Part shown: positions 1 through 64,000 of the stretch, one piece after another
How positions within the stretch are numbered: position 1 is the first letter of the stretch
How the letters are laid out: every line of letters begins with the position of its first letter
Assembly: GCA_963855995.1 (NCBI GenBank)
Contig: OY979718.1
Location: forward strand, 42,529,559-42,593,558
Length of the DNA: 64,000 bases
From: Muricea muricata
Lineage: Eukaryota > Cnidaria > Anthozoa > Malacalcyonacea > Plexauridae
Direction of reading: 5' to 3'
The notes under the pieces: generated by a model
Databases searched by the model: none
What the model was told of the DNA's origin: nothing
The model's input: the letters and a program-made list of their open reading frames with translations, nothing else
Position numbers and translations under genes: made by a program

Positions 1-207
1 TGAGTCAGCAATCTTGTACTGCCTCAGATTAGCTGGTGAGCGGAAGGCCTTTTTTGTGATATTTTATGTTTTCGTTGAAATCTTATTCATATACTAGGTC
101 AAACATGACACATGTGATAGTGAAACAATCACTTCAAATACCTTTATGCATTTTATATATATATATATATATATATATTTGTGACGTTAACATAAGAGTG
201 CTCGATA

Positions 208-360
208 GTAGTGGCGTAGCCAGCGTCGATAATTGGAGGGGCGAATATTCATGTATGATGTTTTGCATCATTAATTTCTTTTGAAATCGATTGTTTTTAA
301 GGTCTGTGAACACAAATATATGAATATTCGCCCCTCCAATCGGCGTTGGCTACGCCACTG
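208..360. mobile_element. hAT-like hairpin MITE with 7-8 bp TSD
   Basis: Arms of about 45 bp are inverted copies of each other (209-254 and 319-360). The ends read AGTGGCGTAGCC on the left and, inverted, CAGTGGCGTAGCC on the right. CTCGATA stands immediately outside both ends (201-207 and 361-367). A 7-8 bp target duplication with a CAGTGGCG-type end is the usual signature of hAT MITEs. There is no coding capacity. Confidence 0.75.
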
Positions 361-390
361 CTCGATACTGATTCTAGTAAAGCGTACAAT

Positions 391-553
391 AGACAATAAG
401 GACAAGGAATACTTTTTCGCTGCATATTTGTCTCATCGGTGTTAAATCCAGGAGAGCGCTCCACATCGAGAAGAAGCGAATTGCCTGATGATCGCCTAAG
501 CGCGTGAAACTCCGAGTAGCGGCAGAAAAAGTATTCCTTGTCCTTCTTGTCTA
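391..553. repeat. Imperfect foldback repeat
   Basis: The stretch at 391-421 (GACAATAAGGACAAGGAATA and onward) returns inverted at 516-553. The loop of about 95 bp contains no recognisable gene. It is probably another short non-autonomous transposon copy; no target duplication was identified. Confidence 0.5.
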
Positions 554-629
554 TATATACATATATATACACAAGATTCCTCCTGGATTAAACATTGTAG
601 TGGTAAGTTTTTGAGGTATTTTGCACGAT

Positions 630-1600
<971 letters not shown>

Positions 1601-2099
1601 TTGAGCAAAGACAGTTTCTTGTGTTCTTTTAGAATCCCTTTCGCCAATTGGTATAAACAATTTAGTTGTTGGCCTCTTAATCGTGTCAGTAATATAGTTA
1701 ATGAAAGACACAAAACATCCGTGTGTCCCTAACATTTAAATTTCTGCATAAAATATCTTTTCGTTTCAAATCGTTCTTCGTTTTCCGCTGTTCCACATGT
1801 TAATATCCGATGTGCTTTTTTGAGCGGTTCACTGAAGCTTAAAGTGCCCATACAGGCAAATTTTTTTATTGGCAATATTAAATCTAGGCATGATTTCTAT
1901 CCTATCTGTCCAAAAATTTTTTGATTTGGGCAAATCGTTCGTGTTTTATGGCCGTTTAAAGCTGGCTCTCGATGGACCTTGTCCGTCATTTTTAAAGCCT
2001 GGAACGAGCACGTTTTGTGACGTAATCCAAGGTAGTCGGCTTGTGGCTTTGATCAACAGGTGGGAATTTTGTCTGAGCATGCGCTAGAATTCGCACGGT

Positions 2100-3640
2100 T
2101 AAAGCAGAAAAGAGACTTGGGACGAGTAAATTTAGCAATTGGGTTTTTGACCTCGTTTTTTCTTCCAACCCAGTTTTTAGTAATTTATTGAATTATTGGA
2201 AAGGTTAGGAAGGTATGAGAACGTTCGGAGGCTAAAAAAATATAAAAATACACATTCGAACGGCCTCGGATTCCCACGGAAATGTCTAATAATTCCTTCT
2301 AACCCGAATTTTGAGGTGAACGAATTACCTCCCATACTAAAGTATGTGTTCCAAGCAACAGTTTTAACCATATTTCGTTTTGAGGCACTCGACTAGATTT
2401 TGAAATATTTTATTTTTTGTGATTTTATTGTGTTGATCTTCACCCCCACAAATCACCCTGTATTAAAGTGAAGGGAGAGGGAAGTATATTTGCATGATTT
2501 CAAAACTATTCATATTTTCTGAATCAATAGACTCCAGTCTTTCAAGTGATATGCTTTAACGAACAGGATTGGCAAAACATGTCATTTCTAGTGGAATATT
2601 CAGAGGTACCTATTGGGTTTAATACAGACTAATGTCAGACAGTGGTGCCGTTTTCGTTATCAACCCGAATTTTTACATCAAAAATACTTTGATTAGTGCA
2701 GTAAGAAAGCTTTGAAGATTGATTTAGACATGGTTTCGTTTTGAGGCACTCGACTAGATTTTTTACAATCTTGAGTTGAATATTTAGCTTTTTCCAATTT
2801 TCAGCAAAATCACGATTTTTCCACTAGGCATTTTCAAAGATATAAATCATAAATAAACTTTGTAAAGGTGTTTCCGAGTAGAAAAAGACATGAGAAATAA
2901 ATGTGAAACCCACCGCGTGTTTAGTCTTTTAATTTCGTCTGTCCAAAGGATGGAAAAAACTTGTATCTTCGAAAAAAATTATATTTCGTCCACATTCCGT
3001 CAGAGATATTTGCACTTTATAAATGCCTGATTTCATTTAGAAGTCATTTATCCATTCCATTTCCCCATAACCTTCGTAGAAAGGACTTTAAATTCTTGCA
3101 AATCTACTGTTTTCTTCCAAAAAAAGAAGCCCAAAAGCTTGTTTTTGCTCATTTTGATAATTTTTAAAAGAATTTTTCGCGACCGCCCGCAATTTACTGA
3201 CCAGCGGAGACAAAATTCCCACCTGTAACACCTGTTGCTTTGATCAACTTGTATTCGCTCCGCCGTTTCTAGTTTGCAGAGTTGTAAAAAGCGTTCAAAC
3301 TTCCTCCGGGCAAAATTTCCTAAGGTTGCAAACCTGCCTCAAAATGTTGTAAAGTTGGGCTTTACAAACTGAAGATCAGAATTAGTCTTGCAAATGAATC
3401 ACTATTTTTTTTGGAAAGAAGGCATGTTTTCTGGAATGGATCATCATCTATTATTTTTTGTTAGTTTAGTGTTTAGGATACATTATGTAGTGTGTTGACA
3501 TGAAACCTTCCTCACTGACTGCCCATTTTGCAAACCTTCCTCACGGGTAATACCCGCATACCCGTGGCTTTTTTGCAACTCTGCTAGTTTGGTTGTGTTG
3601 TTCTTGTTTGGTTGAACTTTACACTGCTTTTTTTTAAAAT
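2100..3640. other. Non-coding interior of the TTAA element
   Basis: No convincing gene. A motif of about 30 bp containing GTTTTGAGGCACTCGACTAG occurs twice (about 2374-2404 and 2734-2764). The stretch at 3170-3225 is an inverted echo of 2050-2080 (around GGTGGGAATTTTGTCT). This may be the eroded transposase body or the promoter side of the P2X7-like gene. Confidence 0.4.
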
Positions 3641-3643
3641 ATC

Positions 3644-4609
3644 ATGTCATCCGATCATGAAACCGATTCGAAGGTGAGTTATCAAACTGATGACTCGGAT
3701 ATAAACTTTATTCCGGGATATATTATGGAATGCCCCGAGCGTGAAAATTCCAGCTCAAGCGATCAAGAAGAAAGCAACATGGGCGCATATGCAGACGAAC
3801 CTATGGCCGACGAAGAGTGGTTGGAAAACTACAACAGGCAAGAAAGAGAGCGTCTAGAGCTAGAGGAAAAGCTAAGGAAAAGGTTGGATGGTTCTGTTGA
3901 AGTGAGCGAGTGGTAAGTAGTTGGTAAACAAGGATTATATCGATTTTGTTTCATGGGTTTTGTATTGTGCCAGTTGTTTTCTATAAGCGAAACCTAGCGC
4001 GTGAACTCTTTGCCAAATCTAAATATTTTTGCCCTTTTTAACACAGGTGTAGTTGTGGCAACTGTGGGACCACTCTACTTAGTAATTTAAAGGAATGCTT
4101 GTGTTGTATTGAGCTGGAAAGATGCGATAAAGCCATGAAAAGCGAAGAGGTTGTCATGGATCTTAAAGCCGATGGCATTGAAAATGCAAAATGCTAACTC
4201 AACACCCGGGATTCACATGTATATGCCTCCAAAAGTGGGTTTGAAGCAAGCTGCCGTGAATTACAAAATCAAGAGTAACACAAAATATAGTCAAGTGGGA
4301 ACACAGAATAGGTAACAAATTTATTTGGTTTATACTTTTGTTGTTAGACTTCTGTCCATTTGCTTATCACTAAAATATAAAATTATCTCCTAATTTTTTT
4401 TACTGTTCAAAACCACAATATATTTCATAAATTCCTATTTATTTTATTTTAAATTCTTACGCAGCATCTCGTATAGAGAGTTTACAAGACTTATATATGG
4501 TCCCCTTGGTAATAGGCGAATACCACTACCTGCATGTGCTTACATTGCAATAAGAAATAAATTTCCTGTGCTGGATAAAGAAATTTTACTGGATATTCTG
4601 ATGACTTAG
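3644..4609 (+). pseudogene. P2X7-like zinc-module protein, three exons, two frameshifts
   Basis: Proposed exons are 3644-3912, 4047-4311 and 4465-4609; splice sites are GT/AG and phases agree. Exon 1 starts MSSDHETDSKV and is acidic and Ser-rich. Exon 2 opens with the module WCSCGNCG...ECLCC, resembling the cysteine-rich intracellular domain of P2X7 receptors that occurs without a channel in many cnidarian proteins (from memory). HPGFTC and then, after the splice, YREFTRLIYGPLGNRR and PACAYIAIRNKFP continue the same family pattern. Two single-base shifts (about 4190-4195 and 4228) break exon 2, so this is a recent pseudogene or the assembly has indels. No membrane segments are present, so it is not a receptor. 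It probably belongs to the surrounding transposon. Confidence 0.6.
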
Positions 4610-4643
4610 ACTAGGAAACTTGTGGCATGATAAATAAAAATAT

Positions 4644-4748
4644 AAAATAAAACATAATCCGAAGATTAGCATCTTGAAACTTCAATATCGTCTTGTTTTA
4701 ATCCGTATCCTGGGTTTCAAGATGCTAATCTTCGGATTATGTTTTACT
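4644..4748. repeat. Near-perfect hairpin, 32-bp arms
   Basis: ATAATCCGAAGATTAGCATC at about 4652 returns inverted at about 4721-4742, and the homology extends into AT-rich flanks. It is a small foldback MITE just downstream of the P2X7-like stop codon. Confidence 0.7.
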
Positions 4749-5019
4749 TTATATTTCTTAAAATTGTCGGCTGGTATTGGTTTTTTTGATAAATACATAT
4801 GGGGCTGGTTGTTCAAAAGCAGGATAACTTTAAATTCGAAGGAAATTCTGCAGAATCTTATAATAAGCTTGAGATATATCTAAAAAAGCTTGTTAGCATG
4901 ACAGGATGCACAAACTAAAACAGTACTATAGCGTTAATGCTAACCGTTAGTGTTAACCTACCTTTGAACAACAGGCCCGAAATGTAATAAACACATAATT
5001 TGGCAAAAAATTTCACCTT

Positions 5020-5299
5020 TTATCTATTTTTTGACCATAGATAAAAATGTTGAGCATAAATAAACTGAAGTGTGAGTAGTCTAAAGTCTAAAATGTCAGT
5101 ATATTTTGTTTGACATGTCTGCCAGCCAACAATCTCCGCCGTTCGTGCTGTTTTGTATTCAAGAACAATTAGTAGCAACTCAACTTCGTCGTCAGACCAG
5201 ACAAAGCTGTCAGACTTGCTCTTCTTGGCTTTTGACGATTGCCCTTCCGAATTTGGCTTTTTTTTAGCAATTTCAAAAGCAATAAATTGAAAATTGGCG
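5020..5299 (-). pseudogene. Myb/SANT-like transposon protein fragment
   Basis: The open frame runs on the minus strand from a stop at about 5299 to TAA at 5020, with no internal Met start. It encodes a Lys/Ser-rich lead, then FVWSDDEVELLLIVLEYK, then QTKYTDIL. This resembles short Myb/SANT-like DNA-binding segments of invertebrate transposon-encoded proteins (from memory). It lies between the opposing THAP exon and the P2X7-like gene and is probably another piece of the same element. Confidence 0.4.
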
Positions 5300-5681
5300 T
5301 TTTAAACAGTCCAAACACTAGCCACGTGTGATCTTACGAAAAGAAAAACAAACTGCGTGCAGGTTTTTGCGGGCTCGTCTTTTCACCAGCGCATGCTCAG
5401 ATCGTGTTTCATGAGCGCGTTCAAATTTACCCGGGTACGTGTGGACGGGCGAAAACGATTTGAACACGGTTACGTGTGGACGCGGTACTTTTCGTAACCG
5501 TGAAAATATTTACCCGGTTTTAAATTTGCACGGGTACGTGTGGACGGGGCCTAAGCTGCATGCAATGCTTTTAAAACTCCCCACTTTATTCTCCCATTCC
5601 ATCTGGTGCCAGTTGATTCTATTCGTCAATTTGTTTCTATTTGTTTACTTGTGCTTTAATGGGTTGAAGTAAATTTAAAAT

Positions 5682-5944
5682 CAACAAAATAAAACAAATT
5701 CTGAAAATAGACATCTTGTATTCCTGTGCTATATATATACAAAGTTTAATCTTGGCAAGCTGCAGTTAGCCTGCCAAGATTGAACTTTGTAGATATATAG
5801 CACAGCCTGTTTATAATCTAATCTATTGGTTTGACAATGTCTTTGGAATAAAGACGAAATATCACCGACTCCGTTGTTTTCTTGTTTTTTCTTGAATATC
5901 AGGAATACAAGATGTCTATTTTCGGAATTTGTTTTATTTTGTAT
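5682..5944. repeat. Nested double hairpin (MITE)
   Basis: The outer arms pair 5682-5726 with 5901-5941 (sharing AATAGACATCTTGTATTCCTG against its inverse). Inner arms pair 5726-5759 with 5771-5803 (around AATCTTGGCAAG). The asymmetric spacing suggests one foldback next to or inside another. Confidence 0.65.
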
Positions 5945-6088
5945 TTCCTTAATTTCCTAATAACTGGTAAGCTTTTATCAACTTTAAAAAAAATATATAA
6001 TCGGATATAAACTTGTTAACACAAGCTATTGTAACTCGGTTAAATTCGTAAATATGTCGCATACAAAAGCTTATATTTACAGACTCAC

Positions 6089-6455
6089 CATGCGTCTATC
6101 CCTTGGACTTTGCACTGGTGGGTCGCTCGACGTTCCCTTCGACGGAGCATGTATACTTGGAAAGACACAAATACCAAAATCATCGCTCCTTAACTTCGGA
6201 AAATTAGGTCTCGTTTGTCCAGGTAATATTTGAAACCTTCACTCGTAATCTTCAGGCATAAAATGCGTGGAACATAACGTCGATGCCTTCGAAGGTTGAA
6301 AGACACGCTTTGCCTTCACGAAGTCTACCCAGACTTTCCTTCTGCGCTTAGCTTCAGGGCGATCGTCATTAAAAAAAGGTATAGTGTGAAGACTTATACC
6401 CAAACTAAGAGACGATTTATTCGTACAATTTGCAAGCTACACAGCTATTCACCAT
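6089..6455 (-). pseudogene. THAP zinc-finger exon, broken
   Basis: The minus-strand ATG at 6455 starts MVNSCVACKLYE. After a frameshift it reads DDRPEAKRRRKVWVDFVKAK, then STLCSTHFMPEDYE, a stop, and PGQTRPNFPKLRSDD. This gives the THAP C2CH pattern (CVAC, a tryptophan, C..H) and the conserved Pro after it. A GTGAGT donor lies at 6087-6088. THAP domains bind DNA at transposon ends. One frameshift and one stop make it non-functional. It faces the P2X7-like gene within the same inverted-repeat element. Confidence 0.65.
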
Positions 6456-6799
6456 TTTTTATTCTTCGCGCGCAGTGTAGATGACTAACAATCAGTATAA
6501 AGTGAATTTGCATTAAAAGCCTATTTTCACGAGTACCTTGGATGACGTCACAAAATAGACTCGTTCCAGACTTCTCGTAACAGCGGACAAGGTTCATCAG
6601 AAAGTGCACTTTTGTCAACTTTAAACGGCCATAAAACACAAACGATTTGTCCAAATCAAAAAATTCTTGGACAGATAGGATAGAAAACATGACGAAATTT
6701 AATATCGTTGTGTGCTTAGGTGCACACGCTTGGCTGCATGTCTTGTTATAATCAATACATAGTTTAACAAAACCCTTATATATAATTGTCGTTTGGTCG

Positions 6800-7131
6800 A
6801 CCAAGGACACAAAGTTTTACATCACCAGTGTTGATAAACGTTTGATAAGTACGGTATACAGTTTTAGTAGAAACAAATAACTGTGAAGCGATTTCCTGAT
6901 AGGTAGGTTAATAAAAGACGCGGTGAAATATCATTCGCCACCGTAGATCGTTCGAATATGGTGCCGGCATTTTTCAATCTTGCTTCGCTTATTGGAAACA
7001 CTGCCCGACTGAACTCGTAATATCCGCGAAGCACCCATAGCAAGCACACGCGAGTTGATGCATACTAATAATCACATGACATGTATATTGATATAGTTGA
7101 TTTGGACAACGTTAATGACAGCGACTGTATA
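6800..7131 (-). pseudogene. Tc1/IS630-like transposase 5' remnant (right half of inverted pair)
   Basis: Inverted copy of 1186-1480 with the same terminus (ACAGTCGCTGTCATTAACG at 7131 reading leftward) next to a short TA tract. The minus strand encodes [18 protein letters not shown] and, after a shift, EIASQLFVSTKTVYRTYQTF, a better-preserved helix-turn-helix than the left copy. It breaks down near 6780. Confidence 0.6.
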
Positions 7132-7134
7132 TAT

Positions 7135-7460
7135 ATATATTTATATATTTATATATACGTTGAAGACATACATAGATTACTATTAGGCGCGGGGGCGGTT
7201 TGGAAAGGTCTGGCCACATCCATCAAAATTACAATTACAATTTGTTTAACACACTCTGATTCTATATGTGCATCTATACAATCCAGGCACATGCACAGTG
7301 TAAGCCACCAGGGAAACAGTTTATCTATCTAAACTAATGCACAACATACTTTGACCTTCTGCTTCATGACTAATATTGTGTCTTTAATAGCACATTGCAT
7401 GCACATTTATGAGTTTGATTTATAAATACAGCAAGTGTGCAATCATGTGATCCATTTAAG
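7135..7460. other. Intergenic, no gene seen
   Basis: Unique-looking AT-rich sequence between the Tc1-like end and the next hairpin. No reading frame, RNA or repeat could be supported. Confidence 0.4.
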
Positions 7461-7464
7461 AAAT

Positions 7465-7655
7465 ATAAAACATTTTTCCGTGTTCATATACAGTTGTATC
7501 AACACGAGTGGAAGTTGGAAAAACGAGAAATTGTGTGGAAACACGACGTCCGAAGGACGGAGTGTTTTCACACAATTTCGAGTTTTTTTCCAATTTCCAC
7601 GATTGTTGATAAACTGTATATCAACACAGGAAAATGTTTTAGAATTTTCTTATAA
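7465..7655. mobile_element. Hairpin MITE, copy 1 (second copy near 60.3 kb)
   Basis: Arms of about 80 bp fold around a GC-rich centre (CGACGTCCGAAGGACGG). They begin ACATTTTTCCGTGTTCATAT and end in the inverse. The element at 60256-60465 is a close copy with a centre of similar symmetry. It is short, fully palindromic and non-coding. Confidence 0.75.
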
Positions 7656-7937
7656 TATACAAGTGATCACGTGATGAAGGAAAATATAGTTAAATTTTTT
7701 CTTGTCTTATTGTGCAATTATTAATACTAAAGTGAGCATGACCGTACGAATTCTCCCAAGGACTGCTACGATTTCAGACAAAATTAGTGCGTGGCAGTAT
7801 CAATCGGGTAATCGGTATTTATGTATATTTGCATATTTATGTATGCTTTTTGAGTTTGAACAAAGACTGTTATAAATCTTTAAATAGATAGGTAAATAAA
7901 TCATGATTTACAGTATCGTGTTTTTTTTCAATATATA

Positions 7938-8062
<125 letters not shown>

Positions 8063-8084
8063 ACTTACGTAGTTGTATACTTAC

Positions 8085-8282
8085 GTAGGCAAAATTATAT
8101 TCCGTACCAAAATACGGGAAATGAAACTCAATAGGTATTGGACCAACAAAATCATCATCATTTGGCGGCGATCTGGCATCACCATTACCAGGCCCGTATG
8201 GATAAAAATCCTCAAGAATTATCCGACAAGATGTTAGTTGAATAAAATATAAGAATGCGGGAGCTGTAACAGCAACCTTCAT
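8085..8282 (-). CDS. Nidogen-type (NIDO) first exon, incomplete gene
   Basis: The minus-strand exon starts at MKVAVTAPAFLYFIQLTSC (8282), a plausible signal peptide; in-frame Mets lie upstream at 8291 and 8312. It continues LEDFYPYGPGNGDARSPPND and IPIEFHFPYFGTEY, which resembles the opening of NIDO domains (FYP.G...D...P..DDG; F.F.FFG..Y) in nidogen, tectorin and related extracellular proteins. A good GTAAGT donor follows at 8079-8084. No downstream exon is visible at lower coordinates, where a TA array and transposons follow. The gene is either truncated or has a very long first intron. A diverged copy of the exon's 3' part lies at 9478-9545. Confidence 0.5.
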
Positions 8283-8319
8283 ACTTGGCATTTCTTCAAA
8301 CGATGATACCACTTCTTTA

Positions 8320-9190
8320 TTTGCATTTCAATATGTATCGCCCGCTTTGTTAGGAATGCAATTTCTTATTACCATAATAATCATAAAGCTATTCACATTG
8401 GTCCAAACACAGCACGCGAATTACCTAATTGTCCCCTATAAAGTGTTTAAAATGTTTGTAAAGCCCCTGCGTAATCATGCACAACTGTTGAAGAGATAGT
8501 TAGGTAATCTACATAACTAAAAATAAAAATACTACAACAATAAACTTTAGCAGTTCGCTGAGTTTTGGGAAATTTAGTGAATTATTTAAACAGTAAAGTC
8601 TAGATTTTGCACCTTGCTAGCCAGGCAATTTGACGACATTTTCAGGCGGGGGTTTTAACCGTGGTAAAATAATATAACTTACCAGCATTAGAATTGACAG
8701 ACCTACAGGCTCATGATTAATTTTCATAACAGCGGCAATGGTGTCAGTGCAACTAGATTCTTCCTGAATAATATAGAGCACTTCGAGTTGTTGAAAGTGA
8801 TTCTTGCTCACAAAACGAAGAGCAATATTTTGACAGTATCTAATTTCTCTCTATATTTTCCAGAGGTTTGGTCACTTCTTAAAGCACAGTTAGCCCAATC
8901 TCTTGGCTTTGTTTCCTGTAGTACAGTTGTTATAGCTCAGTGCAGTTGTTGCAATGGCGGCCATTTTGAAATTTGAATATTATATAATATATTTGAATAG
9001 CGTAATAGAAAACGAACAAATTCATATTATTTGCATTAAATATTAATATTTTATCAACACTATAAGCTTAATATGTATTATCTAGAATTTTTGTGGCGCT
9101 TTGCTCGATTTCGAGTGTTTTTCATACGATCCAACAAATTCTGAGGCGTAAAAAGCGATCGCAAACGATATTGCACAGTTTTTAATTTTC
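8320..9190. other. Intergenic, no firm gene
   Basis: A minus-strand frame at about 8665-8811 (KNHFQQLEVLYIIQEESSC and onward) ends at a GTAAGT-like donor and could be an exon, but no family was recognised. ATGGCGGCCATTTTG at 8953 resembles a YY1-type start context without a following frame. Nothing else was seen. Confidence 0.3.
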
Positions 9191-9196
9191 GTGCTA

Positions 9197-9292
9197 TCCG
9201 TAGTGCGCTTAGCAACCAGGCAATAGCAGATTTTATTGCGTGGCTATATTAAAATCTGCTATTGCCTGGCTGCTAAGCACTCTACGTGTCCA
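9197..9292. repeat. Perfect-type palindrome around TTTATTGCG
   Basis: CAGGCAATAGCAGATTTTA (9217 onward) is followed within about 20 bp by its inverse, and the outer flanks (GTGCGCTTAGCA and TGCTAAGCACTC) pair as well. It is a compact foldback MITE. Confidence 0.65.
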
Positions 9293-9477
9293 TACTCAGA
9301 ACGTTTTCTTTTGGTCTCGCATATGCTCAATTTTTGTCCATTTGGTGCTGAGGAGGCGTCATTCAATAGCTAAAAGATTGAGTTTTCAGAATGCAAAAAA
9401 AAAAAGTGAACAACGAATAGTTTTTGTACTACAGCGCGTCTACGTTGGATTATCTTTTTTTTATACAGACAGTATAC

Positions 9478-9545
9478 TTCCGTAGGTAGAGTTATAATCC
9501 GTACCAAAATACGGGAAATGAAACTCAACAGGTATTAGACCAACA
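9478..9545 (-). pseudogene. Partial duplicate of the NIDO exon
   Basis: About 70 bp correspond to 8078-8155 with scattered substitutions, encoding a version of EFHFPYFGTDYNS on the minus strand. The donor-side sequence is altered. It is evidence of local exon duplication followed by decay. Confidence 0.55.
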
Positions 9546-9563
9546 AAGCTACATCATACATAT

Positions 9564-9634
9564 GGCTCGATAGCTCAATTGGTAGAGCGGCGGTCTAGAA
9601 ACCCAAAGATGCGAGTTCGAATCCCGCTCAAGAC
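9564..9634 (+). tRNA. tRNA-like sequence, degenerate (pseudogene or SINE head)
   Basis: It begins GGCTCGATAGCTCAATTGG, with a good D-arm/box A (TAGCTCAATTGGTAGAGC). A T-arm/box B follows (GAGTTCGAATCCCGC). The anticodon stem does not pair properly and the acceptor stem has at least two mismatches, so an anticodon cannot be assigned. This is most likely a tRNA-derived repeat; a working tRNA is less likely. Confidence 0.4.
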
Positions 9635-9998
9635 AACGAATTTTTCGTTGTTTTCTGCATTGTCACATTAATATGAATCTAGTTTTTATTTAAACGGTGT
9701 CTGTCTCTTTGTTTGCCTTCCTATGTAATTTACTTAGTGTATTTTTTGCCAAAGTTAAACAGTCGTAAGGTAAAATATTTGTCCGCAACAAATTTAACAA
9801 GCTTGGTTCTGTGGTCGTCCACCACCAACATTTCGTTTTCGCCGTCTTCCTGGTCTGCGAAGAGACGAATTGTCGTTTCCAAAGCAAAATGGTGGCCAAC
9901 ATTAAAACTCTTTTTTTTTCAGATTTTTTTCATTGAAAATTTGATGGCCATCTTTACCAGTCACTGTGGCTTTAAACATGTGCTCGCAATATTCGGCA

Positions 9999-10813
9999 AC
10001 CTGATTCTCAGGGTCTTCATCTCCGCTACCCGCGCTACGGCGAAGACCCTGACACAGGCTGGTCACGTGGCACCCAGATTTTGGGTGCCACGTGGAGCGG
10101 CTAAACGTGGGAGGGGTGGGAAAGGATCTTTTGTTTATAAACGCGTTAATTATGAGTTGTCTGTCAAAAGCGGTCATGGTGCATTTAGAGTTGGAACAGT
10201 TCGGAAATAAATATTTACATTTATAATACTTCACCCAAATTCCCCACAATTTCTTACTGTACAAATAGTTATTAGTGAAATATTTTTTGTTTTGTTAAAC
10301 ATGAATATCGTCTCAAGCTATATTATCATGCACGAATGTTTGCTTGTAAAATGTTCGGATCGGAGGAATTAATGATACGCCTTTTAATTTTAGATTTTAA
10401 CAATCAGTAGATTTTAGATTACAACAGCCTGATGCAAACACAAAAGAAAGCAAAGATACGGTCTTAGCTCTGCAGTCTTAAGCCCGTTTTTCACTTCAAC
10501 CGTATCTCAGCGAAACGTAGCGTATTCTATTGTATCCATATCATCAGTTCTGCCTGAGTGTTCACGAAACAATGAAATACGCTACGTTTTGCTACGATAC
10601 AGATGAAGTGGAAAACGGGCTTTAGAGTCAGATGACTTCCTGCTTCGTCGGCCTCCATTGTTGTTTGACAACAATTTGTGATAACGCGTTTTTACCTACC
10701 CCTGCTAAGTACGAATGTCAAGCACCTAAAATCTGGGTGCCACGTGACCAGCCTGTGTCAGGGTCTTCGCCGTAGCGCGGGTAGCGGAGGTGAAGACCCT
10801 GAGAATCAGGTTG
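9999..10813. mobile_element. 815-bp foldback element, 10-bp TSD (Mutator-like)
   Basis: The inverted arms of about 95 bp (9999-10095 and 10719-10813) share GTCTTC..CTACCCGCGCTACGG and GGGTGCCACGTG. The sequence AATATTCGGC flanks both sides (9989-9998 and 10814-10823), a clear 10-bp target duplication, which fits Mutator-like elements (usually 9-11 bp). It interrupts the P-element C-terminus and contains no transposase. A TTA-flanked MITE sits inside it (10481-10621). Confidence 0.8.
10481..10621. mobile_element. Harbinger-type MITE nested in the foldback
   Basis: The termini AGCCCGTTTTTCACTTCA and the inverse TGAAGTGGAAAACGGGCT flank internal arms around AAACGTAGCG. TTA lies immediately outside both ends, matching the 3-bp duplications of PIF/Harbinger MITEs. 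A related copy is at about 43105-43228. Confidence 0.7.
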
Positions 10814-12749
10814 AATATTCGGCCGTTCTGTAAACAGATGTTGAGGGTATCTGTAAACCACTCGATCTTGTTTATGAAGTTAGTAAAACAGGATGCCTTG
10901 CCAGCTTCATGGTACATGGTTGCTGTATAATCGTGTCCATTGTGTGTTGATGTTTTAATTATTTGGTTGTAGTTCTTTTGCACCCAGGACAAGTAAGTTT
11001 TCCAAGCAGTTTTGAAACGATGTATCCTGCAGGTAACAAAACCAAGGATGAATGTTTTACGGTGGGTTATGTGAAGTGGTTAAGGTGGAGAGGTAATGGT
11101 TTTCAGGGACATCAGATGCTTAGCTGCTGTTAAGAAAATTTCTGTCCATGTGTCTTTGCTTTGAAGTCGTAACGATGTTTTAAAGTCTTTACCTATTGGA
11201 CTCCGAGAATTGAGCATATAAAAAATGTGTTCAACAGTTCGAATAAATTTAACCGTACCATCACCGGAAAGGAAGCCAGGTAACTGCATTAATTTGCCTA
11301 AAAACAAAACCCGAAGGCATTTGCTACAAAGACGCTTAATATTTGAGCAGCTAGGCTCACATTCATTTTGTGTTTTTCGAGCCGTAAATGGTTGGATCAG
11401 TGTGTTTCCTAGTTTCAATCCTTCATGTTGTTAAAGCTTTTGTAGCTGCTCAATTAAATGCCAGTTAATTGGGTTTCCGTCACCATCAGAGAGGGATTTT
11501 AAAAATCCAAGTGCATTTAATTCTTGCCAACTTAATCATGCGACATGGATTCAGTATCGCAAAAACATCTTCACCGTTTGTTGGATGAAGTTTTGATATT
11601 ATCGTAGGTCCCATCAAACTTGCATCCAAAGATCTCAAAGGTGCGCAGCTTAACTGAAGTGCCATCTGTAGTGACGGACCAAACCTTCAAACAGCTGTAG
11701 CTGCTTTTTCCAATGATTTTAACACCAGGGTTGCTTTAGCTGTAACTTTATTTATTAAAAAGTATCCAATTGGACATTTCCAATGACTCCTTGTGCCAAA
11801 TAAAAGAAGAACTAATGCCTCAGAAGCCAATGTATCTGGCTTGGTATTTGAAATAACACCACCAAGATCCACAAATCTTTAGTATTGGTCTTTCTCACTA
11901 TTCCAAAAGGTTTTCTTCCAGATTGACATGGCATTTATAATTAAACAAGAGTCTTTGTCATTTATGGTGGACAGTGATGTAAATGCTTGTTCTATGAAGC
12001 CAGGTTCACAAGCACACTTTGACAACTATTTTCGAATTAAAGATTTATTTGGAAGAAGAACAATGGATTTAATGTATTCATAAGCTTTTGGTGAGTAGTA
12101 GTGCAGTGTTATTCAAAATTATTTTATTTCATCTGAATATCTTCTTGCAGATGGTGATACATTCAGATTGTTCTTAAAATTGTAGAGGAATTGAAGTTGC
12201 ATGTTATCAAACTCAGAATGCAGAGCTTCTGCTTCACTTGAATAAATGACCAGCTTCTCCTGTAACAGCTTTTCGCTTATGGATTTCACTTTCTGTTTGA
12301 AACGGTGTAGTTTTTGTTGCAAGTTACGTATTTTTTGTCTACGGGCTTTTTTCCAATTCTCTCTTTAATCTGCTGCTGTTTTGGCAATCTTTCCTGGTGG
12401 TGATAAATTTTTTGATTCTGCTGGAAGGGGTTTCTTCTTTCGATTTTCCAATCGGCTTTGTTGCAACGCACCTGGTATTGTGACAGGCTGGGTAATCTTA
12501 TCCAATATTGATGGTTTTGCATATTTTTTCAGGCGACAAGTGGTGCCTGATGATTGAGGAAGAATGTAATCATTGGTTTGAAAATGTTTACTGCAAATCC
12601 GAGTGTAGCTTGTTGCCTTCTATGGCGCCTTCAATGCTTTAGTTTATATGATGTTGCTGTTATGTATGACTTTAGTTCTTTTGTTATTATTACCATTTAT
12701 TTTTGTGTTTCTCCATTTAAGAAACAAAATGCTTACAGTATGCATTAAA

Positions 12750-13330
12750 TAATAATCGGTTATTTATCAAATGTAATAAATACATGCTTGTTTTAAATCA
12801 AAAAGGGCATATTGACTGTTTTAAATACTCCTACAAGGTGCCCTGTTGTATTTCATACATTTTAAAAAATAAATACATTGTTGTTTAAAATGGCATTTCA
12901 ACTGTTCTTATACTCATATTAAATGCCCTTTTTTGCCTTTCATACACGTTTTTTCAAGGTTACTGTTAATACCTGTGAAACATTTCCAAACCGATGTTAT
13001 ATTCTTCCTCCATCATCAGGCACAAGGTAAAAATTGTGTACAAGCGAACTAACGAAGGTATCTGAATCAAACTTTCAGCCACATTTTGTCTTTTAATTTT
13101 ATTCAGTATATATTCAAAATCCATTCTCAAATATCTTGAAGGAATTCAGTCTCGAGATATCACAACGGATAATCTGGATAATACATCAATGGCCACATGT
13201 ACAATTATTTTGCTGAAAAGTCCATTTATTTCGACCAGGTAGAAGTTTATTTGCATATGTTTTGACAGTATAACGTCGGGAGTTTTCAAGCGAGAGGGGT
13301 TTTCAAAGGCGAAGAATTCGCTGTAGCTTC
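12750..13330. other. Intergenic with an inverted THAP fragment
   Basis: At 12978-13027 the plus strand carries a diverged copy of the THAP-end sequence at 12545-12592 (CATTTCCAAACCGATGTTAT; LPPSSGT), in opposite orientation and followed by a GTAAAA. It is probably a second P-element remnant. The rest is AT-rich with no gene seen. Confidence 0.4.
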
Positions 13331-13335
13331 TTCAA

Positions 13336-13505
13336 TATTAGAAAGGTTCAGATTTGACTTCCTCTACCACTACCTCTTCCTTTTCCCGTTTTTTAAACAA
13401 TTTGATTGTTTGATGGAGTAGGTCCGGCACATCTGATTGGTTGAAAGATAGATTAAGGTAGCGGTAGAGGTATTGGAAGTCAAATCTAAACCTCTCCATC
13501 TAATA
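13336..13505. repeat. Foldback MITE, 40-45 bp arms
   Basis: TATTAGAAAGGTTCAGATTT at 13336 returns inverted at 13486-13505 as AAATCTAAACCTCTCCATCT. The arms also share CTTCCTCTACC. Non-coding. Confidence 0.65.
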
Positions 13506-13509
13506 TTTT

Positions 13510-15230
13510 TCGTTGAAAAGCAACAGATATATCAAGGAAACAATAGCAATCTATTCAGTAATATTTGGAGGAATATACAATGCAGGAAGGCAAGGATTTT
13601 CAAGGCAAAAGGTCAAAATTTTAGCTAAAATAAAATCAATGTATCTCATTAGCCACGTCAAATGCTTCTCATGACAGATAAATGATTAATGGTATTTTCT
13701 TATCTTCTTCGTTGCTTTAATGCTATGAGGTGAAAATATGTGATTTCGACCGGGGTTTTTTCATTTGATTCGGATTTCCTTATTTTTTCTTCAAACTTCA
13801 CAAAAATAATGGACACTCGAAAGCTAAATCCCTGTTAAAGAATGATTTGTGCAGACTAAATAATGAACGCGTCAGAGCACTCCAAAGTCCGATTACCTTT
13901 TTTGATACACCGTGCAAACGTGCATATGATTGCGGGAATCACTCAGTATTTTCATAAAATACACAACAACGGTAACTCCGAGTAAGACCAACATTATGAT
14001 TCAACGTTTCGACTTTATCTAGTCATCATCAGGAACACATAATACAAATAATAGCCTGGATTAAACTTTAAGATATTCTAATGCCGTTTAACATAATGTT
14101 TTTCTTGTGCAAATAGCTTATACCAAACCAGAGATATGCTGCGCAACATCCATCGTTCGAATGATATTATTAAGGCTGTTTTCCACTACACGGAATTTTA
14201 CGCGCGAATTAGATTTTTTTGTTTTTTTAGTATACAGAAACTATAACTCGGGGGGGGGGGGGGGGTTTAAAGCCGTGCTTTGTAGGTAGAGTTCACTGGT
14301 TAGCTCCGTTAGCTCTCAGACAGAAGAATGGCTCGCGATTGGGGCAAACTCTAAGCCCGGAGACAGGGCCAAACGCCTATTGACTCAACTAATGCTTCAA
14401 GCAACAGCAGAAATCTGTATGATATATATTGGTTATATTTTCCTCACCGTTGTTTGAGATCGTTTTGCCGGTTTTGTGAAAAAAGTACGTTTTCAATTGT
14501 CTTTATCATTTTAGACAATCTGTAATGATATATTCAATATCTATATTCATACATCCAATATTTATATTTATATTCATATATTCATATTTCAATTCATATT
14601 TTTAGGCAGGAAAACAGTTTAAAAAGCAGAAAACTCGTCTAAAACGAACTTTTTTGTCCGGGACATCATGAATGAGTGAACATCCGGAAGTTGAATCCCC
14701 CCGCCCAAACAGCGCCTTCCCCAATTTTACCCTCGATGCCCCCTCTAGTGTTATTTATAATCTCTATGCTATACTGAACAATAATTCCTTCGATAGAATC
14801 AGGGGGTTGCACATTTTCACGCGGGCTCACGTTTAGCTGTGGGCTAATAAGTTAAGTGGTTAACTTAAAAAGTAGCTTGCTCCGCCATGTTGGTGGCTTC
14901 GGCGCTTAACCAAGAACACTATCTCCAGATATATAGGGCTAAGTAGAGCTCTGTGACTGTATATCAAATTTATAAATAATAATATAGTCATCCACAGTAT
15001 GTTAGCTATTCTGCGATTTGATTAGTTGAAATAATCGCCGTTACCAGGTGATCTCACGCTCCAATTTTAGCCAATCAGCGCTCTTAGAGGGTTGTCCGAA
15101 TAGAAATCCATACCATGAAGCTTTGCGCGCATGCAAGCTAAAATTATACGTAAACATGGCGGATAAAATCATGGCTAAAAAGTGTAGATTATTACGAAAA
15201 ATACTATTGTAATGATCTAGAACTTACATA
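13510..15230. other. Intergenic, repeat-derived, no gene
   Basis: It contains a poly-G tract of about 16 (14250-14266), AT-rich ATATTCATA repeats near 14530-14600 and an ATGGCGG start-like motif at 15155 without an extended frame. No coding sequence could be supported. This region is downstream of the C2H2 gene. Confidence 0.35.
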
Positions 15231-18200
15231 TTACTCTTCATGTTGATTTTGGCTGGTTTTCTGACATGACTCAAGTAGTCTGTATTTCAATCTATCGCGA
15301 AATCTACTTTCAATGCCACCAAACATTTCAACAATGCGTTGCAAGTAATTGGATTCTGTGGAATGGTCATCAACGGAGGTATTTTCTTTCTCTACGTTGC
15401 GGAGCCTTAATATGGCAAGTTGCGCTGCACGAACCAAGGTGGGATCTCGAACGAGTGGGAGGCGATCGTAAGGTTTATCGCCGTTAGTGGGATCAAAACT
15501 TGGATAGTCATTGCAAAGACCGATACAAAACGCTGAGCGAAGTGATGGTATTTGTTCCAGTTTTGTCTGTAAACCCGTTGGATCACTTTGATGATGGATA
15601 GTTATTACTAACCTGGTGGATGTACTCTTCATGGTGGTTTGCTCCTCATTCCATGTACGAGCTTGCTGTGTTTTGCTTTCAACAATTACTGAACCAAATA
15701 CATCAGCTGTTAAAATCCCACTGAATAACTTTATTCCCATGAATTTGTTAAAGCTAATTTCAATTCTGTACTTAGATGGACTATCAGTTGTACTGTGTTG
15801 GATTGACATCTTTTCACTCCTACAATTCATGTAAAATTTAACCTCAAGCTTTTCTTTGGAGACACGGGGATCAACCCTCTTCCACAGAACTGACTTTTGG
15901 CCATAGCTGATTGTAGCTGATTCCAGATGAAGTGATATGACTCCAGCTCTACCTTCTAAAGACTTCAGGTACTCGGCAGCAGTTGATTTGTTGACAAAGA
16001 TTGCTGGAACTGGATGATTTGTGCCATACTCCCATAAGTCCCTTGCAAGGGCTTCACACTCTGCATTTGTTCCATCTGGTACTTTGGCACTGGCCAAGCA
16101 TGCTATTTCCTCAGGACCAATTGGCAAAGCTGAAACAGGATCTTCAGTAATTTCTTCTATCTCAGATGTCTACAAATAAGAATTGTTTTAATGATCAATC
16201 ATTTTAAATATGTAATTAATGTATGCTGTGAATTAAACTGTCAAGGTTAAAGGAAGTTTGGACAGAAATTTACCATTTCATTTGCATCAACAGTTGATTC
16301 CCACGATTCTAAATTTGCCTCGTTTAATTCTCTTGTTATGATTTCTTCAGTCTCACAAGTTTCTTCAGTGTCAAAAGGTAACTACAGATATAATATTTAC
16401 TACATTTTTAGAAAACACTTAATGTGTAAAATAAGTCATGAAGGCAGCTGACAATTTGGTCATGGTATGCAAATATTTCTGTGTTCGTAGACTGTGAAAG
16501 CAATCAATTTACATGGTATGTCCAAGTTATTGGACTGGCTTTGCCATTAGTTAAAATACATTTCATTTTGATGTTGACAATTTTTGTCAATCAATCCTTA
16601 ACCATTACTGGTTTAGCACTGCATGCTTAATACACTTTTATTTTCATGGATAAGATGTGGCCATTAAATCTTTAATGACTTTACTCTGTACATTCCTTGT
16701 TTTCCTATCTCAGGTGCTCCTAAAATACTATATCCATTCATTTGTTTGAATAAACCAATTCATTCGATCACATGCTTGAAAAATTTATAACTTGATAAAT
16801 AATTGATAAACAAAATCTACCTGTTAAATGCTCCAGTCGCCTTTGGTCATAATGCAGGAAAGGCCAGAAATGAGCAAATTAGTGAAGTTATAAAAAAGTC
16901 ATGAATGGTCCCAAATGAATTGGTTCATGCAAGCCATTAAAGTTCTAAATGATACTAGCAATACAGTGTTCTGGAAACATTTTCATTCCTTATTATGCCA
17001 TATACTTATTAATTAATCACCACTTGCCCCAAATATTTAAACAAATTAAGAATTTACCAAGATTCTTCTTCGCTTAAATTCTTGCCCTTCTCCAGACTCT
17101 GATACAAAAGAAAGATTGCTTCTTTTTTGGCGTTTCTTTTTAACCTGATTTCCTTTATCCCAAATATTGTAAATTTCATTTTGGAAAAGCTGAGTGAGGA
17201 CACATTTCTGATACTCTATGACATCTGCTGGCCCATCCCTTCCACCACTAAATAGAATGTTCCCTTGCTTAGGTTGTTTGTGGGCTGTTTCCATGGTGGC
17301 ATCAGATATATTCTCCAAAGTAAGAGGGAGGCCAATTGTTTCACCGTCTTCCCGAGCTTTATCGATGTAATAAGGCACATAGACAACCACTTGCTTAATA
17401 GAGGGGGTGATAGCTTTTACTCCAAAAATAATTACTGCTTGAAAACCAAGAAGCACTCTGGCTAAAACTTCATAATCTTTCCCTGTCAGAGTTGGTGGAG
17501 GCCGTAGCAGGTTTTGAAATACATCGGTTAACCCAGAAGCAAATGTGGAAAGGACATTAAGGGTGAAGTACTCAAAACCAGTAGTAGGCAAAGCATTAGG
17601 TATTTTCTGACCAAATGAGAGAACACCAATTTCATCAAATTTCACTATCAAATGACCATTCTCTATTCTCACAAATCTAGCTACCTGCTTTAAAGCTTCA
17701 ACCCACTTTTCTTGAGAACCTGTTGCCCCTATGAGACAAATTATTTCTTCTCATTCTTCTGTCAAGAGCAACGAAATAGTATTTACATCCTAAATGATTT
17801 CTGTATAGCATATTATCACACTATAACATTTAAACTCCAAAGCCTCACTATTTGCCAGCATCGTTTTAAATTGCAAAAATTTTCATGGATGCTTTTAATT
17901 TCAGTTGTCATGTTGTTGTGTAGAACGTTAATTGGGGGGGGGGGGGGGTGCATATTCATGTTCTGTCCGACTGTCTTCAAATCAAATTCAAATTTCTCAA
18001 TTTGAAAAGAAATCTGTCGGGCAAAACATGAATATATGAATAGGCACCCCCCCCCAATTAACGTTCTAGCGACGGCCCTGCACTCAGGGATATAAAGTTG
18101 TCTTGCATTAATGAAATTCAACACAGCTTGTGAAAACAGGGTGTGTTTCTGTCTGAATTAACCATTAACTGCATGCTAACAGCTTTGTTATTTTAATAGC

Positions 18201-19862
18201 ACTTATGCAGCCCTAAGACCATTGCTCTTACTACCAAGCCTTGCTTTAATATGAAGGGAACATGTAATTAGGTCAATATACAATACGAGGCCAACAGTGA
18301 AAACAATTAGTTAAAATGCAAAACATTTTTTCCTGATTAGAAGATAATTTTTTGTACTAAACAAACTCACCAATAGCACACATTCCAATTTGAATTGATA
18401 GAGATTCAACAGATCTTATTGCCAAATGCATAGTGCCTGGAAAATAGTTGTTAAGATCACAGGTTGTCAAGTTTTCTCGCCCTTGGTTGCCCAGGTGGTT
18501 CTTAGCAAACTCAGATCTTTCAACAGGGGTTTTTTCATCCAGGTTCTCATACTTCTGCTTCATATCTTTGGAATCTTCATATGTCCAAACTGGGGCACTG
18601 GAGATTACTAACATGTTACCAAGTAGGCTGGTATGTTCTGGGGAATCAGGGATAGGAAAAGTCGATCTAGATGAACTGTTGCCAGAGTCCACTCGTCGCT
18701 GTTTGCCATCGGCGCAACTCCTGTAAAACACTTCTACTGGACCATCACGTTCTGGAGGGTAGATTTCTTTTAATTGACCATACTCTTTATATAGCTCCCC
18801 AAAGCATTCTTTTATGGTTTCATAGTCGTCAGGACCAAGATATACTCCTGTAGTGATGACAAGGCGGCTAAGGTTTTGACATTCAACAACTTTAATGCGA
18901 GTGGTGGTAATGCCTGTAAAGTACCTTGACCATTTTAACCAGGGTGCCAAGTCTGTAAACTGGTAAAAAAGAACTTTGTTCTTGGGTGCAATTTTCTCAA
19001 ACTGAACAGCTGGACGGGAAAGCAGGTATTCCAGGTATTTTGCCACATTTACTTTAGCGACAACCACATCACCATGAACTTTAAATTCCAAACCAATCAA
19101 CTGAGTTAGCTCCTGTTTCTTTTTCTTAAGATTTTCTACCACTAGGGCTTTTGGAGGGATGACATTAACACCAAGTACAGCAGCAAGATATTTTCCCCAT
19201 CTATTTCGCAACACATCCTGTAATTGTTTCTGTCCAAGGCAAAAGGAACCAACAATTCCAGAAGCAAATTCAACAAAATGCTCTTGGTACTTTTCCAAAA
19301 CTAGAGGCATCAACTTTTCTCTCAGTACTTCACCATTTTCAGCTTCAAGTAGAGCTTTACACAACAAATTCTGATTGCTAAGCACAAACTTGACCATATC
19401 ATTAACATTGTTTATGTGAGGTGAATTAATAACACTATCAGCAACTAATTGTTTCATTTCAGGGTAGAGCTTGAAAATTGACTCTCGTAAGGCAACAAAG
19501 TCACGATAAAGTTTTGTAGTGTTTACGGACTGCATTTTCGAAGTATTTTTTGCCAATAGGAATTCCAAAGGACTAACAACACTAACGGCTCGTTGTAGAA
19601 AATGCTCTTTAATTTCATTATCGCTTAGACAACTTACAAATGCATGAACCCTTGCTGAACGAGAAGTTTGGCTTATGTTATCGGATAGCAAAACATCGTT
19701 GACTATCTCCTGGGCATTTGGTTTTCTTTTATTTTCTAAATTAACCGGCCTGTGCTCCTTATATTCTCGATAATGTCGTAGTAAATTGTTATACGAACCA
19801 TATTCTTTCATACACTCGGGGTATTCACAACGAAAATTGCAGGAAGAGCTAGAGGACGTCAT
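15231..19862 (-). CDS. C2H2 zinc-finger protein of unknown function, four exons, 1069 aa
   Basis: Exons run right to left: 18371-19862, 17058-17728, 16274-16381 and 15231-16169. All introns are GT-AG, the phases agree and the joined frame is 3210 nt with no stop. The ATG at 19862 is chosen because the finger begins at once: Cys12, Cys17, His30, His37 in CEYPECMKEYG...HYREYKEH. The remaining thousand residues match no domain I can name. Conserved-looking stretches include FYRSCADGKQRR, YFPGTMHLAIRSVES and GATGSQEKWVEAL, with a basic patch KKKRQKRS in exon 2. I recall similar multi-copy proteins from cnidarian genomes, unverified. The basic patch and finger suggest a nuclear role, but enzymatic function is unknown. 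Intron 1 contains a G-tract MITE. It is intact, unlike every transposase nearby, so it is either a host gene or a young transposon gene. Confidence 0.8.
17922..18067. mobile_element. G-tract hairpin MITE in intron 1 of the C2H2 gene
   Basis: AGAACGTTAATT plus a G tract (17922 onward) pairs with a C tract plus AATTAACGTTCT (ending 18067). The arms continue through CATATTCATGTTCTGTC. A partial relative lies near 33480-33535 (GGGCAGAACAG, CCCCACCCCC, GAACGCTCTAG). Confidence 0.7.
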
Positions 19863-20449
19863 TACTTATTGCTTTAGGTTCAAAATATATTTCAGAGAGA
19901 AACGAAATGTTTGTAAATCCCGCCAAAAATCCCAGCGTTCGATCTACGTTGCCCACGTTGTAAAATTGGCAAAACATGACTACGTATTTTTACGCTCGAC
20001 AACTGTTTTAAACAACACAAACAGACTAAAAATCACAGGGGTATTAAAATTTATTTAAAAAGCCCAAACATTACAGAAATCGATATAATATAGCCTAAAA
20101 TCTATCGCAATTTTACTCGCCTTTGCCTGCATGTTTATGTCCAATATTAACTTGGCAACATACAACGTCCCTAAAATCACTGTTTTTAAATCAAGTTCTT
20201 CCAAAGTGCTTCTTTATAATCTTTTCTACTCCCCGACAACACTTGAAAATCTCAGAAGATCAATGGAAATATCTTTCACTCCTAAACACTGTTTCGAACT
20301 TCGTTTACTTCGGCAAAATATATTTTTCATACGCCAAGCACGCGAGGCATTCCGGTATGGATTTCTATTTGCAATGGAAATCATGCTTTGCGCGCGTACA
20401 GCGAGATCACCTGGTAATCATCACTCGTTCGGTGAGTAGCAAAAACAAG
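19863..20449. promoter_or_regulatory. Putative 5' region of the C2H2 gene
   Basis: This is the upstream flank of the C2H2 gene start at 19862. No TATA box or other defined motif can be asserted. A CAAGATGGCGGC motif (20445-20456), a YY1-type start-site context, lies on the opposite strand at the far side, so the region could be a divergent promoter. This is inference only. Confidence 0.25.
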
Positions 20450-20500
20450 ATGGCGGCACAAAAACTACAAGAGTTTTTTACCTCCAAACGTCTTTTACAG
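20450..20500 (+). CDS. Possible first exon of a divergent gene
   Basis: The ATG at 20450 lies in the context CAAGATGGCGGC and encodes MAAQKLQEFFTSKRLLQ, ending in frame at ACAG/GTTAGT (GT at 20501). The start context and the donor make it exon-like. No downstream exon could be identified, because LINE debris follows. Similar ATGGCGG contexts elsewhere in the window are non-coding, so this may be chance. Confidence 0.25.
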
Positions 20501-20710
20501 GTTAGTAAATACTGTTTGAAAAATAGAAACTTGTTTAAAGTAAATGCCGAAGTGCCAGCGAAAAAAACATGTTTTTCAAGTATCAATTATTACGAGGAAG
20601 GCCTTATGGTCTAATCAGTACTGGAAACCTTGTTCCCAGGACCTTTGGGACTAAGGGAAATGGCCCTGATACCGGCTGGCTTTTAAAACCACGAATCGTG
20701 GTCAATTGAA

Positions 20711-21046
20711 CCAATATTGGGCTACCAGAATTTTTTATCGAAACTACATGCATACGGTATACAGGGTGCTGCAAGCGATTGGCTTAAATCTTACTTAATC
20801 GTATGGAAAAGTGTTCTTAAATGGTTCTCTTTCAGTGTCCTGCAAGGGATTATATCAGGACCTCTTCTATTTTTGATACACATCAACGACTTAGCAAATT
20901 GTCTTGCACATTCTAAGACTCGTATGTATACGGACAACACTAATCTATCGTTCGCTGGTAACAAAATTCGCGATATAGAGCAGAATCTAAATCAAGATCG
21001 CGAAAACGTAAATGAATGGTTAAAACAGACAGATGGTTAAAACACC
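20711..21046 (+). pseudogene. LINE reverse-transcriptase fragment (5' part)
   Basis: The frame 20717-21040 reads LSKLHAYGIQGAASDWLKSY, SGPLLFLIHINDL and MYTDNTNLSFAGN. These are RT palm motifs in which the usual YADD box has become YTDN, so it is catalytically dead. Its C-terminal continuation is displaced to 22055-22590 by the intervening foldback. Confidence 0.7.
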
Positions 21047-21049
21047 ATC

Positions 21050-22050
21050 ATTAGAGATTGGCGGGATGCACACTAATCGGGTTTCACACACACAAAGTCT
21101 ATTGGGGTTAAGTATAATTTCAAGCAATGGTTTTCAAGCATTTTGATTGGTTGACTGACTAGTAAATCTGAGGCATTACTTACTAGCTGGCATTTTTTCA
21201 AAATGGCCGCCAATGAGAGTCGTTTTGATGTATCATACTTTTGCCAAAATTAGCAAATAGAGAAAAATGGCATTAATATAAACTCAAAGCACACAAACAA
21301 ACTTTGATGTTAAACTATCTTAAGGTAATAATAGATCGTCTGCAAATACCTTATTAAATACTTTTTCACTATTTAAAGGGAAATGGCAACAAAAAATTTT
21401 ATTGTCTCATTTGAAAGAGACTCTAAAACAATATATAGAAGTCCATTACAAAATTTTTATATCTGTTTTACTGCGGGAGATATTCTCACCTAAATCAACA
21501 AACTGTCCGCCATCGGGGATTAATTTTTAACCTCATTAATAATGTTTTGGTGACCTCACAACAGGGATAACCCATTTAGCTGCTCCTAAATACCTACCAA
21601 CAATCAAATATTGTTTGAATCTTCTCAGTCCGTGCTGAAATCCGAAACACTTACCGTACGTACGGTTATGGAAGCATATTAATCATTGTGTCGTGAGAAA
21701 AAAAAATCGTGCGACCCCAGTTGTGACGTATCGTGCATATCCACAAATTTCCAAGATGGCGGACAACTAAAGATTTCTAATGAAAATATTTCACGAAATA
21801 AGGCAGATATAAAAATTCTGTAACAGACTTCCATAGATTGTTTTGGAGTCTTTTTTAAATGAGACGTTAAAAAAATTTGTTGCCATTTCTTTTTAAATAT
21901 TACAAGTAAACTTTCGCCTTTACTTAGGAATTTTCAGAAGTAAACTGTATTCATAAAAGACGACAGTGCATTTTATACACGTAAATTTTACTAAAGAAAT
22001 TATACTAAGTCGAGGTGAATATTACTACAATCACATCACCTTCGGCGAAT
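21050..22050. mobile_element. Imperfect foldback element inside the LINE fragment
   Basis: 21375-21515 and about 21755-21900 are inverted relatives (GGAAATGGCAACAAAAAATTT, AGAAGTCCATTAC, ATTTTTATATCTG and AACTGTCCGCCATC each recur inverted). It separates two parts of one LINE protein, so it is younger than the LINE. The tail at 22018-22056 carries the TCACCTTCGGCGAATAATTG motif also found at 28410-28526. Confidence 0.55.
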
Positions 22051-22054
22051 AATT

Positions 22055-22590
22055 GTTAAATATCTTGACGAGAATCTAATGTTAAATGAACAAATAAAAC
22101 GTATCAGATCTTTTGTTCCGATGCGACGCTGCAGTTCATTTTTAACTCGCTAGTTCAACCATATTTTGATTACTTTTGCGTTGTCTGGGATAATTGTAGT
22201 AAAACCCTCGCTGACAAGTTACAAAATCGTGCTGCGAGGATATTAACTTGAAACCCAACATAAAAACTTAAAACCCAACATAAAAACTTAAAACCCAACA
22301 TAAAATCCAAAAAGCTGTTATGGTTCACAAATCACTTTATGGACTTGCTCCAGATTACTCCCCGTGCATCTTTGTGAACCGTAGCATAGTAGTTAAGTGT
22401 GCTTTGGGAGACACCGAGGGTAAATTAGCTATTCCTAAACCTCACACAGTCGACTATCTAAGAAATAGCTTTAGTTATAGTGTTGCGGTGTTATGCCTTC
22501 TAATAGCCTTCTAACTGATTTACGACAAACAAAAAACCCAAATCAATTCAAAGCAGGTTGCATCAATTTTTTTACCAATGAATTGTAATG
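22055..22590 (+). pseudogene. LINE reverse-transcriptase fragment (3' part)
   Basis: The order of motifs fits the C-terminus of CR1/L2-like LINE proteins: LVQPYFDYFCVVWDNCSKTL, QNRAAR, MVHKSLYGLAPDYS and DTEGKLAIPKPHT, then Phe-Ser-Tyr-Ser. Frameshifts are frequent. A 20-bp unit (ACTTAAAACCCAACATAAAA) is repeated three times at 22246-22305 within the coding remnant. Confidence 0.65.
22246..22305. repeat. 20-bp tandem repeat, three copies
   Basis: Three consecutive copies of ACTTAAAACCCAACATAAAA, the first with one substitution. It lies inside the LINE 3' remnant. Confidence 0.85.
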
Positions 22591-22772
22591 TTCTACACGG
22601 CACTCTTGGAAAGCAGGTCAATCATAAGTTAATTAGTTAATCATTTTAAATATTAAAATGTAAATAATTAATAATTATAAATATATATATAAATATAAAG
22701 AATATTAAAAATTTGTGAATCATACATAGACACAGTGCTCAATACAATAGTAGAGCAAATAAGAGTAAAATT

Positions 22773-22898
22773 AAAACAAACTTGAAATATTACATTTAGA
22801 TTTTAATGCACTACAAATTTGTTTCGTATAACAGGCAGAACCCTATTACACTCATCAGGTGAATTTGAATATTTAATATTTCAAGTTTGTTTTAATCC
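22773..22898. repeat. Short inverted repeat, 22-bp arms
   Basis: TTAAAACAAACTTGAAATAT (22773) and its inverse ending at 22898 enclose about 80 bp. Probably a MITE or SINE end; TTTCGTATAACAGGCAGAACC is in the loop. Confidence 0.55.
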
Positions 22899-22944
22899 TG
22901 AAGAGTATTTATTTACCTTGTTTAAATAAAGTCATCAATGCAAG

Positions 22945-24565
22945 TATAAAATCGCAAGAACTCGTTTACGTTCTATATGTCGCTGAGGACGAAGACACGG
23001 CGGGCTTAAGCCGCTTAATGAATACATTGAAAGAAGCCTTTACTCGATTCGGTATTACAAATTTTAAAAACAAAATTAGCAATGACATGTATGGATAAAG
23101 CAAGGGGAAATACACTGGCTTGGCTGCTCGTTTGAAGGAACTTGCCCCCTGGATTACTACCGTTCAATGTTTTAGCCACCGTCGTAAGTTAGCTGCTGCA
23201 GACGCATTTAATGCAACTTTTTTCCCATGAAATGGTTCGTCAGCTCTTTTCACTTTATCAAAAGTCCCCCAAAAGTTTACGGGAGTTAACAAAACTTGCT
23301 GAAGCGTATGAAGAAAGCGTGAACAAGCCAGTCAAGTCAAGCGGTACAAGATGGTTGACCACAAAGTTCGAGCTGTAACTGTGTTTTTGGAAAACAATGG
23401 TCTATACATCCAACATCTTGAGCAGGTAAGTAAATCCAGTTATTTTAGGGAGTAATTTTAAGGAGATGTTTTGAAGAGTTTTATAGAGCGTTTAATATAA
23501 GAAAATAAAGAGTTATACTGAGAGTTTTACGGTGTTGTCGAGTGTCGCTTCGTGACAAAGGATTTAAAAAAAATGCGTGCCTGTCCCTGGGGCTTGAAGC
23601 AGACGATCTAGTAAAAGCCTTGCGAAGATTTAAAGAATTTCACTGGACTATGGTGAAACTTCAGAGCAGCGATTTTGCAACTACAAAATTTGACAAGTTT
23701 AACGAAAACTGTCAGCCGGTGGATGATGAACATGTTTATCAAAACGTTTCGCTATCAAATTTTACCCTGAAGATCAACGACGCGAATGGATAAAAGCGAT
23801 CGTTAAATGTATGGAGAATCGTTTCAAAGATCTGAAAGAGGCACCAGTGTACAAGCACCTTTGTCCCATTTTAGACACGCAGTCTTGGGCAACCGAGAAA
23901 AGCCAACTTATTGCTCATGGGGATGAAGACGTGTCCAAAGATACAATGCTTACAGAGTGGAGTTCTCTGAAACTCCTTATTTCAGAGTCGTATAGCCAGG
24001 CGGTTCCATACCTTGGGCTGCTATTTTTTCACTTCTCGCGCATAGTAGTAAATTTTCAAACACTCCAAACATAACTGAATTACTGCTTGCAACTCCAGTT
24101 TCAAATGCAATAGTTTAACGAATGTTTTCAACAGTGGCGAGAATGAAACCAAAACTTCGCAACAGAATCTCCAGAGACAAGTTAGACAGCCTTTTGCGAA
24201 TCAGCGAGGAGGGTCCTCAAGTTAAAGACTAGGATCCAGCAGCGGCAATCGATCATTGTTATGGTCAGGGGCCAGTTGTATAAAAAAGTGATTAAAGTTA
24301 ACTATGATTAGTGGAAACGTCAACCAATCAGAACAACGTATTTTGTACTTAATCACTATTTAACTACAAAACAGTGATTAAAAAAGTGATTAAGAGTTTT
24401 ATACAACCGGCCCCAGAAGAAGAGGCGGATAGGATTTGCCGGCCATGAGTACCCACGCCTTCGCAGGGTAAACAGAGCCGGGAACAAAGAAAGTTTATGA
24501 TATGGGACGTGCTATGCCCATGGAATTGGAATCGTTTAAAGATCACCGCATCTTGCCACAATTAT
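22945..24565 (+). pseudogene. hAT transposase, ZNF862/KIAA1586-like, decayed
   Basis: Plus-strand fragments follow the order of ZNF862-like hAT proteins. They are LSRLMNTLKEAFTRFGI, LAARLKELAPWITTVQCFSH, MVRQLFSLYQKSPKSLRELT, KSSGTRWLT and VFLENNGLYIQHLEQ, then an apparent intron (GTAAGT at 23427). After it come KALRRFKEFHWTM, ENRFKDLKEAPVYKHLCPIL and the C-terminal dimerisation region NTPNITELLLATPVSNAIV..MFSTVARMKPKLRN (about 24065-24180). Several frameshifts and stops disable it. A MITE at 24268-24414 interrupts the tail. Related host genes exist in vertebrates; this one shows no intact frame. Confidence 0.7.
24268..24414. mobile_element. GGGGCC-ended MITE, copy 1
   Basis: It starts GGGGCCAGTTGTATAAAA and ends with the inverse TTTTATACAACCGGCCCC. 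Internal AGTGATTAA motifs also pair. It disrupts the hAT remnant. Copy 2 is at 27895-28020 with the right end intact. Confidence 0.75.
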
Positions 24566-24569
24566 AAAG

Positions 24570-25795
24570 CACCAACAGCCGAACTACACAAGTTATGCCC
24601 TGAGTATTTAACTACACAAATACAGTAACAACACGTGCTTGGTAAAGTTCACATACTTAGCTGCGCGTCGCATGTTGGTAAAATCATTTTAACCAACATA
24701 CTTTGCAGCTCAGGCAAGCCTGAGATTTTGAGTAACTGTACCAAATTACTGCCTTGCTCGCTTCCTTAATAAGGACCTTAAGAGATTACGACGCGGCAGT
24801 TCGACGACGCGCCTTTAAACAAAGCATTTTTTAATACTAGACTACAACTATGAATAATTTGTGGTCCCGGGAGTTTTCTCAAGTGCGTAGTCATGTTCAG
24901 TATAACGTCAAACTAAGCGTTATCGTTACAAGTATTATTTAGTAACGGGAACGGGATGCTACGGCGAGAGAACTGTTTTTGAGGTCATCTTACAGCAGAC
25001 AAAGCATCGCTTCTTCAAAATTTTGAGGCTTTGATCAGAGGAACTGCTAAACAGCCTAAACTTGAGCAAATGAATTCTTGACTTGCAAATCGGCCATGTT
25101 GGTGGCGAAACACAAAAGAATATTTTGTCAGTTCTATTGTGGGACCCAACCAACGTAGGCGAGAAGCATTGTCAGGTGTGTCCCAAGAGATTGGTTGTAA
25201 GTCAAGAATTGGTCAAACAGTTTCGAAACGCTTCTATTGCCGCGACTGCAACCTCAGCCACCAGATTGTCACACGTTGCTACAACCACCCTTGATTTCTA
25301 TTTCTTCTGCTTTTGTATCACCCTATATTCAGTACTACTCACGTTTTCTGCCTTTTAAACGATTTCTCCTTTGACGTCTAGTTACCTTCAAATCATGCCT
25401 TCACATCCACACTCCGGTAGTACAAGCACATGCACGATAGGGCGTTTCACTACCTAAACGACACAAGCAAAACTTTACCGCTTCCAGCGAAGGCCGTTCG
25501 TCGGAAAGTTAGTAGTGTTCATTAATTAGCGTTACTAATGCCTCTGTTTTTACTACGTCTAGGCGAATTTGTTCGCGCAACGCCAAGCGAACACAAAAAT
25601 TAATTAACGCAACTGGATGGTGAAAAAGCGAAATTTTGGTTATCATACATCGCGAGTCGTCAGCGATTACCGGTGATTCTTTGTTCTTGCTTATTCATTG
25701 AAGAAGAAAATGTGCATGAAGAGAGACTTCACTAATCACCGACAAGAAACATGCAGCCATGCATCGTCGACAAATTTTACTTATAAAAACTTAAA
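24570..25795. other. Intergenic, no gene recognised
   Basis: The six frames show only short open stretches. ATTGGTCAAACAGTTTCGAAACGC (25212 onward) lies in a weak frame without family resemblance. A decayed repeat is likely; nothing was named. Confidence 0.3.
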
Positions 25796-25797
25796 GG

Positions 25798-26160
25798 CCC
25801 GTTCACACGATTCGACATGTTGCCACAGAATAGAAAATAAACAGACGGGCCACTCGAGTCGGAACCATTAAAGTTTGTGTCCCCACGCATTACGAATCTT
25901 CATTATACAGGTTCTGGCCATTTTTTGGCTGATAGAAACGTTGAACTGGATGTTCCGCCATTACACTGGCCAGTCAACTGCATAAAAATAAGAGGACATG
26001 TTGTACTGCTGAGTGGCCCTCATGTTGATTCATTATACTGTGATGTGTCATTCTCTGTTTATAGGCAAAATATAAAATGTGTAGCTTGACACACATTCAT
26101 TCAATTACATACGCCAAATTCAGAATTGCATGCGACACGTCGCACCGTGTGAGCAGGACT
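25798..26160. mobile_element. MITE with imperfect TIRs (GTTCACACGATTCGACATG)
   Basis: Left AAGGCCCGTTCACACGATTCG and right, inverted, AAGTCCTGCTCACACGGTGC share an imperfect terminal repeat including CTCACACG/GTTCACACG and a CGAC.TGT core. The interior is non-coding. It abuts the TTAA element that starts at 26160. Confidence 0.5.
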
Positions 26161-26313
26161 TAAAGAAGCAGTGTCACATTTCCCGCATTTTTATTTCTTT
26201 ATTTTCTTGCTATTTTACGAATTTCTTGTAGATTCAGTTTAATTAGAGCGCATAAATTGCATTATTTTTACCTTCTTCTGTATTCAAGAGACAACAGATG
26301 TGCGGCGACGCAA

Positions 26314-26737
26314 ATTTAGATTCCGTAGACGGTCGGTAGCATCTTTAATGGTCGGTAGCATCATTCATCTCGTTCCCAAGCCTAAGTGTCTGATAAAACT
26401 AATAGATTTTGCGTTTTAAAATTTTAAATAATCCAATCCCTGACCCAAACCCTAAACCTAACCCTTACAAGATTCGTATAAAAGGGAAATAATATAAGAA
26501 AAAAAGTTTGACGAACTTTAAAAATAAAAAAGCCTCGGGTGGGATTCGAACCCCTGTCTATACTATTAGAAATCGCGCGCCTAAACGACTGAGCTAACAA
26601 CGAGCTAGCTGAAAACCGTCAAAACAATTTCTATTCATAATAAAACTTCGTCTAATCGAGACGAGAGGAATCTGGGAACGAGATCAATGATGCTACCGAC
26701 CATTAAGGATGCTACCGACCGTCTACGGTTTCTAAAT
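26314..26737. mobile_element. Inverted-repeat element carrying a tRNA-like sequence
   Basis: Arms of about 65 bp (26314-26382 and 26668-26737) share ATTTAGA, CCGTAGACGGTCGGTAGCAT and GTCGGTAGCATCATT. A GGTCGGTAGCATC motif occurs twice in each arm. Between them lie AT-rich sequence and a minus-strand tRNA-like unit (26532-26605). Confidence 0.7.
26532..26605 (-). tRNA. tRNA-like sequence inside a transposon
   Basis: The minus strand reads TTAGCTCAGTCGTTTAGGCG (box A/D arm) and GGGGTTCGAATCCCACC (box B/T arm). The loop around TTTCTAATA could present TCT (arginine), but the anticodon and acceptor stems pair poorly. The two pol III promoter boxes look intact, so transcription is possible even if the product is not a working tRNA. 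Confidence 0.45.
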
Positions 26738-27033
26738 AAGCTGCGGCGACATCACTGCAATTCCAACGGTCACATCTCGCCTTGATTTTTGCATTCTTCA
26801 TGCTTTAAATACATTGTAAACCAAATAAATTCTTTTGCGTTGATTGCCGCATAATTTCCATCGACCTTGTCATTCTGTTGCTTTTTTATCATCAGGAAAT
26901 ATCGAATTTCAGACCATGCTCGCCCTCCTTTGAGGACGCCATCTTGGATTCCGAACTTGAAAACGATGGCGCAGCGCTTTCAAGTTTATTATGCGCCGAA
27001 GAATAAGCGTGAAATATGACACTGCTCCTTTAA

Positions 27034-27890
27034 CTTGCCGACCAGTTTTGTTTGTACTGCTTAGGTAGTGAAAGATAGCACGTGCGTTTTAACAGCAACG
27101 CTGGTTTGAAATTCAGTTTTACTCCATGCACTGTTGCATGTGTCCGTTTTACCAATTTTTTTCTTTTCTGACGAGATTAGACTGGATAGCACAGTTCAAA
27201 AACCACCAGTTTATTAACAGGAAGATCATCAACTGTTCTTGTTTCACGAATAAAATTTAATAAAAAAATTAATCATTCGATGCTACTGTATATCCGAAGA
27301 TCAACGAATTACAAATATATCTTCAAAGTATATTTTGACGTGTTTCCTTTATATTACATACTGTACTCCCTAATAAGATATACATGTTAAACTATAAACA
27401 ACAGTATACATACACCTTTTATAACGCACCATAAGAAAAATAAAACGAAGTTCATAATGATCTATCTCTTTCGAGTTGGTCTAGATGGTACTTGCCTACA
27501 CAAAAAAAGGAAATAAATTAGTAAAAGTAAGATGAAAGAATCCCGATTGTGCCACGGGTCTCATGGTACACTGGATATAGCTATCAAAAGTGAAGTTCAA
27601 TTATAGATGAGAATATCTCTTTTAGTGATAAAAATCTGTATAGAAATACATACAAAATACATTCAATACATTTGTATAGAGTAGAACTAGCATGAATTTT
27701 GTAAGAACTTTGAAGGCTGTGACTTTCTACCCTTTGTGAATGTAAATTTGTATCATGACTGAAGTGACCACCAAAAGTAAATCGTGCAACGCCGGGCATT
27801 TTCGGTTTTTTCGCTGGAACATTTGAGCCCACGTACTGGGAGAAAATAACCAGCGTGTGCATGTCCTGTAGGCCTCACTTTTCATAACTG
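27034..27890. other. Intergenic, no gene recognised
   Basis: One minus-strand frame (27584-27862, containing PAKKPKMPGVARFTFGGHF) shows no known domain and no supporting splice pattern. The rest is AT-rich and featureless. Confidence 0.3.
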
Positions 27891-27894
27891 GAAA

Positions 27895-28020
27895 GGATTA
27901 ACTTAAAGTTAACTAAGTAGCAACGTCCACCAATTGGAACCACGTATTTTGTACTTAATCACTATTTAACTACAAAACAGTGATTGAAAGAGTGATTAAG
28001 AGTTTTATACAACCGGCCCA
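27895..28020. mobile_element. GGGGCC-ended MITE, copy 2 (left end missing)
   Basis: It matches 24290-24414, including CGTATTTTGTACTTAATCAC and the terminus TTTTATACAACCGGCCC. The GGGGCC left terminus is absent. Confidence 0.7.
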
Positions 28021-28062
28021 GTAATCACTGATGTGCCACCCAATCCGCACGTTGTGACCCAA

Positions 28063-28308
28063 TAGACCTTACCCATAATGACGTCATTTAGTAGTTAAGC
28101 GAGTAAAACTATTTAAATATGGCAATATTGTTAAATTTTATTAGGTCTTTATTTGCCCAGAACATTAAATGAAACAAATTATTTAACATATTTATTTCAC
28201 AAATAATCTTTTTTTTACTTAAACCATTCAATTATATTAGCATATTCAAATAGTTTTACATGCTTAACTACCAAATGACGTCATTATGGGTATGGTCTAT
28301 TATTGCAT
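28063..28308. mobile_element. Hairpin MITE with CRE-like TGACGTCA in each arm
   Basis: Arms of about 70 bp (28063-28130 and 28238-28308) share AATAGACC..ACCCATAATG, ATGACGTCATTT and TAGTTAAGC. The loop is AT-rich. TGACGTCA is itself a consensus CREB/ATF site, present twice by virtue of the palindrome. Confidence 0.7.
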
Positions 28309-28409
28309 CCAGTAAATTACTGAAATTGTTAGTGTCAGGATTTAGGGTAAGGTCATTTTATATGCATGAAATTATGTTTCCATAATATAACCGATTATTA
28401 TTCATTGAC

Positions 28410-28526
28410 ATTTAACAATTATTCGCCGAAGGCGAGGTGATTATCGGGGAGTATTCACCGAGACGAAGTCGAGGTGAATATTTCCCGAAAATCACCAAGC
28501 CTGAGGTGAATAATTGTTTTAGTATT
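28410..28526. repeat. Palindromic repeat ending AACAATTATTCGCC
   Basis: AACAATTATTCGCCGAAGGC at 28415 is inverted at the right end (GAGGTGAATAATTGTT). Internal GGTGATTATCGGGGA and CGAGACGAAGTCGAGGTGAA show further dyads. A fragment of the same family is at 22010-22060. Confidence 0.65.
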
Positions 28527-28784
28527 TTTACACAAGTTATTTTAATTTTGTTTATTTCTTTGTCCCTAATTTGTACAAAACGACGGCCAATTGCCATTTT
28601 TTAACCTTGTTTTTACTGTTATATTCACCTGTAGGTGAATATAGAGGAATGCCACGTCATACTGGACTAATCACAACGTCGGATTTCTTATGTTCACTTG
28701 CGTGACAATACAAATGTACCATATTCCTGTATTCTCATTGGTTAACAGCCTACAGATAATTATGCGTATTTCGCCGCAGACAAA

Positions 28785-28887
28785 TTTTGCCATCTGTCAA
28801 GGTCAAATTTTGAACTTGACAAATACGACATTTATTTGTCCAGGTCAAATTTTGACCTTGACAAATAAAAGTCGTATTTGTCATGTC
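28785..28887. repeat. Foldback of GTCAAGGTCAAATTTTGA units
   Basis: GTCAAGGTCAAATTTTGAAC and GTCCAGGTCAAATTTTGACC alternate with inverted AAATACGACATTTATTTGTC/GACAAATAAAAGTCGTATTT. A small MITE-like hairpin. Confidence 0.6.
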
Positions 28888-29800
28888 CATACGGTGCCCG
28901 CGTATTTTTTCAGCGGTATCTCGCAAGAATTTCAAAAATGCCGTTATTTCTCCGTTATTTAAAAAAAGTTGAAAAACTATTTGTCTTTTATTTGTGTTCG
29001 CATCGCCGTTTTCGTGGGGAATGAGCAATAAAAGAATTATTGAATTCGGCTTTCGCAGGATATCAGAATTATTCAGACCTCGGTCAGCGTTATCTTCCGA
29101 AGCGAAACTGAAGCTCTAATCGCCCTGAGTCGGGCCAAAAATTTGTGCCCCCGAACGTCAACTCTATTGTTATAAACAAGTCAGACTTGTTAAGTTATTA
29201 TTACATTATGTAATTACAATAATATAAACAAAACACTAAGTCACATCAAATTCAAGACTTGTGATAATTATTAAAAATTAAATATTATGTACTATTACAG
29301 GAGGAGCGTTTTATCACAGTTAAAACGCGAGCTGCAACCGAGCGTATTAGATAACGATAAAATGCGAGTTCGTGTCTATTAAATCACTCAATTCAAATAC
29401 GCCGCATTGAAATGCCAATTAAGATGCAACATTATATAAAGAATACTAATGAACGTGACAGATTATATAAAGAATACTAATGAACGTGACAGATTATATA
29501 AAGTGTTATCCTAGTTAGCACTTTATCAGGTATAAAGCAACCTCATATGACCTATTATGGTTGACATGATTCGTCAAAAATCTTATGAATTATTAACGAG
29601 CATTGGAATAACATATATTGGCATAGTTTGGCATAGCCTCGAATTTATGCTACAAAATAAACGTGGAATTTTCGTCCTTCAAGTCTTTGAGAAGCCTGTT
29701 AAACAACAAGGTTCCTTGAAGGTCTTTCTTCCGACTTTCGTCCTACTTCATCTTACTATCATTGCCCAATGTGTTCTTCCATGTTGAAGAACTATGGTTC
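28888..29800. other. Intergenic; contains a 31-bp tandem duplication
   Basis: ATTATATAAAGAATACTAAT plus GAACGTGACAG is repeated directly twice and partly a third time (29433-29501). No gene was recognised. This is downstream of the last SCOC exon and may contain its 3' UTR. Confidence 0.5.
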
Positions 29801-29805
29801 TTCCT

Positions 29806-29994
29806 TTAAATGTATACAGCCACATTTAAAATTGAAACAACAAAAAATTCATCCATTGCAGCATTTGCCTTTACTGTATTTAAGTTGATGTAAACATATA
29901 TAGTGTACATCCTGTACCTCTTTTTCGTTGGAGCATTAGTTGCTTGAAAAACACTTGATGCTGACATTAAGTTTTCAATATACTGACCAAGAAC
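29806..29994 (-). CDS. SCOC: SCOC exon 5 (C-terminal)
   Basis: The acceptor is TTATGTTGCAG/GTTCTTGG. It encodes VLGQYIENLMSASSVFQATN then APTKKR, the most conserved end of SCOC. Reading on gives 36 more residues to TAA at 29806; alternatively the exon ends at 29918 at AAGAG/GTACAG. The conserved part is 29917-29994. Confidence 0.85.
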   Translation of the reverse strand, partial: VLGQYIENLMSASSVFQATNAPTKKRYRMYTIYVYINLNTVKANAAMDEFFVVSILNVAVYI

Positions 29995-32900
29995 CTGCAA
30001 CATAATAATTAATCTCCTTAGTCATTACCTTACAGTACAATGATGTTGTTATATTATAGTTCTTAGATACACGTATTCTCTAGTAGTCAACCCCTCGCTA
30101 GTAAGCCCCCTTTTTTTAGAAAAAAAATATTAGTACGTAAGTACGTACGAGCGTAAGTACGTACGAGCGTAAGTACGTAAGTTTAAAATCTTATTGCCTC
30201 CAATTGCTGAAAAGTATTTTACAAGAAAATAATTATATAAAAATGCATGCACATAAAACATCGCTGTACGTATATACATATACATACGAACAGAGCGAAC
30301 TCCCTAGCTAAATTGAAAATTACACTTGTTTTAAAACAAGATGAAATATAACATGCAGATTGCAGCAAATATAACGTCCACAGTTCCATATTAAAGCACA
30401 ACGTTTCCGTTTGTAAGCCAAAAAGAGTAAGTATAAAATCCGTGTCCAATAATGTTGCTAAATAAACAGCAATCTCTATTGGTATATTATCATTTACCAA
30501 GTCCCACAATAGTTCACGTTCATTTTAAATAGTTCCAATTGCAAGAGTCACACCAGTCAGTGTACGCATCAGGGTGATCCACACGCTTGCCCCTGTGACC
30601 TTATATGAGCATAATTAGTCTTACAACATCATTGATCTCCTTAATAAAGGATGGATTCTTTCTTGCTATTATTAACAAGTGCGAAACTTCATTCTATGTA
30701 TGAATCTTTCAGTAGAGATGTAGTTGATGGTTCTTGCTGATTTTTTTCTCGCTAAGCACGAGCATGATGCTCGCGAACGTCTTAATTTATTGACAGTCTT
30801 TTTCCATGGAGCATTTGTTCGGAAATCGTAAGAATGTAAGTCATTAAAACTTTCGAAAGGTCATATTTTAAAAAACTTCCACGATGTCTTCCTCGCGCCG
30901 CTGACCCAGATGTTCCTGGTAGTAACCCTGCATAATCCTAATCATGATATCTTGGACATTATCTAACTCAATGTAATCTTTGATTTTTAGCTGCCAGAGC
31001 TCTGATCCATACGAGAACTTTGGAATGCTAATCTTACGCCATAGATTAGATGAAACCATGGGATTTAATCCTCCGTAGCGACTACTGACACCCATTAACA
31101 TAAAACAAGCTTCCCTGCCGCAGATGTTGCTCTTGAAACGATGCCCTTGCTATCTCTATTTACAAGCCAAAGTTTTCCGAGATTTGACCACGCGACCTTT
31201 CCACGCGAACCCAATTTTCAAGTTTTCGACTCGAGCATCATGTTCTTGCTGGCTCTCTCCAAATGTTAATATAACCATTTTCGTAACGTTAACATTAAAT
31301 CTACATTTTTGACTATATCCTCATCCTGCCTCTAGCATCTTGCCTAATCCTGATTTTAACCGCGATAGCATTGTTAAATCATCTGCAAACATGGGTGAGC
31401 CAAAATATAGCGTTCCAAGGAAAACTCCTGCTTTGGTGTTTTTTAGTTCCTCAATTAGGTCGTCAATAAAGACGAGGAAGAGCCAAGGTGATAGCACTCC
31501 CCTTGACGTGTCCCATTCATAGTGAAAATTGTAAGTGCGTGATGCTTTACCTCCGATAAACACAAACTCTTTTATGTTTATATACCAATTTTTAATAAGC
31601 TTCCTTTTTCCCACAATTCCCTTGGTGTAGTGTAACTTGTATAGCATTTCATCAATCCACATGGTATCAAACAAACGCTTTCGTAATATCCATGTACGTT
31701 ACGTAAACTTTTTCTTTTTCTTCATAACAATGATTTACTACTTCATCAATTGTAAAACACGTTGTTAGAGCATCCTGTTCTCTTTGATGACCAGGATAGG
31801 GATCTTAATCGCCACTTCGAAGGATTTGGGATCTCTTCAAGCTCGATGACATAACAGTTTCACAGCAGTTCTACGATAATTTCACCAACGTGTTTAATGT
31901 GTTCATAGTTTACTCCATCTATACAGGGTAATTTCCCCTCCGGAAGACTATTAATTATTGAAGTGATTTCCTCCGCTGTTACAGAAGAATTAAATGTATA
32001 GTCATACGTGCTATCCAAGATCGTTAAAATTTCATCAATTTTACGGCTCATGTCTTCTTGGTTCACATAATTTCTCCAGAGGGGTTAGCTAGCTTCTCAC
32101 AGTAGTTTGCCCAGAGATCTGCGACTACTTGGGGGAATTTGTGATCAGTTTCCAAAACTTCTCGTAATCTAACTCTGTAGAATTGGCTATGTCATCGAAT
32201 TCTTTTCTTTCATATTCCCAAACAGCTCTTCGTTGTGTCTTCCTATATTCAGTCTTGGCTTTCTTATATTGCTCATACTCCTCATAAAAATTGTTAATGC
32301 CCGAAAATTCTTAACTTAGCAGTTCAGTTGCTAAGCTAATCAGTTTTTACTCCGCCGACCGTAGGCAAGGCGGAGTTTTAAATTCGTCCCGTTTCTGTTT
32401 TTTTTTTTCTTTTTTTTTCTTTTTATTATTTTTTTCATTTTTTTCGGTGTCAGAAGTCGGTGCAGCGCTAATGGGTGATACCGCTGAGCAAAGCCGCGTG
32501 AGCCGACCTAAACACGGCGATTAAACTCAATTTCTAGCGGAATATGTCAACAAAACACGCATTTTAACATGTATGCTAGAGCATCTAAACCGCAAGAAGG
32601 TTTTACGTGCAGAGATTCTCATGCAAAATGTTTTAAAACGACAAATTCCACCGCAAAACTTTAGCGAGGAGCGATGTATCATGGTTAAGTTTTGAGAGCG
32701 TGTTTCCGTCATTTTCTGTTGTGTTTCCACTTTTAAGAAATTTATACAAAATAATCAAATGCAAATTCTACTGAAATATCTATATGCAAAACACAATTTT
32801 TAACACGTAACAATGAACAAAAAGGGACAGGAAGGTTCTTTATCAAAACATTGCTCCAGAAATATTTTAAAAAGGCAAATTTTGATCGACTCCATTATTC

Positions 32901-35900
32901 CATGATCAAGGAGTGAGTCTAGGAAATGTGTTCCTAATTCTAATCACAAAGTATTCGTTGTGATTTCTTTCTTTGGTTTTATATTTCTACCTATGTTGAG
33001 ATGCTGATATTTCGTACAAAATGATTTATTTGCTTGTGGGATCTCTTACATTTATAAAAGGTAAGAGACATTTTACATTCTAATTCCAGTTAGTCTAAAG
33101 TTCCCAACAAATTATATCGTGGAGACTTCAGGCAGTGTGCTACAGAACTGATTTAAATGCTGCTATCAGGTTAGTATATTTATGTACTGTATACACTTTT
33201 AGTAAAATTTTCTTTACTTGCAACTGCCCAAAAATAAAACAGCCATATGTTGGTGGTATTATGACAAAAGAATCTTGTTTAATATGTTTACTATGAAAGT
33301 CTTTAATTTAAATCAAATTCTAAAAAATGCAATTTTGCTAGGACTCTGGGCAGAGTTCCAGGCAAGTCACTCAGACATTGGTTTTTGGTTACCTTAGTGA
33401 TTACAAAAAATGTGCTAGCAATGTCTTAAAATGCCTTGGAAGGTACCCTAACATAATAATTGATTTAAAAAGGAATTTGTTGGGCAGAACAGAAATAAGT
33501 GAATATACCCCACCCCCAATGAACGCTCTAGTTACAGCCATGCCTGGCCTTGTGCCCATTTTCGTTTCGGCAGGCGGAGTGAACGCCTTAGCAGGCGTCT
33601 TCTTGATTGTAAATATGGAGGCGTTCCGTACGGTTCAAATTTTTTTTTTTTTTTATTCAAATTTATTAAAAATTCTTGAATGGCAGTCAACGCAAGGAAG
33701 ACTGAAAAACTCAAGATACAATTAGGATTAAATATTAATTATATTACAACAATCAAGAGTTAAGATATAAAAATACTGAAATAATTACTTAGAGTATAAT
33801 AAGTTGAAAAGTACAAGTTAAAAAGCATCCCATTTCTTTACACAATATGGCAGACAACTATCACTAAAACGTTTGGTATGACATTTGAAGAGTGGAATGG
33901 TCCGTGCATGTCTAAGGTTGTGCTGATGGTAAGTTGGATGAGGCAATAACTCCGACAGTTTACTTGACGTATCACATAAATTCTTTTTATAAAACCGCAT
34001 GCACAACAATTCTCTCCTTTCGGTAAGTGTGGGCAACTTTAACATACTCAGGCTCTCCTGATATGACATATTTGGCAAGATAATTCTCAGCGCACGTTTT
34101 TGAATATGCTCAATTTGGTCGCTGAGTAAAATCGATAAAGAAGAGTGCCATACCGGGCACGCGTATTCAAGAATAGGACGAACAAAGCTGCAATAAACCT
34201 TCTGAAGATCACGGGATTGTACGCCATTACGTTTAAGTAGCCTGAGCGCATATAAACGCTTGCTTGCTTTGGAACAAATATGGGTGACGTGCTTCGTCCA
34301 TTTAAGATCGGATGTCAGGTATACACCTAGTAGTTTTGTAGTCTGAACCATCTCAAGGTACTGATTATCAATCATCAATGGCTGGAGTGATGGTTGGTTT
34401 TTTAAAAATGATACAATAAATTCTTTCGTTTTTTTAACATTTAAATTCATATTGTTCGCAATTGACCATTGGTTAACCCTATCCACCTCATTCTGTAAGG
34501 TTGATAAATTCAATTCGCCGACTCTAACAACCTCTGACAAAGCGCTGTCATCCACATATTTATATAAGGGTACCTGGCTAACCAAATCATTCACCATTAT
34601 CAGGAAAAATAAGGGTCCAAGTTTGGTTCCTTGTGGTACACCAGCATTTATACTTCTCCAGTTCGAAGTACAATTTTGTAATTTAACACGTTGTTGCCGT
34701 TGTCCAAGAAAACTAGCGCACCAATTCAAAAGCACAGGTGGAACATTAAGTAACCTTAATTTATCAATCAAAATGTTATGATCAATTCGGTCAAACGCTT
34801 TCGAAAAGTCTATCATGCACGTCCGAATAAAAGTGTTAGGTTCCTCAAGAGCAGATAACCAACTATGAAGAAGATGAACGAGGGCATGCGTTGTTGATGA
34901 TCTTTTGACGCTTCCAAATTGATAAGGATCGATATGAGGCATTACTATACGTGCAATCCAATTAAAAACAAAGCCTTCGAGAACTTTGCTTATCACAGGT
35001 GTCAAGGATATAGGTCTAAGGTCGGAGTCAATAGACTGTGGTTGGGGAGTCTTCGCAAGTGGCAGGACTTCCGCACTCTTCCAAAGCTTAGGGACATGGC
35101 CTTCTCTAATGGAAGAATTAAAAATGGAACAGACAGGATTGGAAATGATTGATGCGCAATCTTTTAATACCCAATTTGGGATTTTATCAGGTCCCACTGA
35201 TTTGCGTTCATTAATAACAGATAGAGCAAGTTCTACAGCTTCTGAAGAAATAATGTACTCATCAGGGACATCTATCACCGGGATAGGAGTATAAGCTAAA
35301 GGTGATAAATCATCAGTGACACGGCTGAAGGATTCACTTATCAACTCCGCAAGATCAACGTCCCTTAGTATTGTATCATTCACTGTGATGCTTGTTATAG
35401 GTGGTGTTTTCGTTAAGCCAGAAAGCATTTTGATACCATCCCACCACTTGTGGGGATCTGTGTCGTGTGTATGGCTAATTCTATCAGCAAAAAATCGATG
35501 TCTCGCCTTTTTACAAAGTTTTATCACCTTATTGCGGTATACTTTGTAATTTTGTGAATCATTTTTCACCCAAGCTTGCTGGCGCTTTTTGATGTTGTCT
35601 TTAATGAGGGGAGTGATCCAGGGTTTGTCGTTGGGGTGTTTTTTGACTGAAACGATAGGGAGATAGAAATCGATCGCATCATCAATTACGGTCTGGAAAG
35701 CTTCTAGCTGGTGCTCACACGAATTTAACCGCATAATGGGTGTCCAATTAAAGTTTTCTAAGGCGACAATCAAATGTCTCTTATTGGATGCTCTACTATC
35801 ACGTTTATGAAATCGCATTGTTGGTAAACTTGGGGTCGGTTTTCCCGTAGGTTGGAGAAGGACACTGGAATGATCAGATGATGCAACAGGCGGTAAGATG

Positions 35901-38900
35901 ATAGATTCATAATACGGTAGTAGGGTTGAAAACGCTTGATCCAAGGTATTATTTCCCCTTGTAGGCTTTGTCACAAGTTTCTTAAGTTTAAAGGAGGAGC
36001 ACAAATTAGCTGGTTTAAATTGGTTAAAGTCTCCAAGAAGCATAATCGCAGAATTCGGGTAAGTAGCAAGAAGAGAATCAAGGGAGTTAAAAATATGTGA
36101 GCGAAGGATACGATCGTCGCTCTGAGGAGCGTGATAGACAGTTCCCAATACAATAGAATTGATTCCTCTTGGTAGACGGTCCGTTTTTATAAGGAACCAT
36201 TGAGTTTCAATCTCAGGCTCACACAGATCGCCCAATTCAATAACGTTAAGTCGTGAACTTATATACGTGCAAAGGCCTCCTCCCCGTTGATTATTAGGTC
36301 TATCTTTTCGATAAGTCACGTATCCAGGAATGCGGATGAGTTCATCGCTTATCTGTGAACAAAGCCATGACTCGGTTATTACCACGATTTCAAAGGAGTT
36401 TGCAGAAACAATTGCAAAAAGTTCATCTAATTTGTTAACCATTGACCTAAGATTACTAAAAAAAATCTTTGGAAAGTTCGGCTTTGTGACTGGTTTTCGC
36501 AAAGGGATGAGTAAACGATGATTCGGGGCTCTTTGTCGATATGGTACCCTAAATGTTCTTTTTGAGAGTGAAATAACAGGGATTGTTCCGAAAAAACTTT
36601 TGACCCCAGCGACTTTTTACACGAGGAAGCTCTTTTTGGGAGATTTCTAAATTGCCATCAACAACCGTATAACTATCAATATCAGCGGATACGGATACAT
36701 ATTCAATAGGAGGTTTCACTTTGCCATCAGCAGCAAGAGAAATTAGTGGCAATTGACTAACCCATTTCGGAAAATGTGAAGGTCGTAGATTGTTATTCTT
36801 GACTTCCTTTATTCGATGAATATGTTCAGATTTTGTATCTTTACTTGAGCTTCTTTTATCATTACGTTTCACTTGGTTTACACAATCGCCATCAACAACC
36901 GTATAACTATCAATATCATTAGGTATATTAATTCTCTTTGTTTGTTTACGACCTTTAGCAGCCTTATTACTATTATAATTAGGTGATGCTGTATAATTTT
37001 CACGTTGCTTAGCTTTAGTTGATTTTAATGTCTTTATGGAAGCAATTTTGCCCTTAAGAGACGCATTCAATGCTTCACTTATTTTAAGTTTGTTCTCGAG
37101 GGAGACAACTGTTTGATTTACATCTGCTATTTCATTATTTCTGCCACTCATTAAAACTTGTATATCATCTTCAAGGTGCTTACAATTTTCCCTTGCATTA
37201 ACTAGGTCTTGTTCTAAACGTTTGTTTTGACCGCTAAGGGACACATTCAATGCTTTACTTGTTTTAAGTGAATTTTCGAGGGAGACAATAGTTTGGTTTA
37301 GGTCTGCTATTTCGTTGTTCCTGCCAGTTATTAAAATTTGTATATCCCCTTTAAGATTCTTACACTCTTCCCTTGCTTTATATAATTCTTGTTCTAAACG
37401 TTTGCTTTCATCACTTTCACGTATTCCACCGGGTTTCATTTTAGACTCAATATTTCTTTGCATAATTACCATATCCAATTTAATTCCCTCAATTTCTGCG
37501 GCCAAAAGACCACATTTGCAATCACACTGCAAAACACTCGATGATTCTTGATAAATAGGTTTAGGTCTAACCATGCTATAATGTTGATCCAATGGTGTGT
37601 CATCCTCAAAAAGAACCTTAGGCTTGGTAGTTGCTTCACTATTCATATTCGTTATAAATTCGACAGACATTCGATTTAATGTATCGGTTGACGTATTCAG
37701 AGTACTTATTAAAAATTTCCTTACCAATTCACCGTCTTTTCCATTAAACAATAAAGTATTTTGCTTACCCGGGTGCCATGTCATTACCAAATCAAAGTCA
37801 CTGCTTACGAACTGTTTAGACTTGCCACCGGGCGATTTCCTGCAACCTTTCCAAGCTATCTTTTCAAATAATTCCTGATATAATCGCGATCTGTTTCCAA
37901 CATTTCCGAGCACAGATTTATATTAATTGTTACTGGTAAATGAAATGCTGTGTTGTCTGGACGCTCTTTGAGTGCTTGCACTAAATCAACATGCTTGACT
38001 ATGTCGCTTTCGACGAAGATGCAATCTACGATGGAATTTCCCGTATTTGAGAGATATGTACAGTATACTGGGAATTTCGCAACATGTCCATATGGGGACA
38101 AGTTAACTGCGACCAAGCTCACTTTACTCAGAAATCTTCGTAATCTTTTACCTCTATTGTTCCACTTTCGACTTAGGTTATCTTGACTTATGTGCATTAA
38201 AATCTCCTAGCATTAACAGCTTTGTTCCGCAAGAGTTATGATGTACGCAAAACTGTTCCAGTGTATCCAAAGTTTTCACGTGCTCTTTTAAATTATTGTT
38301 GCTTGAAGGCAAATATACTGTTACAATAACGATATTCATGACAATATTTTCAATTTTAAATGATACTGATACTTATCGATCAGACCCGGTTTGCATTCCT
38401 TGTATTTTCAGGTTTTTTAACGCCACCTTGTCTACCTTCCGCCGATGTTATTATCCATACTGGTACGTTAAAGTTTTCTTGCATAAATAAAATTCCCATA
38501 TATATCCCAACACGACATCAGACAAATTTAGTTTTGTTTGCTCGTATTTTTGTTATTTAAATACCTCTATTGCCACAACTTTGTTTTGACAACCATTCCC
38601 TATAATAGAAATGATTTGGCCAATATACGTTATATACGTATCAAAGTCTTCCGCATTGATATTAACTCGGACAGCAATTGTACCTTTTAGTTTGCTATTA
38701 AAAACTCGAATAAACGTTGGGGAAATGCCTCTTTGCTCCATGCATTCCATAATTTTTTCTGCGCTTGTACCTCATTGCACGCCTACGAGATATAATCGTT
38801 TTATTATCCTTCGTTCTACCCCCACAAAATCTAAACTGACATGTTCGGTTGAATTCTCCTCAGTCGCGGTCATATCATTGTACAGGAGTTTCTGAATTGA

Positions 38901-41900
38901 CTTTATCGTTTGTTTTCCTAATTTGAGTTATTGGCTGTTCTAATTATTTGTTCGTGTTTGTGTTTTTTTTGTGTCGACAAGTGGCTTGTTACTTTGCTCA
39001 GTATTTGCATTTGACACCGAGGACTGACTTCCTTCGTTTTTTTCCTTCACCCACAAATTTGACGATTGCATATATCGTTAAAATATGTATAACTCGAATC
39101 TCCTGTGTTTTCTAAGTCAAGATAGCTTTTTGTTTGTATATAGTTTTTCTTAGGTTTTCGATTTCTTTACACAGTTTATTAGATTTTTCCTCAAATTATC
39201 GTGCTTATCTTCTAATTTTAAATTTTGACGCATTTTTTCCGACACGGTCTGTTTCCCAGTTTGTAATGGGCCTAAAGGATCGCAATTTCGGACTAGTGAA
39301 CAAATTTTAGTGTCACTTTCGCTAAAACTCGCTTTGAGCTCAGCGCATTGTTTCTTTAAAAGACGAAATTTTGACTTTATCGCACACATTTTTTTGGTCG
39401 GAAATTTCTTGCTTCTTGCTTGGCATAGCCTGGTCAAAATCTTCTCTTGATTAATAATAATAATTCCCGTTTAGCTTTTCTAATCGTTCTTCCTGGCTGC
39501 ACATCGGATTAGTATTGAAAATTCGTCTGCATTTTCGACCATAACGTTTGAAAAAGATTACTTGCCCTGAGATGGTGGTATAGGAAATATGTCATTTATT
39601 TCACTTGTCGCCCCTCCTAAACTACAAAATTTCACCAAATTAAGAATATCCATTGCTAATTTCTCAGTCGCAGAACGCCCTCTCTATCGGTTCAGTCGCC
39701 AGAATGGTCTACCCCTTGGAGATTGTAGACACTGCAAAGCTCAATGATCCCTGTCCTCATACTATTCAGATCAAACGAATTGTACTTTAATAGTTTTTGT
39801 TTAACTTTCTCAGTTGAGGTACCTAGAATATCTCCTTCCACGATGTTTATATATTTCGATATTTCTGTTACCTCAATATTTCCAGCATTGATCGCTTTCA
39901 GAAAATCCTCATATGTCTCGTCCGATTTTGAAGCCAATCACTTCCTACACTTTTGCCGATATCACGGTCTTAACACGATATATTTAACTCAGACAAGCTA
40001 GTTTTCATCATAGAACCACTTTCTTGGTTTAATTGCACCGCGCGAGTTATAGATTTAGCCAAAATACGGCTGTTACTTCTGGTATTGGCAGAGCCTTGAA
40101 GAGCATGACCATCCGCCATTTTGTATATAAGCGTGTGTGTTATATACAAAATATCAGTAAACTATATTATACATATTTAAATAAGATAAGATAAAGTATA
40201 TATTGCATAAACCCTTAGTAAGTTTTACGTATCTACACTAAAGGAATCAATGCTCGCATAAGTTCCTATATAGTGTTCATTCCATAACTTAACGCTACTA
40301 ATTGTAAAAGATTTACCTACTTTACTGCTTCGATTGTACCTAGGGCAAACCAGATTATATCCACCATGCCCTGACTGCCTGCTGTATAGACTTGCTCGTT
40401 ATAAAAAGTTCGTCGATATATGACGGCACATCTCCATTTAATATTTTTAAAATTAAAATACATTTATTCATCTTTACTTCGTCATAAATGGCATCCCAGT
40501 CCAGTTTCTTAAAATTATCTACCGTTATTGATTTTGTGTCCACTTGAAGCATCACACGAGCTTCGTTTGAACAATAGGTCCATACTAGATTCCATACATC
40601 GTTGCTGGTTTAACAAGTGCGCTATAATACAGTTTTCGCTCCCGCATTGGTAGATACGAACGAATCTTCTTTAATAGACCAATTCTTTGGCTCAAAAATC
40701 TTGCAAGGTTTCTTCACGTATTCCTTCAAACTCAATCCTCGTCTAGAGTAACACCAAGTAGTTTGTGACTTTAAACTTTTCCTTTATTCTGTTCCATTTA
40801 TTTGCAGATCTACAGTAGAATTGTCTAAACGGTGTTGCAATCTTTTCTCCAGATACCAGAATTAATTTAGTTTTGTCTGCATTTAATACCATGTAGTTTT
40901 GCACAGACCACTCAGACAGACAATCCACATTCAGCTGCAAGTACGACTGGAGTTCTGTTTTGCCAAGAGTCTAACGAGAGCTAGAAGAGCAGGTTGTATC
41001 ATCCGTATATATATTCACATGCAGTTGAATTTCGTATAGTAGAAGGAAGATCATTTATGAAAACAAGGAATAACAGCGGACCTAAAATACTTCCTTGGTG
41101 GACTTTGTATTTCATCTCACAAATACTTGATCACCCATCTTTAATACTGACATATTGTGTTCGGTCAGGAAGATAACTTTTGAACAGCTGCGAATCCTTA
41201 CCATCAATGCCAAATATTTTTAATTTGGCTATGAGAATATCATGATTGATTATATCAAAAGCCTTGCTACAATCAGCACATAGATCTTGTCTTGATCAAG
41301 TTCAAATAAGAGTTGATCCACCAATCAAATCAATGAACTTTCAGTTGAGTGGCTTCTACGAAAGCCAGATTGCAATCCATACAATAGAATATTCACTTTA
41401 AGACGAGTATACAACGAATCATAAATGTGCGTCTCATATGTCTTTGATAAAATTGCGAGCATCGATATTGGACCGTCACGATAGTTTTGTTTGTCTGACT
41501 TTGCACCATATTTTTATAAACTGGAGTAACTTTCGCCGCCTTCTAACTGAAAGGAAATGCGCTATTTTGGATGCAATGATTACTTTGTCCCACAAGATTG
41601 GGTTTTTGTGGGTAGCCGCGTGCGCGCGGTCAGCGGCTAACCACTATGTTACTGTATTGTGTATAGGCAGCAGGCAGCAGGTAGCACCATATGGGTAGCA
41701 CATGCGCCTGATCCGATGATGTAATTTGCACTGGTAATGCAGTTATCAATGGCGGTTACTCTATTTTGTAGCGGTTTTTTAAAAGGTAAGCCAACATTTT
41801 ATTGACATCCTCATCTGTCATGACATATACCTGGAACTGCATGCACAATTGTAGACTGTTTATCAGAACAAAAATAGCAAACAAGTTTTCTTTTCCGGAA

Positions 41901-44900
41901 TAAAGCAAGGTTAAAAAGGTTGATAGAATTAGAAAAATGACACACTTTTAGTAACTACTCTTTTCCAACATATCTTTATATGGTAACGTTGGGATTCATT
42001 GTTTATTCATTCCCAGACTATTATTAGAGATCAAGTATTATTGACAGGTGAACGCATCATGATCGCAGTCAACTAGTTGCTACCTATACTTGTAAAAAAC
42101 TGGTGGCTATGCTGGCTAGGCAAAGCTAGTTGCTGTGATAGATATCGTATAAGATATCTAAACACACGCAATATCTCATAACTTGTAGCAAGTCTGCCAA
42201 AAAGCTGTCATCAAGACGTGTTTACACAGCTTGTTACAAGTTGTCAACAAGTTTAGAAGAAGTTTTTAACAACTTGCAACAACCTTGTTGATATTATCAG
42301 ACTTGTCACAAGGTTCTTCCAATAAGTTTGTTACAATCATGCTATAACAATATTGTTACAACCTTGTTTGGTCAACCTTGTAGCACCCTTGTTATATTAT
42401 TTATATCATTTTGTAAATAAGTATTGTAAATAAGTATTAAAAGCCCGATTGTAAACACTTGTTATCATAATTATAACAATAATAATGACTGTACCAGACT
42501 TGTTAGAACAACCTTGTAACAGCAAGTCTGATAATGACATTAAGCTTGTTACAAGTTGTTACCAGCTTGTTCCGAACTTGTTACAACAAACACGGAACAA
42601 GTAGTGCGAACACAGCCTGACGTTGACAACTTGCCAACAACCTCGTTCCAACTTCTTTGCAGACTTGCAACAACTTGTGCATTTTTACGTGTGTAGGCTA
42701 CCAACATATATGCTACGCGCACCTATGTTTCATACTATATTTGATATTATTATGTTTGGTAACGCCAAGCCAGGGGTGGGTTGTACAAAATGTAAATAGC
42801 ATCATAAACAGACTTTAGTCGTTAAAATTGTTATCCAGAGGTAAGAAATTTAAAAAATACAACTAAAAATCGAAAACGAGGAAAATGATAACACACTACA
42901 TACAAGTCTCCCTGGCTACTTTACCTGGTTTTCTGATTTTAATTTCAGATTTTCGTCTTTAACAGCATCAACTCTTTGAGATAAATCTAAAACGAAAATA
43001 ATTTGTGAGGCACATTTTATGAGTTGGGATCATAAGATGTACAAAATGAAAAACGTGTGTTCTTGCCAACTACAGTGTTGTGTTAAATTCCTATTCAGGT
43101 TTTGTTCAGGAATCGTAGCGGAACGTAGCGTATTTCATTTTTTCGTGATCACTCAAGCAGAACTAATGATATGGACACAATAGGATAAGCTACGTTTTCT
43201 ACGATACGTTTGAAGTAGAAAACGGGCTTAACAATGGGTTAAAATGCACTTACCATCCAGCGTATTTTGAAGTTCAAGTACTTCATTAATCAGTTTAGCC
43301 TTTTCTTCCCCTTCATCTTCATCTTTTTAAAAAATTATAATAAATACACAATCTGACATTATGTTTTCTATGGAAAAAGGGCGTACATGCCAAGAGAAGT
43401 GGAAAAGTGCGGGGGTATATAATAATTACCGGTATTGCAGTTCTCAGAATAAAGATAATTAACAACATTATTTTTCAGTATAAGCATGGAGGTCATTCAT
43501 CATTGAACTGGAAAGTTGTCGAGATATGCTGAGTTAAAGAGGAGTAGGTACATGCTTCCAGGGGGGGGAGTGGTTCTAGCAGTAAATTCATTTTTGGAAT
43601 CTAACAGCAAAAATGCAATGTCCTCAAGTTAGTTGGAGTTTGTGTTTCCTACAGTACTTGTTAATGTATTTTGAATCACAGCTTCTATTTCTAATTTATC
43701 TTTTCACACCGGTACTGTAATCTTATTTAATCAAATAACAACCAGGTCGATCTCATTTCCAGAGCATGCCTATTCACAGGTTAGTGGTGGGCATGGTAAA
43801 CTGGAGGTTAGCATATAAGTGGTGATTGCATTTTCCATTGTGCTCCTCAAATAGTTCAGACATTATACGTTGTTTAAAAAGGACACTGTTTTATAAGCAT
43901 ATTCTCCCAGTGTCCTTCTAGTTCCTGCACCACTGCAGGTACAATAGGGATTGGAAATACAGTGAAACAAACATCGCGAACAAAAAAACAAGAAGTTGGT
44001 CCGCAGCAATTGTTATCAATGATCACATTCACCTACCTATAACAACACTGGTATCCAATGGTTTATCTTTCGAAGTACTCTTTGCAGTACCTAAAAAATG
44101 AAATAGTACAAACCATGATATCACAAGGGCCTTGTGTAGAACTTAATTTTTGCAGCTCATCAAAAAAATAATAAAAGCATTATTTCCCATAAAGATTAGG
44201 CTTGGTCCGAACCGGGTTTGTTTTAGACCGGGGGAGCTTTGACTGAGGTTACTGAGTACAAGCATGTACAATAATAAACGTAAAAATTTTACACAATGCC
44301 ATATGGATGTGTGAATATGTAGCATTTTTATGCATGGGACAAGGGCAAATAACCCAATATAAATTTCAGAAAATTTCAAACAAAGCCTTCAAAGACTAAA
44401 AATTTAAGCAACGTTGTTATATGCGCTGTTGTCGCCCCTAAATTTAGCCAAGTGCTAAAATGAAGGATGCTGAATGAACCGAAAAGGGTCAACACAACAA
44501 CGAATGACCAAAGGAGATCTTCAGTGCTACTTCAAACGGCAACAGCATATGGTTACAACAGCACCATTTCAAAACAAACCAAACACTGATACTTTTTGAC
44601 TCGGGAAGTCAAGGTTTTTGATATAACGAACGAACTGAAAGAAAAAATCGATCAAAAACCGACAAAACAAGAAACCCTGCATCTAAACACCTTTGGAGAG
44701 GAAGAATTCACGAGGAAAAAGCGTGTTGTTTACTCTGTAGTGACAAGGAAAGGACAGTGAATTAGAACTTAAATTATCAGCTTTGGCATTTCCCGTTATT
44801 TGTTCCCCTGAGTCAAAAGAATCAACATATAAGAATTCGGACTGCAGTTTACATTGTGTAACCTCGTCATACAGCATTATGTCGCACCTTGTTATTGATG

Positions 44901-47900
44901 GCTGGAGAGAAATGTTTTTCGAAGACAAAGAAAATGACAAATTAGTTAGTAACCTGAAACGATTTTGAGACTTAGAGTCGCTGGACATCGCGGAAAACGA
45001 TGAGAGGCCAGCCTTTACATGTATTTGCGAGACACAACATTTAATGGGAATCACTATGAGGTAGGACTCCCGTGGAAGGAGGAGAGTTTTCCGCACTTGT
45101 CAAAGTTGCAAAACAACCAAAGCATACATAACCAGTGCAACCGCCTTACTTCATTTACTTCATTGTTTAATCGTTTAAAGCATGATCCAAGTTTACTGAG
45201 AGAGTACAGTGCTATTATTGAGGAACAAATTGAACAAGGCATTGTGGAAAAGAAGGAAATAATTCAGCATAGCACTATATACCTCATCATGGGGTTGTTC
45301 GAAATGGTCAAGATACGACAAAGCTACGTACATTTTTTTATGAATGTACCAAAGGAAAGTATAACGAACAGTCTTTGAATGATCATTTGTTGAACGGACC
45401 AGACTTCATACTGCCAATTTTCGAGGTCCTAGTTACGTCGGCGTCCCGCGAAGTAAAGAATATTAGATCGGTTGAAGCGCAACGTCATCTAACAGACCAA
45501 GGAGTTGATTGGCGATTTATCGTTGATCGTGCCCATTTGGTGGGTGGATTTTGGGAACGTATGGTACGAACAGTAAAGGGTGTTCTCAAAAAGGTCATTG
45601 GTCGTTCGAACCTTAATTACGATGAACTTCTTACCATTCTTACTGAAGTCAAATCCATCGTCAACGATCGCCCAATAACCTGCGTATATCATGATGTAGA
45701 GGCAATGCCATATGCATTATCGCCATCCCAATTAGTGTATGGTCGAAGACTTGCTAATATGCCAAATAGTTCCCATTTCGAGTCTGTCACCACGTGCAGC
45801 AGTTTAACAAGACCGGCCTACAGAAGATTTCTCAAGCATTTCGTAAATCGTTGGCGATGAGAGTACTGTACTTATTGAGCTAACGTGAAAGATCAAGAGT
45901 AAACGCGAACCAAAAGAATATTGCAACGGTCCTCCTTCTCAGCAGCAGGTTTCTCTTGCGACCTCTTGTTGAATTCGGCCTTTTTCTTTCTTCAGCAAGA
46001 CGGGCTACGTAGGGAGAATTGGCAGCTCTTCGGGCGAGTTATAGGCATTTGGTAGGCTTTGCCTGTCGCTGTCACTCTTATAGCATCTTTCACATTTCGC
46101 ATTGCGTTAATAGAGGCATCGGAGAGTAAAGTGCGCACGTTATTGAGCACTTTCTTGTTTTCGGATAGGCTTCTTTCAAATATACCACTTTTTAGGTATA
46201 TCGTGTGCCTGATACACTTTTCATTCATCTGTGAGCTGAGGGATTCCTCTTCTATGAAGAATCCTTCTTGCAATTTGATGGACTGCATGTAATCTTTTGT
46301 TAACCTCCTGTAATTATAGATTCAAACATGCAAGATTTTTAACAAGTGCTTTGCCAACAGGAAGATGATCCAATAGGTACTGGTCTGACAAAATTTTCTC
46401 ATGTCAATAAGGATCTTTCTTTCCTAGCGTGCATCTTCTTGGGGGCCTTCGTTCGAGTGCTTTCCCCAATCTCAACTCACTTATCACTCTGTTGATTCTC
46501 AGCTTTGCGTAAATCTACTGCTAACAACTGTTTCCCAGTGCTCCCTACAACAACAGAAAGTTGCAAGAAACGAAGCATAATCGTGCGCATTAGATCTGAG
46601 AGCTTGTGGTAAAGAATCAGTGGTTCTTCTTTCTGAAAAAGTGTAAGGAAGGGGTAAAACACCGATTCAGAATTTTTAATAGAGTTCAGCTTGGCAAATA
46701 CTTTTTCATGCTTCAGCTTCTGACAAATTTTCTTGTACCATTCATTGCTCTTTCATGATGCACCTTTCTTCTGTTCAGCCATAATTTTTAGCAAATCGAT
46801 AGAAAAGTGCTTCTTAATTGGTTCACGATTCTTCAAGACTCTTTGAACTGCTCGAATGAGTATTTGACAAACATCTGCTCATCTAAACCAAGGGAAACCT
46901 GTGTTTCAAGAAAATCGTCTTACAACAAGGCGATGCCTTCAAAAAGAAAAAAATATTGAGACCAAACAGGTCTACTTGTTCTCCAAACACATTTAGGCCT
47001 TGTCTAAATTCATTGTGCTCAATGTGCAAGTTGCATGAAATAAATGGGAGAATTCCAGGTAAACCACTTGCTTTCCCATGTTGATTAAGTCCAAATTGTT
47101 TTATTAACATTAGGATGATAAGATCCTAAGCTTCAATACTGGAAAATTCGTTTATCTAATTAATTAACAAAATACAGTAATTAAATAATTGTACATTATT
47201 AAAAACGAAGAATGTGTATGTATAATTGACTAACCTCTTACCTATGTATCCTATGTAGTGTAGGAATTGACGTTTAGTTTATGGTCACGTGGACTAGCCC
47301 GGAGAACCGTATGGAGTTAAAGTAGAACAGCAGCGTGTAACGCATGGTTGCATAAAACAGTAATAAAAGCTAATTAAAACATCACATCCTATCGTACCAT
47401 TTTGTGATCGGAAATTTAAAGTACATCCACGACGTTGAGTCAACGAGAAGTAACATCATGCTGCCGCTTTGAATTTGCATATCTAGTAGGTAAGATGATG
47501 CCTATAGGAGACTGTGAGGGTATAATGGGAAAACATTGCATAATTCTTCAACTGTTGATAAAGTAGGATTTTACAACAAAAACCAGGAAAATGTAAGAAA
47601 ATAAAACAATTTTCAAGAACAAACAGGAAAACTAGGAAAGTGACAAAAAACATAGGAAAAGTAGGAAACATAGGAAAACAAGAAAGCCTGCAATCGCATT
47701 CAAGGTTTGTAATAATGGCATTCCTTTTACGTTTGTCCCTTGTATTAATAAGTTCTTTTATCGGACTCGTAATCCAAGGGATTCTCTTTGCGCTGATCGT
47801 TTTGTGTTGAAGACGTGTATGTTTATTTAAGAATCATTTTTTCCAAATTTCTCCCTTTGTATTTGGATCTAACTTTAGCAAAGAAATACACATCTTCCTG

Positions 47901-49617
47901 ATGGAAGGAGAAATTGTTTTCAGTGAAGGAAGAAATTCTAAGAACAATCACATGGTGCTCCAATTAATAGCCCATTGTCAGCTGTTATACTGTAGCTAAT
48001 TTGTTCCTGGAAAAATTTGAGCAGAAAGTCCTAGTTACGGCAATGTTAAAACCAGGTTTCTGGTTCAGATATGTTGATGATAGGTTAAGTAGCTGGCAGA
48101 TGGTCTAAAAATTTCCATTGGTTTCCAGAACACATAAATTATAGTTAACATCCTTTCATCAAGTTCACGTTGGAAACGCAAAAGGTGATAAAACTATTCC
48201 TTTCTCAGATGTTAATGTGGGAAAATGGGTCATTAGGGCATATAGTGTATAGGAAACCAGACATGTATCAGAACTATAATTCTTTTTACCATCCTACCAT
48301 CCTAGCATAAAGAACTCTGAGGGCAAGACACTAATCAATCAAGCGAAAACAATTTGTGAGGGAAGTAAACATTGAAGGTGAATTCCAACACTTAAAAAGT
48401 GTTCTAAAGATGAATGGTAATCCTAAGAAATTCCTAGACAATGTCTCTTGAGCCAGAAACTAATTGTCCAAATCCTTCAATTTTTGTTTACATTCATATT
48501 GGCCTTTGGAAAATGCACAATGTGGTATAAAAAGATCCTTGAATTTTTCCTCTTGAGTGATACCTGTATCTTGTTTGTCATGAGGTTAATTAATATTTTA
48601 CAGACTTCAGGCTAAAAAATGTAAATTTTTTCTAGGGCAGTATGCTCTCAGACCCACTCCCCATGGCCATATTGATCATCCGAGGAAATCTCAAGCAAAG
48701 GTCATTTGTTTGAAATTAACTTGTTGTTGATTCTATTTGCATGTAAATACAATTAAAAAAGCCCCTTAAAACATTTTCCTGTTGCTGCGATAATGTTGTT
48801 GACAGAATGACAGCATTTGTTTGGAGCACTGCAGAAACTTCTATAATCGAACTTCCAAAATTTCTACTCCTTCACTTTTTAAAACTTACAATCTTTGCCC
48901 TTCTTCTCTCAACTTTTAATCTGCTATTTGCTGTGGTGTTTTAGCTTTCACAATTTGTGATGCACAGTTCCAAGTTTAACTTAGACATAAACATATTTTA
49001 CATATATATGCCCGATAACACCCCCTGGGCAGACGATTGACTGGTGCATTACACATATGATAAGTGATTCACATACAGCTATTTCAATTAAGGTTGTCCC
49101 ACAGCAAAGCAGAAAAGTTGAATATGGGAACAAAAATGCTTGCTGGGAATCGCTAATAATATAATGGCATTTACTAGCGATTCCAAACAAGCATTTGTGT
49201 TTGCATTTGACTTTTCACTTTGCTTTGCAGCAACCATAACTGAAATAGCTGTATATCAGGGTATAATTATAGAATACCCTGACAACAGACTGGCGATATG
49301 GCTACTGGCTACGTCACTACCAATGGTCGTTACATGATCTGGACGCACATTAAATTTTATATATATATATATACATATGTGTTTGCCTCTTTCATTCAAA
49401 AAATGCTATCAAATTATAGCCATGTAGGGAAAATAACGAAGCTTGTTTTGAAGGAAGAATGAAGCAAGCTTTTACTTGGCAGGGTATTCTGTAATTGCTC
49501 CGCTAAATTTAAATAACATTTTTCACACTTACCACAAGCACCCGATTCATCGTCTGAAGAAGACAAGTTTATTGTCTGGAGATTATTCTCATCTACGCGT
49601 GGATTAAAGTCCTCCAT
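29806..49617 (-). CDS. SCOC: Short coiled-coil protein (SCOC), five exons over about 20 kb
   Basis: Exons right to left: 49533-49617, 44037-44090, 43254-43322, 42925-42986 and 29806-29994. Every junction is GT-AG and the phases match (1,1,1,0). The joined protein has an acidic start (MEDFNPRVDENN), then KLINEVLELQNTLDD, LSQRVDAVKDENLKLKSENQ and VLGQYIENLMSASSVFQ, the conserved coiled coil of SCOC. SCOC is a Golgi-associated homodimeric coiled-coil protein that binds ARL1 and takes part in autophagy with FEZ1/UVRAG (established for the human protein). Read to the first stop the protein would be about 152 aa, longer than usual because of an unconserved tail after TKKR. A GTACAG donor directly after that point suggests a further unseen exon. 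The introns are full of retroelements. Confidence 0.85.
30130..30183. repeat. 16-bp tandem repeat GTACGTACGAGCGTAA
   Basis: About three units of (AA)GTACGTACGAGCGT, preceded and followed by GTACGTAA. Within the last SCOC intron. Confidence 0.7.
30868..32310 (-). pseudogene. Old LINE reverse-transcriptase remnant
   Basis: Minus-strand fragments read KAKTEYRKTQRRAVWEYERK (about 32250), ITSIINSLPEGKLPCIDGV, YKLHYTKGIVGKRKLIKNWY, GVLSPWLFLVFIDDLIEE, FADDLTMLSRLKSGLG and FSYGSELWQLK, in RT order. FADD, the catalytic box, is present, but frameshifts separate the fragments. It may be the 3' half of the LINE whose 5' half lies at 37860-40120, separated by the insertion of the intact LINE and other sequence. 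Confidence 0.65.
32310..33480. other. Repeat-derived intron sequence
   Basis: It contains CTCCGCCGACCGTAGGCAAG, T-rich tracts (32395-32450) and GCTGAGCAAAGCCGCGTGAG. This looks like the end region of a repeat family, but its class could not be named. No gene. Confidence 0.35.
33640..37860 (-). mobile_element. LINE retrotransposon with two intact ORFs
   Basis: The minus-strand order is ORF1 (36549-37913 as an open frame), a 46-nt gap, ORF2 (33818-36502), a short 3' UTR, then a T15 tract at 33640-33654 that is the poly(A) tail read on the plus strand. Both frames are uninterrupted, in contrast to the neighbouring LINEs, so the insertion is young and possibly active. APE endonuclease plus RT, and C-terminal motifs, suggest the CR1/L2 group. 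It lies in sense orientation in SCOC intron 4, next to an older LINE's endonuclease region. The exact 5' end and target duplication were not resolved. Confidence 0.8.
33818..36502 (-). CDS. LINE ORF2: APE endonuclease and reverse transcriptase, 894 aa
   Basis: The N-terminal apurinic-type endonuclease shows its signature residues: SNLRS (Asn17), TESW (Glu44), YHAP (about 113), LLGDFN (about 155-160) and SDHS (about 209). The RT shows LRPISLTPVISKVLEG, IDFSKAFDRIDHNIL, GVPQGTKLGPLFF and the catalytic YKYVDDSAL (about residue 648), then LLGVYLTSDLKW. The C-terminus has RPILEYACPVWHSS. The enzyme nicks chromosomal DNA and reverse-transcribes its own RNA at the nick. All key residues are present and no stop or frameshift occurs. 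The start Met (MRKPVTKPNF) is the first in the frame, 46 nt after ORF1. Confidence 0.9.
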   Translation of the reverse strand: MRKPVTKPNFPKIFFSNLRSMVNKLDELFAIVSANSFEIVVITESWLCSQISDELIRIPGYVTYRKDRPNNQRGGGLCTYISSRLNVIELGDLCEPEIETQWFLIKTDRLPRGINSIVLGTVYHAPQSDDRILRSHIFNSLDSLLATYPNSAIMLLGDFNQFKPANLCSSFKLKKLVTKPTRGNNTLDQAFSTLLPYYESIILPPVASSDHSSVLLQPTGKPTPSLPTMRFHKRDSRASNKRHLIVALENFNWTPIMRLNSCEHQLEAFQTVIDDAIDFYLPIVSVKKHPNDKPWITPLIKDNIKKRQQAWVKNDSQNYKVYRNKVIKLCKKARHRFFADRISHTHDTDPHKWWDGIKMLSGLTKTPPITSITVNDTILRDVDLAELISESFSRVTDDLSPLAYTPIPVIDVPDEYIISSEAVELALSVINERKSVGPDKIPNWVLKDCASIISNPVCSIFNSSIREGHVPKLWKSAEVLPLAKTPQPQSIDSDLRPISLTPVISKVLEGFVFNWIARIVMPHIDPYQFGSVKRSSTTHALVHLLHSWLSALEEPNTFIRTCMIDFSKAFDRIDHNILIDKLRLLNVPPVLLNWCASFLGQRQQRVKLQNCTSNWRSINAGVPQGTKLGPLFFLIMVNDLVSQVPLYKYVDDSALSEVVRVGELNLSTLQNEVDRVNQWSIANNMNLNVKKTKEFIVSFLKNQPSLQPLMIDNQYLEMVQTTKLLGVYLTSDLKWTKHVTHICSKASKRLYALRLLKRNGVQSRDLQKVYCSFVRPILEYACPVWHSSLSILLSDQIEHIQKRALRIILPNMSYQESLSMLKLPTLTERRELLCMRFYKKNLCDTSSKLSELLPHPTYHQHNLRHARTIPLFKCHTKRFSDSCLPYCVKKWDAF
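36549..37913 (-). CDS. LINE ORF1, coiled-coil protein with an internal repeat
   Basis: An open frame of 454 residues ending 46 nt before ORF2. A long coiled coil (about residues 140-300) contains two copies of a unit of about 60-70 residues, each with RLEQ(E/D)L, DIQ.L..GRNNEIAD.NQT and a VSLEN.LK heptad. The C-terminal part is basic (KAAKGRKQTKR), with IDSYTVVDG occurring twice. ORF1 proteins of LINEs bind element RNA; here that is inferred from position. The first 25 codons overlap sequence belonging to the older LINE endonuclease in another frame. The real start may therefore be the internal Met44 at 37784 (MTWHPGKQNT). Confidence 0.7.
   Translation of the reverse strand: MLGNVGNRSRLYQELFEKIAWKGCRKSPGGKSKQFVSSDFDLVMTWHPGKQNTLLFNGKDGELVRKFLISTLNTSTDTLNRMSVEFITNMNSEATTKPKVLFEDDTPLDQHYSMVRPKPIYQESSSVLQCDCKCGLLAAEIEGIKLDMVIMQRNIESKMKPGGIRESDESKRLEQELYKAREECKNLKGDIQILITGRNNEIADLNQTIVSLENSLKTSKALNVSLSGQNKRLEQDLVNARENCKHLEDDIQVLMSGRNNEIADVNQTVVSLENKLKISEALNASLKGKIASIKTLKSTKAKQRENYTASPNYNSNKAAKGRKQTKRINIPNDIDSYTVVDGDCVNQVKRNDKRSSSKDTKSEHIHRIKEVKNNNLRPSHFPKWVSQLPLISLAADGKVKPPIEYVSVSADIDSYTVVDGNLEISQKELPRVKSRWGQKFFRNNPCYFTLKKNI
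37860..40120 (-). pseudogene. Old LINE 5' half: ORF1 and endonuclease remnants
   Basis: From the right, MADGHALQGSANTRSNSRIL (ATG at about 40120), DETYEDFLKAINAGNIEV and RLLKKQCAELKASFSESDTK look like a broken ORF1 with heptads. Further left come NSKLKGTIAVRVNI, VYLPSSNNNLKEHVKTLDT, a shifted LMLGDFNAH and YLSNTGNSIVDCIFVESDI, an APE endonuclease. It ends near 37860 in SEMLETDRDYIRNYLKR, where the intact LINE begins. Frameshifts occur throughout. Confidence 0.6.
40190..41560 (-). pseudogene. LINE reverse-transcriptase remnant (third LINE)
   Basis: The minus strand carries SQGSILGPLLFLVFINDLP-like sequence (about 41090-41030, shifted), LSEWSVQNYMVLNADKTKLI, RLGLLKK-like heptads and ITVDNFKKLDWDAIYDEVKM, ending NLVCPRYNRSS. 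This is the order of an RT thumb and C-terminus. The catalytic aspartates are not readable. It sits just upstream of the older LINE's ORF1, so it is a separate head-to-tail copy. Confidence 0.6.
41565..42160. other. Intron sequence, no gene seen
   Basis: SCOC intron 4. GGCAGCAGGCAGCAGGTAGC (41668-41688) is a short CAG-type repeat. Nothing else could be identified. Confidence 0.35.
42160..42705. mobile_element. Inverted-repeat element rich in TTGTTACAA motifs
   Basis: The ends AACACACGCAATATCTCATA and, inverted, TACACACGTAAAAATGCACA are each followed by ACTTGT.GCAAGTCTGC. Between them TTGTTACAA, CAACCTTGT and ACTTGTTAC recur many times on both strands, forming overlapping dyads. Non-coding; transposon superfamily not identified. 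It lies 220 bp from SCOC exon 4. Confidence 0.6.
42925..42986 (-). CDS. SCOC: SCOC exon 4
   Basis: A 62-nt exon, CGTTTTAG/ATTTATCTC to AACCAG/GTAAAG. It encodes (D)LSQRVDAVKDENLKLKSEN and Q, the core heptads of the coiled coil, ending in phase 0 to meet exon 5. Confidence 0.85.
43105..43228. mobile_element. Harbinger-type MITE, copy 2
   Basis: It shares AACGTAGCGTATTTCAT, CAGAACTAATGATATGGA and the terminus AGTAGAAAACGGGCT with 10481-10621. The left terminus is not recognisable. It ends 25 bp from SCOC exon 3. Confidence 0.65.
43254..43322 (-). CDS. SCOC: SCOC exon 3
   Basis: A 69-nt exon with a GTAAGT donor. It encodes DEDEGEEKAKLINEVLELQ and NTLD, the start of the coiled coil. Both ends are in phase 1, agreeing with exons 2 and 4. 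Confidence 0.8.
43323..44036. other. SCOC intron 2
   Basis: AT-rich with a short G run (43561-43568). No gene or repeat family was recognised. Confidence 0.4.
44037..44090 (-). CDS. SCOC: SCOC exon 2
   Basis: A 54-nt exon between TTTTTTAG and GTAGGT. It encodes TAKSTSKDKPLDTSVVI. Weakly conserved linker, but the phase joins exon 1 (GGT glycine split 1/2) and exon 3 (GAT split 1/2) exactly. Confidence 0.65.
   Translation of the reverse strand, partial: VLQRVLRKINHWIPVLL
44780..45865 (+). pseudogene. BEL/Pao retrotransposon pol remnant with internal deletion
   Basis: Plus-strand fragments first correspond to the spacer and start of a Pao-type reverse transcriptase (YEVGLPWKEE, then LREYSAIIEEQIEQGIVEK). 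Soon after SLNDHLLNGPDF the sequence jumps to the integrase C-terminal half (RHLTDQGVDWRFIV, GGFWERMVRTVKGVLKK, DELLTILTEVKSIVNDRPIT). The RT palm, RNase H and the integrase N-terminus are missing, so the junction near 45430 is a deletion of several hundred codons. There are also frameshifts. No LTRs were found. It lies antisense within SCOC intron 1. Confidence 0.7.
45880..47115 (-). pseudogene. Decayed transposase-like gene, possibly hAT
   Basis: Minus-strand fragments in order are LNQHGKASGLPGILPF (about 47080), RVLKNREPIKKHFSIDLLKI, YPFLTLFQKEEPLILYHKLS, DLMRTIMLRFLQLSVVVG, KQLLAVDLRKAENQ and YMQSIKLQEGFFIEEESLSS, then NAMRNVKDAIRVTAT. This pattern resembles C-terminal parts of hAT-derived proteins of cnidarians (from memory), without a DDE motif to confirm it. 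Many frameshifts. Confidence 0.4.
47116..48025. other. SCOC intron 1, low-complexity stretch
   Basis: 47560-47690 is purine-rich with repeated AGGAAAACTAGGAAA-like units. No gene was recognised in the remainder. Confidence 0.4.
48030..48480 (+). pseudogene. Penelope-like reverse-transcriptase fragment
   Basis: Plus-strand pieces read FWFRYVDDRLSSWQM (about 48058-48100), TIPFSDVNVGKW, GHIVYRKPDMYQNYN-type sequence (about 48235-48280) and EFQHLKSVLKMNGNPKKFLDN (about 48380-48440). The series RYVDD, FLDV-like, G..VYRKPT and ...L...N.YP is characteristic of Penelope-like elements. Frameshifts abound and no GIY-YIG endonuclease was seen. Confidence 0.6.
49075..49250. repeat. Hairpin MITE, 80-bp arms
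   Basis: AGCTATTTCAATTAAGGTTG at 49077 is inverted at 49231-49249; the arms continue through CAGCAAAGC and AAATGCTTG to ATCGCTA. It lies 280 bp downstream of the end of SCOC exon 1. Confidence 0.7.
49533..49617 (-). CDS. SCOC: SCOC exon 1
   Basis: The ATG at 49617 encodes MEDFNPRVDENNLQTINLSS and SDDESGAC and ends at CTTGTG/GTAAGT. It is acidic like other SCOC N-termini. The upstream codon at 49623 is GTG, so 49617 is the first ATG. It faces the MBLAC1-like gene. Confidence 0.7.
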
Positions 49618-49953
49618 ATTCACAACACTATACTCTATATACGCTCGTCACGAATATTACGTATTTATCCATAAACAAATTACATTTTCTGGTTCTTTGA
49701 AAAAAAATCAAAACGGAATAAGAAATCACGCCAGCAATACGCAATGGTCAGTGGCAGCACACATTACGAAAGAAACGTCATTTAAGATATTTGGAATAAA
49801 TGAAAGTGGTGATTATTAAGTGATAGCGAAAGTGGTGGGGTTTTTTCTTTGTCTCATTTGTCTCTGGTTTTGGAATAAAACATTTTTCGAAGTTACTAAA
49901 TCTCGAAGTTTATAGAACTTTCTGCTCAAGTTTTTTTTTTAAATGCCACTACA
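49618..49953. promoter_or_regulatory. Divergent intergenic region between SCOC and the MBLAC1-like gene
   Basis: 336 bp separate the two ATG codons, which point away from each other, so one bidirectional promoter is likely. No TATA box at a convincing position was identified. A T run (49930-49939) precedes the MBLAC1-like ATG. Confidence 0.5.
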
Positions 49954-50571
49954 ATGGCTGTTGTATCAGCAAAATACAACATTTCTGTCCTAATGGAAGG
50001 TTATTCCTATGAAGATAAAGATGGCATGTTTAAAGCAGATGGAACAAGCACTTTGATAACTGGACCAAAGAAAATAGTTGTAGACACAGGAAGCCCTCGT
50101 GATAAAGACCAGCTTATTAGGCGTCTACAGGATCATGGTTTAGCTCCATCAGATATTGATTATGTTATATGTACACATGGCCATATTGATCATGTTGGAA
50201 ATCTAAATTTATTTCCTGATGCAAAATTTATTGTTGGCTATGATATCATGCATGGTGACAGTTATGTTGAGCATGATTTTAAGGAAGGAAATATTTACAA
50301 GATAGATGACAATGTTGAGGTAATTCCAACACCGGGTCATACACATGCTGATGTTAGTGTGCTAGTCAAGCATGTGAAGGACTATGGTACAGTTGGGATA
50401 TGTGGTGACCTGTTCGAAAAAAAAGATGACGAGAATGAGTGGCAGAGTTTAAGTGAATGTGTCAAACAACAAGAAGAAAACAGGGCAAAGATTTTACAGT
50501 TGACAGATTATGTGATCCCAGGCCATGGTGCCATGTTTGCAACAACAAAAAAAGTCGATTTAAAGTTATAA
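49954..50571 (+). CDS. MBLAC1-like metallo-beta-lactamase domain protein, 205 aa
   Basis: A single uninterrupted exon. It has the metallo-beta-lactamase metal ligands: THGHIDHVGN (about residues 74-83, the HxHxDH motif), PGHTHADVS (about 128-136), GDLFE (about 151) and IPGHG (about 190). VVDTGSP near residue 43 is the usual strand before the active site. Length and the compact C-terminus agree with MBLAC1, a metazoan hydrolase. The human protein has been reported to process histone pre-mRNA 3' ends, which is not shown for this one. The ATG at 49954 is followed by MAVVSAKYNISVL, a natural start. AATAAA lies at 50709, 138 bp after the stop, as a likely polyadenylation signal. MBLAC1 is favoured over the larger MBLAC2 or glyoxalase II by length. 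Confidence 0.85.
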   Translation: MAVVSAKYNISVLMEGYSYEDKDGMFKADGTSTLITGPKKIVVDTGSPRDKDQLIRRLQDHGLAPSDIDYVICTHGHIDHVGNLNLFPDAKFIVGYDIMHGDSYVEHDFKEGNIYKIDDNVEVIPTPGHTHADVSVLVKHVKDYGTVGICGDLFEKKDDENEWQSLSECVKQQEENRAKILQLTDYVIPGHGAMFATTKKVDLKL

Positions 50572-50708
50572 GATCAAAGGCAGTGTTGTACATTTTGACA
50601 CATCTCCATAATTATCTCTTACTCTGGAAAGATTTCAAGGAGTGTTGCCCTGACCTAGCAATCTAAAGGGAGAGTAACAGGAGCTGTAATGCTCGTACTA
50701 TGACCATG

Positions 50709-50714
50709 AATAAA
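50709..50714 (+). terminator. Polyadenylation signal AATAAA
   Basis: The first canonical AATAAA after the MBLAC1-like stop codon. No other gene on this strand is near. Confidence 0.5.
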
Positions 50715-50719
50715 GCAAT

Positions 50720-52035
50720 CGGAGGTGTAACTAATAATGTCAATTGGGAGAGATTGTTTATTCATATATTCGTGTTCTGCCAAAGGAATTTCTTTGAAAT
50801 TGAATTGGCGAGAATATACCTCTGAAAGCAATGAAATTTTCTACATTATAGGTTGTATATTTTTTGATAGTTAAGATTTTTCTTGACCATTTAGCATTGA
50901 ACATCCCTAATCTAAATAGTATGTTTGAATTCTGAATGCATAGAGAAGGAGAATCCCTCAGGATTCCCCTTGCTGCACATTGTGTAGTTGTACCTTTCTA
51001 AAAACAACCCTTGTAGCCTCAATAAATTCACTTTAATGCTTCGTCTTGGATGAATTTGCAGAAGGAAAATCATGTTATTGGCAGGCACAATTTGCAAAAT
51101 TTTTGACATAATGCGCTAATTACATAAACTATATTGAGTATTTTGATGTGCATGTTTGCAGCTTGTTGCAAATCGACTTAATACTAATCTCACATGTGCA
51201 GTGTAGACTGTAGTCATTGAATCAAGTCATATTCCTTTAACTGCCTTAAGCTCTATTATTGAATAACAGCTGGATACTATTGAGAGTATATTAATACACA
51301 GCAGTGCAGCTACACAAACAGCAACCATGATATTCTGCGACCAAATTTATGGGATTTTGTTTTATATAATTAGAATAAGCATTTCTTTTTATATTCCATA
51401 AATACAGTTTCAATATTTTTTCTTCTTAAAACGCTGACAATTTATTGTAATTGTTTAAAAATTAAAAGCTATACTTATCAATTATGTAAAGCGTAGCAAT
51501 TTATAATGTATCAAACAAAAGCATATCTGCATTCGACACAGGCACCTAAAATTTACGTTGTAAAGTTTGTTTTTATTCCCTATATACATATCATGAAGCT
51601 ATAATTTACCTTTCTCATAACAAAATACATATACTTATACTTTAATATACTGCGAACAATATCTGTGATAAAATCAAGAAACATAATGTATTTAAACCTA
51701 ATAAAAGTTTATGTGCTTCACAAAAAGTTTTTTATAGGTAGGCCTAATATAGTGTAGTTATGTGTCCTTCCATTGAGACAAACCAGAGAACTGTCTGATT
51801 ATAATTGTTCACTTTGTCTGTAAGCTTTACACGACGAGGTAAATCGCGGTTTTATGAAATAGGAAGTTCATGCACGCCGCACGTACAAAATGAAAGGTGT
51901 TGTCTGCTGGCTGCAGTACTGTACTAGTCAATTTCGTGAAACTGATCTTGAAAAATGTTCTTTAAAGTTTGTCTTTAATTAAATGATGGTTTTTAAAAAT
52001 CCTCTGATAGTATATAACGTTGGAATTAGTTCTGT
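50720..52035. other. Intergenic, no gene
   Basis: AT-rich DNA without supported frames, RNAs or inverted repeats. It probably contains 3' sequences of the convergent genes on either side. Confidence 0.4.
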
Positions 52036-52040
52036 ATTTG

Positions 52041-52265
52041 TCAGCATCCAGATTTGCCTTGTACTATATTCTGTGCCGCCTTATAAGGGAATTCCATCGC
52101 CTTCTTCAAGAAGTTCGAGAGATCAAGGCACGCGGTACAACATGCCGCAAATGGTGAGAACAGAGCGTAGAATATTGCCGCTAAGAGTCCCAATGGCCAA
52201 GCAACAGCCAGTAATATCAAAATCCAAACAAAACTCCAAAACCATCCACAACTTGATGTCGCCAT
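52041..52265 (-). CDS. Small cysteine-rich membrane protein, 74 aa
   Basis: The start is taken at MATSSCGWFW (52265), because the upstream 30 codons look untranslated and an ATGGCG context is present. Residues 8-28 (WFWSFVWILILLAVAWPLGL) and about 29-46 (LAAIFYALFSPFAACCTAC) form one or two hydrophobic segments. A hydrophilic tail follows (DLSNFLKKAMEFPYKAAQNI). The pattern AWP.G...A.FY.L..PF.AC resembles a family of very short invertebrate membrane proteins that I know only as uncharacterised. The frame is intact and conserved-looking, so a real gene is likely. Function unknown. A TTAA transposon begins 185 bp upstream. Confidence 0.65.
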   Translation of the reverse strand: MATSSCGWFWSFVWILILLAVAWPLGLLAAIFYALFSPFAACCTACLDLSNFLKKAMEFPYKAAQNIVQGKSGC

Positions 52266-52713
52266 ATTAATAATGACCTTTTCTTTCATCTGCTCACGAT
52301 AGTCTCCTCGAGCGACACGAGCAAATTGCGTGGGATTTGTTGATTTATGACACACAAGCCGGAAAGGCTATAAACGAGCAAACTGATTATCGATATTCTA
52401 TAATTGTGGGCGATATTTTTGAAACCTATCGATACTTCCAAAGAGTTTATTAAAGTGCATATGAAAGAATTTTGATTTTTTCACTAAAAATCGGCCGTGG
52501 CGAGACGATTCGAATGACGTGTTGCATTTCCCAATCCGAAAAATATTTTCGCAGATATTTGACTTTAAACCCGCCAATTTTCAAAAGTGGCCGGGAAAAA
52601 TAAGACTGAGTCCGAATAAAGCTCGTGACGTCAAATCGGGAACGGAAGTAATTTTGCAAGTATCAATTTGCTATAAATCAATATTGTTTGGCGCAGCATA
52701 TGAGCACAAATAT

Positions 52714-53640
52714 GAGTGTAAAATACCTTAGCTTTGCGTTGTTTTTGGGTGTTCTAACACGCCGGACCCAAAAAGCGGTATAATTCTTCATAAGATTCTT
52801 TGTGATGGGAATTCCAGACCAGAGGCGATAAAGCGAGTCAAGCGCTGGGTAGATTTCGTTAAGCGCAAACACGCTAAATTGGAGCCTTCCAGTTCAAGCT
52901 GGATATACTCGAAGCATCTGGAGGCTGGACGCATTTGTTCGCCAAGAAAATTTGCCGGGGCAAGCTTACATTCCGTGGCTAAAAAAAGATGAGATCGATG
53001 TTTCATCGTTCCCAACATTGTTCGCTGCAAGCGAAGGCGGCCAAGAGATGACGAAGAGAACAGCTAGAACACTTCAACACAAGGTGAGATTGCTGAGGCA
53101 AACAATTTATAAAGCAAAATTGCATATATGATGATGATATATCGCAAGTATTTCTAACTTATGTTACCATTAAAAAAATTTTGATTGCGAAGGGAGAGCA
53201 TACTGCAGTAGAACCTCAACCCTCTACATCAATAGAGTTCGAGGAAACTGGTGTTGTAATGGACGAAACTACAGCATCAGAAACCATTGTTTCGGTAATT
53301 TAACACTGTTAACACTTTAAGTTAATTCTTTCATTTGCATACCGCAAATCGGTTTGCCACAAACTTAGCTTTATTGACCTTGTTGTTAACTAGACATTGT
53401 AAGAACGGTTTACACTACATGTACGAGTAGAGTGTCCACAGTTTAACAATTGTTTTTGTTTGAACCCGAAGGAACTAAATGAAGGGATATAACGTGAGAA
53501 ATTTACCCAAACAATGGCTACATACGTGTGTGACGAATGTGTCATATTACGAAAAGAAAACAGGCTTCTTCGCCATGAACTGTTGACGAAGAACAAAAGT
53601 TGACCCACGAGAAGAAAATCTCTGCCGAATTACGTTCTAG
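52714..53640 (+). pseudogene. THAP-domain transposase 5' exons, broken
   Basis: ATG at 52714, then a frameshift, then the THAP domain: CVVFGCSNTPDPKSGI, RPEAIKRVKRWVDFVKRK and SWIYSKHLEAG, where the expected C in CSKHF has become Y. After a second shift come DEIDVSSFPTLFAASEGG and TARTLQHK/GTGAGA (exon end about 53082). The next exon is about 53194-53294 (EHTAVEPQPSTSIEFEETGV). The third is about 53529-53640, with the coiled-coil CVILRKENRLLRHELL. Loss of a zinc ligand and two shifts make it non-functional. Confidence 0.65.
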
Positions 53641-53644
53641 TAAG

Positions 53645-55110
53645 TGTTTTCAGTTATATATACTTAGATCTAGTAGGAGGCACGCTCATAAGGTTTTATT
53701 CCTGCTTTGCAGTCAATCTCTAGGAAAGCGCAGACAATGTCGGCCATCCACGCCAGCCAGATCCGACAATAGTACTAATAACATATTCTTTATTCTGTGT
53801 TATACCTCCAACATGGCTGCTATGACATTATATACAAACCAGCAATAGAATTTGTTTGGTGCAATGAATGTTTCTGTATGTCGGTTTGATAAAAGAATAA
53901 TTGTATTTTGCCATTGTTAGTGACAGATTTCGTTTAAAACAGCTTGAAAGTCACCAGGGCTAAGTTATCACATTTTTGTTCTTCCCACATTATGAATTCA
54001 TACTGTTCATCTATAACTGAACAGACAAAGCAAAATCTTATCTATTTATTTATTTTATACCAAGAAAACAGCATTAAACATTTTGAAATACAGTTTTGTG
54101 TGGTGCAATTCTGTGTCTGTCTCTTGAGATCGTGTCTCTTGACCAATAAAAACACATAAATTCCTAACATTATATAATTATTTTATAGTGTCTGAAAATT
54201 TTTGAGAAACCAGAAGGGACATGAAAATGTCCTGGATTGCCCAAGGAATAAGCAAAGTGGCAAATGACTGTATGATATTGTAGATATTGTATATTTAATT
54301 CTGTAGTTTTATTTTATTAACAAATAGATATTTAATACAACAAATGTGATGGAAATAGATAGAAAAAGTGTATGTACAAGATAATTTATTAACCTGTGTT
54401 TATTGTACTGTTCACCAAGTGACCTTTAGCAGTTTTGTGTTGTCATTGCCTCATTGCACTCGACTTGTGCACAATAGATTTAATGCACTAAACAATATTT
54501 GGCTCAACCTCAGGGAGGGGAAGCAAACATTGACTATGCTATTAAAACAGTTGAACAAAGGCCATTTGGGGCAAAGTGTAAAAATAGTATGTTGTATTTG
54601 TAAAACAGTTTATTATTCTGAGTCAATATCCTCATCAAAACCTGTAAATACATCTGAATTTTCTCTAAATTTTGTTTGAGTTGATTGGTATACACATGCT
54701 GTAGACAAGTTGAGAAAACTCCAGTCTCTATATGATCTTGCCCGCTAGAACCTAAAAAAAGATTAGAAATAGTAAGTATACAAAAAACAAAATAAAGGCA
54801 AATAAATTAGATAGCATCTGTGAAGAATGCTGTGGTATCTGGTGGTATATTTTTCATGGTTAAGCAAAAAATATTGGAAACAAAATTATGTACAGTAATT
54901 TGAGCAATAACATTAAGAAAAGCAAATTGCAAACAACCACTGCATGCATTTTTAATCTGCGGTCTATCTATGTATCTGCGAGCGTATCGTTAGCTGTATT
55001 AGGGTTATAATTTATGTAGTCTATTTCTTAAAGTGAGTATAGCGTGTTTGTGTAAAACATGTCAATTACTTTTAATTGCAACAAAACCTCAGCCTAATAC
55101 TTACGTCTCT
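53645..55110. other. Interior of the TTAA element, no gene recognised
   Basis: Where the DDE core would be expected, only short frames are found (for example LTCVYCTVHQVTFSSFVLSL at about 54385). AT-rich and featureless. Confidence 0.4.
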
Positions 55111-55119
55111 TCTGAACCA

Positions 55120-55434
55120 TTCGGCGAAATGTTCGGCGAGATATTGTTCGATATTTACTTGCGGCCATCCAGAGTGACCATTTCTCTAAACAGGTAATCC
55201 TAAATCCTGAATGATGCGCTACACATCACTGGCTTTCCTGTATGATCCAAGAAATTGAAGCTGCCGCAGCTACACTGTCTTCCGATGCCTTCACCTTTGT
55301 CTCGTACGATGGCGAAGTGGAACCTACATGGCTACATCAAATTGCTCGACTTCAAGTTCGTATTCATCAACATAATCCGGCTCTGATTCATTAGATGAAA
55401 ACGTTTAATCGGAGTATACCTTAGAACTACTCAT
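55120..55434 (-). pseudogene. P2X7-like gene start, opposing the THAP exons
   Basis: The minus-strand ATG at 55434 begins MSSSKVYSD, has a stop, then TFSSNESEPDYVDEYELEVE, an acidic Ser-rich lead like that of the gene at 3644. After a shift it reads GRQCSCGSFNFLD and KPVMCSASFRI, a degraded version of the CSCGNC...C.CC module. Weak alone, but supported by the identical layout of the element at 1.8-6.7 kb. Confidence 0.4.
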
Positions 55435-55753
55435 ATTAGTACAACTTTCGTAAAATAAAACAAATTTTCTCAAATTTTTCTAATTTAATTGCGCTGTTTA
55501 TACAAAACACTAATAATAAAGAACAGTTAGGAGGTCAAATTACTTCCGTTCCCGATTTGACGTCACAAACCTTAATTCGTACCCAGCTTCTTTTCTCCCG
55601 GCCTGATTTAAAAAAACCTATTTTTTGGCGTGTTCGAAGCTAAATATCTCTGGAAGTATTTGTCCTATCAAATAATGATATACATCATTCGAATCGTCTC
55701 GTCATGGCCGATTTTTTAGGGAACAAATAAAAATTCTTTCATATGCACTTTAA

Positions 55754-56860
55754 CTATCAATATTACTATTTATTCTATTTATCACGTGACGGGAAATAAT
55801 TTATTCGGTATTCAAATTTTTTGTGTTCATTTTTTGTTGATTTTTTGGGTTTATTTTTTGTGTTCATTCAGTATGTACTGAATACACTGCAAAAGAATCT
55901 GTAATACATGACTGTTCGATTCCAAAACAGTTACGATCCAGTCATCGTTATTGATCATGATTCATACTTACTGACTGCGTCATGATCGTTTGCCTATGTA
56001 GCTTTTGATCTAAGGTCATTATTACATTTTGATGAGTGCTGTCTTTATCGGTCCGCCTTCCTTATGAAGACGCGACAGTCGAAACTCCCTTAGATGGTCG
56101 TGAAGAGGTAAATTAGGGAGCTGGAATGTTGGCTGGGAAATGCGATTCATGCACTGTTAAATCTTAGGCGGGGAAACTAGGGTGTCATGACAGCCCACTA
56201 AGAATGGAGAAAGAGCGCAAGTAGGCAGGTATATGTTAAACGTAATCGCATTAGACATTAAAGATAATATTTCAATTCTTGTGTAACTTGAGGACCCCAG
56301 ACGGGTTGTGCAAGGCACTGAGCTACGGTCACGGGACGCGCAGAGGGGTTTGGAGGGGGGGGGGGGGGGGCTTTGGATCTGGAACTGGTTGGCTAGTCGC
56401 GTCGCGAGGAGCTAAAAAACCGTTTCAAAAACGTAAAGTGGCCAAAAATTAAATAGAAAAGGCGTTTTGGACAGGAGTTATTTGCAAAAAGAGCCTTATA
56501 GCAAAGTGCTGAAGAAACAATAGAGAAACTTTATGAAGTAGGAAAATAAAAATACTAAAGACGTCCATGAAATAGTCATAATTTTGATCAGCTCAAATAA
56601 AATTGATAACGAAAGGTGGCCAGACATTCCGTACATATTTCGCATCGAAGCTTTCACGTTGTCCTTTGTTGGTGGACAAACACTTTCAAACGTGATGGGA
56701 ATTCTATAAATTATTTCTCAAGGACGTATATAGAGCCACAATATAGAACGTTCAAGGGTGGGGGGAGCTCTATAGTAAAACACAAGAGAATAAACAGTTG
56801 TGCGCAGGCTAGGAGCTCTGCGGCTAATAATTGTGATAGCCGAGGAGTCTGCATTGGTAC
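55754..56860. other. Intergenic, no gene
   Basis: Contains TTTTTTGTGTTCATT-type repeats (55815-55870) and a G17 tract (56357-56370 and vicinity). No gene was identified. Confidence 0.4.
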
Positions 56861-57147
56861 ATCTACTTCTCCACCTGGTACTTCTCCACCTGGTACTTCT
56901 CCACCTGGTACTTCTCCACCTGGTACTTCTCCACCTGGTACTTCTCCGCCTTGTACTTCTCCACCTGGTACTTCTCCACCTGGTACTTCTCCACCTGGTA
57001 CTTCGTCACCTGGTACTTCTCCATCTGGTACTTCTCCACCTGGTACTTTTCCACCTGGTACTTCGTCACCTGGTACTTCTCCACCTGGTACTTCTCCACC
57101 TGGTACTTGTCCACCTGGTACTTCTCCACCTGGTACTTCTCCGCCAT
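56861..57147. repeat. 15-bp minisatellite, about 19 copies
   Basis: The unit is CTCCACCTGGTACTT, with variants (CGTCACC, CCATCTG, TTCCACC, GTCCACC). Because the unit is a multiple of three and lacks stops, most frames stay open. The plus frame gives (SPPGT)n, the minus frame (GGEVP)n and another (STWYF)n. Two larger variant blocks recur (about 60 bp apart), suggesting higher-order duplication. Treated as non-coding; a 220-codon plus frame spanning it has no splice or family support. Confidence 0.85.
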
Positions 57148-57149
57148 CA

Positions 57150-57816
57150 ATAGTGAACAAACGTAACGTTCATGGATGGGTTGGGTATACGTCATACGCA
57201 CGCTCATTTCTCGCAAGAACACATGCGAGATTTTATAAGGAATTAGATAGGAAAATGCCAAATAAACGGCGATTTTAAGAAAACTTTTCGAGATTGCCAT
57301 GGGTCGCAGAAATTCATAAAAAGAAGTTGCCTTCTCTATTTAAAGCGACAAATAGAGTTTGTTTTTGACCTACTCGCGTATAAACGGAAAAAAATTTTGT
57401 CATACATTTATATTGAAAATTCGAACTGATTTACGTGCCAAAAATGCGTGTGGGTAGAACGTAACCCGTGAAACAGCAAAATCATAGGCGAAGTATACCG
57501 AGTTGCACCTTTGCACATATGTATCCTGGTAGACTTGCCCCAAGTCGACTTTTTAGGAGACATCTTTTTGTCGAAAATACGACTGGGAAATACAGAAAAC
57601 GGACATGGGGAAGGTCTAGTATCCATGGCCAGCTGTTTGAATATTCCAGCGGGCAAATATATCGGTGCAAGATGAAGTACTTCCGACTTTACTGCTGTTG
57701 CACACGAGACCATAAAATAATGTGACTCGTTTGGCGGTAAAGTGCAAATTTTTTTAATTTTATAAATGTGTTTATATATTGTGGATGGACCTATTATATA
57801 CATCTAAGCAAGAATC
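57150..57816. other. Upstream region of POLD2
   Basis: A 131-codon minus frame (57408-57803) and overlapping plus frames are unassigned. The last 80 bp before the POLD2 ATG are AT-rich and probably hold the 5' UTR and promoter; no specific motif was identified. Confidence 0.35.
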
Positions 57817-60800
57817 ATGATTAATGATCAAACTAACAGAGCAGACTATTTATTGTCATGTCCAGCTCCAACTATAAACGAGGAAAGTGAAGGACTGAAT
57901 AATGTTATAGAGAGGTCTGTTTGCTCATATGAAAACAAATCTGAAAGGTTTTTGTTAAAGGAAAGAAATTTTGACAGACAATATGCTCATATTTATGCTG
58001 TGAGGTTGATGGCAATGAGAAAGACAGTTGCAGTAACAGCGAGACGAAAATGGGGTGAGTATATATAATGGGGTCTGATATCGTGATGATCACACCCATT
58101 GGCCATCACCCATGTAGATAGGTTAGAATAGATTAGATTGAAGGGCCAGGGTGGAAAGTTTGTACTGCACGGCTGAGATATTAGGTGTGCTATGCATTTT
58201 CTAATACAATTTCGTAAATCTGGGGTTTATAATTTTCAAACTTTCCAGTGTGGTGGAAAGATGTCTGAGCAACACTTAATGAAAGTGAGGGTATTTCTGG
58301 AAAAACACTTGATGAAAGTGAGGGTATTTCTGGAAAACCTACAGTGCATAATACATGTATTTGTACTATGTATGGTAGTAAAGCAATAACTTGGTGGTTC
58401 TGCAGCATGTGTGTTTATCCCATGCACGCAATGCACCACCATGCATGCAACACACTGCCACAGTACAACACAAAAGTACAGAGGATAAAGCTCATAATTT
58501 GTATCCTCATTATTTACAATGTAACAGAATAATTACATCCTCTGTGTCAATGCCTGGCTTGGTAGCTAGGACAATAGCCTTAGGGAAAACCCACATAATG
58601 CCTATTGTTGACATAGTAACAGGTACAAATTCATTGATACTAGTGAAACAATGAGGTGGAAATTTCTCTGGTTTCTTCCCTTGTATCATGTTATCATATA
58701 ACAATTACCCTGATCATGCTCTATTAACCATATAAAATGTGATGTTTTAATGCAAATATTGTGTACCGTTCTTATTGACTGATTTGCTTGAACTGGGTCG
58801 TTAGGATCAATGAATATAAGGAGAACAGTTGAACTAAAAGTTGGAGAAAAGTGTTGTGTTATTGGAATACTGTTCAAAAAGATGGAATTGAAACCTGTTA
58901 TATTAAAGGAACTTAGTGTGGAGGTATGGTATATTGTATATGACCATTTAGAAATCAGAAGCTTGAATGTATACTTGTAGCCTGACTGTTAGTGCAATCA
59001 AGTATACTTATAGTGCAATAAAATTTAGAAAAAGTTGCCCTTTAAATTCAGTGTTTAAAACAAGTAAAGAAATCGGGTAAGAGTGTGTGTGGCCCAAGAG
59101 CAACAAAAATGTGGATGCACTACATATTTGGGCTTCATTTCTTAGTTTCTATATTTCTATGCACCTTTTTACTTTAAAAGTTAAGTCAATCAGGTTTTGA
59201 ACAAGTGGCCTCTGCAGTATTACCAGTACTTCAAATGTATAATTAAATAGGGCATGTTCTGTCAGGTCAAAAGGCCATATCTCTTGGGCCTCAAAATATC
59301 ATAGTACAGTAATTATGTATGTGGAGTAATGGACTACTATAATTCCAGAACAACGTGATTCCACAACCTCCCAGGGAAAAGTATATCAGTGAAAGTGATG
59401 AATTAATTTTAGAGGATGAAGCTCAAAGAGTACGACTGGGTGGTGCCATTCCGACTGAAAAACTTGTCACAGGTTCGACATAACACATTCATTGTAAATA
59501 TGCTAGCTAGCTGCACTCGAAGTAAAGTACTTTGACTACTCCTTAAGTAGGAGGTGTTACTGTTTACGAAGAAAAAAATTGAGTATTTTGCTGAGCACTG
59601 TGGTCAATACTAAACAGAAAAAACTAAAAAAAGTTCATGTTCCCAAACCAGATATAATTTTTATTGCTATAAAGCTGTGGTTCATGTTATTGTTTTGTAA
59701 TGTGGTGTAGCATTATTCTAGTTTCCCACCAGGTTTTTTTATGGTGTAGGGTGTCATTTGTTGAAGTGTAGATAATACATTATAGCAAGGTTAGCAGACT
59801 ATTATCCAATCTCTCTTTGAACAATTGAAAACTAAATAATTTCCAGGTATAATTGTGGCTGTATTAGGCAGTGAAGACACCAAGGGCACGTTTCAAGTAG
59901 AGGATTATTGTCTGAGTGGATTACCTTATCAAAAAAATCTGAACTTGGACCAAATCCTATTAGATGGCCAAGATAGGTACGTCGTGTATGAATTAGAGAA
60001 AGACTGTTGACGAAAATCTTAAAAATATAATTTTAATTATTATGTAACAAGGCTCCCCTTTTTCGTGTGTTTCATTGGTCAAGAATGTATCACGTGAGAG
60101 TCACGTGGGAGTGATGAGTTTCCCTCGCATCAGTGCAAATTAGTAATGACAAAACATAACAGCCTACCAGAAATTCCAGACGAAGGGGCTTCGCTCGAAA
60201 CGTCGATTTTCAGTTTATCGTTTCAGGTAGTAAGAAAACAGTTGTGAGTCGTATTTAAGAAAAATAAAACATTTTCCGTGTTGATATACAGTTATATCAA
60301 CACGAGTGGAAATTGGAAAAACGAGAAATTGTATGGAAACACGACGCCCGCAGGGCGGAGTGTTTTCACACAATTTCGAGTTTTTCCAATTTTCATGAGT
60401 GTTGATATAACTGTATATCAATACGGAAAAAATGTTTTGTATTTCTTTTATAATATAGCACAAAGAACTTTAACGGAAGAGTGGCGGGAAATTTTCCGTG
60501 TTGACATAGAGTTATATCAACACGGCTCTTAGCCAATCAGCGTTCAGAATTTACAAATGCTATATTATAAATGTACCTTTGATACTGTATATATACATGT
60601 TTCTACGCTTCATTTATTTACATGTTATAGATATGTTGCTCTTATAAGTGGTCTACATATTGGACAGAAAAATGAAGATTGTTTACAGCTTCAAATGTTC
60701 GTTGATTTGCTGACTGGACAGCTGGGCAGTATTCAGGTGAACACCACATTTCCTATGTATATTTTGTGGAATCCCCCCCCCCGCTTTCACAATTGCCATA

Positions 60801-63800
60801 ATAGTACTTTACCCCTTCGGGCGTGATTTGGTGCAACAGGGTTTAAATTTTGCTTATTGTACACGTCCTTAAAAAAATTAAGCAATATTCCATATTGGAT
60901 TATTATTGCGTGTTCGTTAAACAACAAAATGTTATTTCATGAGGTACGTGGTAACCAGGTTAATACGTTAGGAGCCAGCGCGCGATCTGGGTCTGAGTGA
61001 CCCTCCTGCTGAGCTGGATATATAAAAGCATCAGTCGTCCAGTGGAAGCAATAGAGCTGTAGAATTTTTTTGGTTGTTGATTGACATATAGCCTAACTTT
61101 GTGCGTTAACTTCCATCGAACTCAGTCGGTGTGATAAGGTGCAGACGTTTCGGTGGTCAGGCCCTCGCTGCATAGATTCCCATGACTCGGACCTGAATCC
61201 AAGTAACACAAATGCCACACTTTAACTGACCGCTTCTGCACCTAACCATCCCCACGGGTAAGTTTGGTGGCGACGGATATTATAAATCGTAACAGTTTCA
61301 TGAACATGATTGCCAATTAAACAGAGGTAATTGAATCTGCCTTTATTGAAATGTTCAGTCAATTACCTTACCGTCACTGTGGATAATAATAATGGTTGGC
61401 AAAAAAACACTAAATCACCGATCATTTTTTTCTGTGCGGGCGTTGTGACCAATGGGATGGAATAAGTTAATAGTACCGCTTCAATAAATATTGCAACGTA
61501 ATTTTAAATTTGTCTCGTTTTGAAAGAACTTTTAGAGTTATGTTGGAAACTATTTTACAACTTCTAACGTTCAATTCTCACGATATTTTAATTTAAATCA
61601 TCCTATCGTATTTAGTCACAGCCACACGTTTAGTGCAGTTGAATATAGTTGAATCAAATACACGAGGGCAAAGATAGAAAAGACGTAAAGCGTCTCATGC
61701 AGTATATGTATAGCTGTTGTGAACAAAAGAATATTTGAGAACCATTGGCATTATGGATTTAAATTGTCAACCGCGTTCATGTCTCTACCAGAAACTGTAA
61801 CAATTCTTTTACATATGTTTTGTTTTAAGGATCAAAATAATTACGCCAAAGTAGTTCGAGTTATCATTGCTGGTAACTCACTGAGTTCATGCACAAGAAA
61901 GAAAGAAAATGAATCCAAAGTAATGAATTCTTCACGTGATATTAAGTATTTTTAGTTTTAGTAGTCTATCAATACTTTATTCACTATTGATAGTTTTACG
62001 ACCAGGTTAAAATTTCTTACATACACGTTATTCCCGTGAAAACGCAGTTTGATCGGTACACAAAATTCAAATTAGTTAACTACTTCAATTAAAAACATTT
62101 ACCAAATGAGCTCCTTGTATGTTTGCATCGTGATTATTAATCAAAGTATAAAAACACCGCGTAATTAAATAAATTTAAAATAAATAATAATTTATTTTAT
62201 AATAATTATTATTAATAATTAATAATAAATAATAATTTATTCAATAATTTTAATTTGCGATAGTAAATTTACGCAGTATTTCCAAAAATTCTACCAATTT
62301 TTATCAAATAGTTTTCTGCTGAGGATAGTGCAATTCATGCACTATAGTGATGTTGAATTCGAGCACAAAAGAACACTCGTGTCTAAAAATGGACGACTTG
62401 TAACAAGTTTAGTACAGTAAATTTGACAGGCGAGATTAGCTAGTTTGTTATCTTCACATTTACACTTTGAAAGCCTAAGTATATGATTCGTCATCTTCAT
62501 AGGCGAAATATCTAACTCGTCACAAGCAGGCTGAAAGCGTCGAAGCAGTGAAGAGCTTGGATGAATGTCTAGCTCAAGTGGCAGTGAGTATGATCTTTTT
62601 AATTTTAGCTACTTTTATTCCTCAGGAAGACTTTCTTATACTTTCTCGTGTTGTGCATTTTTCAGTGATACCCAGCTTTCAAGAGTGTGGTACATTCTTC
62701 GCAAGTGAGCCTTTTCAAGTAACAAAACAACTTGCACTTGCAAAAAAATTCAAATGTACAATTGTATAGCATGGAAATGTCTTCCATATTATGAATTGGC
62801 CGAATTCAACGGTATGGATCTTGCCAAACATTCCTACTTCCAGAAAAGGCTCATATATTAGAAATGTAAATAAAAATATTTTCACATTTTGTCCTGTGTT
62901 GGTGTTGCAACTTCAGTGTCCCGCACTCGAATTCATGTCTTTGGTAACATGCGAAAAATGTCGAGTGCAATGTTTTGCACAAAGTTTGATTTTGTCCAGC
63001 AGTTCTATGATGTGTAAATAATTTTGTGATTTTAGGCATGCATGCCAGTGGATGTAATGCCTGGAGAATTCGATCCCTGCAATTACGTGTGGCCTCAACA
63101 GCCGCTCCATTCCTGTATGTTTCCTTGTGCCAGTGCTTACTCGACTTTCAAGAATGTTACTAACCCTTACGACGCTGTTTTCGGCGGAGTAAGGTAATGT
63201 TCCTCCATGTTGCTCTCAATTTCTCTGTGCTATTCCCATGTAGAGAGAACAAATCATAACATTCTTAGTATACAATTGCAACAATAATTAATAGGGTTTG
63301 CATATGCATGCATACATGTGATTAGTGTGTTTCCTTTCACCACCGGAAAAATCCAAGCTAAGCAAGCTGCTTCATGCGTGCATGGAGTTCTCGTAGTTTC
63401 GTGATCTTTCGTGTTCTTCGACGGTTTTCCTCTACGACTCTCGCCAGTTTCTCCTCGTGAGAATCAGCGCACGTATAGAGAGGACACGCACGTTTATAAG
63501 TATTACATGTAGTTACTCTCATTATCCTCACAAAATAAAGTCGGTAAATTGGGTAAATATTAAATTTGTTTTATGTATTTGCCAATTGCTGCTTCATTGT
63601 ATTATTAATAATTTTTTATTAGTCGCTCTATTCTGTATTTTGTACTACACTAGTATTTGTCTTTTCTGCCAGGGTATATTGAGAAAAGGATTATGCGACA
63701 GGTCTTGTGCTTGTATATCGTAATACTGGCAATACCTTTTTGTTTTGACGCAAGTACCATGCACGTACTGTACTGTATGTAATTTCGCGAGCTACAACCT

Positions 63801-64000
63801 GGTACCATACGGCCTGAATATAAGACGCCTTTCCCAGGTAGAGCGCCTGATTGAGTGAAATTAAGGCCAGGTAACATGTGATCTTTCATAAACGAAGGAG
63901 GTTGCACGCGGGTTAAACTCCCACCGTAGTTAAGTATTTTCTCAGCTTTCCAGTGTAGTACCGATGAGATTAGCATCGTTTGAAACTGTTTCTTCGCAGG
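57817..64000 (+). CDS. POLD2: DNA polymerase delta subunit 2 (p50), eight exons and the first base of a ninth
   Basis: Exons: 57817-58054, 58805-58923, 59349-59472, 59847-59976, 60631-60736, 61830-61919, 62503-62583, 63036-63193, and from 64000 on. Junctions are GT-AG and the phases give one frame of 349 codons so far. Diagnostic segments are [110 protein letters not shown] and [15 protein letters not shown]. They match the OB-fold and inactive calcineurin-like phosphoesterase domain of POLD2. The protein links the catalytic subunit to POLD3/POLD4 in the lagging-strand polymerase. The human protein has 469 residues, so roughly the last quarter is outside the window. Intron 4 contains a hairpin MITE. 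Confidence 0.93.
58271..58336. repeat. POLD2: 33-bp tandem duplication in POLD2 intron 1
   Basis: AACACTTRATGAAAGTGAGG plus GTATTTCTGGAAA is present twice in direct order with one substitution. Intronic. Confidence 0.85.
60256..60465. mobile_element. Hairpin MITE, copy 2, in POLD2 intron 4
   Basis: Same family as 7465-7655: CATTTTCCGTGTTGATATAC on the left and its inverse on the right, centre CGACGCCCGCAGGGCGG. A partial third copy (TTTTCCGTGTTGACATAGAG) follows at 60492-60530. Confidence 0.75.
60737..61829. other. POLD2: POLD2 intron 5
   Basis: It contains a C10 tract (60774-60782) and a GC-richer block at 60960-61270 with a CACACGG/TCGGTGTGA type dyad that looks like repeat sequence. No gene was identified. 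Confidence 0.35.
61920..62502. other. POLD2: POLD2 intron 6
   Basis: Very AT-rich, with TAATAATTTATT-type repeats at 62180-62240. No other feature. Confidence 0.5.
63194..63999. other. POLD2: POLD2 intron 8
   Basis: Ends at TTTCTTCGCAG (AG 63998-63999), a good acceptor. Between the donor at 63194 and this site no gene or repeat was recognised. Confidence 0.6.

Follow-up and report, generated by a model that had tools for sequence, protein, structure and literature searches.

The closest described systems are Kol0-type Kolobok DNA transposons, whose families encode a transposase together with a second protein, KolX, that contains the P2X7 ballast domain (Kojima and Bao 2022, PMC9587614). Kolobok elements are recognized by TTAA duplication, 5'-RR and YY-3' ends, and a C/DxxH motif (PMC9587614); the accessible portion of PMC6004289 further records that Kolobok transposases include a THAP domain, and that of PMC7016195 that ballast-domain proteins exist free in many animals. 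No function for KolX is given in the accessible text of the cited papers. We analyzed a window of 64,000 nucleotides from the anthozoan Muricea muricata containing two elements that, judged from their sequence, are very probably degenerate Kol0-type Kolobok DNA transposons, which are specific for TTAA. A sequence-only reading of this DNA had suggested that the P2X7-like protein is a regular transposon component and knew of no described Kolobok-type family with such a partner. The first part stands on the recurrence of the arrangement in the genome; the second does not, as the pairing of a Kolobok transposase with KolX was published in 2022 (PMC9587614), and the window elements are ordinary copies of it.

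The two elements and their TIRs are listed below; L051 is a host-genome locus with a more complete copy from the family of element 1.

1839..6727, no strand assigned: element 1, an internally deleted and interrupted, putatively Kol0-type Kolobok copy with left end TTAA/AGTGC and the right TTAA lost
1839..2057, + strand: left terminal region/TIR of element 1, 99.1% identical to positions 2303-2521 of L051, where the stretch starts at TTAA
6530..6727, - strand: right TIR of element 1, its extreme end decayed
52450..55753, no strand assigned: element 2, a non-autonomous member of a putative Kolobok family, with TTAA on both sides
52450..52654, + strand: left TIR of element 2, from the inverted-repeat alignment
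55537..55753, - strand: right TIR of element 2, from the same alignment

Both elements do start with TTAAAGTGC, which is found at 1839 (+), 52450 (+) and also 55745-55753 (-). We rejected this string as evidence in itself: the window has three matches, and since at least three are seen in 14 of 100 shuffles, the 9-mer alone is not unusual. The long inverted ends ascribed to each element were recovered by alignment, with 79.5% identity in element 1 (1875-2038 versus 6530-6705, E 3e-38) and 77% in element 2 (52450-52654 versus 55537-55753, E 5e-40). The termini of element 2 read TTAA/AGTGC..GCACT/TTAA, i.e., they are of the 5'-RR and YY-3' form, with the TTAA target site duplication at both ends; in element 1 TTAA borders the left end only. 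Three copies of element 2's family that we examined are 98.8-99.1% identical over 1.7 kb, starting at TTAA, and have different flanks.

Comparison with L051, which matches element 1 at 97-99% identity in three common pieces and at 93% in the one on the right, delineates the damage to this element. The alignment runs to 6707 and shows the right-hand TTAA to be absent; since beyond 6707 only TAGGTGCAC is recognizable, to about 6727, position 6735, at which the sequence-only reading had ended the element, is not its true end. Within it, the following features were defined:

about 2058..3236, no strand assigned: foreign insertion not in L051, with inverted CAGGTGGGAATTTTGTC near its ends and a 12-bp repeat, GCTTTGATCAAC, on both flanks
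about 3277..3583, no strand assigned: short, presumably hAT-like foreign insertion not in L051, with ends CAGAGTTG..CAACTCTG and an 8-bp duplication, CTAGTTTG
about 5081..5550, no strand assigned: foreign stretch replacing about 25 bp of L051, with a GGCCCCGTCCACACG end
about 5955..5970, no strand assigned: deletion junction, where about 3.7 kb of L051 is missing, including the DDE motifs

The hAT-like label is our guess at the superfamily from the duplication length and termini. The 5081-5550 stretch holds a short ORF, unassigned to any family, and has no Pfam match. Element 1 is a dead copy, its DDE region having been lost through internal deletion.

The P2X7-like gene, said to read inward from the end opposite the THAP exon, is clear in element 1 and is a relic in element 2:

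3644..3912, + strand: element 1 KolX exon 1, the acidic N-terminal part, an ORF followed by a GT donor, with 96.5% protein identity to L051
4047..4311, + strand: element 1 KolX exon 2, with the cysteine motif, its frame broken farther along
4465..4609, + strand: element 1 KolX exon 3, the C-terminal ballast part, matching positions 143-185 of the P2RX7_C profile (E 0.058)
55094..55425, - strand: element 2 KolX (P2X7-like) relic, identified through the genome locus L060

All three exons of element 1's KolX are clear, the cysteine motif is intact and the frame is broken; the same exon split is found again in genome copies. A profile search with the exons joined, with X at the breaks, bore out the predicted kinship, matching Pfam P2RX7_C with E 2.7e-4 and 21.3 bits, just below the cut-off of 23.5 bits. 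Six-frame translation of the window gives a single CxCGxC..CC, against 0 in 100 windows resampled by a Markov model. The looser CxCGx[C/F] gives two matches (resampled mean 0.63, maximum 3); because resampled windows reach that maximum, it proves nothing by itself, and it was dropped as support for element 2's KolX. Sequence searches of solved structures with both P2X7-like parts returned no match (E up to 1; E up to 10), and the search for relatives gave 8 pattern matches in viral_contigs and 129 in genome_contigs, with 0 confirmed in either.

Could element 2 be a Kolobok derivative whose minus-strand relic is something other than KolX? The relic has no Pfam match, and though it is the top non-self tblastn match of element 1's KolX in the window, it is so with E 0.028, a score that 4 of 500 resampled sequences attain. 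Set against this is L060, which aligns with the relic at the DNA level (74% and 72% over 261 and 126 columns) and with element 1's KolX protein (1e-16 searching one locus; 8.7e-13 across the whole genome). Because L060 aligns to both, we take the relic to be KolX and regard the alternative as very unlikely. L060 itself has KolX with no TIR pair of the TTAAAG kind and no DDE match.

The THAP exons, proposed to read inward from one end of each element, exceed Pfam's cut-off in both:

6077..6436, - strand: element 1 THAP exon with an internal stop; Pfam THAP E 5.9e-8 for 6239-6436
52732..52930, + strand: element 2 THAP exon, broken, with the frame lost; Pfam THAP E 4.2e-6

The C2CH set of element 2 has Tyr in place of its third Cys. 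Neither element contains a detectable DDE transposase motif, and neither is a full autonomous transposon. For the relatives, we used GDGR.DS.GH, a motif that we take to mark their DDE transposase. Alongside it we used C/DxxH (PMC9587614). In the motif scan, GDGR.DS.GH and DxWH occur together in L042, L043, L051 and L052, whereas L053 has DxWH alone of the two; a DDD/E transposase with C/DxxH is, accordingly, recognized in the genome relatives by motif only. At 5 of the 8 THAP loci taken from the top of the THAP list, the 1.5-kb flank contains GDGR.DS.GH in the same orientation. THAP was detected in L042-L044 and L051-L053 and not in L039-L041 or L060. The pattern used found no DxWH in L039-L041, and as their DDE exons match nothing in Pfam, the transposase of these three is assigned by motif and association.

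THAP and TTAA also occur in connection with other superfamilies. The THAP domain resembles the DNA-binding domain of the P element, according to the title of a reference in the accessible part of PMC6004289, and piggyBac likewise makes TTAA duplications (PMC9587614). Yet the relatives have GDGR.DS.GH and DxWH next to KolX, and the published distinction of Kolobok from piggyBac is TTAA with 5'-AG ends (PMC9587614). Moreover, piggyBac proteins are said to miss most of seven cysteines (PMC9587614), whereas element 1's KolX shows the CxCGxC, CLCC and LPAC cysteines, as identified by eye rather than aligned singly to P2X7. Membership in such a superfamily thus has only a slight probability, and we retain the Kolobok assignment.

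A survey of the 453-Mb host genome recovered at least 150 P2RX7_C matches (150 scored among 741 candidates), reaching E 8.1e-38. We sampled ranks 4, 11, 18, 25 and 39 of these 150, all in the top 39 and with rank 32 left out: 4 of the 5 10-kb stretches have KolX facing a DDE region together with a TIR pair of the TTAAAG type. The exception (L062, rank 39) has KolX with no TIR pair or DDE region within its 10 kb. Element 2's left TIR gave 325 first-look candidates in the genome; in 37 of the 40 scored, the KolX relic lies no more than 8 kb away in convergent orientation, at a median of 2,644 bp. The P2X7-like protein is, as had been suggested, a regular part of this Kolobok family. That a host gene fragment was caught by chance in the two elements could be entertained given the free ballast-domain proteins reported in the accessible part of PMC7016195; the number of genome matches, the sampled loci inside TTAA TIR pairs and the pairing at element 2's TIRs all speak against it, and we rejected this scarcely credible explanation on the recurrence across distinct families. 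KolX copies that match at 85% or more formed 23 pairs; in five of these, which represent three families (L009/L010, L027/L028/L030 and L019/L029), the common sequence begins at TTAAAG or at most 2 bases away. The remaining 18 do not begin there: many extend to the stretch end, and others (L002/L023, L014/L018, and L009 and L010/L026) have their beginning elsewhere.

The combination that the sequence-only reading had named as confirmation, with THAP, DDE and the P2X7-like gene enclosed by a single TIR pair, is present, by motifs and homology, in L042 and L051. L051 has TTAA at both ends and its KolX faces the Kolobok-type DDE transposase inside one inverted-repeat pair, with both DDE motifs and THAP. 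L042 has all parts within 4.2 kb, between TTAA-bordered TIRs that are 96% alike over 182 bp:

9424-8957, - strand: L042 THAP
7624, - strand: L042 GDGR.DS.GH
7362, - strand: L042 DxWH
5869-6336, + strand: L042 KolX

L044 has a THAP exon but no KolX between paired repeats that span 1.35 kb and are bordered by TTAA.

We observed directly how the elements are built, their TTAA borders, and the convergent arrangement of the genes, which recurs in the genome. In the fuller relatives, long TIRs enclose two convergent genes, one for a putative THAP-DDE transposase and one for KolX, a predicted cysteine-rich, zinc-binding protein with a P2X7 ballast domain. The THAP part would bind the TIRs, the DDE core would cut and paste at TTAA, and KolX may assist the transposase complex as an accessory protein. 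Because the window copy of element 2 has broken genes, its family was probably copied not long ago by means of proteins provided in trans.

Three KolX-bearing elements (L039-L041) without detectable THAP were less expected. It is conceivable, though we consider it rather doubtful, that KolX in one genome pairs with two Kolobok transposase kinds, THAP-bearing (element 1's family, L042) and THAP-undetectable (L039-L041). If so, KolX would be an essential partner of a catalytic core that outlasted a swap of the DNA-binding domain.

Element anatomy in this single genome thus provides independent evidence that TTAA-specific Kolobok transposons regularly carry the P2X7 ballast domain. This agrees with the view in the literature that such an element gave rise to the tail of the P2X7 receptor. 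With the near-identical copies of element 2's family and the compact L042 with all its parts, this genome is suited to studying KolX in transposition.

Among known systems, the P2X7 C-terminal ballast, or ZCD, and NANOR-like proteins share the cysteine-rich domain of element 1's KolX (Pfam P2RX7_C); they differ in that the accessible part of PMC7016195 describes them as free short proteins or as the tail of P2X7, and the string "transpos" is absent from that paper's main text. The Xenopus Kolobok (XKol) transposases share the THAP and DDE layout, whereas a KolX partner is not mentioned in the accessible part of PMC6004289. The Kol0 lineage differs in that the window copies are incomplete; the main text of PMC9587614 does not contain the word "THAP". 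With this lineage, of the Kolobok-1_XT type (PMC9587614), our elements and their relatives share the TTAA target duplication, the 5'-RR ends and the coupling of a DDD/E transposase with KolX.

The window holds two decayed Kolobok copies of the Kol0 type, in which a THAP exon faces a gene for KolX, the cysteine-rich, P2X7-like partner of the DDE transposase that carries the P2X7 ballast domain (Pfam P2RX7_C). The sequence-only reading had noted this arrangement twice, with both genes reading inward from opposite ends, and with small corrections it is borne out. Both elements were read directly and their inverted ends measured, giving the following features:

1839 to ~6727: element 1, left end TTAA followed by AGTGC
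3644-3912, 4047-4311 and 4465-4609, plus strand: KolX exons of element 1, GT/AG borders visible in the sequence
within element 1, minus strand: THAP exon (Pfam THAP, E 5.9e-8)
52450-55753: element 2, left border TTAA followed by AGTGC, right border GCACT followed by TTAA
within element 2, plus strand: THAP exon, broken (Pfam THAP, E 4.2e-6)

Of the interval 1839-6735 earlier assigned to element 1, the left terminus stands; the right one moves to ~6727 and lacks the TTAA on comparison with its relative L051, the match to which reaches 6707, with only TAGGTGCAC recognizable beyond. A more complete member of element 1's family, L051 is bordered by TTAA on either side and carries THAP, DDE motifs and KolX; its DNA is 97.1%, 98.3% and 99.1% identical to element 1 in three pieces and 93.0% in the right-hand piece. 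Against L051, which preserves empty sites for the first two, element 1 contains foreign insertions at ~2058-3236 (bounded by a repeat whose length, 12 bp, is unusual) and 3277-3583 (with an 8-bp duplication and ends that we take to be hAT-like), as well as a third foreign stretch at ~5081-5550. At ~5955-5970 a deletion has removed some 3.7 kb including the DDE motifs, and a search of the whole window with three Kolobok DDE patterns found none. Inverted copies of another repeat flank element 1 (1156-1455 and 6802-7157, pieces 96.8% and 97.4% identical), the right arm including an ORF that presumably resembles a Tc1/IS630-type helix-turn-helix. Elsewhere in the window, a 932-residue minus-strand ORF at 33818-36616 (RVT_1, E 9.2e-24; a weak endonuclease match, E 0.0024, falls below the cut-off) is probably a non-LTR retrotransposon; a 223-residue plus-strand open frame at 49900-50571 that matches the metallo-beta-lactamase fold (E 2.8e-19) is perhaps a host gene; and a short-period tandem repeat at 56864-57145 has open frames on both strands.

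The KolX protein of element 1, whose frame is broken, has an acidic start, a CxCGxC..CC pattern (one occurrence in the window's six frames, none in 100 resampled windows) and a P2X7-like C-terminal part; its joined exons, with X at the breaks, match P2RX7_C at E 2.7e-4 and 21.3 bits, slightly below the curated cut-off of 23.5. The minus-strand relic of element 2 had no match in a Pfam search, and it resembles element 1 KolX only weakly (E 0.028 when the window is searched; score equalled by 4 of 500 resampled sequences). Its KolX identity is decided by L060, a locus chosen as an element 2 relative, since this aligns both to the relic (DNA identity 74% over 261 columns and 72% over 126) and to element 1 KolX protein (1e-16 searched alone, 8.7e-13 in the whole genome). 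L060 contains KolX; no TTAAAG-type TIR pair, THAP or DDE match was found in it.

Across the genome, P2RX7_C has at least 150 matches (150 of 741 candidates scored), all those listed lying above the cut-off, the best at 8.1e-38; the THAP list is likewise a lower bound (150 of 1,373 scored). Element 1 KolX protein recovers at least 168 matches (150 of 898 candidates scored), of which the top six share 89-92% identity with it over exon 2; in genome copies the parts from exons 2 and 3 once more match separately. On contig C1 (124 of 453 Mb) lie, by visual estimate, clearly more than half of the P2RX7_C, THAP and KolX protein matches listed, against 13 of the 40 scored element 2 TIR loci; as the protein lists score only 150 candidates, this concentration may be a product of the search. 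From a planned sample of every seventh P2RX7_C row from rank 4 (20 stretches), ranks 4, 11, 18, 25 and 39 were taken: four of the five loci (L039, L040, L041 and L061) combine a TTAAAG-type TIR pair, KolX and an opposite-strand DDE region, as detected with a probe from L040 that is 66-81% identical to the other three, and L062 has KolX without TIR pair or DDE region. In 23 pairs of KolX loci among L001-L030, with a best shared piece at least 85% alike, the shared sequence begins no more than 2 bases from TTAAAG in five, from three families. The other 18 lack such a start: in many the shared sequence reaches the limit of the 3.4-kb stretch, and in some it begins at another place (for example L002/L023, L014/L018, and L009 or L010 with L026).

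Copies uniting THAP, DDE motifs and the P2X7-like gene inside one TIR pair, which the earlier reading had proposed seeking in the genome, exist, as judged by motifs and homology, in L051 and in L042, a TTAA-bordered element of 4.2 kb in which KolX is convergent. Like L042 and L044, L043 was selected through its THAP; it has THAP, DDE motifs, a partial KolX and, by eye, a reverse-transcriptase-like ORF within a repeat pair whose ends do not lie at TTAA. L052 and L053, chosen like L051 through element 1's KolX, have respectively KolX, DDE motifs and THAP with no right TIR found, and KolX, THAP and a DxWH motif with TTAA at one end and an altered TTAA at the other. The 1.35-kb TTAA-bordered inverted-repeat element at 445-1791 of L044 has a THAP exon; neither a KolX match nor a DDE motif was found in it. 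Among eight THAP loci (L031-L038), five (L031, L033, L034, L037 and L038) show GDGR.DS.GH on the THAP strand within the flank examined. A THAP profile from six sequences (elements 1 and 2, L042, L043, L044 and L051) detects the domain in those four loci and in L052 and L053, and none in ORFs of at least 30 residues in L039, L040 and L041, despite their KolX and DDE region; missed exons or divergence may account for this.

The left TIR of element 2 has 325 first-look candidates in the genome; of 40 loci scored, two reach 87% identity and 38 reach 97% or more, the window's copy among them and one locus broken into two pieces. Three fetched copies share 98.8-99.1% identity over 1.7 kb from a TTAA start, with differing flanks. 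The KolX relic yields 41 rows from 40 scored of 49 candidates: 37 at 96-100% (one being the window's copy), two at 81%, and two in L060 at 79% and 72%. Within 8 kb of the TIR, at a median distance of 2,644 bp, 37 of these 40 loci carry a relic that faces it; the exceptions are one 97% locus and both 87% loci. Conversely, four of the 41 relic rows have no matching TIR among the loci listed. These counts describe scored candidates, and unscored ones may include other forms. Given such near-identical copies, TIRs and relics, the spread of the family seems recent. The broken window copy and the high relic identity suggest that its genes were already broken by then, with transposase supplied by other elements.

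The literature searched yielded no paper combining P2RX7, THAP and transpos, and one that uses the word 'KolX'. The ballast domain is described across animals by Rump et al. 2020 (PMC7016195), whose main text has no occurrence of 'transpos', and the usual Kolobok transposase motifs, according to a Xenopus study (PMC6004289), are DDE, THAP and H2CH. The link between the P2X7 ballast domain and transposons is made by Kojima and Bao 2022 (PMC9587614), the one paper found on the two together, which describes Kol0 Kolobok families as encoding a transposase and KolX. This answers the earlier reading, which knew of no described Kolobok-type family with this partner: the gene arrangement of both elements is the one published there.
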